Of a stretch of 64,000 nucleotides of DNA, positions 1 through 64,000 are shown piece by piece (the first letter of the stretch is position 1; every line of letters begins with the position of its first letter). Source of the DNA: Promicromonospora iranensis (GTDB taxonomy: Bacteria; Actinomycetota; Actinomycetes; Actinomycetales; Cellulomonadaceae). The notes beneath the pieces are model-generated. The model did no database searches. It worked only from the letters and a program-made list of their open reading frames with translations, and was not told where the DNA came from. Both the position numbers and the translations under genes were made by a program. Location of the stretch: NCBI RefSeq assembly GCF_028994805.1, contig NZ_JAJQQP010000001.1, forward strand, positions 62,001 through 126,000. Direction: 5' to 3'.

Positions 1-680
1 TACGGCCGGGCCGCCGCGTACCGCTGGTTGAACCGCCGCGCGATGGTGCGCGTCATCTCGAGGTGCGGCAGCTGGTCGACACCGACGGGCACGAGGTTGC
101 CGTGGCAGAACAGGATGTCGGCGGCCTGGTGCACCGGATAGGTGAGGAGCAGCCCGGAGATGCCGCGCTTCTGACGCAGCAGGGCGGCCTCCGCCTCGGC
201 CTTGACGGTGGGATTCCGCTCCAGCTCCGCGACGGTGACCAGCGACAGGAACGGCAGCAGCAGCTGGTTCAGGGCGGGCACAGCCGAGTGCGTGAAGACC
301 GTGCTGCGCTCGGGGTCGAGGCCGGCCGCGAGATAGTCGAGCAGCACCTCGCGGACGGTCGCGGGCAGGTCTCCGGCGTCGTCCCGGTCGGTGATGACCT
401 GGTAGTCCGCGACGATCAGGAACACCTCGACGCCCAGGTTCTGCAGGCGTACGCGGTTGCCGACGGTGCCGAGCAGGTGCCCGAGGTGCAGCGCGCCGGT
501 CGGGCGGTCCCCGGTCAGGACGCGGTACTCCCCCGGGTTCCGGGCGATCAGGTCCTCCAGGACCGCGGTGCGCTCGCGCGCGGCTGCGGCGGAGCGGGTG
601 GTGCTACCCGGGACGGGGGTGCTCGGCTCGTGCGGGGTGGCCGACGTCGGCATGGTCGCCTCGGGCGTGGCGGTGGACAT
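1..680 (-). CDS. trpS: Tryptophanyl-tRNA synthetase, N-terminal part (3' end beyond window)
   Basis: Charges tRNA-Trp in the cytoplasm. Reading the minus strand from the ATG at 678-680 gives 226 codons of a class I synthetase. After a variable, proline/alanine-rich N-terminus comes the HIGH-type signature GALHLGHLLG inside a GDRPTG context, then VFLIVADYQ, a FTHSAVP segment and an ELERNPTVKAEAE-type segment, in the order typical of TrpRS. The KMSKS loop lies beyond the window. A GAGGAG Shine-Dalgarno just upstream supports this start. The gene is preceded by a short Trp-rich leader peptide and a terminator hairpin, so its expression is probably attenuated by Trp supply. Identification is firm; the truncation is only the window edge. 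Confidence 0.93.
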   Translation of the reverse strand, partial: MSTATPEATMPTSATPHEPSTPVPGSTTRSAAAARERTAVLEDLIARNPGEYRVLTGDRPTGALHLGHLLGTVGNRVRLQNLGVEVFLIVADYQVITDRDDAGDLPATVREVLLDYLAAGLDPERSTVFTHSAVPALNQLLLPFLSLVTVAELERNPTVKAEAEAALLRQKRGISGLLLTYPVHQAADILFCHGNLVPVGVDQLPHLEMTRTIARRFNQRYAAARP

Positions 681-725
681 GGGATCTCCTCGGTCAGGGA
701 GCTGCCCACGGACGGCGTCGGGCGC

Positions 726-761
726 AGAAAAGTCCCGGGCTGCGGTGAGCAGCTCGGGACT
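726..761 (-). terminator. Attenuator terminator hairpin ahead of trpS
   Basis: On the minus strand the arms AGTCCCG and CGGGACT (755-761 and 731-737), extended inside by GCTGC/GCAGC across one A-C mismatch, form a stem closed by a 5-nt loop. It is followed directly by TTTTCT. This is the clearest T-tailed intrinsic terminator in the window, and it sits between the leader peptide and trpS, as expected for transcription attenuation. Confidence 0.85.
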
Positions 762-784
762 TCTGTGCGGGTGGGCGCGTCAGG

Positions 785-829
785 TCACGGCTGCGGGTGC
801 AGCCGCCACCAGTTGAGCCCGTGCGTCAT
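785..829 (-). CDS. Trp leader peptide (MTHGLNWWRLHPQP)
   Basis: A 14-residue reading frame on the minus strand begins with ATG at 827-829 and ends with TGA at 785-787. It contains two adjacent Trp codons (TGG TGG) at positions 7 and 8. Tandem Trp codons in a tiny ORF just upstream of a terminator and then trpS are the signature of ribosome-mediated attenuation, known for a TrpRS gene in Streptomyces. Ribosome stalling at the Trp codons would favour an alternative RNA fold and read-through. A TATCCT hexamer ends 6 nt before the ATG, so the leader is probably translated from a leaderless transcript. Confidence 0.85.
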   Translation of the reverse strand: MTHGLNWWRLHPQP

Positions 830-835
830 GCGGCC

Positions 836-841
836 AGGATA
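836..841 (-). promoter_or_regulatory. -10 element of the trp leader transcript
   Basis: TATCCT on the minus strand lies six bases before the leader-peptide ATG, which would place the transcription start at or near that ATG. No good -35 hexamer or Shine-Dalgarno is visible, consistent with leaderless translation. Confidence 0.5.
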
Positions 842-868
842 GCGGGACCGGGTCTGCGCGCACAGGCC

Positions 869-899
869 TTGACCTCAATCAAAGTTGAGGTCTTAGCGT
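869..899 (+). promoter_or_regulatory. MerR-family promoter/operator (19-bp spacer)
   Basis: A perfect inverted repeat GACCTCAA-N6-TTGAGGTC (871-892) lies between a -35 TTGACC (869-874) and a weak -10 TAGCGT (894-899), with a 19-bp spacer. Over-long spacers containing such palindromes are typical of promoters that MerR/SoxR-type activators untwist. A closely related site lies ahead of the VOC gene near 3.94 kb. No cognate regulator is adjacent. Confidence 0.8.
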
Positions 900-947
900 G
901 GCTGCACGACGTCGGCCGCACGGGCCGGCCGTGACGAAGGAGGCCGT

Positions 948-1919
948 ATGCGGGCTGTTCAGGTGCAGGAGTTCGGTGGGCCCGAGGTGCTGGTCCAGCG
1001 CGAGATCCCCGATCCGGTAGCAGGTCCGGGGCAGGTGGTGGTCCGGCTGGCTGCTGCAGACGTGATCTTCCTGGACACCCTGCTGCGTGGCGGGTGGGGA
1101 GGCGAGATGTTCCCGCTGGACCCGCCGTACGTGCCCGGATTCGGCGGCGCCGGGACCGTGGACTCCGTGGGCAGCGACGTGGACCCTGGTTGGGTCGGAC
1201 GCCGGGTCGTCGTGAGCGGGCCGGCCTACGCCGAGCTGGTGGCAGCGGAGCTCGGTGACGTCATGCCGGTGCCCGACGGGCTGGGTCTGCCCGAGGCCGC
1301 GGCCCTCCTCAGCGACGGCGTGACGGCGCTGCGGCTGGCCCGGCACGCGCCGGCGGACGTCGTGGAGGGCGCCTGGGTCCTGGTGGCCGCCGCGGCCGGT
1401 GGCGCCGGGTCCCTCGCGGTCCAGCTCCTGCGCGACGCCGGTGCTCGGGTCGTGGCCGCGGCCCGCGGCGAACGGAAGCTGAACCTGACCCGCGAGCTCG
1501 GCGCCGAGGTGGCCGTGGACTACTCCGAGGCCGGCTGGATCGACCGGGTCCGCGCGGCGACCGGCGGGTCCGGCGTCGCCCTCGCACTCGACGGCGCAGG
1601 CGCCGCGCTCGGGGAGCAGGTCTTCGAGACGGTGGCCGACGGCGGCCGTTTCGTCACCTACGGCACCTCGGGCGGGCGGTTCGCGGAGGTCGACCCGCTC
1701 CTGGCTCAGAAGCGGGAGATCGAGGTGATCAACGAGCTCGCGGGCGGCACTCCGGACCCGGAGCTCGTCCGCACCCTGCTGACGCAGGTCCTGGAGCTCG
1801 CCGCCGCGGGCCGGATACGCCCCACGATCGGCGCGACGTTCCCCCTGGCCGACGCCGCGGCGGCGCACACCTCGCTCGCGGAGCGGGCCACGCTCGGGAA
1901 GTCGCTGCTGCTGATGTGA
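948..1919 (+). CDS. Zinc-independent MDR-family NAD(P)H:quinone oxidoreductase
   Basis: A 323-residue medium-chain dehydrogenase/reductase of the quinone reductase group. It opens with MRAVQVQEFGGPEVL, a typical Qor-like start. The GroES-like substrate domain comes first, and the Rossmann domain has the nucleotide-binding stretch AAAAGGAGSLAVQLLRDAGA near residues 147-166. The Cys/His zinc ligands of true alcohol dehydrogenases are absent. The family reduces quinones or conjugated carbonyls with NADPH in the cytosol. GAAGGAGG precedes the ATG at good spacing. The promoter carries a perfect MerR-type operator, which suggests induction by redox-cycling or electrophilic compounds. Exact substrate unknown. 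Confidence 0.85.
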   Translation: MRAVQVQEFGGPEVLVQREIPDPVAGPGQVVVRLAAADVIFLDTLLRGGWGGEMFPLDPPYVPGFGGAGTVDSVGSDVDPGWVGRRVVVSGPAYAELVAAELGDVMPVPDGLGLPEAAALLSDGVTALRLARHAPADVVEGAWVLVAAAAGGAGSLAVQLLRDAGARVVAAARGERKLNLTRELGAEVAVDYSEAGWIDRVRAATGGSGVALALDGAGAALGEQVFETVADGGRFVTYGTSGGRFAEVDPLLAQKREIEVINELAGGTPDPELVRTLLTQVLELAAAGRIRPTIGATFPLADAAAAHTSLAERATLGKSLLLM

Positions 1920-1947
1920 CCGGCGGCCGCGCAGGCACCGAGCACAT

Positions 1948-1980
1948 GCCCGACGGCGGGACGACGTCCCGCCGTCGGGC
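1948..1980. terminator. 15-bp perfect GC hairpin after the quinone reductase
   Basis: Arms GCCCGACGGCGGGAC (1948-1962) and its exact complement (1966-1980) are separated by three bases. No T-run follows, so this would be a U-less terminator of the kind common in actinobacteria. It ends 15 bases before the trmL start. Confidence 0.65.
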
Positions 1981-1995
1981 AGCGAGAATGGACCC

Positions 1996-2502
1996 GTGCC
2001 GCACTCCGCCGATGCCCCCGCGCTGCCCGAGAACCCGCTTGCTCACATCGTCTACTTCGAGCCTCGCATCCCCGGCAACACCGGGTCGGCGATCCGGCTC
2101 GCGGCGGTCACCGGGGCCCGGCTGCACCTGGTGGAGCCGCTCGGCTTCGACCTGTCCGAGGCCAAGCTGAAGCGAGCGGGTCTGGACTACCACGACCTCG
2201 CCGTCATGGACGTGCACCCGTCGCTCGACGCCGCGCTCGACGCCCTGCCCGAGGCGCGCGTCTTCGCGTTCACCACCCGAGCGACCACGCGCTACACCGA
2301 TGTCGGGTACCGGCCGGGGGACATCCTGCTGTTCGGGCCGGAGCCCACCGGCCTGCCGCCCGAGGCGCTGTCGCACCCGCGCGTCACCGACGAGCTGCGC
2401 ATCCCGATGCTGCCCGGGCGCCGGTCGCTCAACCTGACGAACGCGGCGTCGATCGCGGTGTACGAGGTGTGGCGGCAGACGGGGTTCGCCGAGGGGGCGT
2501 GA
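1996..2502 (+). CDS. trmL: tRNA (cytidine(34)-2'-O)-methyltransferase
   Basis: A 168-residue SPOUT-class RNA methyltransferase. The N-terminal IVYFEPRIPGNTGSAIRLAA block and the C-terminal knot motifs LLFGPEPTGLP and IPMLPGRRSLNLTNAASIAVYE match TrmL, which methylates the wobble-base ribose of tRNA-Leu using SAM. The length is normal for the family. The start is GTG at 1996. GAGAAT ends six bases upstream and no Shine-Dalgarno is present, so the mRNA is probably leaderless. The gene converges on the mazEF pair. Confidence 0.92.
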   Translation: MPHSADAPALPENPLAHIVYFEPRIPGNTGSAIRLAAVTGARLHLVEPLGFDLSEAKLKRAGLDYHDLAVMDVHPSLDAALDALPEARVFAFTTRATTRYTDVGYRPGDILLFGPEPTGLPPEALSHPRVTDELRIPMLPGRRSLNLTNAASIAVYEVWRQTGFAEGA

Positions 2503-2534
2503 CGGGCATCGGTCGTTGCGCACGTCGCAGATGG

Positions 2535-2885
2535 TCACGCGATCCCGAGGTGGATGAGTAAAGCATCGTCGAGCTCAGCTGCCTCCTCAGCGGACAGCTT
2601 CCCGACACGGTTCACCAGGCGGACCATGTCGACCGAACGCACCTGTTCTGCCTGTGCCTTGGAGTCGACGGGCAGGCCCGAGCCCTGCTTCGAGACAAGG
2701 GTCTGGAACGAGTGCACCCGCTTGACGTTGCTTGTCAGTGGCACCACCGTCAGCACCCCGCGCCCGAGCCGACGAGCCGCCGCGTTGTACGCGTCGTTCG
2801 ACACGATCACGACCGGCCGAACCTTGTTTGCCTCTGACCCCCGAACCGGGTCGAGGTCCGCGTACCAGATCTCACCGCGGTACAT
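2535..2885 (-). CDS. mazF: MazF/PemK-family toxin (endoribonuclease)
   Basis: A 116-residue PemK-like protein with the family start MYRGEIWYADLDPVRGSEA, the RPVVIVSND strand and the VVPLTSN strand, all typical of MazF mRNA interferases. Such toxins cleave single-stranded RNA at short motifs when free of antitoxin. The start codon overlaps the 3' end of the upstream antitoxin gene by 14 bp, the usual translational coupling of type II toxin-antitoxin operons. Length and motifs look intact, so it should be active. Cleavage specificity cannot be read from sequence. Confidence 0.9.
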   Translation of the reverse strand: MYRGEIWYADLDPVRGSEANKVRPVVIVSNDAYNAAARRLGRGVLTVVPLTSNVKRVHSFQTLVSKQGSGLPVDSKAQAEQVRSVDMVRLVNRVGKLSAEEAAELDDALLIHLGIA

Positions 2886-3105
2886 CGGACTCCAACCCGT
2901 CGGCCACTGTCACGTCCCAGACCTCGGCCTCGCCTGAGTCATACCACTCTGTGATCGCCTGCTCGGCCTCAAGCGTGAGCGCCATCTGTCGAAGCGCGAC
3001 GATCGCCTCATGGACGGCGGCCGACCTTGAGCCAAGCCCTTTGTCCTCCGCATAGTCGTCCAGGAACCGTAGATCCTGCTCCGGGATGCTCACACTAACC
3101 TTCAT
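2872..3105 (-). CDS. mazE: MazE-like ribbon-helix-helix antitoxin
   Basis: A 77-residue protein whose N-terminus MKVSVSIPEQDLRFLDDYA and following SRSAAVHEAIVALR helix form a ribbon-helix-helix DNA-binding fold. The acidic C-terminal tail (ITEWYDSGEAEVWDV) is the likely toxin-binding segment. It precedes and overlaps mazF, the standard antitoxin-first order, and would repress its own promoter as part of the toxin-antitoxin complex. TAGGAT ends seven bases before the ATG, so the transcript is probably leaderless. Confidence 0.87.
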   Translation of the reverse strand: MKVSVSIPEQDLRFLDDYAEDKGLGSRSAAVHEAIVALRQMALTLEAEQAITEWYDSGEAEVWDVTVADGLESDVPR

Positions 3106-3112
3106 ACCAATG

Positions 3113-3132
3113 ATCCTACCTGAAGCATCCTA
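3113..3132 (-). promoter_or_regulatory. mazEF promoter with repeated TAGGAT
   Basis: On the minus strand TAGGAT occurs at 3113-3118 and again at 3127-3132. The proximal copy is positioned as the -10 hexamer, seven bases from the antitoxin ATG. The repeat could also be an autoregulatory operator; that part is a guess. Confidence 0.45.
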
Positions 3133-3174
3133 TTCTCGACCAGGGGTAGCACCCCGATGGCGTCGGCGCTACGG

Positions 3175-3918
3175 CTACGGCCGAACGACGAGCACCCGAC
3201 TCGGCGCAAGCTCGTACCTCCCGGGCACCACACCCGGGCTCGCCGCCCCAGCCTGCGCCACGATCGTGACGGGTGGCTCAGCCGCCACCCGCTCCGACGT
3301 CGGGAACCAGGTGCGGCCAGGGCTGACCAGGATGAGCATGCCGTCGATGTGCCCCGCCGGGGAGAACGTCTCCGACCCGTCCGGGTACCGGCCGATGCCG
3401 GCTTCGGTGAGGCGGTCGGCGGTGCCTGCGACGTCGGGCACGGCGACGCCTACCTCGCTCACGGAGAGCAGGTCGGCGGGCCCGAACGGGACAGGCTGGG
3501 CGCCGGGCGCGTACGGGCTCGAGGCCTTCGCCCCCGACACGCGCTCGGCGCCCAGGTCTGGGAAGAGATCACGGCGCGCGATGACCTCGAGCACCGACCG
3601 GTCCGGGCCCGGGAAGTAGAGCGACCGCGCGTTCCAGGCCTGCTGCGCCTCGAACTCGGTGCGGTCGCCGTCGCCGAGCAGGCCCGGGCCTGCCTCGAGG
3701 AAGGCTCGAGCCGCATCGAACCGTGCGTCGTCGACGAGGAAGGCGTAGTGCTGGTCGCCCTCGGCCTCAGGATCCTCCCGGAACCGGATGACCGCTCGCC
3801 CGACGGCGACCTCCACCGCGCCGATCTCTTTCCGCACCGGGAGCCCGAGGACCGTCTCGTAGTACGCGGCTGTCTCCGCCGTCGAGCGGGTCACCGTGTC
3901 GACGCTCATGATCTCCAT
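3175..3918 (-). CDS. VOC-superfamily (glyoxalase/dioxygenase-like) protein
   Basis: About 247 residues with two vicinal-oxygen-chelate modules. The first opens VDTVTRSTAETAAYYETVLGL, the usual first beta-alpha unit. The second begins around VSEVGVAVPDVAGTADRLTE. VOC proteins bind a metal and act as lyases, isomerases, dioxygenases or drug-binding proteins; substrate cannot be assigned. I chose the ATG at 3918 because an upstream TTG would lie inside the operator. The -10-like TTGGCT ends six bases before this ATG, so the mRNA is likely leaderless. The promoter shares a MerR-type palindrome with the quinone reductase at 948, which hints at a common stress regulator. Confidence 0.75.
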   Translation of the reverse strand: MEIMSVDTVTRSTAETAAYYETVLGLPVRKEIGAVEVAVGRAVIRFREDPEAEGDQHYAFLVDDARFDAARAFLEAGPGLLGDGDRTEFEAQQAWNARSLYFPGPDRSVLEVIARRDLFPDLGAERVSGAKASSPYAPGAQPVPFGPADLLSVSEVGVAVPDVAGTADRLTEAGIGRYPDGSETFSPAGHIDGMLILVSPGRTWFPTSERVAAEPPVTIVAQAGAASPGVVPGRYELAPSRVLVVRP

Positions 3919-3924
3919 GCGCCC

Positions 3925-3955
3925 AGCCAACAACCCCAACCATGGTTGAGGTCAA
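3925..3955 (-). promoter_or_regulatory. MerR-type promoter/operator ahead of the VOC gene
   Basis: On the minus strand, TTGACC (3950-3955), a 19-bp spacer and TTGGCT (3925-3930) frame the imperfect palindrome GACCTCAA-CCATGG-TTGGGGTT. One half-site is identical to that at 871-878 and the 8-6-8 layout is the same. The stop codon of the upstream ThuA-like gene (3952-3954) lies within the -35. Confidence 0.65.
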
Positions 3956-4629
3956 CCCGTTGACGAGAGCAGCCAGGACGCCGACCGGCGGAGGAGCTCC
4001 CGGTGCCCGTCCGACGCGAACGACCGCGTGTCGTGCCCCAGCGCCGAGTAGACGCTGCGGCCGCCGTGCGCCTCGTTCACCCACAGGACGGGCTGCTCGA
4101 CGCCGTCGTCGTCGGGAGTGGTGCCGAGAACCCGCGTGCCCGCCGCCACCCGCAGCAGGCAGTACCGCTCGTCGAAGGCCTCGACGGCACCCAGGCCGTC
4201 CGTGACCGGATGTCCGGGGGCCAGGTCGAACCGCGCCGGCCCGATCGGCGGGTGCATCGACTCGCCGGGCACCCACCGCCCGCCGAGCACCGCTGACCAG
4301 TCGGGCGCGTCGTAGAACGTGTTCGCCGCCTGGTGCAGCCCGAGGACGGCGCCCCCGGCCCGCGCCCAGTCCGCCAGCCGGGTGTGGAAGCCGAGCCAGT
4401 CGTCGTCGGACCCGTCGAAGTCCGCGTCGCGGCGGCCCGAGCCGCCGTTCACGACCAGCAGGTCCACCTCGTCGAGGTCGTCCAGCGCGTCCCGGAAGAG
4501 CCCTCGCACCTCGACGACGCCCAGGTCACCGACGATGCCGGCGACCACGTGCGACGTCGCCGCGTGGTCGTGCCAGGGGTCCTCGTAACGTCCGCGGCCG
4601 GCAAGGATGAGGATGCGCTTCGTCGTCAC
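3952..4629 (-). CDS. ThuA-like domain protein
   Basis: About 225 residues, from a GTG at 4629 with AGGA upstream, giving MTTKRILILAGRGRYEDPWH. The HDHAATSHVVAGIV segment, LLVVNGG and GLHQAANTF are characteristic of the ThuA/trehalose-utilisation family, which has a class I glutamine-amidotransferase-like fold but usually lacks the full catalytic triad. Bacterial members have been linked to sugar catabolism (keto-sugar metabolism, trehalose use), but the reaction of this one is unknown. Its stop codon lies in the promoter of the downstream VOC gene, so the two are adjacent but separately initiated. Confidence 0.75.
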   Translation of the reverse strand: MTTKRILILAGRGRYEDPWHDHAATSHVVAGIVGDLGVVEVRGLFRDALDDLDEVDLLVVNGGSGRRDADFDGSDDDWLGFHTRLADWARAGGAVLGLHQAANTFYDAPDWSAVLGGRWVPGESMHPPIGPARFDLAPGHPVTDGLGAVEAFDERYCLLRVAAGTRVLGTTPDDDGVEQPVLWVNEAHGGRSVYSALGHDTRSFASDGHRELLRRSASWLLSSTG

Positions 4630-4657
4630 GGTGCGATCCTGCCACGACGACGGCGAC

Positions 4658-5629
4658 CTACGGCACCACCAGGATCTTGCCCCGTGCGGCACCCGACCCG
4701 AGCCGGCGGAACGCCTCCACCGTGTCGGCGAGCTCGTAGCGCCGGTCGATCCGCGGCACGACGGCGCCGGTGGTCAGGAGCCCGGCGAGCTCGGCCAGGT
4801 CGGCCCGCCGGTTCGCGCGCCAGGCGAACACGCCCATCCGGGTGCCCGTCAGCCGGCCGACGACCGGACCGAGCAGGGCCTTCTCCGCGAACGAGCCGAT
4901 CCGCCGGGCGATCAGCACGTAACGCCCGCCCGGCGCCAGGGTGCGCCGGAGCGCCGGCACCGTCCGGGTGTCGGCGATGTCGAGGACGACGTCCCACCGC
5001 CGGTCGCCGCGCGTGACGTCCTCCCGGGTGTGGTCGACGACCTCGTCCGCGCCGAGCTCCCGCAGGAGGTCGAGCTTGTCGCCGTGGTCCACGGCGGTCA
5101 CGACGGCGCCCCGCGCCTTCGCGATCTGCACGGCGAACGGCCCCACGCAGCCACCGGCCCCGTTGACCAGCACCCGCTCGCCCGGCCGGATCCGGCCGGC
5201 GGCCCGCAGACCCTGCAGCGCGAGCGACCCCGAGTGCGGGACGGTGGCGGCGACGTCGAACGGGACGCCGTCAGGCAGCGGCGACAGGGCCGACGCCGGG
5301 GCGCGCACCCGGTCCGCGAGCGCACCGTGCCCGTCCTCGAACAGGTCGGCCCAGACGCGGTCGCCCGGCCGGAGCCCGGCGACGTCCGGCCCGACCGTCT
5401 CGACCGTCCCGGCGACGTCGATCCCCACCCGGCGGTGGTTCGGCCGGAGGAGGCCGGTGCCGAGGCGGGCGACGCGCGGGCGACCGAGCAGGTGGTCGAG
5501 GTCTGCCATGTTCAGGGAGGCGACAGCGACCCGGACCACGACCTCACCAGGGCCCGGCTCCGGGTCCCCGACCGTGGCCACCCGGAGAACGTCCACCGGG
5601 CCGTACCCGTCCCGGACCACGGCCCTCAC
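4658..5629 (-). CDS. MDR-family NAD(P)-dependent reductase
   Basis: A 323-residue medium-chain reductase. It has an N-terminal MRAVVRDGYGPVDVLRV start, SLNMADLDHLLGR, PGDRVWADLFEDGHGALAD and the cofactor loop VLVNGAGGCVGPFAVQIAKA, followed by LRELGADEVVDHTRED. Zinc ligands are not evident, so it is closer to quinone/enone reductases than to alcohol dehydrogenases. Its ATG overlaps the stop of the upstream deazaflavin-type gene by 4 bp, so the two are translationally coupled and probably act together. The divergent TetR gene likely controls both. Confidence 0.8.
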   Translation of the reverse strand: MRAVVRDGYGPVDVLRVATVGDPEPGPGEVVVRVAVASLNMADLDHLLGRPRVARLGTGLLRPNHRRVGIDVAGTVETVGPDVAGLRPGDRVWADLFEDGHGALADRVRAPASALSPLPDGVPFDVAATVPHSGSLALQGLRAAGRIRPGERVLVNGAGGCVGPFAVQIAKARGAVVTAVDHGDKLDLLRELGADEVVDHTREDVTRGDRRWDVVLDIADTRTVPALRRTLAPGGRYVLIARRIGSFAEKALLGPVVGRLTGTRMGVFAWRANRRADLAELAGLLTTGAVVPRIDRRYELADTVEAFRRLGSGAARGKILVVP

Positions 5630-6183
5630 GCGGTGCCACCGGCGGCGGTGCCGTTCGAGGCGGTGCCACCGGCGCCGGCGTCACCCGGGCCCGTGTCACC
5701 CGAGGCGACCGGCGCACCTCTCAGGACGAGGAAGTCGGTGACGCCGAAGAGGCGAGCGACCCCGCGGTCCCGCGCGGACACATGGCGCAGCGCGTCGGCC
5801 GGCTCGATGATCTGCGGCGTCACCAGGTAGGTCCGCCCCTCGACCCGCAGCTCCGCGGAGCCCGCCGCACGGGTGTTCCGCAACCAGTCCACGTCCGGGC
5901 CGTACGGGAGGTAGACGAGGAAGCCGTCGTCCAGCGGGTACACCCCGATCGGTGTCGCGTAGGGCGCGCCCGACCTGCGCCCGACGTGACGGATCACCGC
6001 GGCCGACGCGCCGGGCTCACCGGCGGTCCGCAGCTCGATGGGGCGACCGAACCGCCGGCCGAGGCGCCGGACGACCAGGAGGCCACGCCGGTTCTTGGTG
6101 CGCATGACCAGCACGAGCGCGAGGAAGCCGCCGAGCGCCATGACCAGCAGCCCCACGACCACCCAGAGGACCCAGACCCACAT
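5626..6183 (-). CDS. Membrane-anchored DUF385-type (deazaflavin-dependent) nitroreductase-like protein
   Basis: A 185-residue protein. One hydrophobic segment (VWVLWVVVGLLVMALGGFL) at the N-terminus should anchor it in the membrane. The body carries IRHVGRRSGAPYATPIGVYPLDDGFLVY, characteristic of the DUF385/F420-binding split-barrel family that includes deazaflavin-dependent nitroreductases. The C-terminus is a Gly/Ala/Thr-rich low-complexity tail. First gene of a two-gene operon with the MDR reductase, read divergently from a TetR regulator. Actual cofactor use (F420 versus FMN) is inferred from family only. Confidence 0.75.
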   Translation of the reverse strand: MWVWVLWVVVGLLVMALGGFLALVLVMRTKNRRGLLVVRRLGRRFGRPIELRTAGEPGASAAVIRHVGRRSGAPYATPIGVYPLDDGFLVYLPYGPDVDWLRNTRAAGSAELRVEGRTYLVTPQIIEPADALRHVSARDRGVARLFGVTDFLVLRGAPVASGDTGPGDAGAGGTASNGTAAGGTA

Positions 6184-6210
6184 GACGTACCGCCTTCTCG
6201 AAGAGGCTCA

Positions 6211-6277
6211 CGACGTAAGCCTTACGACGTAAGGTAGGACCGCCCGCCACGCCCGTCAAGGATTCTGCCGACGTAAG
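6211..6277. promoter_or_regulatory. TetR operator region with three GACGTAAG half-sites
   Basis: CGTAAG-c-CTTACG-a-CGTAAG (6214-6233) gives two overlapping palindromes between the divergent genes. A third GACGTAAG (6270-6277) overlaps the -10-like TAAGAT (6274-6279) of the TetR gene. This is a good candidate for autoregulation plus control of the divergent reductase operon. Confidence 0.7.
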
Positions 6278-6288
6278 ATCGCGACACC

Positions 6289-7041
6289 ATGACTTCACCC
6301 CGGACGGCAGGTACCGCACCACGGAGCGCCCTGACGCGCGCCCGGGTGCTCGAGTCGGCGGTCGACCTGGCGGACCGCGAGGGCCTTGGCGCGCTCACCA
6401 TGCGCAGCCTGGCCCGCGAGCTCGGGATCGAGGCGATGTCGCTCTATCACCACGTCGCCAACAAGGAGGACCTGCTGGACGGTGTGGTCGACGTCGTCGC
6501 GGTGGAGATCCAGGACGCCGTCGCCCGGCTGGAACCCCTGGCCGACGACGCGCCCCGGTCCGCGTGGAGGACTGCGACGCGCCGGCAGATCCTCACGGCG
6601 CGCGCGGTGCTGCTCCGCCACCGGTGGGCGTCCACCGTCCTGGAGACCCGGAAGACCTTCAGCCTGCCGGTCATCCGGTACTACGACTCGCTGATCGGTC
6701 TGATGCGGCACGGCGGCTTCTCCTACGACCTGGTCCACCACGCCATGCACGCGCTGGGCAGCCGCGCGCTCGGGTTCTCCCAGGAGCTCTTCGAGCCCGA
6801 CGGCGCCACGGCGGGCTCGGCGGGCGGCGGTGCCACCGAGGGCGCCGACGACGCCGCGACCGCGATGCTCATGCAGATGGCCGAACAGGTGCCCCACATG
6901 GTGGAGATGCTGGCCGCGGTCAGCCACGAGGACGGCGCGGGCTCGACCCTGGGCTGGTGCGACGACCAGAGCGAGTTCGAGTTCGGCCTGGACATCATCC
7001 TCGACGGGCTCGACCGGCTGGCCGAGCGCGAGCAGCACTGA
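6289..7041 (+). CDS. TetR-family transcriptional regulator
   Basis: A 250-residue repressor. Residues 10-60 form the TetR helix-turn-helix (ALTRARVLESAVDLADREG, then TMRSLARELGIEAMSLYHHV and NKEDLLDGVVDVV). The C-terminal half resembles the TetR_C ligand domain (VLETRKTFSLPVIRYYDSL and an SRALGFSQELF segment). It is divergent from the deazaflavin-type/MDR operon with repeated GACGTAAG sites between, so it most likely represses that operon and itself and releases on binding a small hydrophobic ligand. Confidence 0.88.
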   Translation: MTSPRTAGTAPRSALTRARVLESAVDLADREGLGALTMRSLARELGIEAMSLYHHVANKEDLLDGVVDVVAVEIQDAVARLEPLADDAPRSAWRTATRRQILTARAVLLRHRWASTVLETRKTFSLPVIRYYDSLIGLMRHGGFSYDLVHHAMHALGSRALGFSQELFEPDGATAGSAGGGATEGADDAATAMLMQMAEQVPHMVEMLAAVSHEDGAGSTLGWCDDQSEFEFGLDIILDGLDRLAEREQH

Positions 7042-7051
7042 CCCCGGTCAG
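7038..7051. terminator. Short convergent palindrome holding both stop codons
   Basis: CTGACC-cc-GGTCAG contains the TGA of the TetR gene in its left arm and the stop of the oppositely read DadA-like gene in its right arm. The six-bp stem is weak and could only contribute to termination. Confidence 0.35.
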
Positions 7052-8283
7052 CGCAGCGGGTCGAACGGCCGGATCTCCTCCGGGGTGCGTCCCGTCGTGA
7101 TCAGGTCGGCCAGCGCCCGGCCGGTTGCCGGCCCGAGCACCATGCCCCACATGCCGTGGCCGCCGGCCACGTAGACACCGGGCGCGGCCGTCCGGCCCAC
7201 GAGCGGCAGCCCGTCCGGCGTAACAGGGCGCGAGCCCACCCACTCGTCCTCGCGGGAGTCCAGGTCGACGCCTTCGAAGAGGCCCCGGACCGAGCTCGCT
7301 ATCGCCCGGACCCGGGCCGGCCGGCGCGGTTCGTCCGGCCCGCGGAACTCCATGGTCCCGGCGATCCGGAGCCGCCCCTGGTAGGGGGTGCAGGCGACGC
7401 GCCGGGCCGGGAAGTAGACGGGATGGTCGATCGGCGGACCGTCCACGGGCACGCTGAACGAATAGCCTCGTCCGGCCTGCACACGGGTCCGCACCCCGAG
7501 CTGCCGCGCTAGCTCCGGGAGCCAGGCGCCCGTGGCGACCACGACGGCGTCGGACGTCACGGCGTCGTGGCCGTGGACCGCCACCTCGGCGCCACCGGGT
7601 ACCGCGCGGACGCTCTCGACGCGGGCGTCCGACAGCACCTTGGCGCCCCGCGCGCTGACCGAGGTCGCGAGCGCCTGCACGTAGGACCCGGGATCGATGT
7701 ACCGCTGGCCCTCCAGCGTCCAGATCGACTGCACGGCCCGGGAGAGGTGGGGCACGCGGACGCCGTCGGGCACCCTCGACAGCCGGATCTCCTGCCCGGC
7801 CCTGGCCACGCCTCGCAGCTCGTGCACGAACGGGCGTGACTCCCGCTCCCGCTCGAACCCGACCACCCAGCGGCTGGGGTACGACGTCGCGTGCACACCG
7901 CCGGCCTCGAGCTCGTCGTAGGCATCGAGCGCGATCCGGTCGATGGGGGTCAGGGCGGCCATCGCGCGCTGCCACGCGCCGGGCGTCGCGTGCGCCATGA
8001 GGCGTGCGAGGAAGGCCCACAGGGTGCGGTCGAACCGGAACGGAACGCTGAGGGCGGCGCTCGGGTCCAGCAGGGCCCGGGGCCCGTAGGCCCAGAGCGA
8101 CGGGTCGGCCAGCGGCATCGCCATGCCCGGGGTGAGCCAGCCGGCGTTGCCCCAGGACGCTCCCGAGGCGACACCGTGCCGGTCGAGGACCGTCACCTCC
8201 ACGCCGCGTTCCTGCAGGTGCCAGGCCGTAGCGAGGCCGACCATGCCGGCCCCTACGACTGTCGCGGTCTTCGTCTCGGGCAC
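7048..8283 (-). CDS. dadA: FAD-dependent D-amino-acid dehydrogenase (DadA-like)
   Basis: About 411 residues of the DAO/DadA flavoprotein family. The N-terminal dinucleotide-binding motif is VVGAGMVGLATAWHLQERG, followed by VTVLDRHGVASGASWGNAGWL, the usual DadA continuation. The C-terminus carries the second FAD contact GHGMWGMVLGPATGRALADLI. The enzyme oxidatively deaminates D-amino acids (or glycine) to keto acids. I start at GTG 8283 because AAGGAG lies eight bases upstream; more upstream starts lack a ribosome site. Located alone, convergent with the TetR gene. D-alanine is the commonest substrate in the family, but a glycine-oxidase-like role is not excluded. Confidence 0.82.
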   Translation of the reverse strand: MPETKTATVVGAGMVGLATAWHLQERGVEVTVLDRHGVASGASWGNAGWLTPGMAMPLADPSLWAYGPRALLDPSAALSVPFRFDRTLWAFLARLMAHATPGAWQRAMAALTPIDRIALDAYDELEAGGVHATSYPSRWVVGFERERESRPFVHELRGVARAGQEIRLSRVPDGVRVPHLSRAVQSIWTLEGQRYIDPGSYVQALATSVSARGAKVLSDARVESVRAVPGGAEVAVHGHDAVTSDAVVVATGAWLPELARQLGVRTRVQAGRGYSFSVPVDGPPIDHPVYFPARRVACTPYQGRLRIAGTMEFRGPDEPRRPARVRAIASSVRGLFEGVDLDSREDEWVGSRPVTPDGLPLVGRTAAPGVYVAGGHGMWGMVLGPATGRALADLITTGRTPEEIRPFDPLR

Positions 8284-8337
8284 GCGCGTGCTCCTTCTCT
8301 TCAGGGCTGTACCTACCAGTACCCCTCCCCGTCGAAC

Positions 8338-8360
8338 GGCGGACACCCTCATGGTCCGCC
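8338..8360 (-). promoter_or_regulatory. Hairpin in the dadA 5' leader
   Basis: GGCGGAC and GTCCGCC flank a 9-nt loop upstream of the dadA ribosome-binding site. It could be a small leader structure; no known riboswitch is recognised. Confidence 0.25.
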
Positions 8361-8428
8361 CACCGGATCGATTCGGCGCGACAACTCAGTGAAGTGCGGT
8401 GAAACGCGTCGTGTGGATTTGTGGGAGA

Positions 8429-8463
8429 CACCGGGCCGACGTCGGTGCGACGCCGGCCCGGTG
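8429..8463. terminator. 15-bp hairpin after the aldo/keto reductase
   Basis: Arms CACCGGGCCGACGTC (8429-8443) and GACGCCGGCCCGGTG (8449-8463) pair with a single mismatch around a 5-nt loop. No T-tract is present. It lies downstream of the minus-strand aldo/keto reductase gene and is a likely U-less terminator. Confidence 0.55.
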
Positions 8464-8502
8464 ACGGTGGTGCGGTGACGGTGGTGCGGTGACGGTGGTG
8501 CG
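8461..8502. repeat. Three perfect 14-bp tandem repeats
   Basis: GTGACGGTGGTGCG is repeated three times without a break just beyond the stop of the aldo/keto reductase gene. It abuts the preceding hairpin. No coding role is seen; copy number may vary between strains. Confidence 0.85.
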
Positions 8503-8525
8503 GGTCAGGCGGGGGCCGCGCGGTG

Positions 8526-9581
8526 TCAGCCGAGCGGCTGCGCCAGGGGCTCGATCGCCGCGATCTCGTCCTCGGTCAGCGGGCCGGCCGCGAGCGCCGC
8601 CACGTTGTCCTCGAGCTGCGCCACCGACGATGCGCCGATGAGCGCCGAGGTCACGCGCGTGTCCCGCAGCACCCAGGCAAGCGCGAGCTGCGCGAGCGTC
8701 TGGCCGCGGCCCTCGGCGATCTCGTTGAGCGCCTTGGCGCGGCCCAGGTAGTCCTCGGTGAGCGCGCCGGACGAGAGGAACGGTGAGTCCGAGCGGGCCG
8801 CGCGGGAGCCCTCCGGTGCGGCGCCGGCGAGGTACTTGCTGGTCAGCAGCCCCTGCTGCAGCGGGGAGAACACGATGGTCCCGACGCCCAGCTCGCCGAC
8901 GACGTCGAGCAGGGACTCGCTCTGCCTGCCGTCGTACGCGTCCTCGTGCGCCGGGTTCTCGATGTGCCGGTTGAGCATCGAGTAGGACGGCTGGTGGATG
9001 AGCAGCGGGACGCCCAGGTCGCGGAGGACCTGGGCGGCCTCGCGGGTGCGCGCCGGCGAGTAGTTGGAGACGCCCACGTACAGCGCCTTGCCCTGCTGGA
9101 CCGCGGAAGCGAGCGCGCCCATGGTCTCCGCGAGCGGCGTCGAGGGGTCCGGCCGGTGGTGGTAGAAGACGTCGACGTAGTCGACACCCATCCGGGTGAG
9201 CGACTGGTCCAGGGACGCGAGGAGGTACTTGCGCGACCCGTGGTCCCCGTACGGTCCGGGCCACATGTCGTAGCCGGCCTTCGTCGAGAGGACCAGCTCG
9301 TCGCGGTACGGCTTCAGGTCCGCGGCGAAGTGCCGCCCGAAGTTCTCCTCCGCCGACCCGTACGGCGGCCCGTAGTTGTTCGCCAGGTCGAAGTGGGTGA
9401 CACCCAGGTCGAGCGCGCGGCGCAGGATGGCGCGCTGGGTGTCGAACGGGCTGGTGTCGCCGAAGTTGTGCCAGAGGCCCAGGGACAGGGCCGGGAGGTC
9501 GAGGCCGGAACGGCCGGTCCGGCGGTACTGCATGGTGTCGTAACGGTCGTCGGCGGCGAGATACCGAGGTGCGAGAGGCAT
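8526..9581 (-). CDS. Aldo/keto reductase, YghZ/MgrA type (L-glyceraldehyde 3-phosphate reductase)
   Basis: A 351-residue (alpha/beta)8 NADPH-dependent reductase. The sequence RRTGRSGLDLPALSLGLWHNFG, FDLANNYGPPYGSAEENFG (Asp and Tyr of the tetrad), LVLSTKAGYDMWPGPYG (catalytic Lys) and VDVFYHHRPDPSTPL (catalytic His) match YghZ closely. The C-terminal SALIGASSVAQLEDN binds the cofactor. E. coli YghZ reduces L-glyceraldehyde 3-phosphate and methylglyoxal, so detoxification is the likely role. It stands alone between the chitinase and dadA, each with its own terminator-like hairpin. Confidence 0.87.
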   Translation of the reverse strand: MPLAPRYLAADDRYDTMQYRRTGRSGLDLPALSLGLWHNFGDTSPFDTQRAILRRALDLGVTHFDLANNYGPPYGSAEENFGRHFAADLKPYRDELVLSTKAGYDMWPGPYGDHGSRKYLLASLDQSLTRMGVDYVDVFYHHRPDPSTPLAETMGALASAVQQGKALYVGVSNYSPARTREAAQVLRDLGVPLLIHQPSYSMLNRHIENPAHEDAYDGRQSESLLDVVGELGVGTIVFSPLQQGLLTSKYLAGAAPEGSRAARSDSPFLSSGALTEDYLGRAKALNEIAEGRGQTLAQLALAWVLRDTRVTSALIGASSVAQLEDNVAALAAGPLTEDEIAAIEPLAQPLG

Positions 9582-9621
9582 GCGCTCATCGTGGCACGCA
9601 CCACCCCGGCACCGGTCAGCG

Positions 9622-9678
9622 TGACCACGGCGGCTGCTGCCAGAGCCGTGCCCGTTCTGGCAGCAGCTGCCGTGGTCA
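9622..9678. terminator. 23-bp hairpin after the chitinase gene
   Basis: Arms at 9622-9644 and 9656-9678 (core CTGCTGCCAGA / TCTGGCAGCAG) pair with one mismatch across an 11-nt loop. This very long stem lies between the chitinase stop and the next start, with no T-tract. Confidence 0.7.
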
Positions 9679-9707
9679 ACACCGGCACAGGCCGACGTCT
9701 GTGATGG

Positions 9708-10631
9708 TCAGCAGCGGAGGTTGCCGCCCGGGTCGACGCCGAGCGCGCTGGTGAAGCGCAGGTACGTGTCGATACGACTCTGCACCTGTGCGGGGTTCCC
9801 GCCGTTGCACTCGATGCTGCCGTTGATGCTCCGGATGGTCTCTCCGAAACCGCGGTCGTTCACGATCGCGGCGTGCGCTGTCATGGTGCCCGGGCCGTTC
9901 TGGGTGTTCCAGTACCAGAGCCCGGTCTTCCAGGCGATCGCCGAGTCGGTCTGCACCAGCCTCGGGTTGTTCAGCAGGTCGATGCCGAGGGCGTCACCCG
10001 CCGCCTTGTAGTTGTAGTTCCAGCTCAGCTGGATGGGGCCCTTGCCGTAGTACTGGTCGTGGCCCGCGGGGCAGCCGTAGGGCTGCGAGGTGTCGCAGTA
10101 GTGCGGGTAGTTCGCCGTGTTCTGCTCGACGACGTGCACCAGGCCGCCGGTCTCGTGGGACACGTTGGCGAGGAACGCGGCAGCCTCACGCTTCTGGATG
10201 GTCTCGCTGCCGCTGTTCGCGAACCCGGGGTACGCACTGAGCGCGTCGACGAGTCCGGAGTACGTGTAGAACGAGTTCCGGTGGGGGAAGAACTGGTTGA
10301 ACTGGGCCTGGCTGACCGGGAAGTCCTCGGTGCCGGGCGGGTCGATCGGCGGCTCGCCGCCGTCGCAGGTGCCGGTGCGCTCCCACACGCCCCACGGGCC
10401 GGTGGTGCCGGGCGTCTCACCCTGGGTCCACCACTTGGCCCGCCACGCGGCACCGCCGTGGGTGACCTGGTTGCCTCCGACATAGACGGCGCTGCCGCTC
10501 CAGGCGGCTGCGCTACAGCTGGCCACCACGGCCTGGGCCGCCGGTGCAGGGGCGGCGGCGGCTGCGGCCGCTGGTGTCAGGAGCGCAGCGACGACAGCTG
10601 CGATCAGTAGCGGTGCGCGACGAGATCTCAC
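9708..10631 (-). CDS. Secreted GH19 chitinase with N-terminal chitin-binding module
   Basis: A 307-residue secreted enzyme. An Arg-rich start and an Ala-rich hydrophobic stretch make a signal peptide ending near AAPAPAAQA. Residues 38-87 (SAVYVGGNQVTHGGAAWRAKWWTQGETPG) are a CBM5/12 chitin-binding module, followed by a Gly/Pro linker. The catalytic domain has AAAFLANVSHETGG with the GH19 acid Glu, and YYGKGPIQLSWNYNY with the substrate-cleft residues. GH19 enzymes invert beta-1,4-GlcNAc linkages, giving chitin or fungal-wall hydrolysis. The start is GTG with GAGGTGG upstream. No TGGTCTAGACCA-type chitinase operator is evident upstream. Confidence 0.92.
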   Translation of the reverse strand: MRSRRAPLLIAAVVAALLTPAAAAAAAPAPAAQAVVASCSAAAWSGSAVYVGGNQVTHGGAAWRAKWWTQGETPGTTGPWGVWERTGTCDGGEPPIDPPGTEDFPVSQAQFNQFFPHRNSFYTYSGLVDALSAYPGFANSGSETIQKREAAAFLANVSHETGGLVHVVEQNTANYPHYCDTSQPYGCPAGHDQYYGKGPIQLSWNYNYKAAGDALGIDLLNNPRLVQTDSAIAWKTGLWYWNTQNGPGTMTAHAAIVNDRGFGETIRSINGSIECNGGNPAQVQSRIDTYLRFTSALGVDPGGNLRC

Positions 10632-10779
10632 GGGGAACCACCTCGCTTCCGGTTCTGGGCCGCCGGACTTCGACGGCCGATTTGTTCAGGAACCTAGCAA
10701 GGCGTAGGTGGTACGGGCGTGAGGGATTCCCACACGCCGACCCGTAGGCACGTCCCGCCGCCGTCGGGCAGTCTTCGAC

Positions 10780-10810
10780 TTGACCCTCACACCGTGTCAG
10801 GCGGGAGAAC
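10780..10810 (+). promoter_or_regulatory. Autoregulatory MerR-type promoter
   Basis: TTGACC (10780-10785), a 19-bp spacer and GAGAAC (10805-10810) flank the imperfect palindrome CCTCACA-CCG-TGTCAGG (10785-10801). The -10 ends six bases before the GTG start of the MerR gene. The layout is that of promoters activated by BmrR/TipA-like regulators. Confidence 0.6.
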
Positions 10811-10816
10811 TGGACT

Positions 10817-11626
10817 GTGTTGCCCATCGGAGCCTTCGCACGGATCGGCCAGGTGACCCATCACATGCTGCGGCACTGGGACACGGCGGGTCTGCTCGTA
10901 CCCGACCATGTCGACGAGTTCACCGGCTACCGCTCGTACGACCCGTCACAGCTCGCCCGGTTGCACCGCATCGTGGCGCTGCGCCAGCTCGGTTTCGGCC
11001 TCGACGACATCGCGGCCGCACTGGCCGACGGTGTCGACACCGGTCGGCTGGCCGTGCTCCTGCGCGAACGCAGGGACGAGGTGGCCCGCGAGCACGCACT
11101 GGCCACCGCGCAGCTGGCCGACGTCGGGCGGAGGCTCCGGCTCATCGAAGAGGAGAAGACCATGTCCACCATCGAGATGATCACCAAGGACCTGCCTGCC
11201 GTCCGGCTCGCCGCACGGTCCACGACCGTGGCGGAGCAGCCTCAGGTGGGGGCCGTCGTGGGGCCGCTGTTCGACGCCGTCGCGAAGACCCTCACCGACG
11301 CGCTCGGGCCAGGGCTGCTGGAGGTCCCGGTCGCCCAGTACGACATGGGCGAGGACGGCGTCAGCGTCGTCTGCGGGTTCGAGTACGACGGCGCGCCGCT
11401 GCCGGGCGTCGAGATCGTCGAGCTGCCCGCCGAGCCACTCGCCGCGTGCGCCGTCCACCTGGGGCCCATGGACGGGATCGCCAGGAGCTGGATGGCCCTG
11501 ATGACCGAGGCGACGGAGCGCGGGCTCACGCTGTCGGGCCCCGGCCGTGAGCTGTACGTCCGCGCAGAACGAGAAGACCAGGCCGACTGGGTCACCGAGC
11601 TGCAGCAGCCGGTCACCCGCGCCTGA
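10817..11626 (+). CDS. MerR-family regulator with GyrI-like effector domain
   Basis: A 269-residue activator. The N-terminal MerR winged helix reads FARIGQVTHHMLRHWDTAGLL and YRSYDPSQLARLHRIVALRQLGFGLDDI. A connecting coiled coil ends at LIEEEKTMSTIEMI, and residues 125-265 resemble the AraC-E-bind/GyrI ligand domain of BmrR (ITKDLPAVRLAARSTTV). Such proteins bind cationic or amphipathic drugs and activate efflux or self-expression. No efflux gene is adjacent, so the target may lie elsewhere. The start is GTG at 10817, with the -10-like hexamer six bases upstream and no ribosome site, so it is probably leaderless. Confidence 0.87.
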   Translation: MLPIGAFARIGQVTHHMLRHWDTAGLLVPDHVDEFTGYRSYDPSQLARLHRIVALRQLGFGLDDIAAALADGVDTGRLAVLLRERRDEVAREHALATAQLADVGRRLRLIEEEKTMSTIEMITKDLPAVRLAARSTTVAEQPQVGAVVGPLFDAVAKTLTDALGPGLLEVPVAQYDMGEDGVSVVCGFEYDGAPLPGVEIVELPAEPLAACAVHLGPMDGIARSWMALMTEATERGLTLSGPGRELYVRAEREDQADWVTELQQPVTRA

Positions 11627-11647
11627 CCCTTGGTTGTGGGTCAGGCG
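11620..11647. terminator. Bidirectional hairpin shared by convergent genes
   Basis: CGCCTGACCC (11620-11629) and GGGTCAGGCG (11638-11647) form a perfect 10-bp stem with an 8-nt loop. The stop codons of the MerR gene (11624-11626) and the LacI gene (11641-11643) both lie in the arms. Confidence 0.65.
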
Positions 11648-12687
11648 GAGTCGCGGGGTATCAGGACGGGCTCGAAGATCGCCGACCGCACCGCCGGCTC
11701 GTCGGCGTCGATCTGCTCGAGCAACATCCGCGCCATCTCCTCCGCCATCTTCTCCACGGGCTGGCGCACCGTCGTGAGACGAGGGCGCGTCTGTACCGCC
11801 ACCGGGCTGTCGTCGAACCCGACGATGGCCACGTCGTCGGGCACCCGCCGGCCGTGGGCCTGGAGCACGTGGATGGCGCCCTGGGCCATGAGGTCGTTCG
11901 AGACGAAGACTCCGTCGAGGTCCGGAGCGGCCGCCAGCAGCTCCGCCATCGCGACCTCGCCGCTCTCGAACGTGAAGGATCCCTCGACGCTCGGTACGAA
12001 CGCATGCCCTCGTCGAGCCGCGGCATCGCGGAAGCCGTCGAGCCGGTCCCGCGCGGACGGCACGTCGACCGGGCCCGAGATCACACCGAGCTTTCGGCAC
12101 CCGCGGTCGAGCAGCTGGTTCGCCGCCAGTCGGGCACCGTCGGCGTTGGCCAGGTCGACGTAGCTCGCCGGGATCGCGTGGCCCGGCCTGGCGAAGAGCA
12201 CTATCGGGCTCCCGGTGCCCAGCAGCTCCTCGGGCAGCGGGTCGTCGGCATAGGTCGACACGAGCAAGGCCCCGTCCGCGTTGCCGAACCGCAGGTAGGA
12301 GACCACCTGGGCCCGGGTCTGGGCGTTGTCGGCGAACATCAGGACCGGGTGCACGTCGTGCGGCCGGAGCGTCCGCACGAGAGACCCCACCACCCGCCCG
12401 AAGAACGGGTCGGAGAACACGCCCGACAGATCGAGCTCGGCGTCCGGGTCGGCATCGGCGCCCGAGATGACGACGGCGACCGTGCCCGTGCGCCGCGTGA
12501 CCAGCGACCGTGCGGCCCGATTCGGCACGTAGCCGGTCTCGGCCACCGCCTCGAGCACCACCTCCTGCACCGCGGGCGCGACCTTGCGCTTGCCGTTGAT
12601 CACGCGGGACACGGTCGCGCGGGAGACGCCGGCGACCTTCGCCACGTCCTCCAGGGTCGGCGCCGGACGCCGCGGATCCTTGCTCAC
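11641..12687 (-). CDS. LacI-family transcriptional regulator
   Basis: A 348-residue repressor with the LacI helix-turn-helix PTLEDVAKVAGVSRATVSRVI and hinge YVPNRAARSLVTRRTGTVA. The periplasmic-binding-protein-like sensor ends with VAIVGFDDSPVAVQTRPRLTTV. It is divergent from the CBM32 glycosidase operon. Two identical palindromic boxes (12705-12721 and 12884-12900) lie between the start codons, one beside each gene, so it most likely represses itself and the secreted-enzyme operon and is released by a sugar from their substrate. Identity of that sugar is unknown. Confidence 0.9.
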   Translation of the reverse strand: MSKDPRRPAPTLEDVAKVAGVSRATVSRVINGKRKVAPAVQEVVLEAVAETGYVPNRAARSLVTRRTGTVAVVISGADADPDAELDLSGVFSDPFFGRVVGSLVRTLRPHDVHPVLMFADNAQTRAQVVSYLRFGNADGALLVSTYADDPLPEELLGTGSPIVLFARPGHAIPASYVDLANADGARLAANQLLDRGCRKLGVISGPVDVPSARDRLDGFRDAAARRGHAFVPSVEGSFTFESGEVAMAELLAAAPDLDGVFVSNDLMAQGAIHVLQAHGRRVPDDVAIVGFDDSPVAVQTRPRLTTVRQPVEKMAEEMARMLLEQIDADEPAVRSAIFEPVLIPRDSA

Positions 12688-12704
12688 ACGCTGACGTTAA
12701 CAGA

Positions 12705-12721
12705 GTAAGAGCGCTCTCCCA
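12705..12721. promoter_or_regulatory. LacI operator, proximal copy
   Basis: GTAAGAGCGCTCTCCCA, with the palindromic core AGAGCGCTCT, lies just upstream of the LacI start. An identical 17-mer is found at 12884-12900. The form resembles CebR-type boxes. Confidence 0.75.
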
Positions 12722-12883
12722 TGGACCGTAGGCGGGTGACATGACACCGGTTCTGCCCCTGGCGGCTCCATGCCGATTCGGCATCTAGCGTCCCGATTAG
12801 GCAGCAGATACGCACAAAGTAGCAACGAAGCCGAGTCTCCGAACCCTTGACGGCCTGTCAGGGACCGGTCAAGGATTGGCTCT

Positions 12884-12900
12884 GTAAGAGCGCTCTCCCA
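12884..12900. promoter_or_regulatory. LacI operator, copy facing the CBM32 operon
   Basis: A second exact copy of the 17-mer at 12705-12721. It follows a possible -35 TTGACG near 12848 and precedes the CBM32 operon start by about 95 bp. The rest of the 308-bp intergenic region shows no other recognisable element. Confidence 0.75.
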
Positions 12901-12995
12901 ACTCGCGACGCGCTGGAGCGTCGCGAAGGCAGGCTCAACGACGAACCGCGCCACCGGCCCTTTGCTGGCTGACGAGCGGACGGAGAGGAAGACCC

Positions 12996-15248
12996 ATGAT
13001 CACCACCGGATCACCCGGCGCGGAGGTAGCCCGGCTCAGGCGCGGCCTACGCGCCGGAGCCGCCGCTCTCACGACCGGCCTGCTGGCAGCGGCGGCGCTC
13101 GTCGCCCCCGCTGTCTCAGCGCAGGCGGAACCGGTCCTGCTGTCACAGGGCAAGACCGCCACCGCCTCGTCCGAGGAGAACCCCGACTACACACCCGCGA
13201 GCGCCGCCGTCGACGGCGACCTGGGCACCCGCTGGGCGAGCACGTTCAGCGACCCGCAGTGGATCCGGGTCGACCTGGGCCGGTCCGCGGACCTCGACCG
13301 CGTGGAGCTGGTCTGGGAGTCCGCGTACTCGACCACGTACGAGTTCCAGGTCTCCGCCGACGGGTCCTCGTGGTCCACGGTGTACTCGACCAGCTCGGGC
13401 GACGGCGGCACCGACCGGTTCGACGTCGACGGGACCGCCCGCCACGTGCGGCTGCTGTCCACGGCCCGGTCGGGCGGCTACGGCAACTCGCTGTGGGAGC
13501 TGCGCGTCTTCGGCGAGGCCGGCGGCACCGACCCGGGCGACCCCGGTAACCCCGGCGACCCGAACTACGTCGACCCCGGCCATCCGAACGTGCCCGTCCG
13601 GGACTCCGGGCCGAGCACGGTCGAGGTGGTGGGCGGCAACGGTGCCTGGGACCTGCAGGTCGACGGGAAGCCGTACACCGTTCGCGGCTTCACCTGGGGC
13701 CCGGCGTTCAGCGCGGCCGACCACTACATGCCGCCGCTCGTCGAGATGGGCGCCAACACGGTCCGCACCTGGGGCACCGGCGCCGACACGAAGCAGCTCC
13801 TCGACTCCGCGGCCGCGCACGACGTCCGCGTGATGATGGGCTTCTGGCTGCTGCCCGGCGGCGGCCCCGGTTCCGGCGGCTGCATCGACTACCGCACGGA
13901 CACCGCCTACAAGTCCGAGACCAAGGCCGACATCCTGAAGTGGGTCGAGACCTACAAGAGCCACCCCGGTGTGCTCATGTGGAACATCGGCAACGAGGCG
14001 ATCCTCGGCCTGCAGAACTGCTACTCGGGTGCCGAGCTGGAGGCGATCCGGCACGCCTACGCGGCCTTCGTCAACGACGTGAGCATCGCCGTCCACCAGG
14101 CCGACCCGAACCACCCGACCACCAACACGGATGCCTGGGCGGGTGCCTGGAAGTACATCGAGGCGAACGCCCCGGACCTCGATCTGCTGTCGATCAACGC
14201 CTACGGCGACGTCTGCAACATCGAGGAGTCCTGGGAGACCGGCGGCTACGACCGCCCGTACCTGCTGACCGAGGGCGGTGCGGCCGGCGAGTGGGAGGTG
14301 CCCGACGACGCCAACGGCGTCCCCGAGGAGCCGACCGACCTCGAGAAGGGGGCCGCGTACGTCGACTCGTGGCGCTGCCTGCGGGAGCACGAAGGCGTCT
14401 CGCTGGGCGCGACGTTCTTCCACTACGGCATCGAGGGCGACTTCGGCGGCGTGTGGTTCAACATCCTGCCCGGCGACAACAAGCGGCTCGGCTACTACTC
14501 GATCGCGCGCGCCTGGGGCGTGGACACCTCCGGCATGAACACGCCGCCGCGCATCTCCGCCATGGACGTGCCCGGCTCGACCGCGGTGGAGGCGGGTGAG
14601 CAGTTCACGGTCTCCGTGGACATGACGGACCCGGACGGCGACCCGATCACGTCCAACGTGATGCTGAACAGCAAGTACATCAACGACGCCGGTGGCATCG
14701 CGCAGGCCGACTTCACGCAGACCGCGCCCGGCACGTTCCGGGTCACGGCGCCCGAGATGCTCGGCGTCTGGAAGGTCTACGTGTTCGCCGAGGACGGCGA
14801 GGGCAACGTGGGCGTCGAGACGAGGTCGTTCCGCGTCGTCGCGCCCGAGGTCGAGGGGACCAACATCGCCCAGGGCAAGGCGGCCACGGCGTCGAGCTTC
14901 GACCCGTGGAACGGCGACTGGACGCCCGCCCGCGCCGTCGACGGCGACCCCGCCACCCGCTGGGCCAGCGAGTGGGGCCCGACCGCCTGGTACCGGGTGG
15001 ATCTGGGCTCCGTGCAGTCGTTCGACCACCTGCAGCTCGTCTGGGAGACGGCCTACGGGAAGTCCTACGAGATCCAGACCTCGAACGACGGCAGCACCTG
15101 GACCACCGTCCGGACGGTCACGGGCGGCAACGGAGGCGTCGACAGCGTGGACGTCACCGGCTCGGGCCGCTACGTGCGCCTGAACCTCACCGAGCGCGGC
15201 ACCGAGTGGGGTTACTCCCTCTACGAGGTCGGCGTCTACCAGCGGTGA
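12996..15248 (+). CDS. Secreted clan-A-type glycoside hydrolase with two CBM32 modules
   Basis: A 750-residue secreted protein. A signal peptide ends near SAQA (about residue 47). An F5/8-C (CBM32) module with AAVDGDLGTRWAS spans about 48-175, and a Gly/Asp/Pro linker follows. A TIM-barrel hydrolase (about 205-520) begins with VDGKPYTVRGFTWGP and EMGANTVRTWG. It carries MWNIGNEAI, whose Asn-Glu is the expected acid/base, and YLLTEGG, with a likely nucleophile Glu. An Ig-like domain and a second CBM32 (AVDGDPATRWAS) complete it. The barrel resembles GH2/GH5-clan enzymes; the exact family and substrate are not clear. First gene of a three-gene operon repressed by the divergent LacI protein. Confidence 0.8.
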   Translation: MITTGSPGAEVARLRRGLRAGAAALTTGLLAAAALVAPAVSAQAEPVLLSQGKTATASSEENPDYTPASAAVDGDLGTRWASTFSDPQWIRVDLGRSADLDRVELVWESAYSTTYEFQVSADGSSWSTVYSTSSGDGGTDRFDVDGTARHVRLLSTARSGGYGNSLWELRVFGEAGGTDPGDPGNPGDPNYVDPGHPNVPVRDSGPSTVEVVGGNGAWDLQVDGKPYTVRGFTWGPAFSAADHYMPPLVEMGANTVRTWGTGADTKQLLDSAAAHDVRVMMGFWLLPGGGPGSGGCIDYRTDTAYKSETKADILKWVETYKSHPGVLMWNIGNEAILGLQNCYSGAELEAIRHAYAAFVNDVSIAVHQADPNHPTTNTDAWAGAWKYIEANAPDLDLLSINAYGDVCNIEESWETGGYDRPYLLTEGGAAGEWEVPDDANGVPEEPTDLEKGAAYVDSWRCLREHEGVSLGATFFHYGIEGDFGGVWFNILPGDNKRLGYYSIARAWGVDTSGMNTPPRISAMDVPGSTAVEAGEQFTVSVDMTDPDGDPITSNVMLNSKYINDAGGIAQADFTQTAPGTFRVTAPEMLGVWKVYVFAEDGEGNVGVETRSFRVVAPEVEGTNIAQGKAATASSFDPWNGDWTPARAVDGDPATRWASEWGPTAWYRVDLGSVQSFDHLQLVWETAYGKSYEIQTSNDGSTWTTVRTVTGGNGGVDSVDVTGSGRYVRLNLTERGTEWGYSLYEVGVYQR

Positions 15249-15290
15249 GCACGGCAGTGATCAGCAGCGACAACCAGTGAAGGAGGAACC

Positions 15291-16712
15291 ATGCGCACAG
15301 CACTCCGCACACCCCGCGTCCCCAGGTATCGCGTCCTGGCCGGCGCACTCGCCACGGCACTGCTCGCCTCGACCCTGAGCGCGGCCTCGACCCTCGGAGC
15401 CACCCCCGCCGTCGCCGAACCGAACACGCTCCTCTCGCAGGGCGCACTCACCGCGGCGTCGAGCTCGGAGTCCGGGGGCCTCGGCCCGCGCTTCGCCGTC
15501 GACGGCGACCGCAGCACCCGTTGGGCCAGCGCCCAGACGGACAACGAGTGGATTCGGATCGACCTCGGCCGGTCCTACGACCTCGACCACGTCGCCCTGG
15601 AGTGGGAGGCCGCGTACGGCGCGGCGTTCCGCCTCCAGGTCTCCCCCGACGGCAACGCCTGGGCCACCGTCGTCACCGAGTCCGCGGGCACGGGCGGCAC
15701 CGAGGTGTACGACGTCGCGGCCAGCGGCCGCTACGTCCAGCTCGTCGGCACTGCGCGCGGCACCCAGTACGGCTACTCGCTCCTGGAGTTCCAGGTGTTC
15801 GGCGACGGCGAGGCCACCGGCCCCGAGGACCCGCCACCGTTCCCGGACGACGAGGTCACGCACCACGAGTTCCAGGCGAACTGCACGTTCTCGCACTTCC
15901 TGCCGGACGACTCCATCGTCTATCCCGGTCAGCCCGGACGGTCGCACCTGCACACGTTCATCGGCAACCGGTCGACGGACGCCTTCACGACCCCGGCCAG
16001 CCTGCTCGCGAACCCGGCGAGCACGTGCACGGTGCCGCAGGACAAGTCGGCGTACTGGTTCCCCGCCCTGACCAAGGGCGGCGTCCCGGTCGAGCCGAAC
16101 ATCCCCATGACCGTCTACTACAAGTCGGGCATCGACGACTACACCGACGTCGTACCGTTCCCGGCGGGACTCCAGTTCGTGGCGGGCGACATGATGGCTG
16201 ACGTCGACGAGTTCCGGACCGCGCCGGGCGCCGTCGAGGGCTGGGAGTGCGGTGACATCTCCAAGAGCTGGGAGATCCCGGCGAACTGTCCCGAGGGCAC
16301 CCAGCTGAACATCCGGTACCAGGCGCCGAGCTGCTGGGACGGGATCCACCTGACGCCGGAGGAGTCCGCCCACATGGGCCACGGCACGCACATGGCGTAC
16401 CCGGTCTCGGGCCAGTGCCCGCTGAGCCACCCCGTCGCGGTGCCGATGCTCGAGTTCAAGATCGCCTGGCCGGTCAGCGGCGACATGTCCGACGTCGCGC
16501 TCGTGAGCGGGTCCGACCAGTCCTGGCACTACGACTTCGTCAACGCCTGGGACCCCGAGGTGCTCCGCCGCCTCGTGGAGCAGTGCATCAACGGCGGGCT
16601 GCAGTGCAACCCCCGCGGCTACGACCTGTACAAGCCGCACCGCGGCACCGTGCTCGACGAGAACTACCAGCTGGTGCCAGAACCCGCCGCTCGCCAGGAG
16701 GCAGCATCATGA
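15291..16712 (+). CDS. Secreted CBM32-DUF1996 protein
   Basis: A 473-residue secreted protein. The signal peptide ends near AVAE, followed by a CBM32 module (FAVDGDRSTRWAS, about 45-170) and then a DUF1996 domain (about 185-460). The latter has the family features EFQANCTFSHFLPDDSIVYP, GRSHLHTFIGN, SAYWFPALTKGG, NIRYQAPSCWDG and HMAYPV. DUF1996 occurs in fungi and actinobacteria and has no established activity. The several His, Cys and Asp residues could build a metal or sugar site; that is inference. AAGGAGG precedes the ATG. It overlaps the next gene by 4 bp (ATGA), so the operon is translationally coupled. Confidence 0.82.
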   Translation: MRTALRTPRVPRYRVLAGALATALLASTLSAASTLGATPAVAEPNTLLSQGALTAASSSESGGLGPRFAVDGDRSTRWASAQTDNEWIRIDLGRSYDLDHVALEWEAAYGAAFRLQVSPDGNAWATVVTESAGTGGTEVYDVAASGRYVQLVGTARGTQYGYSLLEFQVFGDGEATGPEDPPPFPDDEVTHHEFQANCTFSHFLPDDSIVYPGQPGRSHLHTFIGNRSTDAFTTPASLLANPASTCTVPQDKSAYWFPALTKGGVPVEPNIPMTVYYKSGIDDYTDVVPFPAGLQFVAGDMMADVDEFRTAPGAVEGWECGDISKSWEIPANCPEGTQLNIRYQAPSCWDGIHLTPEESAHMGHGTHMAYPVSGQCPLSHPVAVPMLEFKIAWPVSGDMSDVALVSGSDQSWHYDFVNAWDPEVLRRLVEQCINGGLQCNPRGYDLYKPHRGTVLDENYQLVPEPAARQEAAS

Positions 16713-18976
16713 CGGCCCGAACCGCACTCGACGAGGCACGACCCCCGGCGCCGCCACAGGGACCGCGGCGCGTCCGGCGGGCCTGGCTGGCAGCCGCCGT
16801 CACGGCCGCCTGCGTGGCCGCACCGCTGACGGCGGGGGCCACCACGGCGTCGGGCAGCGCGGAGAGCCCGAGGCAGTCCGATCCCGCGGCGCGGGCGGCC
16901 GCTCCGGCCGCCGCCTGCACGACGAACGCCGCTCTCGGGAAGCCGGCCACCGCGTCGTCCACCGAGGGTCCGTTCGGCCCGGCCCTGGCCGTCGACGGCG
17001 ACCCCGGAACGCGCTGGAGCAGCGAGCCCGCCGACCCGCAGTGGATCCGGGTCGACCTCGGTTCCGTCCAGGACCTGTGCCGCGTCGAGCTCTCCTGGGA
17101 GACGGCGTACGGCAAGGACTTCCGGATCGAGGCGTCGGACGACGGCACCACGTGGCGGACGCTCAGGACCGTCACGGACGGGTCCGGGGGTGCCCAGGGC
17201 TTCGACGTCGTGGGGACCGGCCGGTACGTACGGGTCACCGGCACCGAGCGCGGCACGGGGTACGGGTACTCGCTGTGGGAGCTCAAGGTGCTCACGGGCG
17301 AGCCCGGCGGAGACCCCGGCGACCCGATCCCCGGCGGCGGTGACCTCGGGCCGAACGTGCACGTCTTCGGCCCGGACACGCCCGTGGACCAGGTCCAGGC
17401 AGCCGTGGACGCCGTGTACGACCAACAGGAGTTCGACCAGTTCGGGGACGGAAGGCACCAGTTCCTGTTCGAGCCGGGCACCTACCCGGTGCACGTCAAC
17501 GCCGGCTTCCACACCTCGATCGCGGGCCTGGGTGCCGACCCGGACGACGTGAACATCACGGGCGGCGTCTGGGCCGACGCCGAGTGGTTCGAGGGGAACG
17601 CCACCCAGAACTTCTGGCGCTCCGTCGAGAACCTCGCGGTCACGCCGACCGGCGGGGACATGCGGTGGGCGGTGTCGCAGGCCGCGCCGATGCGGCGCGT
17701 GCACGTCAACGGCAACCTCATGCTGCACTCGTCGCGGTACGGCTGGGCGTCCGGCGGCTTCATCGCCGACTCCGTGGTCGACGGCGAGGTCCGCGCCTGG
17801 ACCCAGCAGCAGTGGTACACCCGGGACTCGACCCTTCGGGGCGGCTGGGCGGGGACGCTGTGGAACATGGTGTTCTCCGGCGTCGAGAACGCGCCGCCGA
17901 CGTCGTTCCCCGAGCCGGCCGTGACCACCCTGGACACCACGGGCACCATCCGCGAGAAGCCCTACCTCTACCTCGACGGCGAGGACTACGCGGTGTTCGT
18001 GCCGTCGGCCCGCGAGGGCACCCGGGGCGCGACCTGGGACGGCGGGACGGCGGGTGCCTCGGTGCCGCTCGACGAGTTCTACGTGGCGCGCCCGGGCGAC
18101 TCGGCAGCGCGGATCAACCAGGCGCTGGACCAGGGCCTGCACCTGCTCCTCACGCCCGGCGTGTACGAGCTGGACGGGACGATCGAGGTGAACCGGGCGG
18201 ACACGGTCGTGCTCGGGCTCGGGTACGCCACCATCGTGCCCACCGCCGGGCAGACGGCGATGCGCGTGGCCGACGTGGACGGCGTCCGGATCGCGAGCGT
18301 CCTGTTCGACGCCGGCGCCGCCGAGTCCCCGTCGATGCTCACGGTCGGTACGGCGGGCTCGACCGTGGACCACGCGGACGACCCGATCTCGCTGCACGAC
18401 GTGTTCGTCCGAGTCGGCGGGGCGCACGTGGGGCGGGTGGACCAGGCGATCGTCGTGAACGCCGACGACACGATCATCGACCACATCTGGTCCTGGCGCG
18501 GCGACCACGGCGAGGGCATCGGCTGGGACGTCAACACCGCGGACAACGGGCTGGTGGTCCACGGCGACGACGTCGACGGGTACGGCCTCTTCGTCGAGCA
18601 CTACCAGGAGTACAACACCCTGTGGACCGGGGAGCGCGGCCGCACGATCTTCTACCAGAACGAGCTGCCGTACGACCCGCCGAACCAGGCGGCCTGGAAC
18701 CACGACGGCGTCCGCGGCTGGGCGGCGTACAAGGTCGCCGACGGGGTGCGGGAGCACGAGGCGTGGGGGCTCGGCTCGTACTGCGTGTTCACCTCGGATG
18801 CGTCCATCGTCTCGGACAACGGCTTCGAGGTGCCGCGGACGCCGGGCGTGCGGATGCACTCGCTGCTCACCGTGTCGCTCGGCGGGGTGGGCACGTACGA
18901 GCACGTCATCAACGGCGTCGGCCCCCGCGCGGCAGGAACGGAAACCATCCCGGCCACGGTGACCACCTACCCCTGA
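16709..18976 (+). CDS. Secreted CBM32 protein with large beta-helix-like domain
   Basis: About 755 residues from the ATG at 16709, which has AGGAG upstream and overlaps the previous stop. A twin-Arg-like basic start and hydrophobic stretch precede CBM32 (LAVDGDPGTRWSS, about 75-205) and a GGDPGDP linker. The rest (about 215-755) has repeated short turns such as HQFLFEPGTYPVHVNAGFHTS, LLLTPGVYELDGTIEVNRAD and DDTIIDHIWSWRGDHG, the pattern of a right-handed parallel beta-helix (pectate-lyase/GH55-like). Members of this family are often labelled only as coagulation-factor 5/8 proteins. I cannot name catalytic residues. Its place beside the glycosidase and DUF1996 gene suggests a lyase or hydrolase on the same polymer. 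Confidence 0.7.
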   Translation: MTARTALDEARPPAPPQGPRRVRRAWLAAAVTAACVAAPLTAGATTASGSAESPRQSDPAARAAAPAAACTTNAALGKPATASSTEGPFGPALAVDGDPGTRWSSEPADPQWIRVDLGSVQDLCRVELSWETAYGKDFRIEASDDGTTWRTLRTVTDGSGGAQGFDVVGTGRYVRVTGTERGTGYGYSLWELKVLTGEPGGDPGDPIPGGGDLGPNVHVFGPDTPVDQVQAAVDAVYDQQEFDQFGDGRHQFLFEPGTYPVHVNAGFHTSIAGLGADPDDVNITGGVWADAEWFEGNATQNFWRSVENLAVTPTGGDMRWAVSQAAPMRRVHVNGNLMLHSSRYGWASGGFIADSVVDGEVRAWTQQQWYTRDSTLRGGWAGTLWNMVFSGVENAPPTSFPEPAVTTLDTTGTIREKPYLYLDGEDYAVFVPSAREGTRGATWDGGTAGASVPLDEFYVARPGDSAARINQALDQGLHLLLTPGVYELDGTIEVNRADTVVLGLGYATIVPTAGQTAMRVADVDGVRIASVLFDAGAAESPSMLTVGTAGSTVDHADDPISLHDVFVRVGGAHVGRVDQAIVVNADDTIIDHIWSWRGDHGEGIGWDVNTADNGLVVHGDDVDGYGLFVEHYQEYNTLWTGERGRTIFYQNELPYDPPNQAAWNHDGVRGWAAYKVADGVREHEAWGLGSYCVFTSDASIVSDNGFEVPRTPGVRMHSLLTVSLGGVGTYEHVINGVGPRAAGTETIPATVTTYP

Positions 18977-19009
18977 CCCCCGCTCCACCCACCACCCACC
19001 AACCAGGCC

Positions 19010-19041
19010 CCGCCGAGGTAGTCAGCTGACTACCTCGGCGG
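19010..19041. terminator. Family D palindrome, two-unit copy
   Basis: Two 16-bp units, CCGCCGAGGTAGTCAG and its exact complement, abut to make a perfect 32-bp palindrome after the CBM32 operon. The same 16-bp unit recurs six times at 30682-30783. It probably ends transcription from both sides (CBM32 operon and the minus-strand small gene). Confidence 0.75.
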
Positions 19042-19046
19042 AGGGG

Positions 19047-19241
19047 TCAGGTGAGAGTGGTCGCGCGGCGGTCCACCGTGGCCTTGGCCTCGGCCAGGCC
19101 GTCGCCCATCTGCGCCATGACGAGGTCGATCTTGGTGTGGAGCTTGTCCAGCTGGTGCTGCTGCGACCGCCTGTGCCCGCTCGCAGAGATCCAGTTCATG
19201 ACCAGCATCACGACTACCAGCATCACCAGGAGCTCAGACAT
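19047..19241 (-). CDS. Small single-pass membrane protein, unknown
   Basis: A 64-residue protein from ATG 19241. The hydrophobic segment ELLVMLVVVMLVMNWI (residues 3-18) would span the membrane. It is followed by a polar, heptad-like stretch HQLDKLHTKIDLVMAQMGD that could form a coiled coil, and a basic C-terminus. No family is recognised. It lies 59 bp beyond the altronate-dehydratase-type gene on the same strand and may be co-transcribed. The ribosome site is weak. Codon use is ordinary for the window, so I believe it is real but with moderate confidence. Confidence 0.55.
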   Translation of the reverse strand: MSELLVMLVVVMLVMNWISASGHRRSQQHQLDKLHTKIDLVMAQMGDGLAEAKATVDRRATTLT

Positions 19242-19299
19242 GACCCGACGCTGGCTGCTCGCGCCGAGGGCCGACCACCAAAGCCGGCAGGTCAGGAGC

Positions 19300-20898
19300 T
19301 CAGGTGACGGCACCCATGTGCCACGGGATGAACTCCTCGGCGCCGATCTCCAGCTCCTCGCTGACGGTCTGCTCCCCCGACGCGACGGCGAGGATCCGGT
19401 CGAAGATCTGCCGGCCCACCTCGGCGACGGTCGCGGTGCCGTCCACGACGACGCCCGCGTTGATGTCCATGTCCTCCGACATCACCGAGTACATCGGCGT
19501 GTTGGTGGCCACCTTGATCGACGGCGTCGGACGGCACCCGAAGACCGACCCGCGGCCGGTGGTGAACACAACGACGTTGGCCCCGCCCGCGACCAGGCCG
19601 GTGACCGAGACCGGGTCGTAGCCAGGCGTGTCCATGAAGGCGAACCCACGCTCGGTGATCGGCTCGGCGTACTCGTAGACGGCACCGAGGTCGGCCTGGC
19701 CGCCCTTGGCGACCGCACCGAGCGACTTCTCCAGGATCGTCGTCAGCCCGCCCGCCTTGTTGCCCGGCGACGGGTTGTTGTCCAGCGTGCCGCCACCCGC
19801 GGCGACGTAGCCACGCCACCAGTCGATGCGGTCCAGGAGGCGCTGCGCGACCTCCGGCTTCACGGCCCGAGCCGTCAGCAGGTGCTCGGCGCCGTACACC
19901 TCGGGGGTCTCGGCCAGCACGGAGGTCGCCCCGTAGGCGACCAGGCGGTCCGAGGCCCAGCCCAGCGCGGGGTTGGCGGTGATCCCGGAGTAGCCGTCGG
20001 AGCCACCGCAGTTCAGGGCGAGCACGAGCTCCGAGACGTCGCACTCGACCCGCTCTCGTGCGTTGACCAGCGGCAGCATCTCGCGGACGGCGGCGACGCC
20101 CGCCCGCACCGAGGCCCGCACGCCGCCGGCCTCCTGGATGGTCAGGGAGCGCACCACGGTGTCGTCGGAGATGGAGGCGAGCAGCCCCTGCTTCGCGTCC
20201 TCGGGCGGGCCGAGCGTGGGCATGCCCAGGTCGGCCACCTGGCCCGAGCGCGCCGACAGCGCGGCACCCGGCACCATCTCGCAGCCCAGGCCCAGCACCA
20301 GCAGACCGGCGACGTTCGGGTGGGCGGCGTACCCGCGCAGGGTCCGCAGCAGGATCTGCCCGCCCTCGGAGTCCGGCACCAGGCCGCAGCCCGAGGTGTG
20401 GGTCAGCGCGATGACGCCGTCGACGTTCTCGAACTCGTCGAGGGCGGTGCCGCGGAACTGGTCGGCGATCATCTTCGCCGTCGAGGCCGAGCAGTTCACG
20501 CTGGTCAGGATCGCCACGAAGTTCCGGGTGCCGACCCTGCCGTCGGCCCGACGGTAACCGCGAAAGGTGGGGCGGGCGCCGTCGGGCAGCGGGAGGTCGG
20601 TGTGCGTACCGCCCAGCGGCGCCTCGCGTTGGCCCTCCTCGAAGCCGAGGTTGTGCGAGTGCACGTGGTCGCCGGGGGCGATGTCGGCGGTCGCGACCCC
20701 GATGACCTGGCCGTACTTGTGGACCTCGCCGCCCGCGGACACGGCACGCAGTGCGATCTTGTGGCCCCGCGGGACCGGCTGCCCGACGGCGACCGGGGCG
20801 GCGCCAGGGGCCGAGGCCGCGTCGCCCGGGGCCAGGTCGCGGGTCGCGACGGCAACGTCGTCACCCTCGCGGAGAACAAGCAGATCGACCTCGGACAC
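19300..20898 (-). CDS. uxaA: UxaA-family dehydratase (altronate/galactarate type)
   Basis: A 532-residue enzyme. The N-terminal SAF domain carries VPRGHKIALRAVSAGGEV and GDHVHSHN. The C-terminal UxaA domain carries GYRRADGRVGTRNFVAI, SGCGLVPDSEGG, VLALNCGGSDGYSGITANPALG and TPGYDPVSVTGLVAGGANVVVFTTGRGSVFG. The family dehydrates D-altronate (galacturonate pathway) or related aldarates using iron. Placement beside an ABC importer and pectate lyase supports a galacturonate-derived substrate. A LacI-like operator and -10 lie just upstream, so it has its own promoter in addition to any read-through from the ABC operon. Confidence 0.88.
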   Translation of the reverse strand: MSEVDLLVLREGDDVAVATRDLAPGDAASAPGAAPVAVGQPVPRGHKIALRAVSAGGEVHKYGQVIGVATADIAPGDHVHSHNLGFEEGQREAPLGGTHTDLPLPDGARPTFRGYRRADGRVGTRNFVAILTSVNCSASTAKMIADQFRGTALDEFENVDGVIALTHTSGCGLVPDSEGGQILLRTLRGYAAHPNVAGLLVLGLGCEMVPGAALSARSGQVADLGMPTLGPPEDAKQGLLASISDDTVVRSLTIQEAGGVRASVRAGVAAVREMLPLVNARERVECDVSELVLALNCGGSDGYSGITANPALGWASDRLVAYGATSVLAETPEVYGAEHLLTARAVKPEVAQRLLDRIDWWRGYVAAGGGTLDNNPSPGNKAGGLTTILEKSLGAVAKGGQADLGAVYEYAEPITERGFAFMDTPGYDPVSVTGLVAGGANVVVFTTGRGSVFGCRPTPSIKVATNTPMYSVMSEDMDINAGVVVDGTATVAEVGRQIFDRILAVASGEQTVSEELEIGAEEFIPWHMGAVT

Positions 20899-20916
20899 GC
20901 CAGCACCTCTCTGTTC

Positions 20917-20933
20917 TGAACCGTTTCATCGTA
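20917..20933 (-). promoter_or_regulatory. uxaA promoter with LacI-like operator
   Basis: TGAACCGTTTCA (20917-20928) is a near-perfect 12-bp palindrome overlapping the downstream end of a minus-strand -10 TACGAT (20928-20933). It differs in spacing from the GAAACCGGTTTC boxes of the pectate-lyase set, so another regulator may act here. Confidence 0.55.
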
Positions 20934-20956
20934 ACGGGCCACGCTCCCGACAAAGT

Positions 20957-21013
20957 TGAGTGCGGGGTATTTGTTGCCTGGACGGTCCCAGATCAACAAA
21001 TACCCCGCACTCA
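20957..21013. terminator. Family B hairpin after the ABC binding-protein gene
   Basis: A perfect 20-bp stem (20957-20976 with 20994-21013) begins TGAGTGCGGGGTATTTG and closes on a 17-nt loop that contains its own CTGG/CCAG. It sits between the solute-binding-protein gene and uxaA. The AT-containing stem is unlike the surrounding sequence but similar to the hairpin at 36993-37050. Confidence 0.75.
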
Positions 21014-21022
21014 GCGAAGGGG

Positions 21023-22366
21023 TCAGCCGCCGATCGCGGCGTTCACCTCGTCGATGAACTGGGTGGCGGCTTCCTCCGGGGTGATCCGCTCGAAGAGCAC
21101 CTCGGTGTTGACGCGCTCCATGATGTCGGCCATCTCGGCGGAGCCGTGCGGCGGCACCGGCGGGGTGTCGACGATCTCGTCCTCGATGTCCGCCATGAAG
21201 TCGGCCACCTTCTGGTCGGTGGGCGACAGGTCACCGAGGATCCCCTCGCGCACCTCGGTGTTCGCCGGCAGACCACGGTCGGTCAGCATGATGTCCGCAG
21301 CCTCCTGCGAGTTCAGCAGGAAGTCGACGAACTTCGCGGAGGCCTCCGGGTATGCGGTGTCCGCGGAGACGGAGTAGAACATCGCCGGCTTGAAGTACAT
21401 CCCGGTGCGCTCGCCCGCGGACTCACCCGGCAGCCGCAGCAGCTCGAGCTCGTGACCCGAGGAGTCCGTCAGTGCGCCGAGCTGGTTGGTCCACCAGACG
21501 CCCATGGCGCCCTGGTTGGTACCGAGCAGGCTGCCCTCGGGGCCCGCCGCCTGGTACTCGACGGTGCGTGCGGCGTCGGGCTGCCCGCCGTTCTCCATCA
21601 GGTCCAGGGAGACCTGGAAGAAGTCGGCCACGGTCTCCTCGGAGACGCCGAGCTCACCGTCCGGCGTGTACAGGGTCTCGCCGCGCTGGCGAGCCAGCAC
21701 GTTGAGTCCGGCCTCGTTGAAGCCGTAGTCCTGCGTGCCCCAGACGCCCTCGCCCGCGCCCTCCGAGACAGCGTTCGCCGTGGTGACGTAGTCCTCCCAC
21801 GTCCAGGTCGTGTCGTCCGGCACGTCGACGCCGGCGTCGGCGAAGATCTCCGGGTCGGCGACGAGCGCGTAGGCGTTGATGCCGGTCGGGATGCCGTACT
21901 GCGCACCGTCGATCTGGCCACCGGCCAGGACGCCGTCGTCCACCTTCGATGTGTCGATGTCCAGCTCGCTCATGTCGGCGAGCACGTTCTTGGTGGCGTA
22001 GTCGGAGATGTAGCGCTCCTCCTGGGTGATGACGTCCGGGGTGTCACCAGCGGCGACCGAGGTCGCGAGCTTGTCCCAGTAGCCGTCCCAGTCGGTGAAG
22101 TCCGGGACCACCGTGATGTCGGGGTTCTCCGCCTGGAACGCGTCGATGATCTGCTGCGTGGACTCGTGGCGGGTGTCGGAACCCCACCAGGCGAAGCGGA
22201 TCTCGCAGGGGCACTCCTCTGCGGCAGCCGGCGGCTCGTCGCCGCCCCCGCCCACACCCGAGTCGCCGCCCCCACAGGCCGCGAGGGTCAGCGCCACGGC
22301 CGCGATGCCCGCGGTCGAGGCGGCGAGCCGCTTGCCGCGCCCCGTCCGTAGTCCGTTGGTGCTCAT
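21023..22366 (-). CDS. Sugar ABC transporter, substrate-binding lipoprotein
   Basis: A 447-residue family 1 extracellular solute-binding protein. The signal peptide ends in a lipobox, TLAAC with Cys31, so it is a membrane-anchored lipoprotein. A Gly-rich linker is followed by IRFAWWGSDTRHESTQQIIDAF and NPDITVVPDFTDWDGYWDKL, typical of oligosaccharide binders. Third gene of the operon in transcription order (permease, permease, binding protein). A long hairpin follows immediately. Given uxaA, pectate lyase and a GAAACCGG operator, oligogalacturonides are a plausible ligand, but this is inferred from context. Confidence 0.9.
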   Translation of the reverse strand: MSTNGLRTGRGKRLAASTAGIAAVALTLAACGGGDSGVGGGGDEPPAAAEECPCEIRFAWWGSDTRHESTQQIIDAFQAENPDITVVPDFTDWDGYWDKLATSVAAGDTPDVITQEERYISDYATKNVLADMSELDIDTSKVDDGVLAGGQIDGAQYGIPTGINAYALVADPEIFADAGVDVPDDTTWTWEDYVTTANAVSEGAGEGVWGTQDYGFNEAGLNVLARQRGETLYTPDGELGVSEETVADFFQVSLDLMENGGQPDAARTVEYQAAGPEGSLLGTNQGAMGVWWTNQLGALTDSSGHELELLRLPGESAGERTGMYFKPAMFYSVSADTAYPEASAKFVDFLLNSQEAADIMLTDRGLPANTEVREGILGDLSPTDQKVADFMADIEDEIVDTPPVPPHGSAEMADIMERVNTEVLFERITPEEAATQFIDEVNAAIGG

Positions 22367-22414
22367 GTATTTCTCCTTCGGTGACGTTGACGACGTTGTC
22401 GCTCAGCGGTGGAG

Positions 22415-23362
22415 CTACTTGATTCCGGTGGTCGCTATGCCCTTGACCAGGTACTTCTGTCCGAACAGGAAGGCGATGAAGACGGGTATCAGAGACACGA
22501 TCGACATCGCGAACAGTGATCCCCACGAGCTCTCGCCCGTGGAGTCGACGAAGGTGCGGAGCGCGATCGGCACGGTGTACATCTCCGGCCGGGTCAGGAA
22601 GATCAGCTGGCTGAAGAAGTCGTTCCAGGTCCAGATGAACGTGAAGATGGCCGTGGTGGCGAGGGCCGGCAGGGACAGCGGCAACATGATCTGCAGGTAG
22701 ATGCGCAGGTGGTTGGCGCCGTCGATGGTCGCGGCCTCGTCCAGCTCGCGGGGGATCCCCCGGAAGAACTGGACCATCAGGAAGATGAAGAACGCGTCGG
22801 TGGCCAGCAGCTTCGGCACGATCAGGGGCAGGAACGTGTTGATCCACTCGAGCTGGGAGAAGAGCACGTACTGCGGCACGATCACCACGTGGATCGGCAG
22901 CATGATCGACATCAGCATGACGGCGAACCACAGCCGCTTGCCCCGGAACTCGAGCCGTGCGAAGGCGTAGGCAGCCAGAGAGCACGACAGCAGGTTGCCG
23001 AGCAGCGACCCGAGCACCACGATCGCCGAGTTGATCAGGTAGTGGCTGAACGGGTGCAGCAGCGCGTTCCACCCGTCCGTGTAGTTGGACAGGTCGATGT
23101 CGGTGGGGATGAGGCCCGGCTCGCGGAAGATGAGCGCGTTCGGCTTGAACGAGCTGGCCACCATCCAGAGCAGCGGGTACAGCATCACGAAGCCGAAGGC
23201 GATGAGGCCGGCGTGCTTGAGCACGCTGCCCACCTTGGCTCGCACCTGCCGGCCGCGGGGCCGGGTGGCAGGACGACGGTCCTCGGTACCGGGAGGCCTG
23301 TCGCCGTCGGACGGCGGCAGCACCGCCGTCGCGGTCTTGGTGGGCGTGGAGGCGTCAGTCAT
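22415..23362 (-). CDS. Sugar ABC transporter permease (MalG-like)
   Basis: A 315-residue integral membrane protein of the CUT1 class with about six hydrophobic segments. The EAA loop reads ELDEAATIDGANHLRIYLQIMLPL, the docking site for the ATPase. A charged, Pro/Arg-rich N-terminal tail precedes the first helix. Its start overlaps the previous permease gene by 8 bp. It pairs with that protein to form the channel. No ATPase gene is in the operon, so a shared ATPase of the MsiK type is presumed. Confidence 0.92.
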   Translation of the reverse strand: MTDASTPTKTATAVLPPSDGDRPPGTEDRRPATRPRGRQVRAKVGSVLKHAGLIAFGFVMLYPLLWMVASSFKPNALIFREPGLIPTDIDLSNYTDGWNALLHPFSHYLINSAIVVLGSLLGNLLSCSLAAYAFARLEFRGKRLWFAVMLMSIMLPIHVVIVPQYVLFSQLEWINTFLPLIVPKLLATDAFFIFLMVQFFRGIPRELDEAATIDGANHLRIYLQIMLPLSLPALATTAIFTFIWTWNDFFSQLIFLTRPEMYTVPIALRTFVDSTGESSWGSLFAMSIVSLIPVFIAFLFGQKYLVKGIATTGIK

Positions 23363-24278
23363 CGTAGAACACCCAGTACTTGGAGGCGAGGAAGTTGACT
23401 ACCGTCATGCCGCCGATGATCAGCAGCAGGAACCAGGCCATCGCCGACGCATAGCCCATGTCGAGAGACCCGAACCCCTTGAGGTAGAGGTACAGCGTGT
23501 AGAGCAGCGTCGAGTCGGACGGGCCGCCGTTGCCACCGCTCACCACGAACGCTCTGGTGAAGGACTGGAACGCCTCGATGAGCTGCAGCACGAGGTTGAA
23601 GAAGATGATGGGCGTCAGCAGTGGGAGCGTGATCGCCCGGAACTGGCGGAACTTGCTGGCGCCGTCGATCGAGGCCGCCTCGTAGTACATCTGCGGGATC
23701 TGCCGCAGGCCCGCCAGGAAGATCACCATCGGTGCGCCGAACGTCCAGACGTTGAGCGCCATGAGGGTGCCGAGCGCGTAGTCCGGGTGCGACACCCAGC
23801 CCTGGCCCTGTACCCCGAAGATCGCCAGGACCTGGTTGACCAGGCCGTCCGCGCCGAAGATCTGGCGCCACAGGATGGCGATGGCCACCGAACCGCCGAG
23901 CAGCGACGGCAGGTAGTACACGGAGCGGTAGAGGGCGAGGCCCCGCATGCCCTTGTCGAGCAGCAGCGCCAGGCCGAGAGCGGCGGCGAGCTGCAGCGGC
24001 ACCGACACGAACACGTAGGTGAACGTGACCTGGAGCGAGTTCACGAACCGCGGGTCGTCGAACATCCGGCTGTAGTTCTCGAAGCCGATCCACTCCGGCG
24101 CCGAGAGCAGGTCGTAGTCCGTGAAGGACAGGTACAGCGAGGCGCCCATCGGGCCGGCCGTGATGAGGGCGAGCCCCACGAACCAGGGCGCGAGGAAGAA
24201 CAGCGCCCAGCGTCCGTCGCCCTTCCTGCGCGGGCTCACGGTCCGTTTGCTGCGGGAGATCTCCTGGATCACTGACAT
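23355..24278 (-). CDS. Sugar ABC transporter permease (MalF-like)
   Basis: A 307-residue permease, first gene of the importer operon. I start it at ATG 24278, preceded by GGGGGTGA. The first helix reads LFFLAPWFVGLALITAG, and the EAA loop is YYEASIDGASKFRQFRAITLP-like. It forms the transmembrane channel with the MalG-like partner. Upstream lie three GAAACCGG-type boxes shared with the divergent LacI-DUF6807 gene. Confidence 0.9.
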   Translation of the reverse strand: MSVIQEISRSKRTVSPRRKGDGRWALFFLAPWFVGLALITAGPMGASLYLSFTDYDLLSAPEWIGFENYSRMFDDPRFVNSLQVTFTYVFVSVPLQLAAALGLALLLDKGMRGLALYRSVYYLPSLLGGSVAIAILWRQIFGADGLVNQVLAIFGVQGQGWVSHPDYALGTLMALNVWTFGAPMVIFLAGLRQIPQMYYEAASIDGASKFRQFRAITLPLLTPIIFFNLVLQLIEAFQSFTRAFVVSGGNGGPSDSTLLYTLYLYLKGFGSLDMGYASAMAWFLLLIIGGMTVVNFLASKYWVFYDD

Positions 24279-24392
24279 GGGTTCACCCCCGTGTGGCTGG
24301 GCGGGGGCTCGGACCACCAAGGTCCGGGCTCGCGGTTCGGGTGGCGCATCGCGTTGTCCTCCGGATCGTCGTCGATCCCCGGTGTCGTCGGT

Positions 24393-24475
24393 GAGAAACC
24401 GGTCTCTGGTGGAGGAACGTACCACACGAGCAACCGGTTTCCCATGGTGTACGGTCACATCGGGAAACCGGCAGC
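24393..24475. promoter_or_regulatory. Three GAAACCGG-type LacI boxes between importer and regulator
   Basis: GAGAAACCGGTCTC (24393-24406), GCAACCGGTTTCCC (24430-24443) and CGGGAAACCGGCAGC (24461-24475) share the half-site GAAACCGG or its complement. A nearly perfect version occurs upstream of the pectate lyase at 29062-29077. These are probable operators for the divergent LacI-DUF6807 protein. Confidence 0.75.
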
Positions 24476-24547
24476 GAGGGGGCCGCGCCAAAGATGGCTC
24501 GGTACACCCCGTACGTCGGTCGGACGAGGGTCACGGACGGAGAGCAG

Positions 24548-26596
24548 ATGGGCAGCGGCAGCGCTCGAGGCACAGGTCAGCGCCGTGCTACAGCCACGAT
24601 CGGGGACGTCGCGACGGCGGCAGGGGTATCGCGGGCAACCGTCTCCCGCGTCATGAACGGGCGGAGCACCGTCGACGCGACCATCGCGGAACGCGTGCGC
24701 GAGGCGGCGGCGGGGCTGAGCTACCGGCCCAGCAACGCCGCGCGGAGCCTCGCCCTCGGTCGCACCCAGACCGTCGCCCTCGTGGTGCCCGACCTGGGCA
24801 ACCCCGTGTTCCAGCAGATCCTGCGCGGCGTCATGGACGGCGCGGCGGAGGACGGTTACCGCGTGCTCGTCGCGGACACGGTCGAGGACGACCAGCAGGA
24901 GGGTGCCATCGCGCTCGAGGCCCGCATGCGCTGCGATGCCCTGGTGCTGGTGTCACCGCGCATCGGGGACGCGGAGCTGAGCGCGCTCATCGCCGACGTC
25001 GAGCCGGTGGTCCTGGTCAACCGGGAGACCGGCGGGGCGGCGCCCAGCCTGGTCGTGGACTACGAGGACGCCGCGCTCCAGGTGGTCCAGCACCTCGTGT
25101 CGCTCGGTCACCGCCGCATCGTCTACCTCGGCGGCCCGGTGCGCAGCGCCTCCGACGAGCTGCGCCGGGCCGGCCTCGCGCGCGGCCAGAAGCTGCACGC
25201 CGACCTCGAGATCCTCGACCTGCCCGCCGGGCCGGACATCCAGGCGGGCCACCTCGCCGCGCCCGCCGTCCTGGCGACCCGGGCCACCGCAGCGGTGGCC
25301 TTCAACGACCTTGTCGCGTTCGGCCTGCTCGCCGGCCTGAACGAGGCAGGGGTGGCCGTGCCCGCCGACATCTCGGTGGCCGGCTTCGACGACATCGAAC
25401 TGTCCCGCTACGCCACACCCGCGCTGACGACGGTCGCGGTGCCGCAGGCCGAGCTCGGCCGACACGCCTGGAGGGAGCTGCACGCCGTGATCGACGACGA
25501 CGCCCACCCCGCAAGCTCTGCCCGATTCACGCCCAGCCTGGAGGTGCGCGGCAGTACCGGGCCCGTACGGCAGGGGCCGGAACGCGTGCACGTCACGGAC
25601 GACGACGTCGTCCCCGTGTTGCGGGAGGAGATCCCCACCGTGCCGCCCACGGCCGCCCCCACCTGGTCGGTACCCGCCGACGCCGATGCCGACGCCGTGA
25701 TGCTGACCTGCGGCGACGGGCTGGAGCTGGTGCGGCGGGACGCGGGCGACCGCATGCCGAAGGTGCACGCCCGGCGCCCCTACCTGCACCCGGTGCACAC
25801 CCTGGCCGGCGTGCCGCTCACCGACGTGAGCCCGGTCGACCACCGGCACCACTACGGCGTCGGTATCGCGGTGCCCGACGTGAACGGCACCAGCCACTGG
25901 GGCGGTCGGACGTTCATCGAGGACGTCGGCCCCACGCTGCTGAAGAACCATGGCCGGCAGACGTCGGAGGGCGTCCGCGTCGAGGCCGTGCCCGCCTCGC
26001 GACCGGTCGGCGCCGGTGCCGAGGCCGGCGAGGTGCTCGTCGAGGACGTGCTGTGGTCCGACGAGCACGGCGACCCGCAGCTGCGCGAGGAGCGCCGCAT
26101 CACGGCGCGCCTGCTCCCGCAGGCCCCCGGGTCCGCCGCCGCGCCCGGCTGGGTGCTCGACTGGCGTTCCACGCTGCACGCCGACCACGGCCCGCTGGAG
26201 ATCCGGTCGCCCGCGACCAACGGCAGGCCCGGCGCCGGCTACGGCGGCCTGTTCTGGCGGCTGCCGATCGTCGAGAGCACGTCCGTCCTGTCCGCGGCGG
26301 GCACGGGTGAGAACCGTGCACACGGCAGCTCGTCGCCGTGGGTCGCCTTCGTGCAGCGCCAGGGTGGCCGGTCCACGACCCTGCTGCTGGTGCAGCCGGG
26401 TCAGGTCAGGCCGTGGTTCCTGCGCAGTGCCGAGTACCCCGGCGCCTGCCCCGCGCTCGCCTGGGACGCACCGCTGCTCGTCCCGGCCGGCGGCTCCGTA
26501 CAGCTCGACCTCGTCGCGGTGCTGCTCGACACCGAGCTCACGAGCTCGGCTGCCGCCGCACTGGCCGCCGACCTGACCGACGGCGGCCAGCGGTGA
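24548..26596 (+). CDS. LacI-type regulator fused to a DUF6807 (PmoA-like) domain
   Basis: About 682 residues from ATG 24548, with GGAGAG upstream; an ATG 54 bp earlier has no ribosome site. Residues 15-65 form the LacI helix-turn-helix (ATIGDVATAAGVSRATVSRVM) and about 70-335 the sensor domain ending VAGFDDIELSRYATPALTTV. After a linker, about 380-680 is a DUF6807 domain with RRPYLHPVHTLAGVPLTD and DHRHHYGVGIAV. This family sits near Gfo/Idh dehydrogenases and was once misnamed PmoA. The fusion joins a sugar-sensing repressor to a domain found with sugar catabolism. The 4-bp overlap with the Gfo/Idh gene shows coupling. Function of the DUF6807 part is unknown. Confidence 0.8.
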   Translation: MGSGSARGTGQRRATATIGDVATAAGVSRATVSRVMNGRSTVDATIAERVREAAAGLSYRPSNAARSLALGRTQTVALVVPDLGNPVFQQILRGVMDGAAEDGYRVLVADTVEDDQQEGAIALEARMRCDALVLVSPRIGDAELSALIADVEPVVLVNRETGGAAPSLVVDYEDAALQVVQHLVSLGHRRIVYLGGPVRSASDELRRAGLARGQKLHADLEILDLPAGPDIQAGHLAAPAVLATRATAAVAFNDLVAFGLLAGLNEAGVAVPADISVAGFDDIELSRYATPALTTVAVPQAELGRHAWRELHAVIDDDAHPASSARFTPSLEVRGSTGPVRQGPERVHVTDDDVVPVLREEIPTVPPTAAPTWSVPADADADAVMLTCGDGLELVRRDAGDRMPKVHARRPYLHPVHTLAGVPLTDVSPVDHRHHYGVGIAVPDVNGTSHWGGRTFIEDVGPTLLKNHGRQTSEGVRVEAVPASRPVGAGAEAGEVLVEDVLWSDEHGDPQLREERRITARLLPQAPGSAAAPGWVLDWRSTLHADHGPLEIRSPATNGRPGAGYGGLFWRLPIVESTSVLSAAGTGENRAHGSSSPWVAFVQRQGGRSTTLLLVQPGQVRPWFLRSAEYPGACPALAWDAPLLVPAGGSVQLDLVAVLLDTELTSSAAAALAADLTDGGQR

Positions 26597-27774
26597 GCCT
26601 GCCGAAGGTCGCGGTGGTCGGCATCCACGGCCACGGCGGCTCGCACCTGCGGACGGTCGCGGACCTCGAGGGCAGGAGCCTGGCGCGGCTGAGCGCCGTC
26701 GTCGACCCCCGAGAGCCGGACGATGCCCCGGCGCCATGGTTCGCGAGCCTGGGCGACCTGCTGTCGGCGGGTGCCGACGCCCTGCCCGACGTCGTGGTGC
26801 TCTCCACGCCCATCCACACGCACCTGCCGCTCGCCCGTGCCGCGATGGAGGCGGGCATCGATGTGCTGCTCGAGAAGCCGACCACCGCCTCGCTCGCCGA
26901 GCACGCCGAGCTCGTGGCCGTCGCCGAGCGGACCGGGCGGCTGTGCCAGGTCGGGTTCCAGACGTTCGGGTCGCACGCGCTGCCCGCCGTCGTCGACCTG
27001 ATCGCACGCGGCGAGGTGGGACAGGTGACCGGGATCGGCGCGATCGGGACCTGGGTCCGGACCGCCGCGTACTGGGCGCGCTCGCCGTGGGCCGGACGGC
27101 GGCGCATGGGCGACCGCGCGGTGGTCGACGGCGTGGTGACCAACCCGCTGGCGCACGCCGTGGCGACCGCGCTGTGGGTCGGCGGCGCGCGGGCCGGCAC
27201 GGACCTCGCCTACGTGAACACCGACCTGTGGCGGGCCAACCCCATCGAGGCCGACGACACCTCGTCGCTGCGGGCCGTCGGCACGGACGGGACGCGCTAC
27301 GGGTTCGGGCTCACGCTGTGCGCCGCGGAGCGCACGCCGTCGCGGGTCATCGTGCAGGGAACCGCCGGCGAGATCGAGCTCGAGTACGAGCACGACCTGG
27401 TGCGGCTGCGCACCGGACGCGTCGTCGCCGAGAAGCAGTACGGGCGGACGGGCCTGCTGGAGAACCTGCTCCGGGCCCGCGCCGGAGAACGGCTCCTGTG
27501 CGACGTGCGGGACACCGGCGCGTTCATGCAGGTGCTCGAAGCGGTGCGCACCGCCCCCGACCCCGCACCGATCGCGGACACGTTCGTGGACTGGGTGGAC
27601 GGCATCGCCGCTGTTACCGGCGGCCCGGCCGGGAAGATCGGCGGCGCCCAGGGCAACCCGGAGGGCGACGCCCGGCACCCGGTGGTGCACGACATCGCCG
27701 AGTGGTGCGAACGGGCCGCGCGCGAACAGCGCACGTTCACGGAGCTGGGCGCTCCCTGGACGGTCAAGAACTGA
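26593..27774 (+). CDS. Gfo/Idh/MocA-family dehydrogenase
   Basis: A 393-residue NAD(P)-dependent sugar dehydrogenase or reductase, starting at GTG 26593 in a GTGA overlap with the regulator. The Rossmann start LPKVAVVGIHGHGGSHLRTV and the LEKPTTASLAEHAELV segment, with the conserved EKP lysine, mark the family. The second domain has GEVGQVTGIGAIGTWVRT. Acts in the cytosol, typically oxidising or reducing a sugar ring carbon. Encoded with a DUF6807 fusion, a pairing often seen in sugar-catabolic clusters. Substrate unknown; a uronate derivative fits the neighbourhood. Confidence 0.85.
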   Translation: MSLPKVAVVGIHGHGGSHLRTVADLEGRSLARLSAVVDPREPDDAPAPWFASLGDLLSAGADALPDVVVLSTPIHTHLPLARAAMEAGIDVLLEKPTTASLAEHAELVAVAERTGRLCQVGFQTFGSHALPAVVDLIARGEVGQVTGIGAIGTWVRTAAYWARSPWAGRRRMGDRAVVDGVVTNPLAHAVATALWVGGARAGTDLAYVNTDLWRANPIEADDTSSLRAVGTDGTRYGFGLTLCAAERTPSRVIVQGTAGEIELEYEHDLVRLRTGRVVAEKQYGRTGLLENLLRARAGERLLCDVRDTGAFMQVLEAVRTAPDPAPIADTFVDWVDGIAAVTGGPAGKIGGAQGNPEGDARHPVVHDIAEWCERAAREQRTFTELGAPWTVKN

Positions 27775-27801
27775 CACGCCCGACAGTGAAAGAGTGCTCG
27801 C

Positions 27802-28971
27802 GTGCTGTCCGTACTGACTGCCATCGGGTCCATGGCCTGCATCGTCGCGCTCGGCTGGGTGATCCAGCGGCGCGGCCTGCTCAGCGGCCACCGGATCTCC
27901 CGCGGCGGCGGACCGGACGCTCCGCGAGGCGGGGTCGGGGCGCGCGAGATCCTCGCCACGCTGTCGTTCACGATCTGCGCCCCGGCGCTGATGTTCAGCA
28001 CGCTGGCCGGCACCGACCTCGCGCACGTCGTGTCACGCGGCGCGGCGGTCACCTGGGCCACGACGGCGGCGCTCGCCCTGCTTACCGCGGCAGTGGCGCG
28101 CTGGGCGCTGCGGCTCCCGGCCGGCCCGGCCGCCGTGACGACGCTCGCCGCCGTCTACGTCAACGGCGGCAACATCGGGATCCCGCTGGCCGTCTACCTG
28201 TTCGACGACGCGCTCGCCGTGGTGCCGACCCTGCTCTTCCAGCTGCTCGTGCTGGCGCCGCTGACGCTCGCGGTGCTCGACCGTTCCGGTGCCGCGTCCG
28301 GGAACGCGGCCGGGAACGCGGCCGGAGGGCCTCGGACAGCCGCCCGGTCCGGCTGGTCGTCGGTGGTCCGCGTCCTGCTCGCAGCCGTCCGGAACCCGAT
28401 CACGGTCGGCACGCTCGCGGGCCTGCTGGTCGCGGTGGTGAGCGAGCTGACCGGGGCGCGGCTGCCGGACGTCGCCCTGATGCCCTTCGACCTGATCGGT
28501 GCCGCCGCGCCGCCGCTCGGCCTGCTGACCTTCGGGATGACGCTCGCCGTCCCGATGCCCGCGCTCAGCCCACCGGCGGCGGACGCCGCGTCGCAGCAGG
28601 ACTCCGGCGATCCGTCGGCATCGGGGCCGGGACAGGCCCCGGGGTCGGGACAGGCCCCGGGGTCGGCTCCGGCGTCGACGCCCTGGTGGACAGGCCGTGA
28701 CCAGCTGCTCGTGCGGGCGGTCGTCGCGCTCGCCGTCCTGGTGCGCAACGTGCTGCACCCGTTGGCGGCGTGGGGCGTCGGTACCGCCGTCGGCCTGGAC
28801 CCGGCCGCCCTCGCCGTCGTCGTCACGATGGCCGCCCTACCCACGGCGGTGAACGTCACCACGTACGCCACCCGGTACGGCGTGTTCGACGGTGTGGCCG
28901 CGCGTGCGACGGCCTGGACGACGGCGCTCTGCGTCCCCGTCCTGGTGGCCGTCGGCGCGCTCCTGGGATGA
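27802..28971 (+). CDS. AEC-family (auxin-efflux-carrier-like) transporter
   Basis: A 389-residue membrane protein with around ten hydrophobic segments. The first half contains VYVNGGNIGIPLAVYLF and the second AALPTAVNVTTYATRYG, both typical AEC crossover motifs. Family members export or exchange small carboxylates. Between the halves is a long Pro/Ser/Gly-rich cytosolic loop made partly of repeated DNA (two 18-bp units at 28629-28664). It starts at GTG 27802, 27 bp after the Gfo/Idh gene, so it probably belongs to the same operon and may move an organic acid product. Confidence 0.82.
   Translation: MLSVLTAIGSMACIVALGWVIQRRGLLSGHRISRGGGPDAPRGGVGAREILATLSFTICAPALMFSTLAGTDLAHVVSRGAAVTWATTAALALLTAAVARWALRLPAGPAAVTTLAAVYVNGGNIGIPLAVYLFDDALAVVPTLLFQLLVLAPLTLAVLDRSGAASGNAAGNAAGGPRTAARSGWSSVVRVLLAAVRNPITVGTLAGLLVAVVSELTGARLPDVALMPFDLIGAAAPPLGLLTFGMTLAVPMPALSPPAADAASQQDSGDPSASGPGQAPGSGQAPGSAPASTPWWTGRDQLLVRAVVALAVLVRNVLHPLAAWGVGTAVGLDPAALAVVVTMAALPTAVNVTTYATRYGVFDGVAARATAWTTALCVPVLVAVGALLG
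28300..28323 (+). repeat. Two 12-bp tandem repeats within the AEC gene
   Basis: GGGAACGCGGCC occurs twice in tandem and encodes a Gly-Asn-Ala-Ala repeat in a cytosolic loop. It is in frame and probably a neutral length polymorphism. Confidence 0.7.
28629..28664 (+). repeat. Two perfect 18-bp tandem repeats within the AEC gene
   Basis: GGGACAGGCCCCGGGGTC is duplicated exactly, adding a repeated Gly-Gln-Ala-Pro-Gly-Ser unit to the loop between transporter halves. The reading frame is kept. Confidence 0.8.
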
Positions 28972-28983
28972 CGGCGGACGGCA

Positions 28984-29009
28984 CGAGCTTTGTCCCCGGG
29001 TGAAGCTCG
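28984..29009. terminator. Weak hairpin after the AEC gene
   Basis: CGAGCTT and AAGCTCG pair across a 12-nt loop, 13 bp past the transporter stop. Possible terminator; no T-tract. Confidence 0.35.
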
Positions 29010-29061
29010 CGGTCGGCCGCGCAGCGGGTCTTGTGGTGGAGCGGCCTGGCTGGCATCGTGT

Positions 29062-29077
29062 GAGAAACCGGTTTCCC
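29062..29077. promoter_or_regulatory. GAAACCGGTTTC operator ahead of the pectate lyase
   Basis: GAGAAACCGGTTTCCC contains the perfect 12-bp palindrome GAAACCGGTTTC. It is the best copy of the box found three times beside the LacI-DUF6807 regulator, which ties pectate lyase to that regulator. Confidence 0.8.
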
Positions 29078-29115
29078 ACCGTCGGGACGACCGGTGTCAT
29101 GGACGAAGGAGTCAC

Positions 29116-30693
29116 ATGCGAACACGACCATTCCCGCGCCCGCGCCGCGCCGTCGGCCCGACCGCGGAACGCGTTCTCACACGGCCGACCGGCAGCCCGC
29201 CGGCCCGGTCCCTCGTGCTGCCGCTGGCGCTGGCCGTCGGCATGGCGGGCGCGCTGGTCGCCGTCGGGCAGCCCGCTGCGGCGAGCCCGGCCGCGGGCCC
29301 GGCGACAGCCGCCGTCGACCAGGCGGGCGGGCACCCGGGCCGCGGGCACCGCACCGACCTGGGCCGCGAGACCATCCGGACCAACGACGGGTGGGCCGCA
29401 TGGTCCGGCTCCACGTTCCCCGACGGTGTGGAGCGGCAGGCGGGCCCCACGACGGGTGGGGCGGAGGCCGCGCCGGCCGAGGTCTACGAGGTGGACACCT
29501 GGCAGGAGCTGCGGGACGCGCTCGCCGGCCGGGAGGGCGGTAGCCAGACCGACGCGCGCCGTAACGTGACCCCGCGGATCGTCTACGTGACGGGCCCGCT
29601 GGACGCCTTCACTGCCGCCGACGGAACCCAGCTGACCTGCGAGGACTTCGCCTCGCAGGTGACCGTCGGGGACACGGGCGAGCCGTTCTCGATGGACGAC
29701 TACATCGCGCACTACGACCCGTCCGGCCCGTGGGGCTGGGCCGACCCGGCCGGGCCGCTGGAGGAGGCCCGGTCCAGGGCCGCGAGCCTGCAGGCCGCCC
29801 AGACCCAGCAGCACGTCGGCTCGAACGTGACCATCGTGGGCGTGGGCGACGACGCCCAGATCTCCGGCGCGAACCTCCGCGTCCGGGACGCGCACAACGT
29901 CATCCTCCGGAACCTGCGGTTCTCCGACGGCTACGACTGCTTTCCGCAGTGGGACCCGGGTGACGGCGACACCGGCAACTGGAACTCCGCCTACGACAAC
30001 GTGTCGCTGTGGACGTCGACCAGCGTGTGGGTGGACCACTCCACGTTCGACGACGGCGCACACCCCGCCGACTCGCTCCCCGTCGTGTTCGGGCGGCCGT
30101 TCGAGGTGCACGACGGCCTGCTCGACATCACGCACGGCTCCGACCTGGTGACGGTGTCGTACAACAGGTTCCTCAGCCACGACAAGACGATGCTGATCGG
30201 CTCGTCCGACTCGCGCCTCCAGGACCGCGGGCAGCACCGCGTGACGCTCCACCACAACTACTGGCAGGACATCGGCCAGCGCGCGCCGCGGGTCCGGTTC
30301 GGCGACGTGCACGCGTACAACAACTACTACCGGCAGACCCGCCGACAGGCCGCGACGGGCGGGTTCCAGTACTACTGGGGCGCCGGCAAGGAGTCGAGCC
30401 TCGTCGTCGAGAACAACGCGGTGACGCTGGCGCGCGGGACCGACCCCGCACGGGTGGTGGGGGTGTACGGCGGCACCATGCTGAGCGAGTCGGGCACCGT
30501 GCTGAACGGCCGCCGGGCGGACCTCCTGGCGGCGTACAACGCGACGGCGTCGACCCCGCTGGCCGACGAGGCCCGCTGGACGCCGTCCGACGCGTACCGG
30601 TACCGGCTGCTCCCGGCGGCCGCGGTGCCGTGGGTGGTCCCGGCCGCCGCGGGCGCGGGCGTCCTACCCTCAACCCTCCCCCCGCCGAGGTAG
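29116..30693 (+). CDS. Secreted pectate lyase, PL1 family
   Basis: A 525-residue secreted enzyme from ATG 29116 (AAGGAG upstream). A long basic N-terminus and hydrophobic stretch end near AAASPAAG. The parallel beta-helix domain has NVTIVGVGDDAQISGANLRV, the calcium-site region SLWTSTSVWVDHSTFDDGAH, and HRVTLHHNYWQDIGQRAPRVR, whose RxPxxR arginine is the PL1 catalytic base. It cleaves polygalacturonate by beta-elimination outside the cell. The last residues (PPR) and the TAG stop lie in the first unit of the family D repeat array, so that repeat supplies the C-terminus. Controlled by a GAAACCGGTTTC operator. Confidence 0.9.
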   Translation: MRTRPFPRPRRAVGPTAERVLTRPTGSPPARSLVLPLALAVGMAGALVAVGQPAAASPAAGPATAAVDQAGGHPGRGHRTDLGRETIRTNDGWAAWSGSTFPDGVERQAGPTTGGAEAAPAEVYEVDTWQELRDALAGREGGSQTDARRNVTPRIVYVTGPLDAFTAADGTQLTCEDFASQVTVGDTGEPFSMDDYIAHYDPSGPWGWADPAGPLEEARSRAASLQAAQTQQHVGSNVTIVGVGDDAQISGANLRVRDAHNVILRNLRFSDGYDCFPQWDPGDGDTGNWNSAYDNVSLWTSTSVWVDHSTFDDGAHPADSLPVVFGRPFEVHDGLLDITHGSDLVTVSYNRFLSHDKTMLIGSSDSRLQDRGQHRVTLHHNYWQDIGQRAPRVRFGDVHAYNNYYRQTRRQAATGGFQYYWGAGKESSLVVENNAVTLARGTDPARVVGVYGGTMLSESGTVLNGRRADLLAAYNATASTPLADEARWTPSDAYRYRLLPAAAVPWVVPAAAGAGVLPSTLPPPR

Positions 30694-30783
30694 TCATTCG
30701 GCGAGGTGGTCATCGGGCGAGGTAGTCATCGGGCGAGGTAGTCACCTGTTGGTGACTACCTCGCTGCATGACTACCTCGGCGG
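30682..30783. repeat. Family D array: four direct and two inverted 16-bp units
   Basis: Six contiguous 16-bp units built on GAGGTAGTCA. Four are direct (30682-30745: CCGCCGAGGTAGTCAT, then TCGGCGAGGTGGTCAT, CGGGCGAGGTAGTCAT, CGGGCGAGGTAGTCAC). A 6-bp spacer follows, then two inverted units (30752-30783). The outermost units are exact complements. The same unit makes the palindrome at 19010-19041. It lies between convergent genes and contains the pectate lyase stop codon. Confidence 0.85.
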
Positions 30784-30792
30784 GGTGGGGGG

Positions 30793-32217
30793 TCAGACGT
30801 TCAGGTTCAGGTCCTCGATGCGGACCGGGTCGCCCGTCTCGAGCGAGCGGTTGCCCGCGTAGCCCACCGACGACGCGCGGACGCCGTCGACGTACCCGGC
30901 GACCCGACCCAGCGGGTCCGGCTCGGCGGCCGGTGCGAACACGCTGGCCAGGAGCAGCGCGTCACCGCCTCCGTGACCGCCGCCGCCGCGCACGATCGGC
31001 CGCTCCTCGGCCCGCTCCCAGTGCCGCTGCACCACGAGACGCTCTCCGATGGGCCGCACCTCGTCGCCCTCGAACACCTCGGTGGCGCTCGGGTCGAGGA
31101 CCGCCGCGCCGTTGTCGCCGAACTCGACCGAGCCACGCTCCACGACCTCGAGCTCCGCCCGGCCACGCGTGCCGTTCACCACCACGCGGTAGCCCTCCCA
31201 CGGCGCGTGCGCGGTGAGCGAGTAGGTCAGCAGGGCGCCACCCTCGTACTCCACCACGAGCCCGAGCGTGTCCTCGGTGGTGATCCCGGCGTCGAACACC
31301 GACCGGTTGCGCACGTAGCCGTCCACGGCCTGGGCCTCGGGCCCGTACAGCGTGGACAGCCACTCGTTCTTCTCGACGGAGAGCTCCCACGGGTCGATGC
31401 CGCGCTCGTTCAGCGCGCGCTCGGCGTCGGTGGGCTCGTAGCCGGTCTCGTGCGCGCCGTCGTCGCCGTAGAAGCGCCGGCCACCGGTGGCGAAGACACG
31501 CTGCGGCACGCCGTCGATCCACCAGTTGACCAGGTCGAAGTGGTGGCTCGACTTGTGCACGAGCAGGCCGCCGTTGTTGACCTTCTCGCGGTGCCAGCGG
31601 CGGAAGTAGTCGGCGCCGTGCACGGTGTCGAGGGCCCAGTCGAAGTGCACGGACAGCACGCGGCCGATCTCACCGCTCGCGATCACCTCGCGCAGCGCGC
31701 TGTTGCGGGGCGAGTAGCGGTAGTTGAACGTCGTGACGAGGTCGCGCCCCGTCTCGGCGACGGCGTCCACGATCTCCCGCGCCTGGTCGGCGTGCGCAGC
31801 GATGGGCTTCTCCACGACGACGTCGACGCCGGCCCGCAGCGCACGCGTCACCAGGTCGGCGTGGGTGCGGTCGATCGAGGTGACGATCACGCGGTCGACG
31901 GACTGCTCGGCGATCGCCTTCTCCAGGTCGTCCGGCTCGTACACGGGGCGGATGCCCCCGAGCGCGGCTGCCACGCGCGCCTCGTAGGCCGCCGCGCGCA
32001 CCGGGTTGGGCTCCACCCAGGCGACGATCTCCCCGTCCGGCGCGTGCGTGCCGATCAGGGCGTCGATGTACATCGACGCGCGGTGCCCCGTTCCGACCAC
32101 CGCGTAGCGGCGGCGCCCCGCGGGCAGCGGGCCCGACGGCGGCACGGGCCGCTGTGTCGGACCGGTGATCGGCTCTGTGGTCGGCTCAGCGGTCGGCTCT
32201 GTGGTCGGCTCGGGCAT
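30793..32217 (-). CDS. Gfo/Idh/MocA-family dehydrogenase with repeat-rich N-terminus
   Basis: A 474-residue member of the family, longer than usual. The first 30 residues are a Pro/Thr/Glu repeat (TTEPTAEPTTEP) encoded by 12-bp tandem units. The Rossmann start is RYAVVGTGHRASMYIDAL, and VVVEKPIAAHADQAREIV carries the EKP lysine. The second domain includes HREKVNNGGLLVHKSSHHFDLVNWW, a signature of a large-substrate subgroup. AAGGAG lies 10 bases before the ATG. A LacI-type box (TGGAAAGCGCTGTCCA) lies upstream, similar to that of the operon at 45.6 kb. Substrate unknown. Confidence 0.85.
   Translation of the reverse strand: MPEPTTEPTAEPTTEPITGPTQRPVPPSGPLPAGRRRYAVVGTGHRASMYIDALIGTHAPDGEIVAWVEPNPVRAAAYEARVAAALGGIRPVYEPDDLEKAIAEQSVDRVIVTSIDRTHADLVTRALRAGVDVVVEKPIAAHADQAREIVDAVAETGRDLVTTFNYRYSPRNSALREVIASGEIGRVLSVHFDWALDTVHGADYFRRWHREKVNNGGLLVHKSSHHFDLVNWWIDGVPQRVFATGGRRFYGDDGAHETGYEPTDAERALNERGIDPWELSVEKNEWLSTLYGPEAQAVDGYVRNRSVFDAGITTEDTLGLVVEYEGGALLTYSLTAHAPWEGYRVVVNGTRGRAELEVVERGSVEFGDNGAAVLDPSATEVFEGDEVRPIGERLVVQRHWERAEERPIVRGGGGHGGGDALLLASVFAPAAEPDPLGRVAGYVDGVRASSVGYAGNRSLETGDPVRIEDLNLNV
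32171..32206 (-). repeat. 12-bp tandem repeats in the Gfo/Idh 5' coding end
   Basis: GGCTCTGTGGTC, GGCTCAGCGGTC and GGCTCTGTGGTC follow each other (plus-strand reading). On the coding strand they give the Thr-Glu-Pro-type repeat at the N-terminus. Confidence 0.75.
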
Positions 32218-32285
32218 CGGTGGAGAGCTCCTTCGGTCGTCGTCGACGTCGGGTAGGTGGGTTGGGACTGAAACGATACGACGCT

Positions 32286-32301
32286 TGGAAAGCGCTGTCC
32301 A
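32286..32301. promoter_or_regulatory. LacI-type operator ahead of the Gfo/Idh gene
   Basis: TGGAAAGCGCTGTCCA is a palindrome with one imperfect pair (A/G) about 70 bp upstream of the start. It resembles GGGAAAGCGCATTCCC at 45563-45578. Confidence 0.65.
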
Positions 32302-32319
32302 TGACCCCGACCGCCGGGC

Positions 32320-33360
32320 TCACCGCTCCGGCGTCAGCACCACCTGACCGGCCCAGGCGAACCCGCCGCCGAACCCGAACAGCAGCGCGGGCACGCCCGC
32401 CGGGATCTTGCCCGCGTGCCACCACTTGGACAGGCCCATGGGGATCGACGCCGCCGACGTGTTGCCCGACTCCGTGATGTCCGTGACCACGACCTTGCCC
32501 TCCAGCCCGAGGGCCTTGGCCAGCGGCTCGATGATCCGCAGGTTGGCCTGGTGCGCGACCAGCACCTCGATGTCGTCGAGCCCGAGCCCGGCCCGGGCGA
32601 CGACGTCGCGCGCCCGGTCCGCGGCCCGCGTGATGGCCCACTTGAAGACCGCCCGGCCGTCCTGCTGGAACTTCACCTCGGGCACCTCGATCCGCACCGC
32701 GGGCGTGAGCTCCGGCTCAGTGCCCCACACCACCGGCCCGACGGCGGGCGTGTCGGCCGCCCGCAGCACCGCAGCTCCCGCGCCGTCTGCGGTGAGGATG
32801 CACGTCGAGCGGTCGGTCCAGTCGGTGTACGCGGTGAGCTTCTCCGCCCCGATCACGACGGCCGTGCGGGCCGAACCGGTGCGGATCGCCTGGTCGGCCA
32901 GGCCGACCGCGTGGGCGAAGCCCGAGCAGGCCACGTTGAGGTCCATCGCCGCGGGACCCACGACGTTGCGCAGGTCCGGCGCCTCCTCACCCTCCGGCGT
33001 CGAGGCGCCCGGCTGGACCCCGGTGCGCAGCGCGTACGCCACCCGCCCGGCGGTGTTCGGCGACCGGTCGTCGTTGGTGGCCGTCGCGACGATCACCAGG
33101 TCGACCTCGTCGGCGGCCACCCCGGCATCGGCGAGCGCGTGCTCCGCGGCCGCCGTCGCCATGTCGGCGACGGTGACGTCGTCGCCCGCTACGTGGCGGG
33201 TGACGATGCCGGTACGCGACCGGATCCACTCGTCGTTGGTCTCGACGAACTGAGCGACGTCATCATTCGTGAGCGTCTTCGGTGGCTGGTGGTGACCGAG
33301 ACCGATGATGCGGGAGCCGGCAGCGCCGGGCGGGAGCGCGAGTACGGGCGACGTAGCCAT
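32320..33360 (-). CDS. fabH: Beta-ketoacyl-ACP synthase III (FabH-like)
   Basis: A 346-residue thiolase-fold condensing enzyme. The catalytic triad is visible: Cys in NVACSGFAHAV, His in VLVAHQANLRI and Asn in TESGNTSAASIP. N-terminal RIIGLGHHQPPKTLTNDD and TNDEWIRSRTGI are standard FabH. It condenses an acyl-CoA starter with malonyl-ACP to begin fatty acid synthesis; in actinobacteria it often prefers branched starters. It stands alone with no other fab gene in the window, so it may be a secondary copy or serve a special lipid. Its start lies 4 bp from the stop of the SprT-like gene upstream on the same strand. Confidence 0.9.
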   Translation of the reverse strand: MATSPVLALPPGAAGSRIIGLGHHQPPKTLTNDDVAQFVETNDEWIRSRTGIVTRHVAGDDVTVADMATAAAEHALADAGVAADEVDLVIVATATNDDRSPNTAGRVAYALRTGVQPGASTPEGEEAPDLRNVVGPAAMDLNVACSGFAHAVGLADQAIRTGSARTAVVIGAEKLTAYTDWTDRSTCILTADGAGAAVLRAADTPAVGPVVWGTEPELTPAVRIEVPEVKFQQDGRAVFKWAITRAADRARDVVARAGLGLDDIEVLVAHQANLRIIEPLAKALGLEGKVVVTDITESGNTSAASIPMGLSKWWHAGKIPAGVPALLFGFGGGFAWAGQVVLTPER

Positions 33361-33364
33361 GGGG

Positions 33365-33979
33365 TCAACGTAGCGCGCTCAGGTCGAACGGTTCGACGGC
33401 CAGGCCGGGAACCCGCTCCCGGGCAGCCCGCACGATGCGCTCCTCGGCTCCGGGGCCCGTCTCCAGCAGCTCGCCCACCTCGCGGAGCGCGCCGCGCAGC
33501 TGTGCGTCGTACCGCTCGCCCATCGCGGCGTTGCGGCCCTTGTACGTCCACGCGACCAGGTGGGCCAGGTTGAACCGGGGTCCGCACGACCGGCAGGACA
33601 TGATGCCCTGCGGCCGGCGGAACCGAGTCGTCCGGTGGCCGGCCGGGCACGCCCCGACCCAGGGCCCGTCGATGGAGGGCGCGGAGGGGTCGACGCACCG
33701 CCGGCCCGAGCATCCGATCCGCACCGCCACCTCCCGCCACACCGGCCCGTGCTTCGCCTTCGAGCCCGCGAGCGCGTGCGCCACCTCGTGCAGGATCGTG
33801 TCCCGCACCTCTCGCTCGTCGTGGATGCGGGTGAGCGGCGCGGAGAGACTGATACGGCGCTTGCCGTAGCTGCACATCCCGGCGCGCCGGACGGCGTCGT
33901 CGAACTCGAAGGTCCAGGCCTTCAGGCCGTGCTGGTCCATCAGCTCGCGCGCCATGCGCGAGGCGGCGACAAGGTTCAT
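33365..33979 (-). CDS. SprT-like zinc metallopeptidase
   Basis: A 204-residue SprT-like protein. The zinc-binding active site is TILHEVAHALAG (HExxH) near residue 65, followed by a third-ligand region KHGPVWREVAVRIGC. A C-terminal zinc ribbon has paired cysteines CSGRRC and SCRSCGPRF. Eukaryotic relatives (Spartan) digest DNA-protein crosslinks; bacterial roles are less clear. A perfect DnaA-box-like TTATCCACA lies upstream in the leader. It is encoded 4 bp ahead of the fabH-like gene on the same strand and could be co-transcribed with it. Confidence 0.85.
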   Translation of the reverse strand: MNLVAASRMARELMDQHGLKAWTFEFDDAVRRAGMCSYGKRRISLSAPLTRIHDEREVRDTILHEVAHALAGSKAKHGPVWREVAVRIGCSGRRCVDPSAPSIDGPWVGACPAGHRTTRFRRPQGIMSCRSCGPRFNLAHLVAWTYKGRNAAMGERYDAQLRGALREVGELLETGPGAEERIVRAARERVPGLAVEPFDLSALR

Positions 33980-34066
33980 GCGTACCCCTGCGGTGATCGT
34001 GGTGATTGTGTCCGGCCGTTCCGGACGCTGTCGAACCTACGTGGCTCCACTGACACCGACGCGAGG

Positions 34067-34075
34067 TTATCCACA
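34067..34075 (+). other. Isolated DnaA-box consensus
   Basis: TTATCCACA matches the DnaA box exactly. Only one copy is present and no AT-rich unwinding region or dnaA/dnaN gene is near, so it is not an origin. It could modulate the SprT-like promoter; chance cannot be excluded. Confidence 0.3.
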
Positions 34076-34099
34076 GTTCCGTGCAGCAGGCTCGACCGA

Positions 34100-36379
34100 T
34101 CAGCCGGCCGGCGGGATCGGGAAGTTCGCCCGGAACACGTTCGACGGGTCGTAGGCCGCCTTCACCGTCCGCAGCCGGCCGAGCGTCGGCTCCGGGAACG
34201 CCTCCAGCAGGCGCTCGGGTCGGTCGTCGGTGTCGAAGGACAGGTACGAACCGTCCTGCACCGGCCCGATCTCGGTGTCCCATGCCTGGTTGAGCCGGTC
34301 CTGGTTCGAGGCGAGCGCCGAGAGCGCGAAGTTCTGGTGTCGGTGTGCGTACGCCGTCGCGTCGGGCGCGACGTCGTTCCCGGCGCCACCGGTCGCCCGG
34401 ATGGACGTGAAGTACGACTCCCCCGTGGCCAGCAGGCGCTCGATCGCCCGGCTGGTCCCCTGGTCCAGGTGGGTGAGCAAGCCCGAGCGGGACGAGGGGT
34501 CACCGCCGCCGGAGTGGTGGGCGTCCTCCGTCCGCACGACACCCGAGTACGGCAGCAGCTGCGCCTGGTGGCCGAGCAGCGGGCCGGCGTCGGCCAGCAG
34601 CTCCAGCTGGGCGATCGCGTCGTCCGGGTCGGCGTCGGCGCCCTCCGCCGCGATGACCGTCATGAGCTGAGCCATCGGGCCCTGGCCGCCGCGTCCCGCC
34701 CCGAGGATCATGAACGAGGTGAGCCCCCGCGGGGCCGCCTCGACGGTGGCGCCCCACTTCTCCAGGAGCCCTGCGGTGTCCGTCGCGTCGAGCGTCATCT
34801 GGGAGAAGACGACGTCCCCGACCGCCCCGGCCTCGATCTCCAGCCAGGTCACCACGCCCATGTTCCCGCCTGCTCCGCGGAGCGCCCAGAACAGGTCGGG
34901 GTGCTCGTCGCGGGAGGTGCGCAGCACCCGCCCGTCGGCCGTGACCACCTCGGCGGCGACCACGTGGTCGATCGTCAGCCCCTGCAGCCTGCCCAGGAAG
35001 CCGATGCCGCCGGTGGTCGCGAGGCCGCCGACGCCGACGCCGCCGTGGTCGCCCGACGTGATGGCCCAGCCACGCGGTGCGAGCGCCGCCGCGACCTCGC
35101 CCCAGGTGGCACCGGCACCGATGCGCACGCGACGTGTCGCCTCGTCGACCACCTCGACCGACCGCATGCGGCTCGTGCTGAGCACCACGCCGCCGTCGTT
35201 CGTGGACCGGCCGGAGATCCCGTGCCCCGCCGAGCGGACGGCGAGCTCGACGCCCTGCTCCTGCGCCCAGGCCAGGCCCGACGCGACCTCGTCCGCATGC
35301 TGCGGCCGGAGCACCAGCCCCGGCGCGCCGGAGCGGAGGTAGTTGTGCCGCACCGCCCCGTACTCGCGGTCACCCGGCTCGACGGCGTGCGCCGCCAGCT
35401 CCGTCGGGAGCGAGTCGTAGTCGATCCCCGGCCTCCGTGCGGCCAGCGCCGCCGCACCTCGGCGGGCGACCGCCGGCACCGTGCCCGCGACGCGCCGCTC
35501 GGCCGCCACGGCCTCCCGCACCGCCGGCGCGACCTCGTGCGCGAACGCCCGGATCTGGTCGGGGTCGTCGCCCATGACGATGAACCCGCTCACGCCGTCC
35601 TCGAGGGCCAGGAGCGTCAGCTCCTCGACCCACTGGTCGGCCGGGCCCTGCAACGGGCCGGACGAGCGGTCGGTGATGGCACCGCCCAGGTTGAGCAGAC
35701 GGCGGATCTCGCTCGGCGAGCGGCCCGCCTCCTGTGCGGCCTCGTCGATCGTCACGTTGCCCCGGGCGAGGTCGCCCTCCTTGAAGTAGGGCAGCGAGGG
35801 CAGCCAGCCGTCGGCCTGCGCACCGGTGAGGCGGAGCATCCGCTTCTTGTACGCCCCGAGCCAGATCGGGATGTCGTGCGCGGGGGCGGGGCCTCGCTTG
35901 GCGCCGTCGACCCGGTGGAACTCTCCCGGCACGCGCAGCGGGGTGCGGTTGGCGGCGTCCCAGATGCCGCGCATGATCTCGATGCCCTCCTCGAGGGCGC
36001 CGACGGACTCGGCGGGCGTACGCCGGGTGGCGCCCATCGCGGCCATCGCGTCCCAGAAGCCGCCCGCACCCACACCCATCTCGAACCGGCCGCCGCTGAG
36101 CAGGTCGAGGCTCGCGGCCGACCGCGCCACGAGGGCCGGCTGACGCATGCCCAGGTTGAGCACGTTGCCGGAGATGTGGATGCGCTCGGTCTGCGCGGCG
36201 ACCCACGACATCAGGGTCCACGTGTCCAGGAACGACGGCTGGTACGGGTGGTCCTGGAAGGTGACGAGGTCCAGACCGAGCTGCTCCGAGAGCTGGGCGA
36301 GCCGGACCGGGCCCTGCGGGTCGCTGTTGGTGGGGGTGATGAACGTGCCGAAGAGCAGCTCGTGCCCGTAGTCGGTCAT
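34100..36379 (-). CDS. Luciferase-like monooxygenase fused to FAD-linked (berberine-bridge-type) oxidase
   Basis: About 759 residues from ATG 36379 (GAGGGA upstream). Residues 1-300 are a luciferase-like flavin monooxygenase: FGTFITPTNSDPQGPVRLAQ, HISGNVLNLGMRQPALVARS, GRFEMGVGAGGFWDAMAAMG. Residues about 315-757 form an FAD-linked oxidase. RPQHADEVASGLAWAQ and VRSAGHGISGRSTNDGG bind FAD and contain the usual flavin-linking His. GVGVGGLATTGGIGFL follows, and the end AYDPSNVFRANFPIPP is the BBE signature. No stop or frameshift separates the halves. Divergent from MarR, which probably represses it. Likely a two-flavin oxidation of an aromatic or terpenoid compound. Confidence 0.85.
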   Translation of the reverse strand: MTDYGHELLFGTFITPTNSDPQGPVRLAQLSEQLGLDLVTFQDHPYQPSFLDTWTLMSWVAAQTERIHISGNVLNLGMRQPALVARSAASLDLLSGGRFEMGVGAGGFWDAMAAMGATRRTPAESVGALEEGIEIMRGIWDAANRTPLRVPGEFHRVDGAKRGPAPAHDIPIWLGAYKKRMLRLTGAQADGWLPSLPYFKEGDLARGNVTIDEAAQEAGRSPSEIRRLLNLGGAITDRSSGPLQGPADQWVEELTLLALEDGVSGFIVMGDDPDQIRAFAHEVAPAVREAVAAERRVAGTVPAVARRGAAALAARRPGIDYDSLPTELAAHAVEPGDREYGAVRHNYLRSGAPGLVLRPQHADEVASGLAWAQEQGVELAVRSAGHGISGRSTNDGGVVLSTSRMRSVEVVDEATRRVRIGAGATWGEVAAALAPRGWAITSGDHGGVGVGGLATTGGIGFLGRLQGLTIDHVVAAEVVTADGRVLRTSRDEHPDLFWALRGAGGNMGVVTWLEIEAGAVGDVVFSQMTLDATDTAGLLEKWGATVEAAPRGLTSFMILGAGRGGQGPMAQLMTVIAAEGADADPDDAIAQLELLADAGPLLGHQAQLLPYSGVVRTEDAHHSGGGDPSSRSGLLTHLDQGTSRAIERLLATGESYFTSIRATGGAGNDVAPDATAYAHRHQNFALSALASNQDRLNQAWDTEIGPVQDGSYLSFDTDDRPERLLEAFPEPTLGRLRTVKAAYDPSNVFRANFPIPPAG

Positions 36380-36494
36380 GCGTGGGGTCCCTCGTGTCGG
36401 CTCGTCCACCGCTCGGCGCGGTGAATCGTCTGTACCGCAGATGATATTAGCAACAACTCTTCTCGGTGACAGCACATTCCCGTAGGATGACGGC
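36380..36494. promoter_or_regulatory. Divergent promoter region of the fusion oxidase and MarR genes
   Basis: An unusually AT-rich stretch around 36441-36462 carries a minus-strand -10 TAATAT. On the plus strand TAGGAT (36483-36488) ends six bases before the MarR ATG. The AT-rich block is the natural place for a MarR operator, though no clean palindrome is seen. Confidence 0.5.
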
Positions 36495-36995
36495 ATGAGC
36501 ACCACGCCCACCGAGGCCCGTCCGGGCCGGCACTCCCTGTTCGGCTGGTCGCTCGCCACGCTCCTGCGCGAGTGGAGCGCCCGGGTCGACGCCGCGGCCG
36601 ACGACCTGCCGCAGGGCACCCGGGGGTACCAGCTCCTCACGGCGGTGGTGCACGGGAATCTGCCGAGCCAGGCGGCGCTCGCCGCCACGCTCGGCATCGA
36701 CCGCACGGTCATGACCTACCTGCTGGACGCGTTCGAGGGCTGCGGGCTGGTCGAACGGCAGCTCGATCCCGCGGACCGGCGTGCGCGGCGCATCGTGGCC
36801 ACCGACAAGGGCTTGGAGGTGCTCGCCGCGATGGAGGCGCGTGTCGCCGCCGCGGAGGACGACCTGCTCGCCGGGCTGGAGCCAGCGCAGCGCACCTCGC
36901 TCCGCGAGCTGCTGGAACGTGCCGCCACGGGCACCGGCCCGGACGAGGACCCGTGCCGCACGGTGGTCGAGGCCACCGGCCCCCCACCCGGGTGA
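36495..36995 (+). CDS. MarR-family transcriptional regulator
   Basis: A 166-residue winged-helix regulator. The recognition region is LPSQAALAATLGIDRTVMTYLLDAFEGCGLVERQ, with the wing LDPADRRARRIVATDKG. MarR dimers bind operator DNA and dissociate when a phenolic or similar ligand binds. It is divergent from the fusion oxidase, which is the likely target. The transcript looks leaderless (TAGGAT then six bases then ATG). Its TGA stop is the first three bases of the family B hairpin that follows. Confidence 0.88.
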   Translation: MSTTPTEARPGRHSLFGWSLATLLREWSARVDAAADDLPQGTRGYQLLTAVVHGNLPSQAALAATLGIDRTVMTYLLDAFEGCGLVERQLDPADRRARRIVATDKGLEVLAAMEARVAAAEDDLLAGLEPAQRTSLRELLERAATGTGPDEDPCRTVVEATGPPPG

Positions 36996-37050
36996 GTGCG
37001 TGATATTTGCGCCGTCGAAACGTTCCGACGGCGCAAATATCACGCACTCA
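36993..37050. terminator. Family B hairpin, 25-bp perfect stem
   Basis: Arms 36993-37017 and 37026-37050 pair perfectly around an 8-nt loop. The left arm begins TGAGTGCGTGATATTTG, matching the hairpin at 20957-21013 in 15 of 17 positions. It lies between the convergent MarR and GntR genes and should terminate both. Confidence 0.8.
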
Positions 37051-37057
37051 ACAGCGC

Positions 37058-37753
37058 CTAGGTGTCCAGGGCCGCCTCGCGGTAGAAGCCCTCGATGTGC
37101 TCGCGCGTGAGCCGCTCGGCCTCGGCGCCGTCGTGCCGCGCGACGGCGTCGACGATCGCGCGGTGCTCGGCGGTCAGGCGCGCCGCGGTCCTCGGCCACG
37201 CCTCGACCGCGTCGGCACCCGTCACCACGTAGGAGGCGACGGCGGCCCGCATACCGCTCAGGATCGCCTCCACGAGCTGGTTCCCGCCCAGCCGGACGAG
37301 CTCGATGTGAAAGTCCTGGTCGTGCTCCACGAAGGCGGTCACATCGAGGCCCGGCGCGGCCATCGCCTCGACGTGCTCCCGCACCCGAGCCAGTGCGGCC
37401 TCGTCGGCCACCCGGGCGGCGGCGTCGCGGACCGCCCCCGCCTCCAGCAGCACGCGCGTGCGGACGACGTCGGACACGGGCAGCGTGCCGGACGCCACGT
37501 GCAGCCGCACCGCCGCACCGAGTCCCGCCGCGGGCCGGTCGATCAGGGTGGCCCCCGCGCTCGGTCCCGAGCCGGCGGCGGTGCGCACGATGCCCATCGC
37601 CTCCAGGATGCGGATGGCCTCGCGCACCGACGGGCGGGACACACCCAGCTCCTCCGCGAGCGCCCGCTCCGCCGGGAGCCGCTCGCCGATGGACCACCTG
37701 CCCGCGCTCAGTCCTGCCTCGATCTGGGCCAGGACGCGCTCGTGGGTTCTCAC
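37058..37753 (-). CDS. FadR-subfamily GntR regulator (probable lactate regulator)
   Basis: About 231 residues from GTG 37753; a GTG at 37783 would also be in frame but lies inside the operator. N-terminal winged helix: RTHERVLAQIEAGLSAGRW, LPAERALAEELGVSRPSVREAIRILEAMG. The C-terminal FCD domain has the metal/ligand residues FVEHDQDFHIELVRLGGN and LTAEHRAIVDAVARHD. Divergent from lutABC, with two palindromes between, so it is likely a LldR/LutR-type repressor released by lactate. Confidence in the family is high; the ligand is inferred. Confidence 0.87.
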   Translation of the reverse strand: MRTHERVLAQIEAGLSAGRWSIGERLPAERALAEELGVSRPSVREAIRILEAMGIVRTAAGSGPSAGATLIDRPAAGLGAAVRLHVASGTLPVSDVVRTRVLLEAGAVRDAAARVADEAALARVREHVEAMAAPGLDVTAFVEHDQDFHIELVRLGGNQLVEAILSGMRAAVASYVVTGADAVEAWPRTAARLTAEHRAIVDAVARHDGAEAERLTREHIEGFYREAALDT

Positions 37754-37768
37754 CGGGCGAGTGTACTT

Positions 37769-37809
37769 CTGTGGTCTGTCCACAGTGGGCTATGGTGAGG
37801 TCAGACCTC
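37769..37809. promoter_or_regulatory. lut operator region
   Basis: CTGTGG-TCTGT-CCACAG (37769-37785) and GAGGTC-A-GACCTC (37797-37809) are two palindromes flanking a -10-like TATGGT (37791-37796) for lutA. Placement over the promoter fits repression by the divergent GntR protein. Confidence 0.65.
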
Positions 37810-37825
37810 GAAGGAGAGTGTGCCC

Positions 37826-38635
37826 ATGCGCATAGCCCTGGCGGCCACCTGCATCGCTGACGCCATGTTCCCGCAGGCCCCGAGGGCCGTCGTGACGCTC
37901 CTGGAGCGGCTGGGCCACGAGGTGGTCTTCCCGGCCGGGCAGGCGTGCTGCGGCCAGATGCACGTCAACACCGGCTATCTCGCCGACGCCGTCCCGGTGG
38001 TCCAGAACCATGTGCGCACGTTCGCTCCGGTGACCGACGGCGAGTGGGACGCCGTCGTCGTGCCGTCCGGTTCCTGCACGGGGTCGATCCGGCACCAGCA
38101 GTCGATGGTCCTGGAGCGCGCCGGCCTCCACTCCGAGGCCCGCGCCGCGGCCGCCGTCGCCGAGCTCACCTACGAGCTGTCCGAGCTGCTGGTCGACGTG
38201 CTCGGCGTGACCGACGTCGGCGCGTGGTTCCCGCACCGCGTCACCTACCACCCCACCTGCCACTCCCTGCGGATGCTCGGTGTGGGCGACAAGCCCGAGC
38301 GGCTCCTGCGGGCCGTCGAAGGGCTGGAGCTCGCGCCGCTCGCGGAGGCCGAGGGCTGCTGCGGGTTCGGGGGGACGTTCTCGCTGAAGAACGCGGAGAC
38401 GTCCGCGGCGATGCTCGACGACAAGGTGGCGACCGTCGTGGACACGGGAGCCGAGGTCCTCACCGCGGGCGACTGGTCGTGCCTGATGCACATCGGGGGC
38501 GGCCTCTCGCGCGGCGGCACCGGCGTGCGGCCCATGCACCTGGCGGAGATCCTCGCCTCCACGCGGGAGTCGCCGGTGGTGCCGGGCCGGCACGGGTCCG
38601 GCCGCTCGGGAGCCACGACGGAGGTGGCCCGATGA
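37826..38635 (+). CDS. lutA: LutA-type iron-sulfur oxidoreductase subunit
   Basis: A 269-residue protein with two CCG domains: PAGQACCGQMHVNTGY in the first half and EGCCGFGGTFSLKN in the second, with HPTCHSLRMLG between. CCG cysteines bind an Fe-S cluster or act in heterodisulfide-type transfer. With LutB and LutC it oxidises L-lactate to pyruvate. I start at ATG 37826, nine bases after AAGGAG; a GTG six bases earlier is too close. Its stop overlaps the lutB start (ATGA). Confidence 0.92.
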   Translation: MRIALAATCIADAMFPQAPRAVVTLLERLGHEVVFPAGQACCGQMHVNTGYLADAVPVVQNHVRTFAPVTDGEWDAVVVPSGSCTGSIRHQQSMVLERAGLHSEARAAAAVAELTYELSELLVDVLGVTDVGAWFPHRVTYHPTCHSLRMLGVGDKPERLLRAVEGLELAPLAEAEGCCGFGGTFSLKNAETSAAMLDDKVATVVDTGAEVLTAGDWSCLMHIGGGLSRGGTGVRPMHLAEILASTRESPVVPGRHGSGRSGATTEVAR

Positions 38636-40152
38636 GCACGTTCCTCGGCATGCCCGCCGCGCGCGACCGACGCGGACCCGGCCCCGACGCCGCCCCGGGG
38701 ACCCTGTCCGGCGTCGGGCGCCCGGAGGACCCGCTGCACTGGGGCGCCTCGTTCCCCGACGCGGCGAAGGCGGCGCTCGACAACGGCCAGCTGCGCCGCA
38801 ACCTGGGCAAGGCGACGTCGACCATCCGGACCAAGCGGGCCCGCGTGGTCGGCGAGGTGCCCGACTGGGAGGCGCTGCGCGACGCCGGGTCCGCCGTGAA
38901 GACGGACGTCATGGCACGCCTGCCCGAGCTGCTCGAGGAGCTCGAGCGCAACGTCACCGCCCGGGGCGGGGTGGTGCACTGGGCGCGGGACGCCGCCGAG
39001 GCCAACCGGATCGTCGCCGACCTCGTGCGCGCCCGGGACACCGACGAGGTGGTCAAGGTCAAGTCCATGGCCACCCAGGAGATCGGGCTCAACGAGGCGC
39101 TCGCCGAGGAGGGCATCGCGGCGGTCGAGACGGACCTGGCGGAGCTCATCGTGCAGCTCGCGGACGACATGCCGTCGCACATCCTGGTGCCGGCCATCCA
39201 CCGCAACCGCACCGAGATCCGCGACATCTTCCTGGAGCGGATGGCGGACGCCCCGCCGGACCTCACGGACGTGCCCCGCGAGCTCGCCATGGCGGCCCGC
39301 GCGCACCTGCGGCGCAAGTTCCTGTCGGCGAAGGTCGCGATCAGCGGCGCCAACTTCGCCGTCGCGGACACCGGGACGCTCGCCGTGGTGGAGTCGGAGG
39401 GCAACGGCCGGATGTGCCTCACCATGCCCGAGACCCTGATCACCGTCATGGGGATCGAGAAGCTGATCCCCACCTTCGACGACCTCGAGGTGTTCCTGCA
39501 GCTGCTGCCGCGCTCCTCGACGGGCGAGCGGATGAACCCGTACACGTCGATGTGGACGGGCGTGACGCCGGGCGACGGGCCGCAGGAGTTCCACCTGGTG
39601 CTGCTCGACAACGGCCGCACCAAGGTGCTCGCCGACGAGGCCGGGCGCGCGGCGCTGCACTGCATCCGCTGCTCGGCCTGCCTGAACGTCTGCCCCGTGT
39701 ACGAGCGGGTGGGCGGCCACGCATACGGCTCGGTCTACCCCGGCCCGATCGGCGCGATCCTCACGCCGCAGCTCACGGGCGAGGAGTCGGACCTGCCGTA
39801 CGCCTCGACGCTGTGCGGCGCGTGCTACGAGGTGTGCCCCGTCAAGATCGACATCCCGTCGATCCTCGTGGAGCTGCGCGCGCGCGAGGTGTCGATGACC
39901 GCGGGCTCCGCGGGAGACACCGCCGACCGGGTCTGGAGCGCGGCCATGAAGGCGGCGTCCTTCGCCATGGCCGACGGCGCACGGTTCCGCCGCGCCGCCC
40001 GGGTACCACGACTGCTGCGCGCCATCTCGCGCAACGGCGTCATCAGGAAGCTGCCGTTCCCCGGCTCGCTGTGGACCCGGTCCAGGGACCTGATGGAGCC
40101 GCCGAAGCAGACGTTCCGCGACTGGTGGGACGGACGAGAGGACCAGCGATGA
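38632..40152 (+). CDS. lutB: LutB-type iron-sulfur lactate utilisation protein
   Basis: A 506-residue protein. The N-terminal half is a LUD domain (KSMATQEIGLNEALAEEGI, ISGANFAVADTGTLAVVESEGN). The C-terminal half has two 4Fe-4S motifs, CIRCSACLNVCP and CGACYEVCPVKIDIP. It carries electrons within the LutABC lactate dehydrogenase complex in the cytosol. The ATG overlaps lutA and the TGA overlaps lutC, so all three are coupled. Length and motifs are standard. Confidence 0.93.
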   Translation: MSTFLGMPAARDRRGPGPDAAPGTLSGVGRPEDPLHWGASFPDAAKAALDNGQLRRNLGKATSTIRTKRARVVGEVPDWEALRDAGSAVKTDVMARLPELLEELERNVTARGGVVHWARDAAEANRIVADLVRARDTDEVVKVKSMATQEIGLNEALAEEGIAAVETDLAELIVQLADDMPSHILVPAIHRNRTEIRDIFLERMADAPPDLTDVPRELAMAARAHLRRKFLSAKVAISGANFAVADTGTLAVVESEGNGRMCLTMPETLITVMGIEKLIPTFDDLEVFLQLLPRSSTGERMNPYTSMWTGVTPGDGPQEFHLVLLDNGRTKVLADEAGRAALHCIRCSACLNVCPVYERVGGHAYGSVYPGPIGAILTPQLTGEESDLPYASTLCGACYEVCPVKIDIPSILVELRAREVSMTAGSAGDTADRVWSAAMKAASFAMADGARFRRAARVPRLLRAISRNGVIRKLPFPGSLWTRSRDLMEPPKQTFRDWWDGREDQR

Positions 40153-40922
40153 CCGACGCACGCACCGAGATCCTCTCGCGCATCCGCGGGGCGCTGGGCT
40201 CGGCCGACAGTTCGGCCGGGGCGGCGGGGACAACAGGCGCAGCGGGGACAGCCGGTGTGACGAGGGCCCCGTCGGTGGTGCCACGGGAGTACCGGTCCGC
40301 CGGTGAGCACGCCCCCGGCTCGGACGCCGTGCTGGAGGTGCTCATCGACCGGCTCGTGGACTACAAGGCCGAGGTGCACCGGACGACCCCGAAGGACCTC
40401 CCGCGCCTGCTGGCCAGGCTGATCCCGCAGCGGTCGGCAGAACGTCAGGTCGTCGGCAGCTCGGACTACCGATCACCTGACGTTCTGCCGACCACCCCGA
40501 GCACCCCGCGCGGCGCCGTCGTCGTGCCGCACGGGATCGACCAGGCCTGGGTTTCTGCCATGGGCGGGGTCGAGGTGCGGACCGACTCGCGCGAGGCCCC
40601 CCTCTCCGCCGCCGAGCTGGACGAGGTGGACGCCGTCGTGACCGCCGCGCGGGTGGCCGTCGCCGAGACCGGGACGATCGTGCTGGACGGCGAGGCCGAC
40701 CAGGGCCGGCGCGCCGTGTCCCTGGTTCCCGACGTGCACGTGTGCGTGGTCCGTACCGACCAGGTGGTGCAGACCGTCCCGGAGGCGGTCCGCCTGCTCG
40801 GCGCCGACCCGGAGCGACCCCTGACCTGGATCAGCGGCCCGAGCGCCACGAGCGACATCGAGCTCGAACGCGTCGAGGGCGTCCATGGCCCGCGAACGCT
40901 GCACGTGGTGCTTCTGTCCTGA
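40149..40922 (+). CDS. lutC: LutC-type LUD-domain protein carrying a palindromic insertion
   Basis: A 257-residue LUD protein. Its start is an ATG in a 4-bp overlap with lutB. The conserved part has VVVPHGIDQAWVSAMGG, VTAARVAVAETGTIVLDG, SLVPDVHVCVVRTDQVV and WISGPSATSDIELERVEGVHGP, as in LutC/YkgG. Residues about 95-116 (beginning RSAERQVVGSSDYRSP) come from a family A palindromic element (40432-40496). The element keeps the reading frame and falls in the loop before the core beta strand. An Ala/Gly/Thr repeat near residues 23-37 is also variable-looking. The protein is likely functional because the conserved blocks flank the insert intact. Confidence 0.9.
   Translation: MTDARTEILSRIRGALGSADSSAGAAGTTGAAGTAGVTRAPSVVPREYRSAGEHAPGSDAVLEVLIDRLVDYKAEVHRTTPKDLPRLLARLIPQRSAERQVVGSSDYRSPDVLPTTPSTPRGAVVVPHGIDQAWVSAMGGVEVRTDSREAPLSAAELDEVDAVVTAARVAVAETGTIVLDGEADQGRRAVSLVPDVHVCVVRTDQVVQTVPEAVRLLGADPERPLTWISGPSATSDIELERVEGVHGPRTLHVVLLS
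40432..40496 (+). repeat. Family A palindromic element inside lutC
   Basis: Left arm GGTCGGCAGAACGTCAGGT (40432-40450) and its exact complement (40475-40493) form a 19-bp stem around 24 nt that pair further. The left 27 bases match the intergenic copy at 44351-44377 in 26 positions. Here the element is read in frame as part of the LutC protein. Confidence 0.88.
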
Positions 40923-40948
40923 CGGCCCTCGGTCGGCATTCCCTCCGG

Positions 40949-41362
40949 TCAGGGGTGCAGCCTGGCGCCCTTCACCACCTTGTCCACCACCCGCCGCTCA
41001 CCCGCGACGGCGATCCCGACGAGGTCCAGCTTCTCCGTGGCGACGCTCGCGACGGCGGCCCGGTTGTCGACGTCGTTCCCGGTGGCGAACAGGTCGGCCG
41101 TGTAGACGCCGATGCGCAGGCCCCGGGTGGCGGCGCGCTCGCGGATCGTGGCGAGCCGGTCGCCGTCGGCCACCATGACCATCACCGGCGTACCGAGCAT
41201 CGGGAGATACTCGTGGCCGTCGGCGTCGCGGTACGTGTCGCCGACGAGCTCCGGGTAGGCAGCGGTCACGGCGCTGGACAGGAAGGCCGTCACGTTGTTC
41301 TCCTGCCAGCCCAGCAGGTCGTCGCGCAGGACGATCACGATCTTGGCTTGTTCGAAAGTCAT
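40949..41362 (-). CDS. DUF2000-family protein
   Basis: About 137 residues from ATG 41362, reading MTFEQAKIVIVLRDDLLGWQEN, then NVTAFLSSAVTAAYPELVGDTY, LPMLGTPVMVMVADGD and RIGVYTADLFATGND. These are the blocks of DUF2000, a small alpha/beta family with no assigned function that sometimes accompanies AraC regulators. It is divergent from an AraC gene, which may control it. No signal peptide or membrane segment. Confidence 0.82.
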   Translation of the reverse strand: MTFEQAKIVIVLRDDLLGWQENNVTAFLSSAVTAAYPELVGDTYRDADGHEYLPMLGTPVMVMVADGDRLATIRERAATRGLRIGVYTADLFATGNDVDNRAAVASVATEKLDLVGIAVAGERRVVDKVVKGARLHP

Positions 41363-41393
41363 ACCGCTCACACTGCGGCCGTGGACGGGCCGA

Positions 41394-41410
41394 GTTCTTG
41401 TACGTTCTTG
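41394..41410 (+). promoter_or_regulatory. Promoter of the AraC gene with direct repeats
   Basis: GTTCTTG occurs at 41394-41400 and 41404-41410, ten bp apart, as AraC half-sites often do. TACGTT (41401-41406) ends six bases before the ATG at 41413. Confidence 0.45.
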
Positions 41411-41412
41411 AC

Positions 41413-42225
41413 ATGCCCTCGCCCGCTGCGAGCTCGGACGTCGTGCGCGCCTGGCGGCCCGGCGTGCCCGGTGTCGCCGAGGTGCTGCACGCCGCCTGGC
41501 ACGAGCACGCCTACCCGGCCCACACCCACGACACGTGGACGGTGCTGGTCGTCGACCGCGGCCTGATCGGGTACGGCCTGGACGGCCAGGAGCACGCCGC
41601 GCAGCACTCCGGGGTGACCGTGCTGCCGCCGGGCGTGGTGCACGACGGCCGGTCGGTGACCGCCACCGGCTTCCGCAAGCGCGTCGTCTACCTGGAGCCC
41701 ACGGTGCTCGACGACGGCCTGGTCGGCCGCGCCGTCGACGCTCCGCTCGTGCTCGACGACACGCTCCGCGCCCGCTTCGTCGGCCTCGACCGGGCGCTCA
41801 CCGTCCGCGAGGACGTCGCGGCCGAGAGCCTGCTCGCCCTGGTCACCGAAGGCCTGGCCTGGCATCTCTCCGGCCGCCCGACGCCGCCGCGCGAACCCGC
41901 CACCGCCACCACCGCGCGGCGCGCCCGCGACCTGCTCGACGCCGACCCGGCCCGGCCGGTCCGCCTGGCCGAGGTCGCCGCCGAGCTCGGCGTCACGGTG
42001 CCGCACCTGGTACGCGCGTTCACCCGCGAGCTCGGCCTCCCGCCCCACCGGTACCTGGTGGGGCGCCGGCTGGACATGGCGCGGCGCCGGCTCCTGGCGG
42101 GCGAGCCCGCGGCCGACGTCGCCGTCGCGACCGGGTTCCACGACCAGGCGCACCTGACCCGGCACTTCCGCCGCCTCCTGCGCACCACCCCGGCCCGCTA
42201 CGCGCGCGGCGCGCGCCCGGCCTGA
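41413..42225 (+). CDS. AraC-family transcriptional regulator
   Basis: A 270-residue protein. The N-terminal cupin-like sensor has HAAWHEHAYPAHTHDTWTVLVVDRG and GVTVLPPGVVHDGR. The C-terminal DNA-binding domain has two helix-turn-helix motifs: RLAEVAAELGVTVPHLVRAFTRELG and PAADVAVATGFHDQAHLTRHFRRLL, ending with TPARYARG. It resembles regulators of amino-acid export or DUF2000 neighbours. It probably acts on the divergent DUF2000 gene. The start at 41413 fits a leaderless message. Confidence 0.88.
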   Translation: MPSPAASSDVVRAWRPGVPGVAEVLHAAWHEHAYPAHTHDTWTVLVVDRGLIGYGLDGQEHAAQHSGVTVLPPGVVHDGRSVTATGFRKRVVYLEPTVLDDGLVGRAVDAPLVLDDTLRARFVGLDRALTVREDVAAESLLALVTEGLAWHLSGRPTPPREPATATTARRARDLLDADPARPVRLAEVAAELGVTVPHLVRAFTRELGLPPHRYLVGRRLDMARRRLLAGEPAADVAVATGFHDQAHLTRHFRRLLRTTPARYARGARPA

Positions 42226-42271
42226 GACCGGCCCGCCGCCCGCCGCCGTCGCCGTCGCCGTCGCACCCTCT

Positions 42272-42338
42272 CCTTCGAGGTCTAAGTTTCTCCGCTCTGA
42301 ACCGATTCAGAAGCGAGAAACTTTGGCCTCGAAAGGGA
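42272..42338. terminator. Family C hairpin, copy 1
   Basis: The left arm (42272-42301, starting CCTTCGAGGTCTAAG) is identical over 30 bases to that at 48847-48876. The right arm (42306-42338) pairs with it with several mismatches and a bulge. It lies after the AraC gene in a 180-bp intergenic region that holds nothing else clear except the next gene's -10. Confidence 0.7.
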
Positions 42339-42405
42339 GATCTCACACGCTCTCGGGCCGCCGACCGGGCGCGTGACGTCGTCGGCTCCGGGAGAATGGC
42401 CTCTC

Positions 42406-43062
42406 GTGACCGACCCAGCGCCCGAGCCCACCCTCTTCGACCTCCCGCCGGGGGCCCGGCGCCCCCGGGCGCGGGTCGTGCTGCTGACCGGTCCGTCGGG
42501 CTCCGGCAAGACGTCCCTCACGCGCAGGCTCGGCCTGCCCGTCGTCCAGCTCGACGACTTCTACCTGGACATCGACCATCCGGGCCTGCCGCAGCGGTAC
42601 GGCAGCGTGGACTGGGACAGCCCGCAGACCTGGGACGGCCAGGGCGCGCTCGCCGCGCTGCAGGAGCTGACGACGGAGGGCCGTGCCGACGTCCCCGTCT
42701 ACGACATCCCGACCTCTCGCCGGACGGGGATGCGGCGGCTCGACATCGGCGACTCGCCCCTCGTCCTGGCCGAGGGCATCTTCGCGGCGCACCTGGTCGA
42801 CGACTGCCGGGCCGAGGGCCTGCTCGCGGACGCCATCTGCCTCTCCCGCCCGCGGCTGGTCACCTTCTGGTTCCGGTTCCTCCGGGACGTCGCCGAGGCG
42901 CGCAAGCCGATCGGCACACTGCTGCGCCGGGGGACCTCGCTCCTGCGCGCCGAGCCTGCGATGATCGAGCGATGGGTTGCGCTGGGCTGCCGCGAGGCCA
43001 CACCCACCCAGGCGGAGAAGGACATCCGCGGCCTCCTTGTTCAGAAGTCCTCGAACACGTAA
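42406..43062 (+). CDS. P-loop nucleoside-kinase-like protein (uridine kinase type)
   Basis: A 218-residue ATP-binding protein. The Walker A motif is LLTGPSGSGKTSLTRRLG, followed by VVQLDDFYLDIDHPGLPQ, a DDFY motif typical of uridine kinases, and DWDSPQTWDGQGAL. A later LAEGIFAAHLVDDC strand also matches that fold. It could phosphorylate a nucleoside, pantothenate or a sugar. Start is GTG 42406 with GAGAAT eight bases before it and no ribosome site, so it is likely leaderless. Confidence 0.82.
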   Translation: MTDPAPEPTLFDLPPGARRPRARVVLLTGPSGSGKTSLTRRLGLPVVQLDDFYLDIDHPGLPQRYGSVDWDSPQTWDGQGALAALQELTTEGRADVPVYDIPTSRRTGMRRLDIGDSPLVLAEGIFAAHLVDDCRAEGLLADAICLSRPRLVTFWFRFLRDVAEARKPIGTLLRRGTSLLRAEPAMIERWVALGCREATPTQAEKDIRGLLVQKSSNT

Positions 43063-43132
43063 TCCACGCGTAACCGAATTGCCACGTACCCCACATGCGC
43101 GGGGCTCACCCTGGGCACAGGAGGTGGTGTCT

Positions 43133-44338
43133 GTGATCCAGCGCAACGGCTTGCGTGTGCTCTCGCTGTACGAGGGCTTCTTCAGCGGCGGGGCTCGTGT
43201 CCTGCACTCGACGGTGGTCGCCGGTCTGCATCAAGGCGGTCGTCAGCAGCATTCCGTGCTGAGCCTGCACCACGAGGTCCGGCGTGAGGCCACCCTCCAG
43301 CGGATGGAGGACGACCCCCGGTACCGCGCCCTGCGCGCCGCGGGCGTCCGCATCGGCTCCCTCGGACGGAGCACCGAAGGGGAGCACGACTCGCACGTCT
43401 TCAGCGAGTCGGAGCTCGCGGCCGCCGTCCGACAGGCCGAGAGCTCCCACGTGGTGCTGTCGCTCAAGGAACAGCCGCTCCGGCTCGTGAACCAGGACGC
43501 CTTCCCCAGCCGCCCGGTCATCGCCTGCCTGCACCGCTCCGATCCCGAGCACCAGGGCGACGCTCTCGGCGACCTGCTGACCGCGGCCTCTCGCGGCCGG
43601 CTCGCCGCCGTCGTCTGCTGCGCGGAGTCGACGCGGGACGCATACCGCGAGGCCGGCGTGCCCGCGGACCTGCTCCGCGTGGTCCCGAACGGCATCAATC
43701 TCGCCCGGTTCCGCCCGGTCCAGGGCGCGCGCCGGCTCGCCCTGCGTGGCGCGGCCGGCGTACCCGGTGACGCAACGGTCGTCGTCTACGCCGCGCGGTA
43801 CGACGAGATGAAGAACCCCGAGCTCTTCCTCCGCTCGGCCCGCACGTTCCTCGAGCTGGAGCCCGACGGCCACGTCCTGATGTGCGGCGCCGGCATGACG
43901 GCGGCCAACCCCAGCCTGCAGGACGACCTCGCCCGCATCTTCGGCGACCGGCCGGACCTGCTGGAGCACCTCGACCTGCTGGGCGTGCGCCACGACATGG
44001 AGCTGATCTACGCGACGGCCGACGTCGTGGCCCTCACCTCGACGTTCGGCGAGGCCGCGCCGCTGTGCCTCATCGAGGGCTCGATGTGCGGGGCCGTGCC
44101 GGTCACCACCCCCGTGGGGGACGCGCCGTCGATCGTGGACCGCATCGGGTTCGTGACGTCGTTCGAGCCTGCCGAGATCGCGGCCACCTGGATCGAGGCG
44201 GCGGCCCGGCGTGGGGAGCTGGAGTCGGCGCGGACCGCCGTCCGGCCCCGGTTCAGCCACGTCCGGATGATCGCCGGCTACTCGACGATCATCGAGCGCA
44301 CCCACCGCGACGCGGGCCTCCGGCCGGCGCGCGTGTAG
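43133..44338 (+). CDS. GT4-type glycosyltransferase
   Basis: A 401-residue GT-B glycosyltransferase. The start is GTG 43133, eight bases after AGGAGG. N-terminal GLRVLSLYEGFFSGGARVLHST contains the Gly-rich acceptor loop. C-terminal VVVYAARYDEMKNPELFLRSA and FGEAAPLCLIEGSMCGAVPV hold the nucleotide-sugar site, with the E-x7-E-like element of GT4. No other envelope or polysaccharide genes are beside it, so donor and acceptor are unknown. It is followed by a long family A hairpin. Confidence 0.83.
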   Translation: MIQRNGLRVLSLYEGFFSGGARVLHSTVVAGLHQGGRQQHSVLSLHHEVRREATLQRMEDDPRYRALRAAGVRIGSLGRSTEGEHDSHVFSESELAAAVRQAESSHVVLSLKEQPLRLVNQDAFPSRPVIACLHRSDPEHQGDALGDLLTAASRGRLAAVVCCAESTRDAYREAGVPADLLRVVPNGINLARFRPVQGARRLALRGAAGVPGDATVVVYAARYDEMKNPELFLRSARTFLELEPDGHVLMCGAGMTAANPSLQDDLARIFGDRPDLLEHLDLLGVRHDMELIYATADVVALTSTFGEAAPLCLIEGSMCGAVPVTTPVGDAPSIVDRIGFVTSFEPAEIAATWIEAAARRGELESARTAVRPRFSHVRMIAGYSTIIERTHRDAGLRPARV

Positions 44339-44347
44339 CGCGGGCCT

Positions 44348-44415
44348 GGTGGTCGGCAGAACGTCAGGTGGTCGGCAATCCGGTTTGCCGACCACCTGAC
44401 GTTCTGCCGATCACC
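44348..44415. repeat. Family A palindromic element, intergenic copy (31-bp stem)
   Basis: Arms 44348-44378 and 44385-44415 pair with one mismatch across a 6-nt loop. The arm includes GGTCGGCAGAACGTCAGGT followed by a second GGTCGGCA. It lies between the glycosyltransferase and LacI genes and may serve as terminator. The near-identical element lies within lutC 3.9 kb away. Confidence 0.85.
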
Positions 44416-44460
44416 TCGCATCGGTCCGCGCCTGCCCCGCGGACACGGCAGGATGACCTC

Positions 44461-45510
44461 ATGTCCGACGGCCCCGTCACCCTCAGCCAGGTCGCCCGCG
44501 AAGCCGGCGTCTCGCTCGCGACGGCCTCGCGCGCGATCAACGGGAGCGCCACCCGCAGTGTCCGCGAGGACCTGCGCGAGCGCGTCCTGGAGACCGCGCG
44601 GCGCCTCGACTACTCGCCCGACCCCAGCGCCCAGGCCATGGCCCGCGGCCGCACCACGGCCCTGGGGCTCGTGGTGCACGACATCGCGGACCCGTACTTC
44701 TCCACCATCGCCGCCGGTGTCGCACGCGCCGCCGAGCACGAGGGCCTCATCGTCACGCTCGCCTCCACGGAGCACAGCCCCGAACGAGAGCTCGCCTTCG
44801 TCGAGCTGGCCCGGCGGCAGCGGTCGCGCGCGATCATCCTCGCGGGCGGTCGCCTCGCGCCGACCTCGGACGCGCTCGAGGCGGCCCTGAAAGCGTTCCG
44901 CGACGCCGGGGGCGGGGTGGCGCTGATCGGCCAGCCGGTCGACGACCTTCCCGTCGTCAAGGTCGCGAACGCCGACGGCGCCGCCGACCTCGCCCGCGCC
45001 CTGCACGGCCTGGGCTATCGCCGGTTCGCCGTCCTCGCCGGCCCGACGGGCCACCGCACGGCGGCCGACCGCACCGACGGTTTCACCGGGGCGTTGGCCG
45101 AGCTCGACAGCGCTCCCCCGCCTGACGACATCCTGACCTGCGCCTTCACCCGCGACGGCGGATACTCCGCGATGACCGCGCTGATCGGGCGGTCGGGCAC
45201 GAGTGCGCCGTCGGGCCGCGCAGGACACCTGCCCGAGCTCGTGTTCGCCGTCAACGACGTCATGGCGGTCGGCGCCATGGCCGCCGTCCGGGACGCGGGC
45301 CTGAGCGTGCCCGACGACGTCGCGGTGGCCGGGTTCGACGACATCCACACCCTGCGCGACGTCACGCCGGGCCTCACGACCGTACGGATCCCGCTCGCGG
45401 AGGTCGGGGCCCTGGCCACCGCCCTGGCGCTCGGGCGCTCGGGCCAGGCGGACGCGCGGGTACGCGGCGAGGTGGTGCTCCGGGAGTCGACGCCGGAGCG
45501 CACCCGCTAG
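44461..45510 (+). CDS. LacI-family transcriptional regulator
   Basis: A 349-residue repressor. The helix-turn-helix reads TLSQVAREAGVSLATASRAIN, followed by the hinge DYSPDPSAQAMARGRTTALG and a sensor domain ending VAGFDDIHTLRDVTPGLTTVRI. CAGGAT lies six bases before the ATG at 44461 and suggests a leaderless message. It precedes the Gfo/Idh-DUF993-isomerase operon, whose promoter carries GGGAAAGCGCATTCCC, the expected LacI-type box. A similar box lies before the Gfo/Idh gene at 32.2 kb. Probably a local repressor that responds to the sugar used by that operon. Confidence 0.9.
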   Translation: MSDGPVTLSQVAREAGVSLATASRAINGSATRSVREDLRERVLETARRLDYSPDPSAQAMARGRTTALGLVVHDIADPYFSTIAAGVARAAEHEGLIVTLASTEHSPERELAFVELARRQRSRAIILAGGRLAPTSDALEAALKAFRDAGGGVALIGQPVDDLPVVKVANADGAADLARALHGLGYRRFAVLAGPTGHRTAADRTDGFTGALAELDSAPPPDDILTCAFTRDGGYSAMTALIGRSGTSAPSGRAGHLPELVFAVNDVMAVGAMAAVRDAGLSVPDDVAVAGFDDIHTLRDVTPGLTTVRIPLAEVGALATALALGRSGQADARVRGEVVLRESTPERTR

Positions 45511-45562
45511 GACGATCCGGCGGCCCGTGTGTACTGCCCGCCGACCGTGCGCTACGCTGCTC

Positions 45563-45578
45563 GGGAAAGCGCATTCCC
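45563..45578. promoter_or_regulatory. LacI-type operator of the DUF993 operon
   Basis: GGGAAAGCGCATTCCC has perfect arms GGGAA/TTCCC around AGCGCA. It lies just after a -10-like TACGCT (45554-45559), so bound repressor would block transcription start. Confidence 0.7.
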
Positions 45579-45603
45579 AAGCCACGACGATGGAGTCCCG
45601 CCC

Positions 45604-46755
45604 GTGACCACACTTCGCATCGCCATGAACGGCGTCACCGGCCGCATGGGTTACCGTCAGCACCTCGTGCGCTCGATCCTGCCGATCCGCGACCAGGGTG
45701 GCGTCACGCTCCCCGACGGTTCCCGGGTCCAGGTCGAGCCCGTGCTGGTGGGCCGCAACGCGGACAAGCTCAAGGAGCTCGCCACGCTGCACGACGTCGA
45801 GCACTGGACCACCGACCTCGACACGGCGATCACGGACGCGGACATCGTGTTCGACGCCGCCATGACGAACCTGCGCCCGGCGACGCTCGCCACGGCGATG
45901 AAGCGGGGCAAGCACGTCTACACCGAGAAGCCGACGGCGGAGACCCTCGCCGAGGCCATCGAGCTCGCGCGTCTCCAGGCCGAGACGGGCGTGACCGTCG
46001 GCGTCGTGCACGACAAGCTGTACCTGCCGGGCCTCGTGAAGCTGCGCCGCCTCGTGGACGAGGGCTTCTTCGGCCGCATCCTCTCGCTGCGCGGCGAGTT
46101 CGGCTACTGGGTGTTCGAGGGTGACTCGCAGGCCGCCCAGCGGCCCTCCTGGAACTACCGCAAGGAGGACGGCGGTGGCATGACCACCGACATGTTCTGC
46201 CACTGGAACTACGTGCTCGAGGGCATCCTCGGGCAGGTCAGGACGGTCACGGCCAAGACGGTCACGCACATCCCGACCCGCTGGGACGAGTCCGGCAAGG
46301 AGTACGCCGCGACCGCCGACGACGCCGCGTACGGCATCTTCGACGTCACCACCCCGGGCGGGGACGACGTCGTCGCGCAGATCAACTCGTCCTGGGCCGT
46401 GCGCGTGTTCCGTGACGAGCTCGTCGAGTTCCAGGTGGACGGCACGCACGGCTCCGCCGTCGCCGGCCTGCGCGAGTGCCGTGCCCAGCACCGCTCGCAC
46501 ACCCCCAAGCCCGTCTGGAACCCGGACCTGCCGGTCACCGAGCCGTTCCGCGACCAGTGGCTCGACGTCCCCGCGAACGCCGACCTCGACAACGGGTTCA
46601 AGCTGCAGTGGGAGGAGTTCCTGCGCGACGTCGTCGCCGGGCGCCCGCACCGTTACGACCTGCTGTCGGCAGCGCGCGGTGTGCAGCTCGCCGAGCTGGG
46701 CCTGCAATCCTCCGCGGAGGGCCGCCGCCTCGACATCCCGGAGATCACGCTGTGA
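45604..46755 (+). CDS. Gfo/Idh/MocA-family dehydrogenase, operon with DUF993
   Basis: A 383-residue family member starting at GTG 45604. The Rossmann start TLRIAMNGVTGRMGYRQHLV differs from the classic GxGxxG, showing NGVTGRMG. HVYTEKPTAETLAEAIELA supplies the EKP lysine, and DGGGMTTDMFCHWNYVLEGI is the substrate region. Acts on a sugar or cyclitol, with NAD(P) as cofactor. It overlaps the DUF993 gene by 4 bp. The operon order dehydrogenase, DUF993, isomerase suggests stepwise conversion of an oxidised sugar. Confidence 0.85.
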   Translation: MTTLRIAMNGVTGRMGYRQHLVRSILPIRDQGGVTLPDGSRVQVEPVLVGRNADKLKELATLHDVEHWTTDLDTAITDADIVFDAAMTNLRPATLATAMKRGKHVYTEKPTAETLAEAIELARLQAETGVTVGVVHDKLYLPGLVKLRRLVDEGFFGRILSLRGEFGYWVFEGDSQAAQRPSWNYRKEDGGGMTTDMFCHWNYVLEGILGQVRTVTAKTVTHIPTRWDESGKEYAATADDAAYGIFDVTTPGGDDVVAQINSSWAVRVFRDELVEFQVDGTHGSAVAGLRECRAQHRSHTPKPVWNPDLPVTEPFRDQWLDVPANADLDNGFKLQWEEFLRDVVAGRPHRYDLLSAARGVQLAELGLQSSAEGRRLDIPEITL

Positions 46756-47978
46756 GCGCGGCAGTAGTCCTCCCCCGGTTCGACGCCGAGGGCCGCGTCA
46801 CGGGCTCGGAGGCGATCGACCTGAACGCCCCCGGCCCCTGGACGACGCCGTCACGCCCCATCGAGTCCCGCGTCGCCTTCGCGGCGGCCCACGTGGTGCC
46901 GCAGGTCGGGGCGGAGAACGTCCCGGGTGCGCCCGCCGTCGTCGACTGGGACTCGACGCTCGCCTACCGGCACCGGATCTGGGAGCACGGGCTCGGCGTC
47001 GCCGACGCCATGGACACCGCGCAGCGCGGCATGGGGCTGGACTGGGCAGCGACCCAGGAGCTCGTGCGGCGGTCGGCGGCCGAGGCCGCCTCCGTGGGCG
47101 CCCGCGTCGCCTGCGGGGCGGGCACCGACCAGCTCTCCCCCGACGTGGTGGCCGCGCTGGAGCCGGGCGACGCCGGGCTGGCCGTGGTGGCGGACGCCTA
47201 CCGCGAGCAGGTGCACCTGGTGCAGGACGCCGGGGCGCAGGTCATCGTCATGGCCTCTCGCGCGCTGGCGAAGGTCGCCCGCGGCCCCGAGGACTACGCC
47301 CGTGTGTACGACGCCGTCCTCGCCGACGCCGAGCAGCCGGTGATCCTGCACTGGCTCGGCACCATGTTCGACCCGGCGCTGGCCGGCTACTGGGGTTCGG
47401 ACTCCGTGGACGACGCCACCGCGACGTTCCTCGACCTGATCCGCGCCCACCAGCCCCGCGTCGACGGCGTCAAGGTGTCCCTGCTCGACGCCGCCCACGA
47501 GGTGGGCCTGCGCCGGTCGCTGGCCTCGCTGCCGCCGTCGGACGCGGGGACGAGGCCCCGGCTCTACACCGGTGACGACTTCAACTACCCCGAGCTCATC
47601 GCGGGTGACGAGCAGGGCCACTCGGACGCGCTGCTCGGCATCTTCGCCGCGATCTACCCGGCCGCCTCCACCGCGCTCCAGGCGTTCGACGCCGGCGACG
47701 CCGAGGGCGGGCACAAGATCCTCGCGTCGACCGAGGCGCTGGGCCGGCACATCTTCGCCGCGCCCACGTACTACTACAAGACCGGTATCGCGTTCCTGTC
47801 CTGGCTCAACGGCTTCCAGCCCGGGTTCTCCCTGGTGGGCGGCCTCCACTCCGGGCGGTCGCTGCGGCACCTGGTCGAGCTCGCCCGCCTGGCCGACAGC
47901 TGCGGCATGCTGCTCGACCCGCCTCTTGCCGCCGCGCGGCTCCGGGCGTTCCTGACGACGAACGGGGTGACCGCATGA
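46752..47978 (+). CDS. DUF993-family protein (aldolase-like TIM barrel)
   Basis: A 408-residue protein starting at GTG 46752. Blocks such as AAPAVVDWDSTLAYRHRIWE-like VVDWDSTLAYRHRIWEHGLG, MGLDWAATQELVRRS, ILHWLGTMFDPALAGYWG and LYTGDDFNYPELIAGDEQGH match DUF993, which is grouped with dihydrodipicolinate-synthase-like enzymes. The reaction is unknown; a retro-aldol or hydrolysis step on a keto-sugar would fit its partners. It is coupled by 4-bp overlaps to both neighbours. Confidence 0.82.
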   Translation: MSAAVVLPRFDAEGRVTGSEAIDLNAPGPWTTPSRPIESRVAFAAAHVVPQVGAENVPGAPAVVDWDSTLAYRHRIWEHGLGVADAMDTAQRGMGLDWAATQELVRRSAAEAASVGARVACGAGTDQLSPDVVAALEPGDAGLAVVADAYREQVHLVQDAGAQVIVMASRALAKVARGPEDYARVYDAVLADAEQPVILHWLGTMFDPALAGYWGSDSVDDATATFLDLIRAHQPRVDGVKVSLLDAAHEVGLRRSLASLPPSDAGTRPRLYTGDDFNYPELIAGDEQGHSDALLGIFAAIYPAASTALQAFDAGDAEGGHKILASTEALGRHIFAAPTYYYKTGIAFLSWLNGFQPGFSLVGGLHSGRSLRHLVELARLADSCGMLLDPPLAAARLRAFLTTNGVTA

Positions 47979-48835
47979 GTCGCGCCTCGCTGAACACCGC
48001 CACCGTCAAGCACGCCTCGCTCGCCGAGGCGTGCGAGGCGGCGGCCACCGCGGGCTTCGGCGCCGTGGGTCCGTGGCGCAACCTGGTGCAGGACGTCGGG
48101 GCGCAGCAGGCTGCTCGCATCATCGCCGACGCCGGGCTGCGGGCCTCGTCCCTGTGCCGCGGCGGGTTCCTGACCGCGGCGGACGACGCCGGCGTCCGCG
48201 CCGCGCTCGACGACAACAAGCTGGCCATCGAGGAGGCCGCGACGATCGGCACCACGGAGCTGGTGTTCGTCGTCGGCGGGCTGGTGGGGTCGACGCCGGG
48301 CGGTGCTCCGGCGTCGGACGTGGACCGGGACCTCGTCGCCACGCGCGGCCGGGTCGCCGACCGGATCGCCGACCTCGTGCCGTTCGCCGCCGAGCACGGG
48401 GTGCGGATCGTGCTCGAACCGCTGCACCCGATCTTCGCCGCCGACCGGGCCGTGATCTCGACGCTCGCGCAGGCGCTGGACCTGGCGGCGCCGTTCGCGG
48501 CGGCCGAGGTGGGCGTCGTCGTCGACACCTACCACGTGTGGTGGGACCCGGCCCTGCGCAAGTCCATCGCGCGCGCCGGTCGGGAGGACCGCATCGCCTC
48601 GTACCAGGTGTGCGACTGGGTGCTGCCGCTCGCGGCGGAGCCGCTGAACTCGCGCGGGCACGTGGGCGACGGGTACATCGACTTCGCGACGGTCACGGGC
48701 TGGGTGCGCGACGCCGGCTACGTCGGCGACATCGAGACCGAGATCTTCAACGAGGAGATCTGGGCCCGCCCGACGTGGAAGACGGCGGCGACGGTCCTGA
48801 CCCGCTACGAGAAGCACGTGGCCCCGCACCTGTAG
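47975..48835 (+). CDS. Sugar phosphate isomerase/epimerase-like (AP-endonuclease 2 fold)
   Basis: A 286-residue TIM barrel. SLNTATVKHASLAEACEAAA starts the fold. Metal-binding residues are seen in IVLEPLHPIFAADRAV and VGVVVDTYHVWWDP, with YVGDIETEIFNEEIW near the end. The family isomerises or epimerises sugars and keto-cyclitols. As the last gene of the Gfo/Idh-DUF993 operon it may handle the oxidised intermediate. A family C hairpin follows 12 bp after the stop. Confidence 0.85.
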   Translation: MSRASLNTATVKHASLAEACEAAATAGFGAVGPWRNLVQDVGAQQAARIIADAGLRASSLCRGGFLTAADDAGVRAALDDNKLAIEEAATIGTTELVFVVGGLVGSTPGGAPASDVDRDLVATRGRVADRIADLVPFAAEHGVRIVLEPLHPIFAADRAVISTLAQALDLAAPFAAAEVGVVVDTYHVWWDPALRKSIARAGREDRIASYQVCDWVLPLAAEPLNSRGHVGDGYIDFATVTGWVRDAGYVGDIETEIFNEEIWARPTWKTAATVLTRYEKHVAPHL

Positions 48836-48846
48836 CCGAGCCGACG

Positions 48847-48911
48847 CCTTCGAGGTCTAAGTTTCTCCGCTCTGAAGCGTTTCAGAGCGGAGAAACTTAG
48901 ACCACGAAAGG
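48847..48911. terminator. Family C hairpin, copy 2 (23-bp perfect core)
   Basis: A perfect 23-bp core pairs 48854-48876 (GGTCTAAGTTTCTCCGC start) with 48881-48903 around a GCGT loop. It extends outward through a mismatch and a bulge. The left 30 bases equal 42272-42301 exactly. It separates the convergent isomerase and DUF624 genes. Confidence 0.82.
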
Positions 48912-48928
48912 GATGGGCGGACCGTTCG

Positions 48929-49618
48929 CTACGGCACCGGGCGGAGGGTGTAGCGGCAGATTCCCCATACCGCGTAGAGCAGCGGCGCCGCGGCGAAGCC
49001 GACGCCCACCACCGGGCGCGCCGCCATCACCGACGCCAGCAGCGCCAGCACGAGCAGCGCCGCGGCGGCGAGGTACCAGCGCCGTGCGCCGAGCACGAGC
49101 GCCCCGAGAAGCACGTCGCGCAGGCGAGCACCGGGCAGGTCGGGCACGGCGGCCAGGGCGAGCACCGCCGTCAGCACGGCCCCGACCGCGAGCGTCACCA
49201 GCACGGGGATCACCACCGCGCCGACGGTACGGCCCCAGAAGAACGCCACGTCCACGGCGGCCACCACGACGGCGGCCGTGGCCAGCGCCCCGATGGCGAG
49301 GCCACGGCGCAGGTGCCGGCGCCAGGCGCGCACGAAGGTGCGGACGACCGCCGTCGAACCGTCGGAGCTGAAGGCGGCGAACACCGCGAAGGCGGCGGCC
49401 AGGGCCGGCCCGAGCAGCGGTGCCGCCAGCGCGAGGTACGGCCACGTCACCCCGGGGTCCGTCGCCGCGACCAGCACCACGAGGGGCAGGCACGCTACCG
49501 CCAGGAGCAGGTTCGTCATCAGCCCCGTGTAGACGGTGCCGAAGACCATCTCGTAGGTGTCCGGCCCGATCAGGGGCCGGCGGCGCGACGCTGTTCCCGC
49601 GGTGCCCGCGGCACTCAT
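48929..49618 (-). CDS. DUF624 (YesL-like) membrane protein
   Basis: A 229-residue protein with five or six hydrophobic segments (LLLAVACLPLVVLVAATD, VVVAAVDVAFFWG, VLVTLAVGAVLTAVLALAAV). The opening DTYEMVFGTVYTGLMTNLL is characteristic of DUF624. YesL-type proteins sit beside sugar ABC importers in the rhamnogalacturonan loci of bacilli, with unknown role. Here it overlaps the upstream permease gene by 4 bp and is the last gene of that operon. Confidence 0.82.
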   Translation of the reverse strand: MSAAGTAGTASRRRPLIGPDTYEMVFGTVYTGLMTNLLLAVACLPLVVLVAATDPGVTWPYLALAAPLLGPALAAAFAVFAAFSSDGSTAVVRTFVRAWRRHLRRGLAIGALATAAVVVAAVDVAFFWGRTVGAVVIPVLVTLAVGAVLTAVLALAAVPDLPGARLRDVLLGALVLGARRWYLAAAALLVLALLASVMAARPVVGVGFAAAPLLYAVWGICRYTLRPVP

Positions 49619-50454
49619 CCCTTCACACCCGTCGTCGCGATGCCCTGGACGAAGTAGCGCTGGCCGAGCAGGAAGATGAGCGCGATCGGCAGGACCGACA
49701 GCACCGAGCCCGTCATGATCAGTGCGTGCTCGGCGTTGTACTCGCCGATGAACGACTGCAGGCCGAGCTGGATGGTCCACAGCGGGCGCTCACGCAGGTA
49801 GATGAGCGGACCGAGGTAGTCGTTCCAGGTCTGGACGAACGTGATGATCGTCAGCGACGCCAGGGCGGGCACGGACAGCGGGATGATGATCCGCCACCAG
49901 ATCCCGTACTCGGAGAGGCCGTCGATCCGCGCCGCCTCCGACAGGGAGTCGGGGATGGACTCGTAGTACTGCTTCATGAGGAACACGCCGAAGGCGCCGA
50001 ACGCCTGCAGCAGCATGATGGCCCACAGGGTGTTGTTGAGCCCCCAGCTCGAGAGCATCTGGAACTGCGGGATCATGTAGGACTGCCAGGGCACCGCGAT
50101 GGTCCCGATGTACAGCAGGAACAGCACGTCCCGCCCGGGGAAGCGCATCTTGGCGAAGCCGTAGGCGGCGAAGCTGCCGGTCAGCACCTGCAGGAAGGTC
50201 ACGGCGACGGACACGACGAGGGTGTTGCGCACCCACGTGACCATGTCGGCCTTGACCCAGATGTCGACGTAGTTGCGCCACTGGACCGGGTCGGGAATCC
50301 ACTGCACCGGTGCCGTGAACACCTGGTTGTTGAGCTTCAGCGACGAGATCACCATCCAGGCGAACGGCAGCATGATCCCCGCCGCCGCGACGATCATCGT
50401 GACGTAGAGCAGGACGCGGCCGAACCGCCGGAACGGGGACGTGCGGGCGGTCAT
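49615..50454 (-). CDS. Sugar ABC transporter permease (MalG-like), second importer
   Basis: A 279-residue CUT1 permease. The EAA loop is SLSEAARIDGLSEYGIWWRI, and the conserved ends FAWMVISSLK and YFVQGIATTGVKG are typical of MalG types. Six hydrophobic segments are expected. It overlaps the preceding permease stop by one base (TGATG), so the pair is made together. Confidence 0.92.
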   Translation of the reverse strand: MTARTSPFRRFGRVLLYVTMIVAAAGIMLPFAWMVISSLKLNNQVFTAPVQWIPDPVQWRNYVDIWVKADMVTWVRNTLVVSVAVTFLQVLTGSFAAYGFAKMRFPGRDVLFLLYIGTIAVPWQSYMIPQFQMLSSWGLNNTLWAIMLLQAFGAFGVFLMKQYYESIPDSLSEAARIDGLSEYGIWWRIIIPLSVPALASLTIITFVQTWNDYLGPLIYLRERPLWTIQLGLQSFIGEYNAEHALIMTGSVLSVLPIALIFLLGQRYFVQGIATTGVKG

Positions 50455-51407
50455 CAGGCATCCCTCCGCTTGTTGTAGAGGAACTGCACCACGGTCACGA
50501 GGATGCAGATGAGGAACAGGACGACGGCGACGGCCGAGGCGTACCCGAACTGGAACTGCTCGAAGCCCTTCTGGAAGATGTACTGGCTGAGCACCAGGGT
50601 CGCCTGCCCCGGTCCGCCGTCGGTCATGACGAGGATCAGGTCGAACACCTTCAGGCTCTGGATGGTGACCATGACGGTCACGAAGAACATCGTGGGCCGC
50701 AGGCAGGGCAGCGTGACGTTCCAGAACCGCTGCCAGGCGCCCGCGCCGTCGATCCGCGCGGCCTCGTGCAGCTCGGTCGGCACGGTCTGCAGGCCCGCCA
50801 GGAACAGGAGCATGTAGTAGCCCATGTCCTTCCAGGTGCCCACGATGATCACCGCGGGCATCGCCCAGTCCTTGGAGACCGTCCAGCCGGGCAGGTCTCC
50901 CCCGACGAACATGCCGAGGAACTGGTTGATCGGCCCGAACTCGGGGCTGAACAGCATGTTCCACACCACGGCGACCGCGACGATCGACGTGATGTACGGG
51001 AAGAAGGCCACCGTGCGGAAGAACGCGGCGCCACGCAGCTTCTGGTTGAGCAGCAGCGCGAGCGCGAGCGACACGATGATGGTGATCGGTATGTGCAGCG
51101 CCGCGTAGTAGAGCGTGTTGCCGAGCGCGATGTGGAAGCTCTTGTCGCCGAACAGCCGCGCGAAGTTGTCGAGGCCGACCCAGTCGGCGGTCCCGAAGAT
51201 GTTCCAGTCCGTCAGGGACATGTAGAAGAGCGTGATCACCGGTGTCAGGGTGAGCACCGCGAAGCCGAGGAAGTTCGGCAGGATGAACGTCCAGCCGATC
51301 AGCGCGTTGCGCACCTTGAGCGAGGTGCGCGGCTTCCTGAGCGGCGGGGGAGGCTCCGGCTGCGAGAACCCGAGGGTCCGCTGGTTGCCGACGACCGGTG
51401 TCGTCAT
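50454..51407 (-). CDS. Sugar ABC transporter permease (MalF-like), second importer
   Basis: A 317-residue permease starting at ATG 51407 behind GAGGAG. The first helix is IGWTFILPNFLGFAVLTLTP, and the EAA loop ELHEAARIDGAGAWQRFW is clear. It forms the channel with the MalG-like partner. It is separated from the upstream binding-protein gene by 131 bp with a very long hairpin, which may lower its expression relative to the binding protein. Confidence 0.92.
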   Translation of the reverse strand: MTTPVVGNQRTLGFSQPEPPPPLRKPRTSLKVRNALIGWTFILPNFLGFAVLTLTPVITLFYMSLTDWNIFGTADWVGLDNFARLFGDKSFHIALGNTLYYAALHIPITIIVSLALALLLNQKLRGAAFFRTVAFFPYITSIVAVAVVWNMLFSPEFGPINQFLGMFVGGDLPGWTVSKDWAMPAVIIVGTWKDMGYYMLLFLAGLQTVPTELHEAARIDGAGAWQRFWNVTLPCLRPTMFFVTVMVTIQSLKVFDLILVMTDGGPGQATLVLSQYIFQKGFEQFQFGYASAVAVVLFLICILVTVVQFLYNKRRDA

Positions 51408-51461
51408 GGGGGATATCTCCTCTGGAGTGCTGATGTTTCGGGGCCCCGCACGGGGCCAGCT

Positions 51462-51530
51462 CTTGGTTGTGGGCGCGACCGTTGCGACGATGCGTCCGTC
51501 TGAGGCGCAACGATCACGCCCACAACCAAG
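51462..51530. terminator. Long hairpin between binding-protein and permease genes
   Basis: CTTGGTTGTGGGCG (51462-51475) pairs exactly with 51517-51530. The stem continues inward through GACCGTTGCG/CGCAACGATC with two mismatches, about 25 bp in all. A smaller GGCCCC/GGGGCC hairpin lies at about 51442-51457. A partial terminator or mRNA 3'-end stabiliser is likely. Confidence 0.7.
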
Positions 51531-51538
51531 CAAGGCGG

Positions 51539-52834
51539 TTAGCCGACCTCGTTGGCGACGCGCTCCTCGGCCTCGGTGATCGCTTCGTCCACCGGGGTGG
51601 ACTCCGACATCACCGCCGAGTGCATCTCACCGAGGATGGTCTGGATGGCCGCCGTGTTCTGGCCCACCGGGTTCTCCGGCAGCGTCTCGTGCGTGGTGTA
51701 GGAGAACCGGGACAGCTCGTCCTGGGGCACACCCTCCAGCGAGAAGATCGCGTCCGCGACCGTGTCGTCGATCAGGGCCGGCGTGATGCCGATCCCGGCG
51801 AGCGCCGCGGCACCCTCGGGGCCGGCGGCGAACCGCAGGAAGTCCTTCGCCGTCTCGACCTTGGACTCGTCGATCCCGGCGTTGATACCCATCGTGGTCG
51901 GGTCACCAAAGGTGACCGGCGTGTTCTCGGTGCCGGTCGTCGACTCGTCGAGCTGCGGGATCGGCGCGATGCCCCACTCGAACGTCTCCGCCGCACCCGA
52001 CTCCTGCTCGGCCACCAGCGTGCCGATGTACCACGAGCCCATCGGCATCATCGCTGCCTTCTGGGTGCCGAACTGCGCCTGGTAGGTCAGCTCGTTCGTG
52101 GTGACCGTCGCGTAGGACGGCTGTGCTCCGCCGTCCTGGAGCGCGAGCTCACGCTCGTAGTACGGCGCGAGGAAGGAGAAGTCGCCGCCGTCCAGCGCCG
52201 CGCCCTCGGTCTGCGCGAGCGCGAAGCCCTGCACGGTGGACTGCCAGCTGTGCAGGTAGGTGCCCGTGACCGACTTCTCGTCGATGCCCTCGGTCAGCTC
52301 CTCCGCAGCGGCGGCGTAGTCGTCCCAGGTCCACGAGCCGTCCGGCAGGTCGACGCCGGCCTTCTCGAACAGCTCCTTGTTGTAGTAGAGCAGCCACGAG
52401 TCCTGGCGGTAGGGCACCGCGTAGGTGACGCCGTCGACCGCCATCGGCTCCAGGCCGCCCGTCTCCGGGTCGAGCTCGGCCGCCACGTCCGAGATGTCGA
52501 GCAGCGTGCCGCCATCGGTGAACGTGACGTAGTTCTTCAGGTTCTTCACGATGAAGACGTCCGGGGCCGCGCCCGCGGACAGGTCGGCGGTGAGGGCCGT
52601 GTCGTAGTCGTCGCCCGCGGGGTACTCCTTGAGCTCCACGGTGACGTCGGGGTTCGCCTCCTCGTACGCGTCGGCGAGCGTCTCGAACTCCGGCGTGGAC
52701 GCGAAGTCCCAGCCGGCCAGGCTGATGGTGACGGGGCCTTCGGGGGCCTCCGGCTCGGACTCTCCGCCGCACCCCGTCAGGGCCAGCGACGCGGCGGCGG
52801 CAACGCCGAACGCGCTCATGATCTTGCGGTTCAT
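51539..52834 (-). CDS. Sugar ABC transporter, substrate-binding lipoprotein, second importer
   Basis: A 431-residue family 1 solute-binding protein. The signal peptide ends in LALTGC, with lipidated Cys22, then an acidic Pro/Glu linker. VTISLAGWDFASTPEFETLA and EANPDVTVELKEYPAGDDYD open the fold. It is encoded between DUF2264 and the permeases. Given nearby rhamnose and heparinase-like genes, an acidic or rhamnose-containing oligosaccharide is plausible. That ligand is inference. Confidence 0.9.
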   Translation of the reverse strand: MNRKIMSAFGVAAAASLALTGCGGESEPEAPEGPVTISLAGWDFASTPEFETLADAYEEANPDVTVELKEYPAGDDYDTALTADLSAGAAPDVFIVKNLKNYVTFTDGGTLLDISDVAAELDPETGGLEPMAVDGVTYAVPYRQDSWLLYYNKELFEKAGVDLPDGSWTWDDYAAAAEELTEGIDEKSVTGTYLHSWQSTVQGFALAQTEGAALDGGDFSFLAPYYERELALQDGGAQPSYATVTTNELTYQAQFGTQKAAMMPMGSWYIGTLVAEQESGAAETFEWGIAPIPQLDESTTGTENTPVTFGDPTTMGINAGIDESKVETAKDFLRFAAGPEGAAALAGIGITPALIDDTVADAIFSLEGVPQDELSRFSYTTHETLPENPVGQNTAAIQTILGEMHSAVMSESTPVDEAITEAEERVANEVG

Positions 52835-52856
52835 GCCTACTCTCCTTCGAGTAATT

Positions 52857-52895
52857 CCGCTCCCGCGACGCCTTGATGGCGGTTGCCGGGAGCGG
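52857..52895 (-). promoter_or_regulatory. Intercistronic hairpin before the second binding-protein gene
   Basis: CCGCTCCCG (52857-52865) and CGGGAGCGG (52887-52895) pair around a loop that itself has CGCC/GGCG. It lies between the DUF2264 gene and the binding-protein gene. It may partly terminate or mark a processing point. Confidence 0.45.
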
Positions 52896-52904
52896 CGTGT
52901 GTGG

Positions 52905-54836
52905 TCAGGGCAGGTTTGCCGTGGTCTGTTTCCCGTCCGGCCAGGTCACGGCGGCCTGTCCGGCGGTGAGCTCGAGGCGCGGCTGCCCGAGGGCAGGCGT
53001 GCGCGCCAGGTAGATGCCGACGGCCACCCAGCCGTCGGGGACCGGCGCGTACCGCGACCAGGGGGTGGTCGTCGGACCGGCCAGCGGGGTGGCGTCGTCG
53101 AGGGTCGTCTCGCCGCGCACGGGTGCGACGTCGCCCAGCAGCGGGACCACCGTCGAGACCAGGCCCGGGCCCGCGGCCCAGCCGCCGATCCGCAGCGCCG
53201 TGGCCTCGGCGGGCTCCGGGATCTCCGGCTGCGCCGAGACGCGCACCAGGCGCACCTCCCACGCACCGCGAACCAGGGACACCGTGGTGATCCGGCCCGC
53301 CGGGGTCGACGTCCCGGGCCGGCCGGAGCCGTGGTCCGGGGCGGTCGGGTCGACCTCGATCCAGTGGGCGTCGGCGGTCGAGGCGAGCACGGCGGCGGTG
53401 GGTGCCCCCGTGGCCGAGGTCTCGTTCTCGACCGGCTCGACAGGCTCGACCAGCGAGGCGTGCGAGAGCTCGAAGCCCGTGCGGTGCGTCGCCCGGCCCG
53501 CGGCGTCGAGCAGCACCACCGACTGGTCCAGGGGTGAGCTCCACGCCTCGGCGTCGAGCAACGGCGAGGTCGCCGTCGAGTAGCCGAAGCGGGCGTACAG
53601 GGGCGAGTCGCCGCCGTCCGCCCCGGGCACCGCGTGGTCGGTGCCGTGGTTGATCACGCGCACCACGCCGTCGTCGTGCGTGGCGCTGATCGCCCAGCCG
53701 GGCGCCTTGGCGATCGCGAGCACGTCGCCGACGTCCACCGGGAGCGGCTCGGGGGCGGCGGTCCACACCTCGTGGGACGCCGGGAGCGCGAGGCCGAGCA
53801 GGCCCTTGCTCGCCCAGTAGGGGGAGCCGGTGCCGCTGTACCGCTGCGCGATGGGACGCCACGGGTGGTGCCAGCCCAGGGTGAGGAGCCCGTCCGGGCC
53901 CGGGACCCCGTGGTCGGCGAAGTGCCGCACGATGCGTGTCGCTGCCTCCCGGAGCTGCCCTGGCCGGCCCACGCCCGCGTAGGCGCCGGCCCAGAAGGGG
54001 GCCGCGGCCGCGAACCGGTAGGTGAGGCTGCGGCCCTGGACGAGCGGGGCTCCGTCGGCGCCGACGAGGGCGAGCGCGTCGTCGAGGTAGCGCGCCAGGT
54101 GCTCCCGGTCGGCGGCCGACCGGAGGCTCAGGTCGTCACCGGCGGCCGCTGCGGCCTCGGCGGCGCCCGACATGTGCGGCCACAGGGCCGGGTACAGATG
54201 CAGTGCCCAGCCGGTGTAATGGTCGAAGCTCCGCTCGGGGCCGTCGGCGAACCAGCCGTCGGGACGGCGGAACCGGTCGTGCGCGGCGAGGTCGCGTGCC
54301 ACGTCGTCGGCGGAGAACGGGCCACCGACCGACCGCAGGAACGTCTCGACGACGATCCGGAACCAGACCCAGTTGTTGTCCGGGTAGCCGGGGTCGCCCA
54401 CGACGGAGCCGAGGTACTCGACGGTCCGCTCCTGCACGTCGGGCGACAGGCGGTCCCAGATCCAGGGCCGCGTCATGTCGAGGATCAGGGCGAGCGAGGC
54501 CGCCTCGACCTTGGCCTGGGCGTGCTCCTCGGGCCGGGTCCAGCGCTCGGGGTGCGTGGAGTCGGTGCCCGCGGCCAGCCCGGCCGCGTACCGCTCGGCG
54601 AGACCCGTCGGGTCGGCGCCGTCCTCCCCCGCGAGCCGGAAGCCGGCGAGCAGGAACGTGCGCGCGAAGCCCTCGAGGCCGTCGACCGCGGTGCCGTACC
54701 CGCCGGGCCTGCCGGGCAGCGTGATGAGCGACCCGCTCGGTGACGCGTACGGCCGCGCCCCCTCCAGGAGCCGGTCGGCGTAGGCGGCGAGCCGGGTGCG
54801 GGCCTCCGGCCCGGTCGGCAGGTCGTGGCGGGTCAT
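52905..54836 (-). CDS. DUF2264-family protein
   Basis: A 643-residue cytosolic protein with family blocks GFARTFLLAGFRLAGEDG, MTRPWIWDRLSPDVQERTVEYL, YPDNNWVWFRIVVETFLRSVGG, DGWFADGPERSFDHYTGWALHLYP and SPYWASKGLLGLALP. DUF2264 proteins have an alpha/alpha-toroid N-terminus and occur in polysaccharide-utilisation loci of plant-litter bacteria. The activity is unknown; a glycosidase or lyase is suspected. It overlaps the 2-hydroxyacid dehydrogenase gene by 4 bp. Confidence 0.82.
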   Translation of the reverse strand: MTRHDLPTGPEARTRLAAYADRLLEGARPYASPSGSLITLPGRPGGYGTAVDGLEGFARTFLLAGFRLAGEDGADPTGLAERYAAGLAAGTDSTHPERWTRPEEHAQAKVEAASLALILDMTRPWIWDRLSPDVQERTVEYLGSVVGDPGYPDNNWVWFRIVVETFLRSVGGPFSADDVARDLAAHDRFRRPDGWFADGPERSFDHYTGWALHLYPALWPHMSGAAEAAAAAGDDLSLRSAADREHLARYLDDALALVGADGAPLVQGRSLTYRFAAAAPFWAGAYAGVGRPGQLREAATRIVRHFADHGVPGPDGLLTLGWHHPWRPIAQRYSGTGSPYWASKGLLGLALPASHEVWTAAPEPLPVDVGDVLAIAKAPGWAISATHDDGVVRVINHGTDHAVPGADGGDSPLYARFGYSTATSPLLDAEAWSSPLDQSVVLLDAAGRATHRTGFELSHASLVEPVEPVENETSATGAPTAAVLASTADAHWIEVDPTAPDHGSGRPGTSTPAGRITTVSLVRGAWEVRLVRVSAQPEIPEPAEATALRIGGWAAGPGLVSTVVPLLGDVAPVRGETTLDDATPLAGPTTTPWSRYAPVPDGWVAVGIYLARTPALGQPRLELTAGQAAVTWPDGKQTTANLP

Positions 54837-55873
54837 GCGACGAACTCCATGTCGGCGCGGGTCACGACGCTCCGCGGGGCGTCACCCCGCGCGTACCGCT
54901 CCAGCTCGTCGAGCGCGGCGGCGGTCATGCGCCGCGTCTCCGTCCCGAGCGACCCCGCGATGTGCGGCGTGATCATGACGTTCGGCAGGTCGTACAGCAC
55001 CGACGACGCCGGCAGCGGCTCCGGCTCGGTGACGTCGAGCATCGCGTAGATGCGGCCGGTCGCGCACTCGCGCTCCAGCGCGGCCGTGTCCACGACCGCA
55101 CCCCGGGCGGTGTTGATCAGGGTGGCGCCGTCCGGCATGAGGGCCAGCTCGCGCGCACCGATCAGCTTGCGGGTCGAGGGCAGCTCGGGGGCATGCAGGG
55201 AGACGATGTCGGACGCGGCGAGCAGCTCGTCGAGCGGCACCAGCCGGGCGCCGGCCTCGGCCACGGCTGCGGCGTCGGCCAGCGGGTCCGCGACGAGGAT
55301 CTCGCGCGTCTCGGGGCCGGAGCCCGGCACGGTCAGCCGCGCCACCACCTGCCGCCCGGTCCGGGAGAAGCCGACGATCCCGACGACCCGGTCCCGGTTG
55401 GAGAGGACGTCGTGCTCGCCCAGGTAGGACCAGTCGTCACGCCGGGTGCGGGCGACGTTCGCGAGGAACGGCGCCTTCTTGCCCGCCATGAAGATCGCGG
55501 CCACGGTGAACTCCGCGACCGGCAGCGCGTTCTCGGCCACGGCGTTCGTGACGAGGAGCTCGCGCTCCCACACGGCGTCGGACACGAGGGGCCGGACCGT
55601 GCCCGCGCAGTGCAGCACGGCGCGCAGGTTCGGTGCGAGCTCGAGCACCTCCGCGGTGATCCGGGGAGCGCCCCAGGACGTCAGGAGCACCTCGACGTCG
55701 GCCAGCCGCTCCTTGGCCTCCGGCGTGTCGTAGGCGGTGACGCGCACCGGCTCGCCGAGCCGCGCGAGCTCACGCAGCCGGGTGTCCTCCTCGGGACCGA
55801 ACTGCATACGTCGCGCTCGGTCGTCCATGACGAGCAGGACCTCAGGTCGCCGCACCACCGCTCTCCTCTCCAT
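54833..55873 (-). CDS. D-isomer-specific 2-hydroxyacid dehydrogenase
   Basis: A 346-residue NAD-dependent enzyme, first gene of the importer operon. The NAD-binding part reads VVGIVGFSRTGRQVVARLT; the usual GxGxxG second Gly is Ser here (GFSRTG). The catalytic Arg lies in LINTARGAVVDTAAL, the Glu in DVTEPEPLP and the His in ITPHIAGSLG. It may reduce a keto acid from sugar-acid breakdown. Transcribed away from the heparinase-like gene, with a shared operator region. Confidence 0.85.
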   Translation of the reverse strand: MERRAVVRRPEVLLVMDDRARRMQFGPEEDTRLRELARLGEPVRVTAYDTPEAKERLADVEVLLTSWGAPRITAEVLELAPNLRAVLHCAGTVRPLVSDAVWERELLVTNAVAENALPVAEFTVAAIFMAGKKAPFLANVARTRRDDWSYLGEHDVLSNRDRVVGIVGFSRTGRQVVARLTVPGSGPETREILVADPLADAAAVAEAGARLVPLDELLAASDIVSLHAPELPSTRKLIGARELALMPDGATLINTARGAVVDTAALERECATGRIYAMLDVTEPEPLPASSVLYDLPNVMITPHIAGSLGTETRRMTAAALDELERYARGDAPRSVVTRADMEFVA

Positions 55874-55910
55874 CGAGTCTCACGTTCGCCTGATCACCTA
55901 GACGAACAGT

Positions 55911-56015
55911 TCCGATCAACTACGATCGGACGATGGCCCATTGAAGCCCACGTCCTGCCCGCTTGGCAAGCCCCTGGCCCTTCACCAGGAATTCCTATAC
56001 GATCATTTTCGATCA
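55911..56015. promoter_or_regulatory. DeoR-type operator region between divergent operons
   Basis: TCCGATC-aactac-GATCGGA (55911-55930) is a perfect inverted repeat. CGATCA repeats at 56000-56005 and 56010-56015, ten bp apart, next to TATACG just before. These sites share CGATC and are good candidates for the DeoR-type protein encoded downstream. The 156-bp region shows nothing else. Confidence 0.65.
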
Positions 56016-56029
56016 CTGGAGGACAGCAC

Positions 56030-57913
56030 ATGACAGCAGCGCCGCTGCCTGCGCCTGACGTCACCGACCGGAGCTTCTGGGCCGCCGACCGGGTGGCCGA
56101 GGCCCTCGTGCCCACGCTCGCGTCGGCCGACGCCGAGCGCGGCGCCCCCTGGCCGCAGACCCTCGCCTCGCACTACGCCCGGTTCTTCCGCGACGGCGAC
56201 CGCACGGTCTACGAGGCGCACGTCGCCGCCCGCCACGCGCGCCTCACCCGCGCCACGCTGGCGGCGTTGCTCGACCCGCGTACGGACCGCGTCGACGAGG
56301 TCGTCGACGGGGTGCTGCTGCTGTGCGAGCAGTCGACCTGGTGCTGGGCGGCGCACGATGACACGTGGTCACGCTTCGGCAGGGTCACCCCCACCGTCAC
56401 CGAGCCGTACCTCGACCTCGGGGCGGGCGAGGTCGCCGCGCAGCTCGCGTGGATCGACCACCTGCTCGGCCCGGCGCTCGACGAGCGCGCGCCCGGCGTG
56501 CGGTGGCGGATCCGGCAGGAGACGCAGACCCGGGTGCTGCGGCCCTTCACCGAGCGGCGCGACTGGTGGTGGCTCGGCGTCGACCACCCGATCATGAACT
56601 GGAGCCCGTGGATCCAGGGCAACGTGCTGGCCGCCAACCTCGCGCTGGAGGAGGACCCGGACCGGCGGCAAGCCGTCACCGCGCTCGTCGCCGACGGGAT
56701 CGCCGCCTACTGGGCGTCGCTGCCCGCCGACGGCGGGGTCGACGAGGGCTATCACTACTGGTGGCAGGGCGCCGCCCGCGCGCTGGAGGCACAGGACCTG
56801 CTCGGATCGGCCGGGATCGAGCCGGAGCCGGCCACGCTGGACCGGATCCGCGCGACCGTCGCCTTCCCGCACTCCATGCACCTCGGCGGTGACTGGTACG
56901 TCAACGTGGCCGACGGCGCCGCGCGTCCGCTCTCCACCTGGCCCTGGAACGTGGTGCACGCGTGGGCGCGCCGCGTGGGCGACGACGACGCCGCCCGGCA
57001 CGCCGCCGCCTACCGCGGGCAGCCCGGTGGTCTGTTCGACGAGCGCGCGTCCCTCCCCCGGGCGGTCCGGATGCTGTCCGACGCGGCGTGGGCACAGGCC
57101 CTCGCCGCCGCTCCGCCGCTGGTCGGGCGTGCCCACTTCCCCTCGACCGGGATCACGGTGGCGCGCTCGGCGCCCGGGTCGGCCCGAGGCCTCGCGGTGT
57201 CGGTCAAGGGCGGGCACAACGGCGAGAACCACAACCACGTGGACGTGGGCTCGGTCATCGTGGCGCTCGACGGCGTGCCCGTCGTGATCGACGCCGGCAA
57301 GCCCACGTACCGTGCGGGAACCTTCGGACCGGACCGGTACGACCTGTGGGTGGTCCGCGGCGACTGGCACAACGTCCCCCAGGTGCGCGGCGTCGAGCAG
57401 GCGCCGGGCGAGCGGTTCGGTGCCCGCGACCTCGAGGTGGCGGACGGCGGAACCGACCACGGCTCCTGGCGCGCGCGGCTGGATCTCGCCGGCGCCTACC
57501 GCGTGGACAGGCTCGAGCACTGGTGGCGCGAGGCAGCGCTGGAGCCGGCCGGCGAGACGCTGACCGTCGAGGACTCGTGGACGTTCTCGGGTGCGGGTGC
57601 GCCGACGTCCGCCGACGGCTCGACGGCGTGGCACTGGCTGCTCGCGGGCGACGTCGCCCTCGATCCCGGCCGAGCGGTGGTCCGGTTCACCCCGGACGGC
57701 GGCCCGACGCCGGCCCGTGCACTCGCCCTGACCTGGGATGCTGGGGCGGCCGACGCCGAGGTCGAGGTCCGCGAGCTGGACGATCCGGAGCTGACAGCCG
57801 TCTGGGGCGGACATCTGACCCGGCTCCGGCTGACAGCGCGGACCGAGACACCGTCGGGCACGTTCAGGGTGACCATGAGACCCATCGGGTCCGGACCGCA
57901 GGAGGTTGCATGA
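56030..57913 (+). CDS. Heparinase II/III-like polysaccharide lyase
   Basis: A 627-residue protein from ATG 56030 (GGAGGA upstream). The N-terminal half is helical (alpha/alpha toroid) with WWWLGVDHPIMNWSPWIQGN and DEGYHYWWQGAARALEAQD. The C-terminal beta-sandwich begins with VKGGHNGENHNHVDVGSVIV and VPVVIDAGKPTYRAGTFG, the heparinase II/III signature with its His/Asn cluster. No signal peptide is seen, so it probably works on imported oligosaccharides. It cleaves uronate linkages by elimination. It overlaps the DeoR gene by 4 bp and is divergent from the importer operon. Confidence 0.85.
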   Translation: MTAAPLPAPDVTDRSFWAADRVAEALVPTLASADAERGAPWPQTLASHYARFFRDGDRTVYEAHVAARHARLTRATLAALLDPRTDRVDEVVDGVLLLCEQSTWCWAAHDDTWSRFGRVTPTVTEPYLDLGAGEVAAQLAWIDHLLGPALDERAPGVRWRIRQETQTRVLRPFTERRDWWWLGVDHPIMNWSPWIQGNVLAANLALEEDPDRRQAVTALVADGIAAYWASLPADGGVDEGYHYWWQGAARALEAQDLLGSAGIEPEPATLDRIRATVAFPHSMHLGGDWYVNVADGAARPLSTWPWNVVHAWARRVGDDDAARHAAAYRGQPGGLFDERASLPRAVRMLSDAAWAQALAAAPPLVGRAHFPSTGITVARSAPGSARGLAVSVKGGHNGENHNHVDVGSVIVALDGVPVVIDAGKPTYRAGTFGPDRYDLWVVRGDWHNVPQVRGVEQAPGERFGARDLEVADGGTDHGSWRARLDLAGAYRVDRLEHWWREAALEPAGETLTVEDSWTFSGAGAPTSADGSTAWHWLLAGDVALDPGRAVVRFTPDGGPTPARALALTWDAGAADAEVEVRELDDPELTAVWGGHLTRLRLTARTETPSGTFRVTMRPIGSGPQEVA

Positions 57914-59091
57914 CTGAGGAAGCGCCGCTCCCGAGCGAGCGTCGGGCGCGCCTCATCGCGCGCGTACGGGAGACCGGTTCGGCGCGCGTGAGCGACCTGT
58001 CCCGCGTGCTCGGCGTGACACCCGTGACCGTGCGGCGTGACCTGGCCCTGCTGGTCGCCGAGGGCGTCCTGGAGAAGGTGCACGGCGGCGCGCGCATCCC
58101 GGCCCGCGGCGCGGGGATCGGTGCCCACACGGGCGCGAGCACCGGCATCGTCCAGCCCGATGCGGCGCCCTTCGGAGGTACCGACCAGCTCACGATCGGC
58201 ATGGTCGTGCCCTCGATCGACTACTACTGGCCGGAGGTGATCCGCGGCGCGCGGGACGCCGCGCACGGAGCAGTGCGGCTGATCCTGCGGGGCGCGTCGT
58301 ACGAGGTCGACCAGGTGCGGCGGCAGGTGGCCGCGCTCGTCGGGGACGACGGCGGACCGGGCGTCGACGGCCTGCTCGTGGCACCGCCCGTCGACGGCCC
58401 CGAGGCTGCCGATCTCGGCGAGTGGCTGGCCGGCCTGAGCCTTCCGGTGGTGCTGATGGAGCGGCGGCTGGCGACCGGCCCGTACCGCGAACCGCTGGAG
58501 TCGGTGGCCACCGACCACGCGCTCGGCTCCGGCATGGCCACGCGGCACCTCGCGGAGCGCGGGCACCGGCGGGTGGGACTGGTGACGTCGCGGACCAGCC
58601 CGACGTCGGCCGCCGTCCGGCGCGGTTTTCTCGCGGTGGCGGAGGAGCTGGGGCTCGACGTCGTGCTCGACCTGGAGACGGTGCCGCTGTTCGACGCCGA
58701 CTGGGCGGACGAGGCCGCCGCCGTGCTGGACAGGTGCGCGGAGGTCGGGGCGACGGCGCTCCTCGTGCACTCCGACCGGGAGGCGATCTCGCTGGTGGAG
58801 CAGGCACAGGAGCGCGGCGTGCGGGTGCCGACGGATCTCGCCGTGGTCGCGTACGACGACGAGGTCGCCGGCCTGGCCGATCCTCCGCTCACCGCGGTGC
58901 GACCGCCCAAGGCGGCCATCGGAGCGGGGGCGCTGGAGCTCCTGACGCGCCGGCTCGCCGCCCGGGCGGACGCCGCCGCCGCACGGGACAGCGACGGCGG
59001 GGACGCGGTGACCGGGGCGGACCGGCCGGTGCACCGCATCGAGCTGAGCCCGCGCCTGATCGTGCGCGCGTCGAGCGCTCCCCGCGTGTAG
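57910..59091 (+). CDS. DeoR-type helix-turn-helix fused to LacI/periplasmic-binding sensor
   Basis: A 393-residue hybrid regulator. Residues 8-65 are a DeoR winged helix (ERRARLIARVRETGSARVSDLSRVLG, then TPVTVRRDLALLVAEGVLEKVHGGA). From about 95 on, the sensor is not the usual DeoR sugar-phosphate domain but a LacI/periplasmic-binding-like fold: LTIGMVVPSIDYYWPEVIRGA, HLAERGHRRVGLVTS, LAVVAYDDEVAGLADPPLTAVRP. It should sense a free sugar, not a phosphate. It is cotranscribed with the heparinase-like gene; CGATC repeats upstream are its likely operator. Autoregulation is inferred. Confidence 0.87.
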   Translation: MTEEAPLPSERRARLIARVRETGSARVSDLSRVLGVTPVTVRRDLALLVAEGVLEKVHGGARIPARGAGIGAHTGASTGIVQPDAAPFGGTDQLTIGMVVPSIDYYWPEVIRGARDAAHGAVRLILRGASYEVDQVRRQVAALVGDDGGPGVDGLLVAPPVDGPEAADLGEWLAGLSLPVVLMERRLATGPYREPLESVATDHALGSGMATRHLAERGHRRVGLVTSRTSPTSAAVRRGFLAVAEELGLDVVLDLETVPLFDADWADEAAAVLDRCAEVGATALLVHSDREAISLVEQAQERGVRVPTDLAVVAYDDEVAGLADPPLTAVRPPKAAIGAGALELLTRRLAARADAAAARDSDGGDAVTGADRPVHRIELSPRLIVRASSAPRV

Positions 59092-59125
59092 GGCAGGCAG
59101 GGAGCGAAGGCCTGCTCCGCGGGAT

Positions 59126-59164
59126 GTGCTGCGCCCGGTGCACGACGTCTACCGAGCGCAGCAC
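59126..59164. terminator. Convergent terminator between the DeoR and rhaB genes
   Basis: GTGCTGCGC (59126-59134) and GCGCAGCAC (59156-59164) pair, with an inner CGGT/ACCG. It lies between converging genes and probably serves both directions. Confidence 0.6.
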
Positions 59165-59184
59165 CTCCCGAGGACACAGCGGCC

Positions 59185-60669
59185 CTAGGACACAGCGGCG
59201 TAGCGACGGAGCGTGACACTCGCCCGCACCACGTCGCGGAGCGCCGTCAGGCCACCCGACACGACGCCGACCGCACGCGCCTGCACGAGCACGTTCCCGA
59301 GCGCCGTCGCCTCGACCGGTCCCGCGACCACGGGCAGCCCCGCCGCCTCGGCGGTGAGCCGGCACAGCAGCTCGTTCTGCGACCCCCCACCGACCACGTG
59401 CACGGCATCCACCACGACCCCTGCCAGCGACGACGCCTCCGCGATCGCCCGGGCAGACGCCGCGGCGAGGCTGTCGAGGATCACGCGGGCCAGGGCGGAC
59501 CGCCTGTCGGGGAGCTCGATCCCGAGGCGGGCGACGGCCTCGGCGACCCGGCGCGGCATGTCCCCCGGGGCGAGGAACTCGTCACCGTCGACGTCGACGA
59601 GGCAGCGACCACCCGGCTCCGTGGCAGCCGCGGCGAGCAGGCCGGGCAGGTCGACGGGCGCGCCGTCCTCCGCGGCCCAGGCTCGCACGCACTCGTCGAG
59701 CACCCACAGCCCCATGACGTTGCGCAGATAGCGCACCGTCCCGTCGAGCCCGAGCTCGTTGGTGAAGTTGGCGGCGCGGCTCGCCTCGGTGAGCACGGGA
59801 GCGGGCAGCTCCAGCCCGACGAGCGACCACGTGCCCGACGAGACGTACGCCGCCGAGCCGCCGAGCGGGGCGGCCGCGACGGCGGACGCCGTGTCGTGCG
59901 AGGCCACGGCGAGCACCGGCACCTCGCCGAGCCCGGTCGCCTCCCGCACCTCGGGCAGCAGGTGGCCGACGACGGCGCCGGGCTCGACGAGCTCCGGCAG
60001 CCGGTCCCGGAGGGCGCCGAGGCCCGGACGGACCGCGGCGAGCCGGTCCAGCAGCTCGGTCGACCAGGTGCGGGACCGGGCATCGAGCAGGCCGGTGGTG
60101 GACGCGTTGGTCACCTCCGCGACCCGACGGCCCGTCAGCCAGTACGTGACGAGGTCGGGAAGCAGCAGGAGCTGCTCGGCCTTCCCCCACTCGCCGTCCC
60201 CGCCCCCGCCGGCCGAGCCGGCCGAGCCTGTCGAGGCCCCCGCCACCAGCTGGAACTCCGTGGTGAAGGGCAGATGCTGCAGCCCGTTGACCGCGTAGTG
60301 GTCGGCGAACGGGATCTGCCGGTACACCTCGTCGGCGACCCCGTCCGTACGCGGGTCGCGGTAGCAGTGCGGGTCCGCCACGAGCTCGCCGGCGGCGTCG
60401 AGCAGCCCGTAGTCGACGGCCCACGAGTCGACGCCGATCCCGCGGATCTCGACCCCCCGCTCGCGCGCGACGTCGCCCGCGGACCGCAGCCCGTCGACGA
60501 TGCCGCGCCACAACGCCTGCACGTCCCAGCGGAGCGCGCCGCGGTCATCGGTCACCGGCCCGTTCGGGAACCGCCCGCACTCGACGAGCTCGGCCCGCCG
60601 ACCGTCCACCACACCGAGCATCACCCGCCCGCTGGTGGCTCCCAGGTCGACGGCGACGAAGCCGGTCAC
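59185..60669 (-). CDS. rhaB: L-rhamnulokinase
   Basis: A 494-residue FGGY-family kinase starting at GTG 60669 in a GTGA overlap with the upstream aldolase-dehydrogenase gene. VAVDLGATSGRVMLG is the phosphate-binding motif and VDSWAVDYGLLDAAG is the rhamnulokinase signature. HLPFTTEFQLVAG, VASHDTASAVAAAPL and VHVVGGGSQNELLCRLTAEA follow. It phosphorylates L-rhamnulose to rhamnulose 1-phosphate. Last gene of the rhamnose operon. A TASTGSAGSAGG-like insert (60200-60240) lengthens one loop but spares motifs. Confidence 0.92.
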   Translation of the reverse strand: MTGFVAVDLGATSGRVMLGVVDGRRAELVECGRFPNGPVTDDRGALRWDVQALWRGIVDGLRSAGDVARERGVEIRGIGVDSWAVDYGLLDAAGELVADPHCYRDPRTDGVADEVYRQIPFADHYAVNGLQHLPFTTEFQLVAGASTGSAGSAGGGGDGEWGKAEQLLLLPDLVTYWLTGRRVAEVTNASTTGLLDARSRTWSTELLDRLAAVRPGLGALRDRLPELVEPGAVVGHLLPEVREATGLGEVPVLAVASHDTASAVAAAPLGGSAAYVSSGTWSLVGLELPAPVLTEASRAANFTNELGLDGTVRYLRNVMGLWVLDECVRAWAAEDGAPVDLPGLLAAAATEPGGRCLVDVDGDEFLAPGDMPRRVAEAVARLGIELPDRRSALARVILDSLAAASARAIAEASSLAGVVVDAVHVVGGGSQNELLCRLTAEAAGLPVVAGPVEATALGNVLVQARAVGVVSGGLTALRDVVRASVTLRRYAAVS

Positions 60670-62762
60670 CGCAGGAACGCGGCTGCCACGCCCGCGTCGA
60701 CGGGCACGTGCAGTCCGGTCGTGTGCGAGAAGTCCGAGGTGCACAGCGCGAACACGGCGGACGCCACGTTCTCGGGCAGCACCTCCCGCTTGAGCAGGGT
60801 GCGCTGCGCGTAGAACTCGCCCAGCTTCTCCTCCGGCACCCCGTACACCGCTGCCCGGTTGGCCCCCCAGCCGGACGCGAAGATGCCCGACCCGCGCACG
60901 ACGCCGTCCGGGTTCACGCCGTTCACCCGGATGCCGTGCTCCCCCAGCTCGGCGGCCAGCAGCCGCACCTGGTGCGCCTGGTCGGCCTTGGTCGCGGAGT
61001 AGGCGATGTTGTTCGGCCCGGCGAACACGGAGTTCTTCGAGGAGATGTAGACGATGTCGCCGCCGAGACCCTGGTCCACCAGCACCCGCGCGGCTTCACG
61101 TGAAACCAGGAACGAGCCCTTGGCCATGACGTTGTGCTGCAGGTCCCAGTCGGCCTCGGTGGTGTCGAACAACGACCGCGACAGGGACAGGCCCGCGTTG
61201 TTCACCACGAGGTCGACGCCGCCGAACGCGAGCACCGCCGCACGGATCCCGGCCTGCACCGCCACCTCGGACGACACGTCCATGGCCACGCCGATGGCGA
61301 CGTCCGCCGAGCCCAGCTCCGCGGCCGCGGCGACGGCCTTCTCGGTGTCCAGGTCCGCGACCACCACGCACGCGCCCTCGGCGGCGAGCCGCTGGGCGAT
61401 CGCCTTGCCGATGCCCGACGCCGCCCCCGTCACCAGGGCGACCCGGGTCGCCAGGGGCTTGGGCGCGGGCATGCGCTGCAGCTTCGCCTCCTCGAGCGCC
61501 CAGTACTCGATGCGGAACTTCTCGTCCTCGGCGATGGGCGCGTACGTGGAGATGGTCTCCGCGCCGCGCATCACGTTGATCGCGTTGACGTAGAACTCGC
61601 CGGCCACCCGTGCCGTCTGCTTGTTGCGCCCGTACGAGAACATGCCGACGCCGGGCACCAGCACGATCGCCGGGTCGGCGCCACGCATCGCCGGCGGCTC
61701 CTCGCCACGCGCCCGTGCCGCCGCAGCGCCGCGCTCGTAGTACGCCGCGTAGTCCGCCCGGTACGCGGTGTGCGCCTCGCGCAGGGCGGCGACCGTCTCC
61801 TCGACGGTGGCCGACGTCGGGACGTCCACCACCAGCGGCTTGACCTTGGTGCGCAGGAAGTGGTCGGGGCACGAGGTGCCGAGCTCGGCGAGCGGCAGCA
61901 GCCGCTCGCGCGCGAGAAGGTCCAGCACGACGTCGGAGTCGGTGAAGTGGCCGACCTGCGGCGCGTCCGCCGACGCGATGCCGCGGATCACCGGGGCGAG
62001 CGCTGCCGCGCGGGCCCGGCGCTCGGCGTCGGGCAGCGGCTCGTAACCGGGGCGTACGGCACCGAAGGGGTGCGTGCCGTCGGCCGCGAGCGCCGCCGTC
62101 CGGGACTCGATGAACGCCTCGGCCCGGCGGATGATGTCGAGCGAGCGTGCCTCGCACTCCTCGCTCGTGTCGCCCCAGGCGGTGATGCCGTGGCCGCCCA
62201 GGATGCAGCCGATGGCCTGCGGGTTCTCCGCCTTGATGGCGGCGATGTCCAGGCCGAGCTGGAAGCCGGGGCGGCGCCACGGCACCCACACCACGTCGGA
62301 GCCGAAGATCTCACGGGTGAGCGCCTCGCCGTCGGCCGCGGCGGCCACCGCGATGCCGGAGTCGGGGTGCAGGTGGTCCACGTGGGCGGCGTCGACCAGG
62401 CCGTGCATCGCCGTGTCGATCGAGGGCGCCGCGCCCCCCTTGCCGTGCAGGCAGTAGTCGAAGGCGGCGACCATCTCGTCCTCGCGGTCCAGGCCCGGGT
62501 AGACGTCGACGAGCGCCCGCATCCGGTCCAGGCGCAGCACCGCCAGGCCCGTGGCCTGGAGCGTGCCGAGGTCGCCGCCGGAGCCCTTGACCCACAGCAG
62601 CTCGACGGGCTCGCCCGTCACGGGGTCGGTGGCGTTCCCCTTCGCGGACGTGTTGCCGCCCGCGTAGTTGGTGTTCCGGGGGTCGGCGCCCAGCCGGTTC
62701 GAGCGGGCGACGAGCGAGGTGACCGTCGGGTTGTCTGTCGCGTCGGCAGTCTGGTTCGTCAT
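60666..62762 (-). CDS. Fused rhamnulose-1-phosphate aldolase / lactaldehyde dehydrogenase
   Basis: A 698-residue bifunctional enzyme. Residues 1-400 are a class II aldolase with VDHLHPDSGIAVAAAADG as zinc site and CILGGHGITAWGDTSEECEA. Residues about 440-698 are a short-chain dehydrogenase with VALVTGAASGIGKAIAQRL, NNAGLSLS and the catalytic YSATK. It splits rhamnulose 1-phosphate into dihydroxyacetone phosphate and L-lactaldehyde and would oxidise the latter to L-lactate, as RhaEW-type enzymes do. Overlaps 4 bp with both neighbours. The link to lutABC at 38-41 kb is logical but not proven. Confidence 0.92.
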   Translation of the reverse strand: MTNQTADATDNPTVTSLVARSNRLGADPRNTNYAGGNTSAKGNATDPVTGEPVELLWVKGSGGDLGTLQATGLAVLRLDRMRALVDVYPGLDREDEMVAAFDYCLHGKGGAAPSIDTAMHGLVDAAHVDHLHPDSGIAVAAAADGEALTREIFGSDVVWVPWRRPGFQLGLDIAAIKAENPQAIGCILGGHGITAWGDTSEECEARSLDIIRRAEAFIESRTAALAADGTHPFGAVRPGYEPLPDAERRARAAALAPVIRGIASADAPQVGHFTDSDVVLDLLARERLLPLAELGTSCPDHFLRTKVKPLVVDVPTSATVEETVAALREAHTAYRADYAAYYERGAAAARARGEEPPAMRGADPAIVLVPGVGMFSYGRNKQTARVAGEFYVNAINVMRGAETISTYAPIAEDEKFRIEYWALEEAKLQRMPAPKPLATRVALVTGAASGIGKAIAQRLAAEGACVVVADLDTEKAVAAAAELGSADVAIGVAMDVSSEVAVQAGIRAAVLAFGGVDLVVNNAGLSLSRSLFDTTEADWDLQHNVMAKGSFLVSREAARVLVDQGLGGDIVYISSKNSVFAGPNNIAYSATKADQAHQVRLLAAELGEHGIRVNGVNPDGVVRGSGIFASGWGANRAAVYGVPEEKLGEFYAQRTLLKREVLPENVASAVFALCTSDFSHTTGLHVPVDAGVAAAFLR

Positions 62763-63658
62763 CGGGCTGCTGCTTCCGTCTCTGGTCGGTCGTTGGGTGC
62801 TTCGTGGGGCGTGCCGACGAGCGCGTCGGCGGTGAGCCACGTGATGAGGCGCGCGATGCTGCGCACCGCGCCGGGAGTCTCAGGATGGTTGAGGTGGCCG
62901 TGCTTCGTGCCGTCCTCCCGGACGAGCAGGACGTCGACCCCTGCGGCAGCCAGCTCGGCGGCGTACGCCTCGCCCGAGGCGCGCAGGGCGTCGTGGTCGG
63001 AGTTGAGGACGAACGTGGGCGGCAGGCCCCGCAGGTCCTGGCCTCCCGGGAAGGCGTACGGCGACGTCGGCGGGCCTTCGTGCCCCAGGTAGTTGGCGTT
63101 CATCGACGCGAGGAAGCCGGGGTCGCGCCAGTCCGACGCCGTCTTCTCGAACAGCTCCGCGCTCGGCGCCGGGAGCTCGAAGTGCGCCACGGCGTAGGCG
63201 AGCACGACGCTGCGCGGCGGCGTGCCACCCGCGTCCCGGAGGCGCAGGGACGCGCCGCCCGCCAGGTTCCCGCCGGCGCTCGCCCCGCCGAGCGACCATC
63301 GTTCGGGTCCGACACCGAGGCCGGCGTTCTGCGCCCAGCCGTGTGCGAACGACACCTCCTCGGACGCCACCGGGAACCGTACGCCGGGCGGTTGACCGTC
63401 CGGTCCGGTCCACGGTCCCGCCGGGTCGGAGGCAGGCGCGAGCCGGTAGTCGACGCTCACGACGACGACGCCGGCGTCCGCAAGGCTCCGGGCTACCCAG
63501 TCGGCCTCGAGCATGTCGAGGCTGCCGCGGATGAACGCACCGCCGTGTGCCCAGACCAGGCCGGCGACCCGCTCGGCGTCGGCCGCGGGCTCGTAGACCC
63601 GCACGCGGAGGTCGCCGTGCGGGCCGTCCAGCACGCGGTCCTCGACGGTGACGCTCAC
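62759..63658 (-). CDS. HSL-family alpha/beta-hydrolase (esterase)
   Basis: A 299-residue hydrolase starting at GTG 63658 in a GTGA overlap with rhaI. The oxyanion motif is WAHGGAFIRG, the nucleophile elbow SLGGASAGGNLAGG holds Ser, and the acid is Asp in NSDHDALR with His in KHGHLNHPE. This is the hormone-sensitive-lipase group. Its place in the rhamnose operon suggests deacylation of acetylated rhamnose or rhamnose-containing oligomers. That role is inferred. Confidence 0.85.
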   Translation of the reverse strand: MSVTVEDRVLDGPHGDLRVRVYEPAADAERVAGLVWAHGGAFIRGSLDMLEADWVARSLADAGVVVVSVDYRLAPASDPAGPWTGPDGQPPGVRFPVASEEVSFAHGWAQNAGLGVGPERWSLGGASAGGNLAGGASLRLRDAGGTPPRSVVLAYAVAHFELPAPSAELFEKTASDWRDPGFLASMNANYLGHEGPPTSPYAFPGGQDLRGLPPTFVLNSDHDALRASGEAYAAELAAAGVDVLLVREDGTKHGHLNHPETPGAVRSIARLITWLTADALVGTPHEAPNDRPETEAAAR

Positions 63659-64000
63659 GCGCCCCATCCTGCCTGGGCGCCTCCGACCCGCTCGGCGGCG
63701 ATCTTCTCGGCATAGCCGGACGCCGCGAAGGCAGCGGTCGGGTTCGGGTCCAGGCCCATCTCCTCGCGCACCTCGGCGACGAGCGGGCGGACGTCGGTGT
63801 CGTACGCGTCCATGAGCACGCCGTGCGCGCCGAGCACGTCGCCCGACAGCTGCGCGGCGGTGAGCGCCTCGACGTCCACGAGCAGGGCCTTCGCCGTCGC
63901 CTCCTGGACGTTCATGACCGAGCGGATCTGGGCGGGGATCTTCGGCTCGATGTTGTGGCACTGGTCGAGCATGAAGTTGACGCCGCTGTCCGGAGCGTGG
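63655..64000 (-). CDS. rhaI: L-rhamnose isomerase, C-terminal part (5' end beyond window)
   Basis: About 114 codons are visible, entering from the window edge in the frame HAPDSGVNFMLDQCHNIEPK and ending at TGA 63655-63657. The block VNFMLDQCHNIEPKIPAQIR and SVMNVQEATAKALLVD are typical of the actinobacterial/rhizobial type L-rhamnose isomerase, which makes L-rhamnulose. First visible gene of the rhamnose operon. The N-terminal two-thirds, with most metal ligands, lie outside. Confidence 0.88.
   Translation of the reverse strand, partial: HAPDSGVNFMLDQCHNIEPKIPAQIRSVMNVQEATAKALLVDVEALTAAQLSGDVLGAHGVLMDAYDTDVRPLVAEVREEMGLDPNPTAAFAASGYAEKIAAERVGGAQAGWGA

What the first reader, a model, noticed from the sequence alone, without database searches (positions are those of the whole stretch)
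40432..40496. Palindromic repeat element inserted in frame inside lutC
A 65-bp element with a 19-bp perfect stem lies in the lutC reading frame and encodes about 22 extra residues, just before the conserved core strand. An almost identical element (26 of 27 bases in the left arm) lies between genes at 44348-44415. This looks like a mobile palindromic element that tolerates insertion into coding DNA, reminiscent of Rickettsia palindromic elements, which I do not know to be described for this group.
Basis: partly seen in the sequence, partly recalled or inferred. Interest (0 to 1): 0.87.

Follow-up and report, generated by a model that had tools for sequence, protein, structure and literature searches.

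The report
Palindromic repeats inside Promicromonospora genes
A soil actinomycete carries about 44 copies of a 62-base hairpin-forming repeat, mostly just after genes but sometimes spliced in frame into proteins such as LutC, where the DNA letters rather than the encoded amino acids seem to be what evolution preserves.

Summary
Window 40432-40493 is a 62-bp palindrome inside lutC; 44351-44412 is a second copy 12 bp after a stop codon. The genome, a Promicromonospora, holds 44 full copies; 13 of 13 genus genomes and 46 of 121 family genomes match. Most copies lie within about 50 bp of a gene's 3' end. The lutC insertion is absent from the six LutC aligned from outside the genus and present at one site in 7 of 12 Promicromonospora lutC genes, so it is old, not strain-specific. 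cydC and an mshB-like gene carry conserved in-frame copies too. A second genus has its own insertions in lutC and cydC at other sites. Inside genes pN/pS is near 1 while synonymous divergence is the lowest or nearly the lowest in the gene: conservation is at nucleotide, not peptide, level. No Y1 (RAYT-type) transposase was found in 13 of 13 genus genomes and no target duplication could be read. It works like a REP or Rickettsia palindromic element but fails tests for the tagged REP families. Mobilising agent and function are unknown; a strand test for an RNA role was not significant, and gene conversion among copies is not excluded.

The parts
40432..40493 (.). 62-bp palindromic element inside lutC (LutC residues 95-115)
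   Evidence: model R1 80-81 bits on both strands
40432..40450 (+). left outer arm, 19 bp, GGTCGGCAGAACGTCAGGT
40475..40493 (-). right outer arm, 19 bp, perfect complement of the left arm
40149..40922 (+). lutC (LUD domain protein, 257 aa) hosting the element in frame
   Evidence: Pfam LUD_dom E 1.6e-26
44351..44412 (.). second 62-bp element, intergenic, 12 bp after the stop of the upstream gene
43133..44338 (+). glycosyltransferase gene upstream of the second element
44461..45510 (+). LacI-family regulator gene downstream of the second element; its Antribacter relative carries an element inside the gene

Best explanation
A family of dispersed, REP-like palindromic elements of Promicromonospora and related genera. 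Shown: each is a 62-bp near-perfect palindrome whose arms hold four TCGGYA-type boxes at a 19-bp spacing; most copies lie just after stop codons; some lie in frame in genes. Inferred: copies were spread in the past by an unknown trans-acting agent that is not a recognisable Y1/RAYT transposase. Insertions into promoters or essential folds were lost. Copies landing behind genes, or in frame in linkers, survived, helped by one reading frame that is free of stops on both strands in nearly all copies. After insertion the nucleotide sequence, not the peptide, stays constrained, inside genes too, either by sequence-specific recognition of the boxes and hairpin or by homogenisation among copies. In LutC it adds a poorly ordered stretch of about 21 residues that probably leaves the LUD fold intact.
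For: 44 full copies in the own genome and 46 in P. iranensis; 13 of 13 genus genomes and 46 of 121 family genomes match. Context: own 21 tandem, 18 convergent, 2 divergent, 3 inside; P. iranensis 23, 17, 2, 3 and 1 unclassified. 36 of 39 (own) and 36 of 41 (P. iranensis) measured distances to the nearest gene 3' end are at most 52 bp, overlaps with the gene end included. Insertion in lutC 7 of 12, cydC 9 of 12 (one of them partly deleted), mshB-like gene 8 of 12 readable. Independent insertions at other sites: lutC and lacI in Antribacter soli, cydC in genome G014. Insert pS 0.111, 0.163, 0.190 against 0.358, 0.328, 0.371 in the rest of lutC, cydC, mshB-like gene, with pN/pS 0.89, 1.25, 0.95; 0 of 34, 0 of 106 and 1 of 49 overlapping 20-codon windows have as low a pS, and no window has as high a ratio. 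Arms covary: 1743 double-changed Watson-Crick pairs against a shuffle maximum of 770 in 40 intergenic copies drawn from 78; 12 of 96 changed pairs between 28 orthologous intergenic copies are Watson-Crick to Watson-Crick doubles. Frame 3 is open in 160 of 168 copy orientations (84 of 90 copies, those of exactly 62 bp), frame 1 in 56, frame 2 in 4, which can explain why the 23 intact in-gene copies of the three Promicromonospora genes use it. AlphaFold: no secondary structure at LutC residues 103-122, block pLDDT 50-53; a helix, 84-102, runs into the first residues of the insert.
Against: No transposase or mobilising gene was identified; Y1_Tnp absent in 13 of 13, and other transposases were not surveyed. 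No target duplication or precise empty site: of 10 unshared own copies 8 found matching P. iranensis sequence and 6 were aligned; one gave an indel that may be a collapsed palindrome, one an imprecise gap, the others no clean gap. Most copies are shared between sister species, so current activity is not shown. The RNA strand test (G-U against A-C mismatches on the sense strand) is not significant, 54 to 39, p = 0.15, and G014 goes the other way. The lutC copy differs at 1 position from a same-genome intergenic copy but at 3 from its sister orthologue, so homogenisation is not excluded. Insert pN is not low: 15 of 34, 5 of 106 and 12 of 49 windows are as high or higher. No covariation in the lutC copies. 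Against the share of gene pairs rather than spacer bases, divergent depletion is weak: p = 0.055, 0.037 and 0.39 for own, P. iranensis and G014.
Confidence: 0.78

Rival explanations
1. Dispersed functional sites: the palindrome is a binding site or mRNA 3'-end hairpin (terminator or stabiliser) kept by selection, and dispersal is secondary; in-gene copies serve the same role.
For: Tight 3'-end position, covariation of arms, boxes largely conserved across genera while the spacers differ, low pS inside genes.
Against: A run of four or more T within 15 bases of the hairpin on only 3 of 168 sides of 84 intergenic copies; no significant bias of G-U over A-C; sister species differ by about a quarter of copies; G001 and G011 have few matches.
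Confidence: 0.3
2. Peptide-level domestication: the element-encoded loop has become a useful part of LutC, CydC and the MshB-like protein.
For: The inserts persist in most species of the main clade in the same frame.
Against: pN/pS of 0.89-1.25 in inserts against 0.31-0.40 in the rest; absent or partly deleted in several species; frame choice explained by the stop-free frame; low-confidence stretch.
Confidence: 0.07
3. Low divergence inside genes comes from gene conversion between copies, not selection.
For: The own lutC copy is 1 change from intergenic copy C23:180744 and 3 from the P. iranensis lutC copy.
Against: 17 of 23 in-gene copies have a nearest neighbour among in-gene copies, ties included, in the same gene of another species. 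Intergenic copies of only two genomes were at hand for this comparison.
Confidence: 0.25
4. A native LutC loop or a chance palindrome.
For: None found.
Against: Absent at this site from 6 of 6 aligned LutC outside the genus; 44 genomic copies; shuffles.
Confidence: 0.01

Closest known systems
Rickettsia palindromic elements (RPE)
   Same: Dispersed palindromes found in frame inside unrelated protein genes and shared between species (passages of PMC10969869).
   Different: Different phylum; 62 bp rather than about 150 bp; only 3 of 44 own copies are in genes, against nearly half of the RPEs there; peptide not under detectable amino-acid selection here.
REP elements, GTAG and CGTC super-families (Di Nocera 2013, PMC3733652; abstract, two sections and a term search seen)
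   Same: Small palindromes, many copies, mostly between convergent or unidirectional genes close to 3' ends, intragenic copies in several species; CGTC REPs also lack a dedicated transposase.
   Different: No unpaired GTAG or CGTC tag; one 62-bp hairpin made of an iterated 19-bp unit instead of 20-40 bp units. The word start 'actinobact' occurs 0 times in that paper's main text.
REPIN/RAYT systems
   Same: Inverted repeat units forming a longer hairpin (recalled).
   Different: No Y1_Tnp in 13 of 13 genus genomes.
MITEs
   Same: Short inverted-repeat elements in many copies.
   Different: No target duplication could be read; no autonomous partner known, though none was searched for beyond PF01797.

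Membership tests
GTAG/CGTC-tagged REP | unpaired GTAG or CGTC tag at one end | tested here: not met
   symmetrical palindrome without an unpaired tag; CGTC occurs only inside the stem
GTAG/CGTC-tagged REP | 20-40 bp unit with its own small stem-loop | tested here: not met
   one continuous stem of about 28 pairs
GTAG/CGTC-tagged REP | located mainly between convergent or unidirectional genes near 3' ends | tested here: met
RAYT-mobilised REPIN | Y1 tyrosine transposase (PF01797) in the genome | tested here: not met
   0 of 13 genus genomes; the control found it in 5 of 14 well-known genomes; other genera not searched
Rickettsia palindromic element | in-frame insertion into unrelated protein genes | tested here: met
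Rickettsia palindromic element | sequence kinship with an RPE family | not tested
   RPE sequences were not fetched
MITE | target-site duplication | tested here: inconclusive
   no clean empty site among 6 alignments
MITE | autonomous partner with the same ends | not tested
   no genome-wide transposase survey; only PF01797 was searched

The most novel reading that the evidence does not exclude
The four phased TCGGYA boxes plus hairpin are a nucleotide-level signal read by an unknown protein in this actinobacterial family. Selection keeps that signal even inside open reading frames, and it has been placed repeatedly in the same genes (lutC and cydC, at different sites in two genera), so some in-gene copies are regulatory rather than tolerated junk.
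Probability: 0.22. Interest if true: 0.82.

Novelty: new variant of a known kind. Interest (0 to 1): 0.6.

Why it matters
It is a REP/RPE-like family in an actinobacterial group for which the rows listed by our literature searches (open-licence papers only, long lists cut at 20 rows) showed no description. The conserved in-frame copies give a clean setting to ask whether such elements are kept for the peptide, the RNA or the DNA; here the data speak against the peptide. Insertion into the same genes in two genera is unexplained and testable.

Tried and rejected
RAYT mobilisation: PF01797 searched in the own genome and the genus, none found. Chance hairpin: rejected. Native LutC loop: rejected. 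Known RNA family: 11 matches, none reaching its gathering score, most to animal microRNA hairpins. Carriage on plasmids or phages: no match for the second copy with flanks. T-run terminator: 3 of 168 sides. RNA-strand signature: suggestive in two related genomes (27:15 and 31:17), lost when other genera were added (54:39). Other candidate in-gene loci: ten of the listed candidates were fetched; two were the mshB-like gene again, one was a C-terminal read-through in another frame, and the seven others held only intergenic copies. Empty-site search for a target duplication: inconclusive. A possible redox/thiol theme of LutC, CydC and MshB was noted but not tested; of the further in-gene hosts in G014 and Antribacter (GH20, GH95, penicillin amidase, LysE, LacI, an amine-oxidase family protein) most do not share it.

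Full report
What is there. The window holds two copies of a 62-bp palindrome, 40432-40493 inside lutC and 44351-44412 between a glycosyltransferase gene and a lacI-type gene. The first copy has perfect 19-bp outer arms; the second is nearly perfect over about 28 pairs and, with flanks (82 nt), folds at -70.5 kcal/mol against a shuffle mean of -28.8. The three nearest named LutC loci are from Promicromonospora.

Copy number. The 19-mer with up to 3 mismatches gives 35 forward and 34 reverse matches in the own genome, reversed control 1 and 0. A covariance model built from 36 own copies gives 90 matches, both strands counted, that is 44 full copies and one partial; G002 has 46. All 13 genomes searched in the genus match, from 3 to 127 matches with both strands counted and only 150 candidates scored per genome. 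In the family 46 of 121 genomes and 11 of 25 genera match. Among 80 named lutC loci with flanks the model rings in 4, all in Promicromonospora or Antribacter.

Anatomy. Highest conservation among 78 intergenic copies of two genomes is at TCGG, GTCA and TCGG within each arm. The arm is a 19-bp unit plus the first 9 bases of a second one; 7 of the first 36 own copies carry a recognisable extra 19-bp unit on one side. In 17 copies from seven other genera the TCGGYA boxes are kept with some exceptions while the spacers differ; 16 of 17 have at least 23 of 28 Watson-Crick pairs, and the other, 60 bp long, was counted out of register.

Position. With a home-made codon-usage gene caller, own copies are 21 tandem, 18 convergent, 2 divergent and 3 inside genes; G002 copies are 23, 17, 2, 3 and 1 unclassified. 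For G014, another genus, 44 copies give 19 tandem, 15 convergent, 4 divergent, 5 inside and 1 unclassified; for Antribacter soli 12 copies give 3, 5, 0, 3 and 1 (partial matches in G014 and Antribacter were dropped). G014 is probably of the same genus as Antribacter: one search puts it in g3 with G038, whose size, match number and best E agree with G123. Divergent copies are far fewer than the share of spacer bases in the window predicts (2 of 41, p = 2e-6), but only marginally fewer than the share of gene pairs (p = 0.055).

In-gene copies. The lutC copy is at the same site in 7 of 12 Promicromonospora lutC genes (G006 gave no match) and absent there from 6 of 6 LutC aligned from outside the genus. 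G005 keeps what looks like the last bases of the right arm, suggesting loss by deletion. Two further in-frame copies, in cydC (TIGR02868, 516 bits, cut-off 329) and a PIG-L gene that resembles mshB below that family's cut-off (138 of 224 bits), are at conserved sites in 9 of 12 and 8 of 12 readable genes. Not counted: G003 for cydC (no orthologue found) and G012 for the mshB-like gene (read in two frames). The cydC copy of G006 is partly deleted. On a tree of four proteins the two species with the fewest matches, G001 and G011, lack all three inserts; some inner branches have low support. Antribacter soli has a copy in lutC covering residues 23-44, a different site, and one in a lacI gene within a 41-residue insertion. 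G014 has one in cydC between the membrane and ATPase parts, while the Promicromonospora site is empty there.

What is conserved. In the inserts pN/pS is 0.89 (lutC, 7 sequences), 1.25 (cydC, 8, G006 left out) and 0.95 (mshB-like, 8), against 0.31-0.40 in the rest of the genes; but pS itself is 0.11-0.19 against 0.33-0.37. In overlapping 20-codon windows 0 of 34 lutC, 0 of 106 cydC and 1 of 49 mshB-like windows had as low a pS, and none as high a ratio; pN itself is not low (15, 5 and 12 of these windows are as high). Variable positions inside genes match those between genes (Spearman 0.35, 0.61, 0.48). So the nucleotide sequence is constrained and the peptide is not. Pairs of sequences are not independent and numbers are small. 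Between own and G002 the intergenic elements differ at 5.2 of 62 positions on average (28 pairs; 3 pairs of unequal length dropped) against 163 of 809 fourfold sites of the three genes.

Hairpin. In a sample of 40 of the 78 intergenic copies double-changed Watson-Crick pairs far exceed shuffles (1743 against a maximum of 770). In genes covariation exceeds all 300 shuffles in cydC (39 against a maximum of 37), is reached by 11 of 300 in the mshB-like gene, and is absent in lutC. Pairing is lower in genes (77-84%) than between genes (87%). The test for an RNA role, G-U over A-C on the sense strand, was not significant when other genera were added, and T-runs follow only 3 of 168 sides.

Origin. 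At least 34 of 44 own copies have an orthologous copy in G002, and a 35th matches on one flank, so most are old. No Y1 transposase was found in 13 of 13 genus genomes, and the second window copy has no match in the plasmid or phage collections. No target duplication could be read. Dispersal is shown; the mechanism is inferred.

Why in frame. Frame 3 of the element is free of stops in 160 of 168 copy orientations, frame 1 in 56, frame 2 in 4. The 23 intact in-gene copies of lutC, cydC and the mshB-like gene use frame 3. In G014 and Antribacter other frames occur. This needs no selection on the peptide. AlphaFold places most of the LutC insert in a poorly ordered stretch before a core strand.

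Known work. I saw the abstract, the sections on CGTC families and on genome distribution, and a term search of PMC3733652: tagged REPs lie near gene 3' ends and intragenic REPs occur in several species. I saw passages of PMC10969869 on RPEs. In the rows listed, searches for a description in this group showed none; the library holds open-licence papers only. The element works like these but fails the tag and RAYT tests, so I file it as a new variant of a known kind.

Noticed in passing
window 40200-40275: LutC residues about 18-42 hold a G/A/T-rich linker expansion, longest in the own genome and P. iranensis among the aligned LutC, low pLDDT.
   Followed up: no
L025:2045-2106 (G000 C23:180744-180805): This intergenic copy, read on the other strand, differs from the lutC copy at one base, which hints at gene conversion or a recent common source.
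   Followed up: partly
L012, L024, L025, L028, L029, L035, L041: Some own copies carry an extra 19-bp unit on one side only, as if the arm grows by whole units.
   Followed up: no
L250:2145-2206 (G004): Copy near the C-terminal end of a gene, read in a different frame (GRQNARWSAPRNADHLTSYR) before the stop.
   Followed up: no
window 40149-40922; L026; L017: The three Promicromonospora host genes (LutC, CydC, MshB-like) all bear on redox or thiol metabolism; this may be chance.
   Followed up: no
L028:1984-2045 and L347: P. iranensis lacks this copy and keeps a short GC-rich remnant that looks like a collapsed palindrome.
   Followed up: partly
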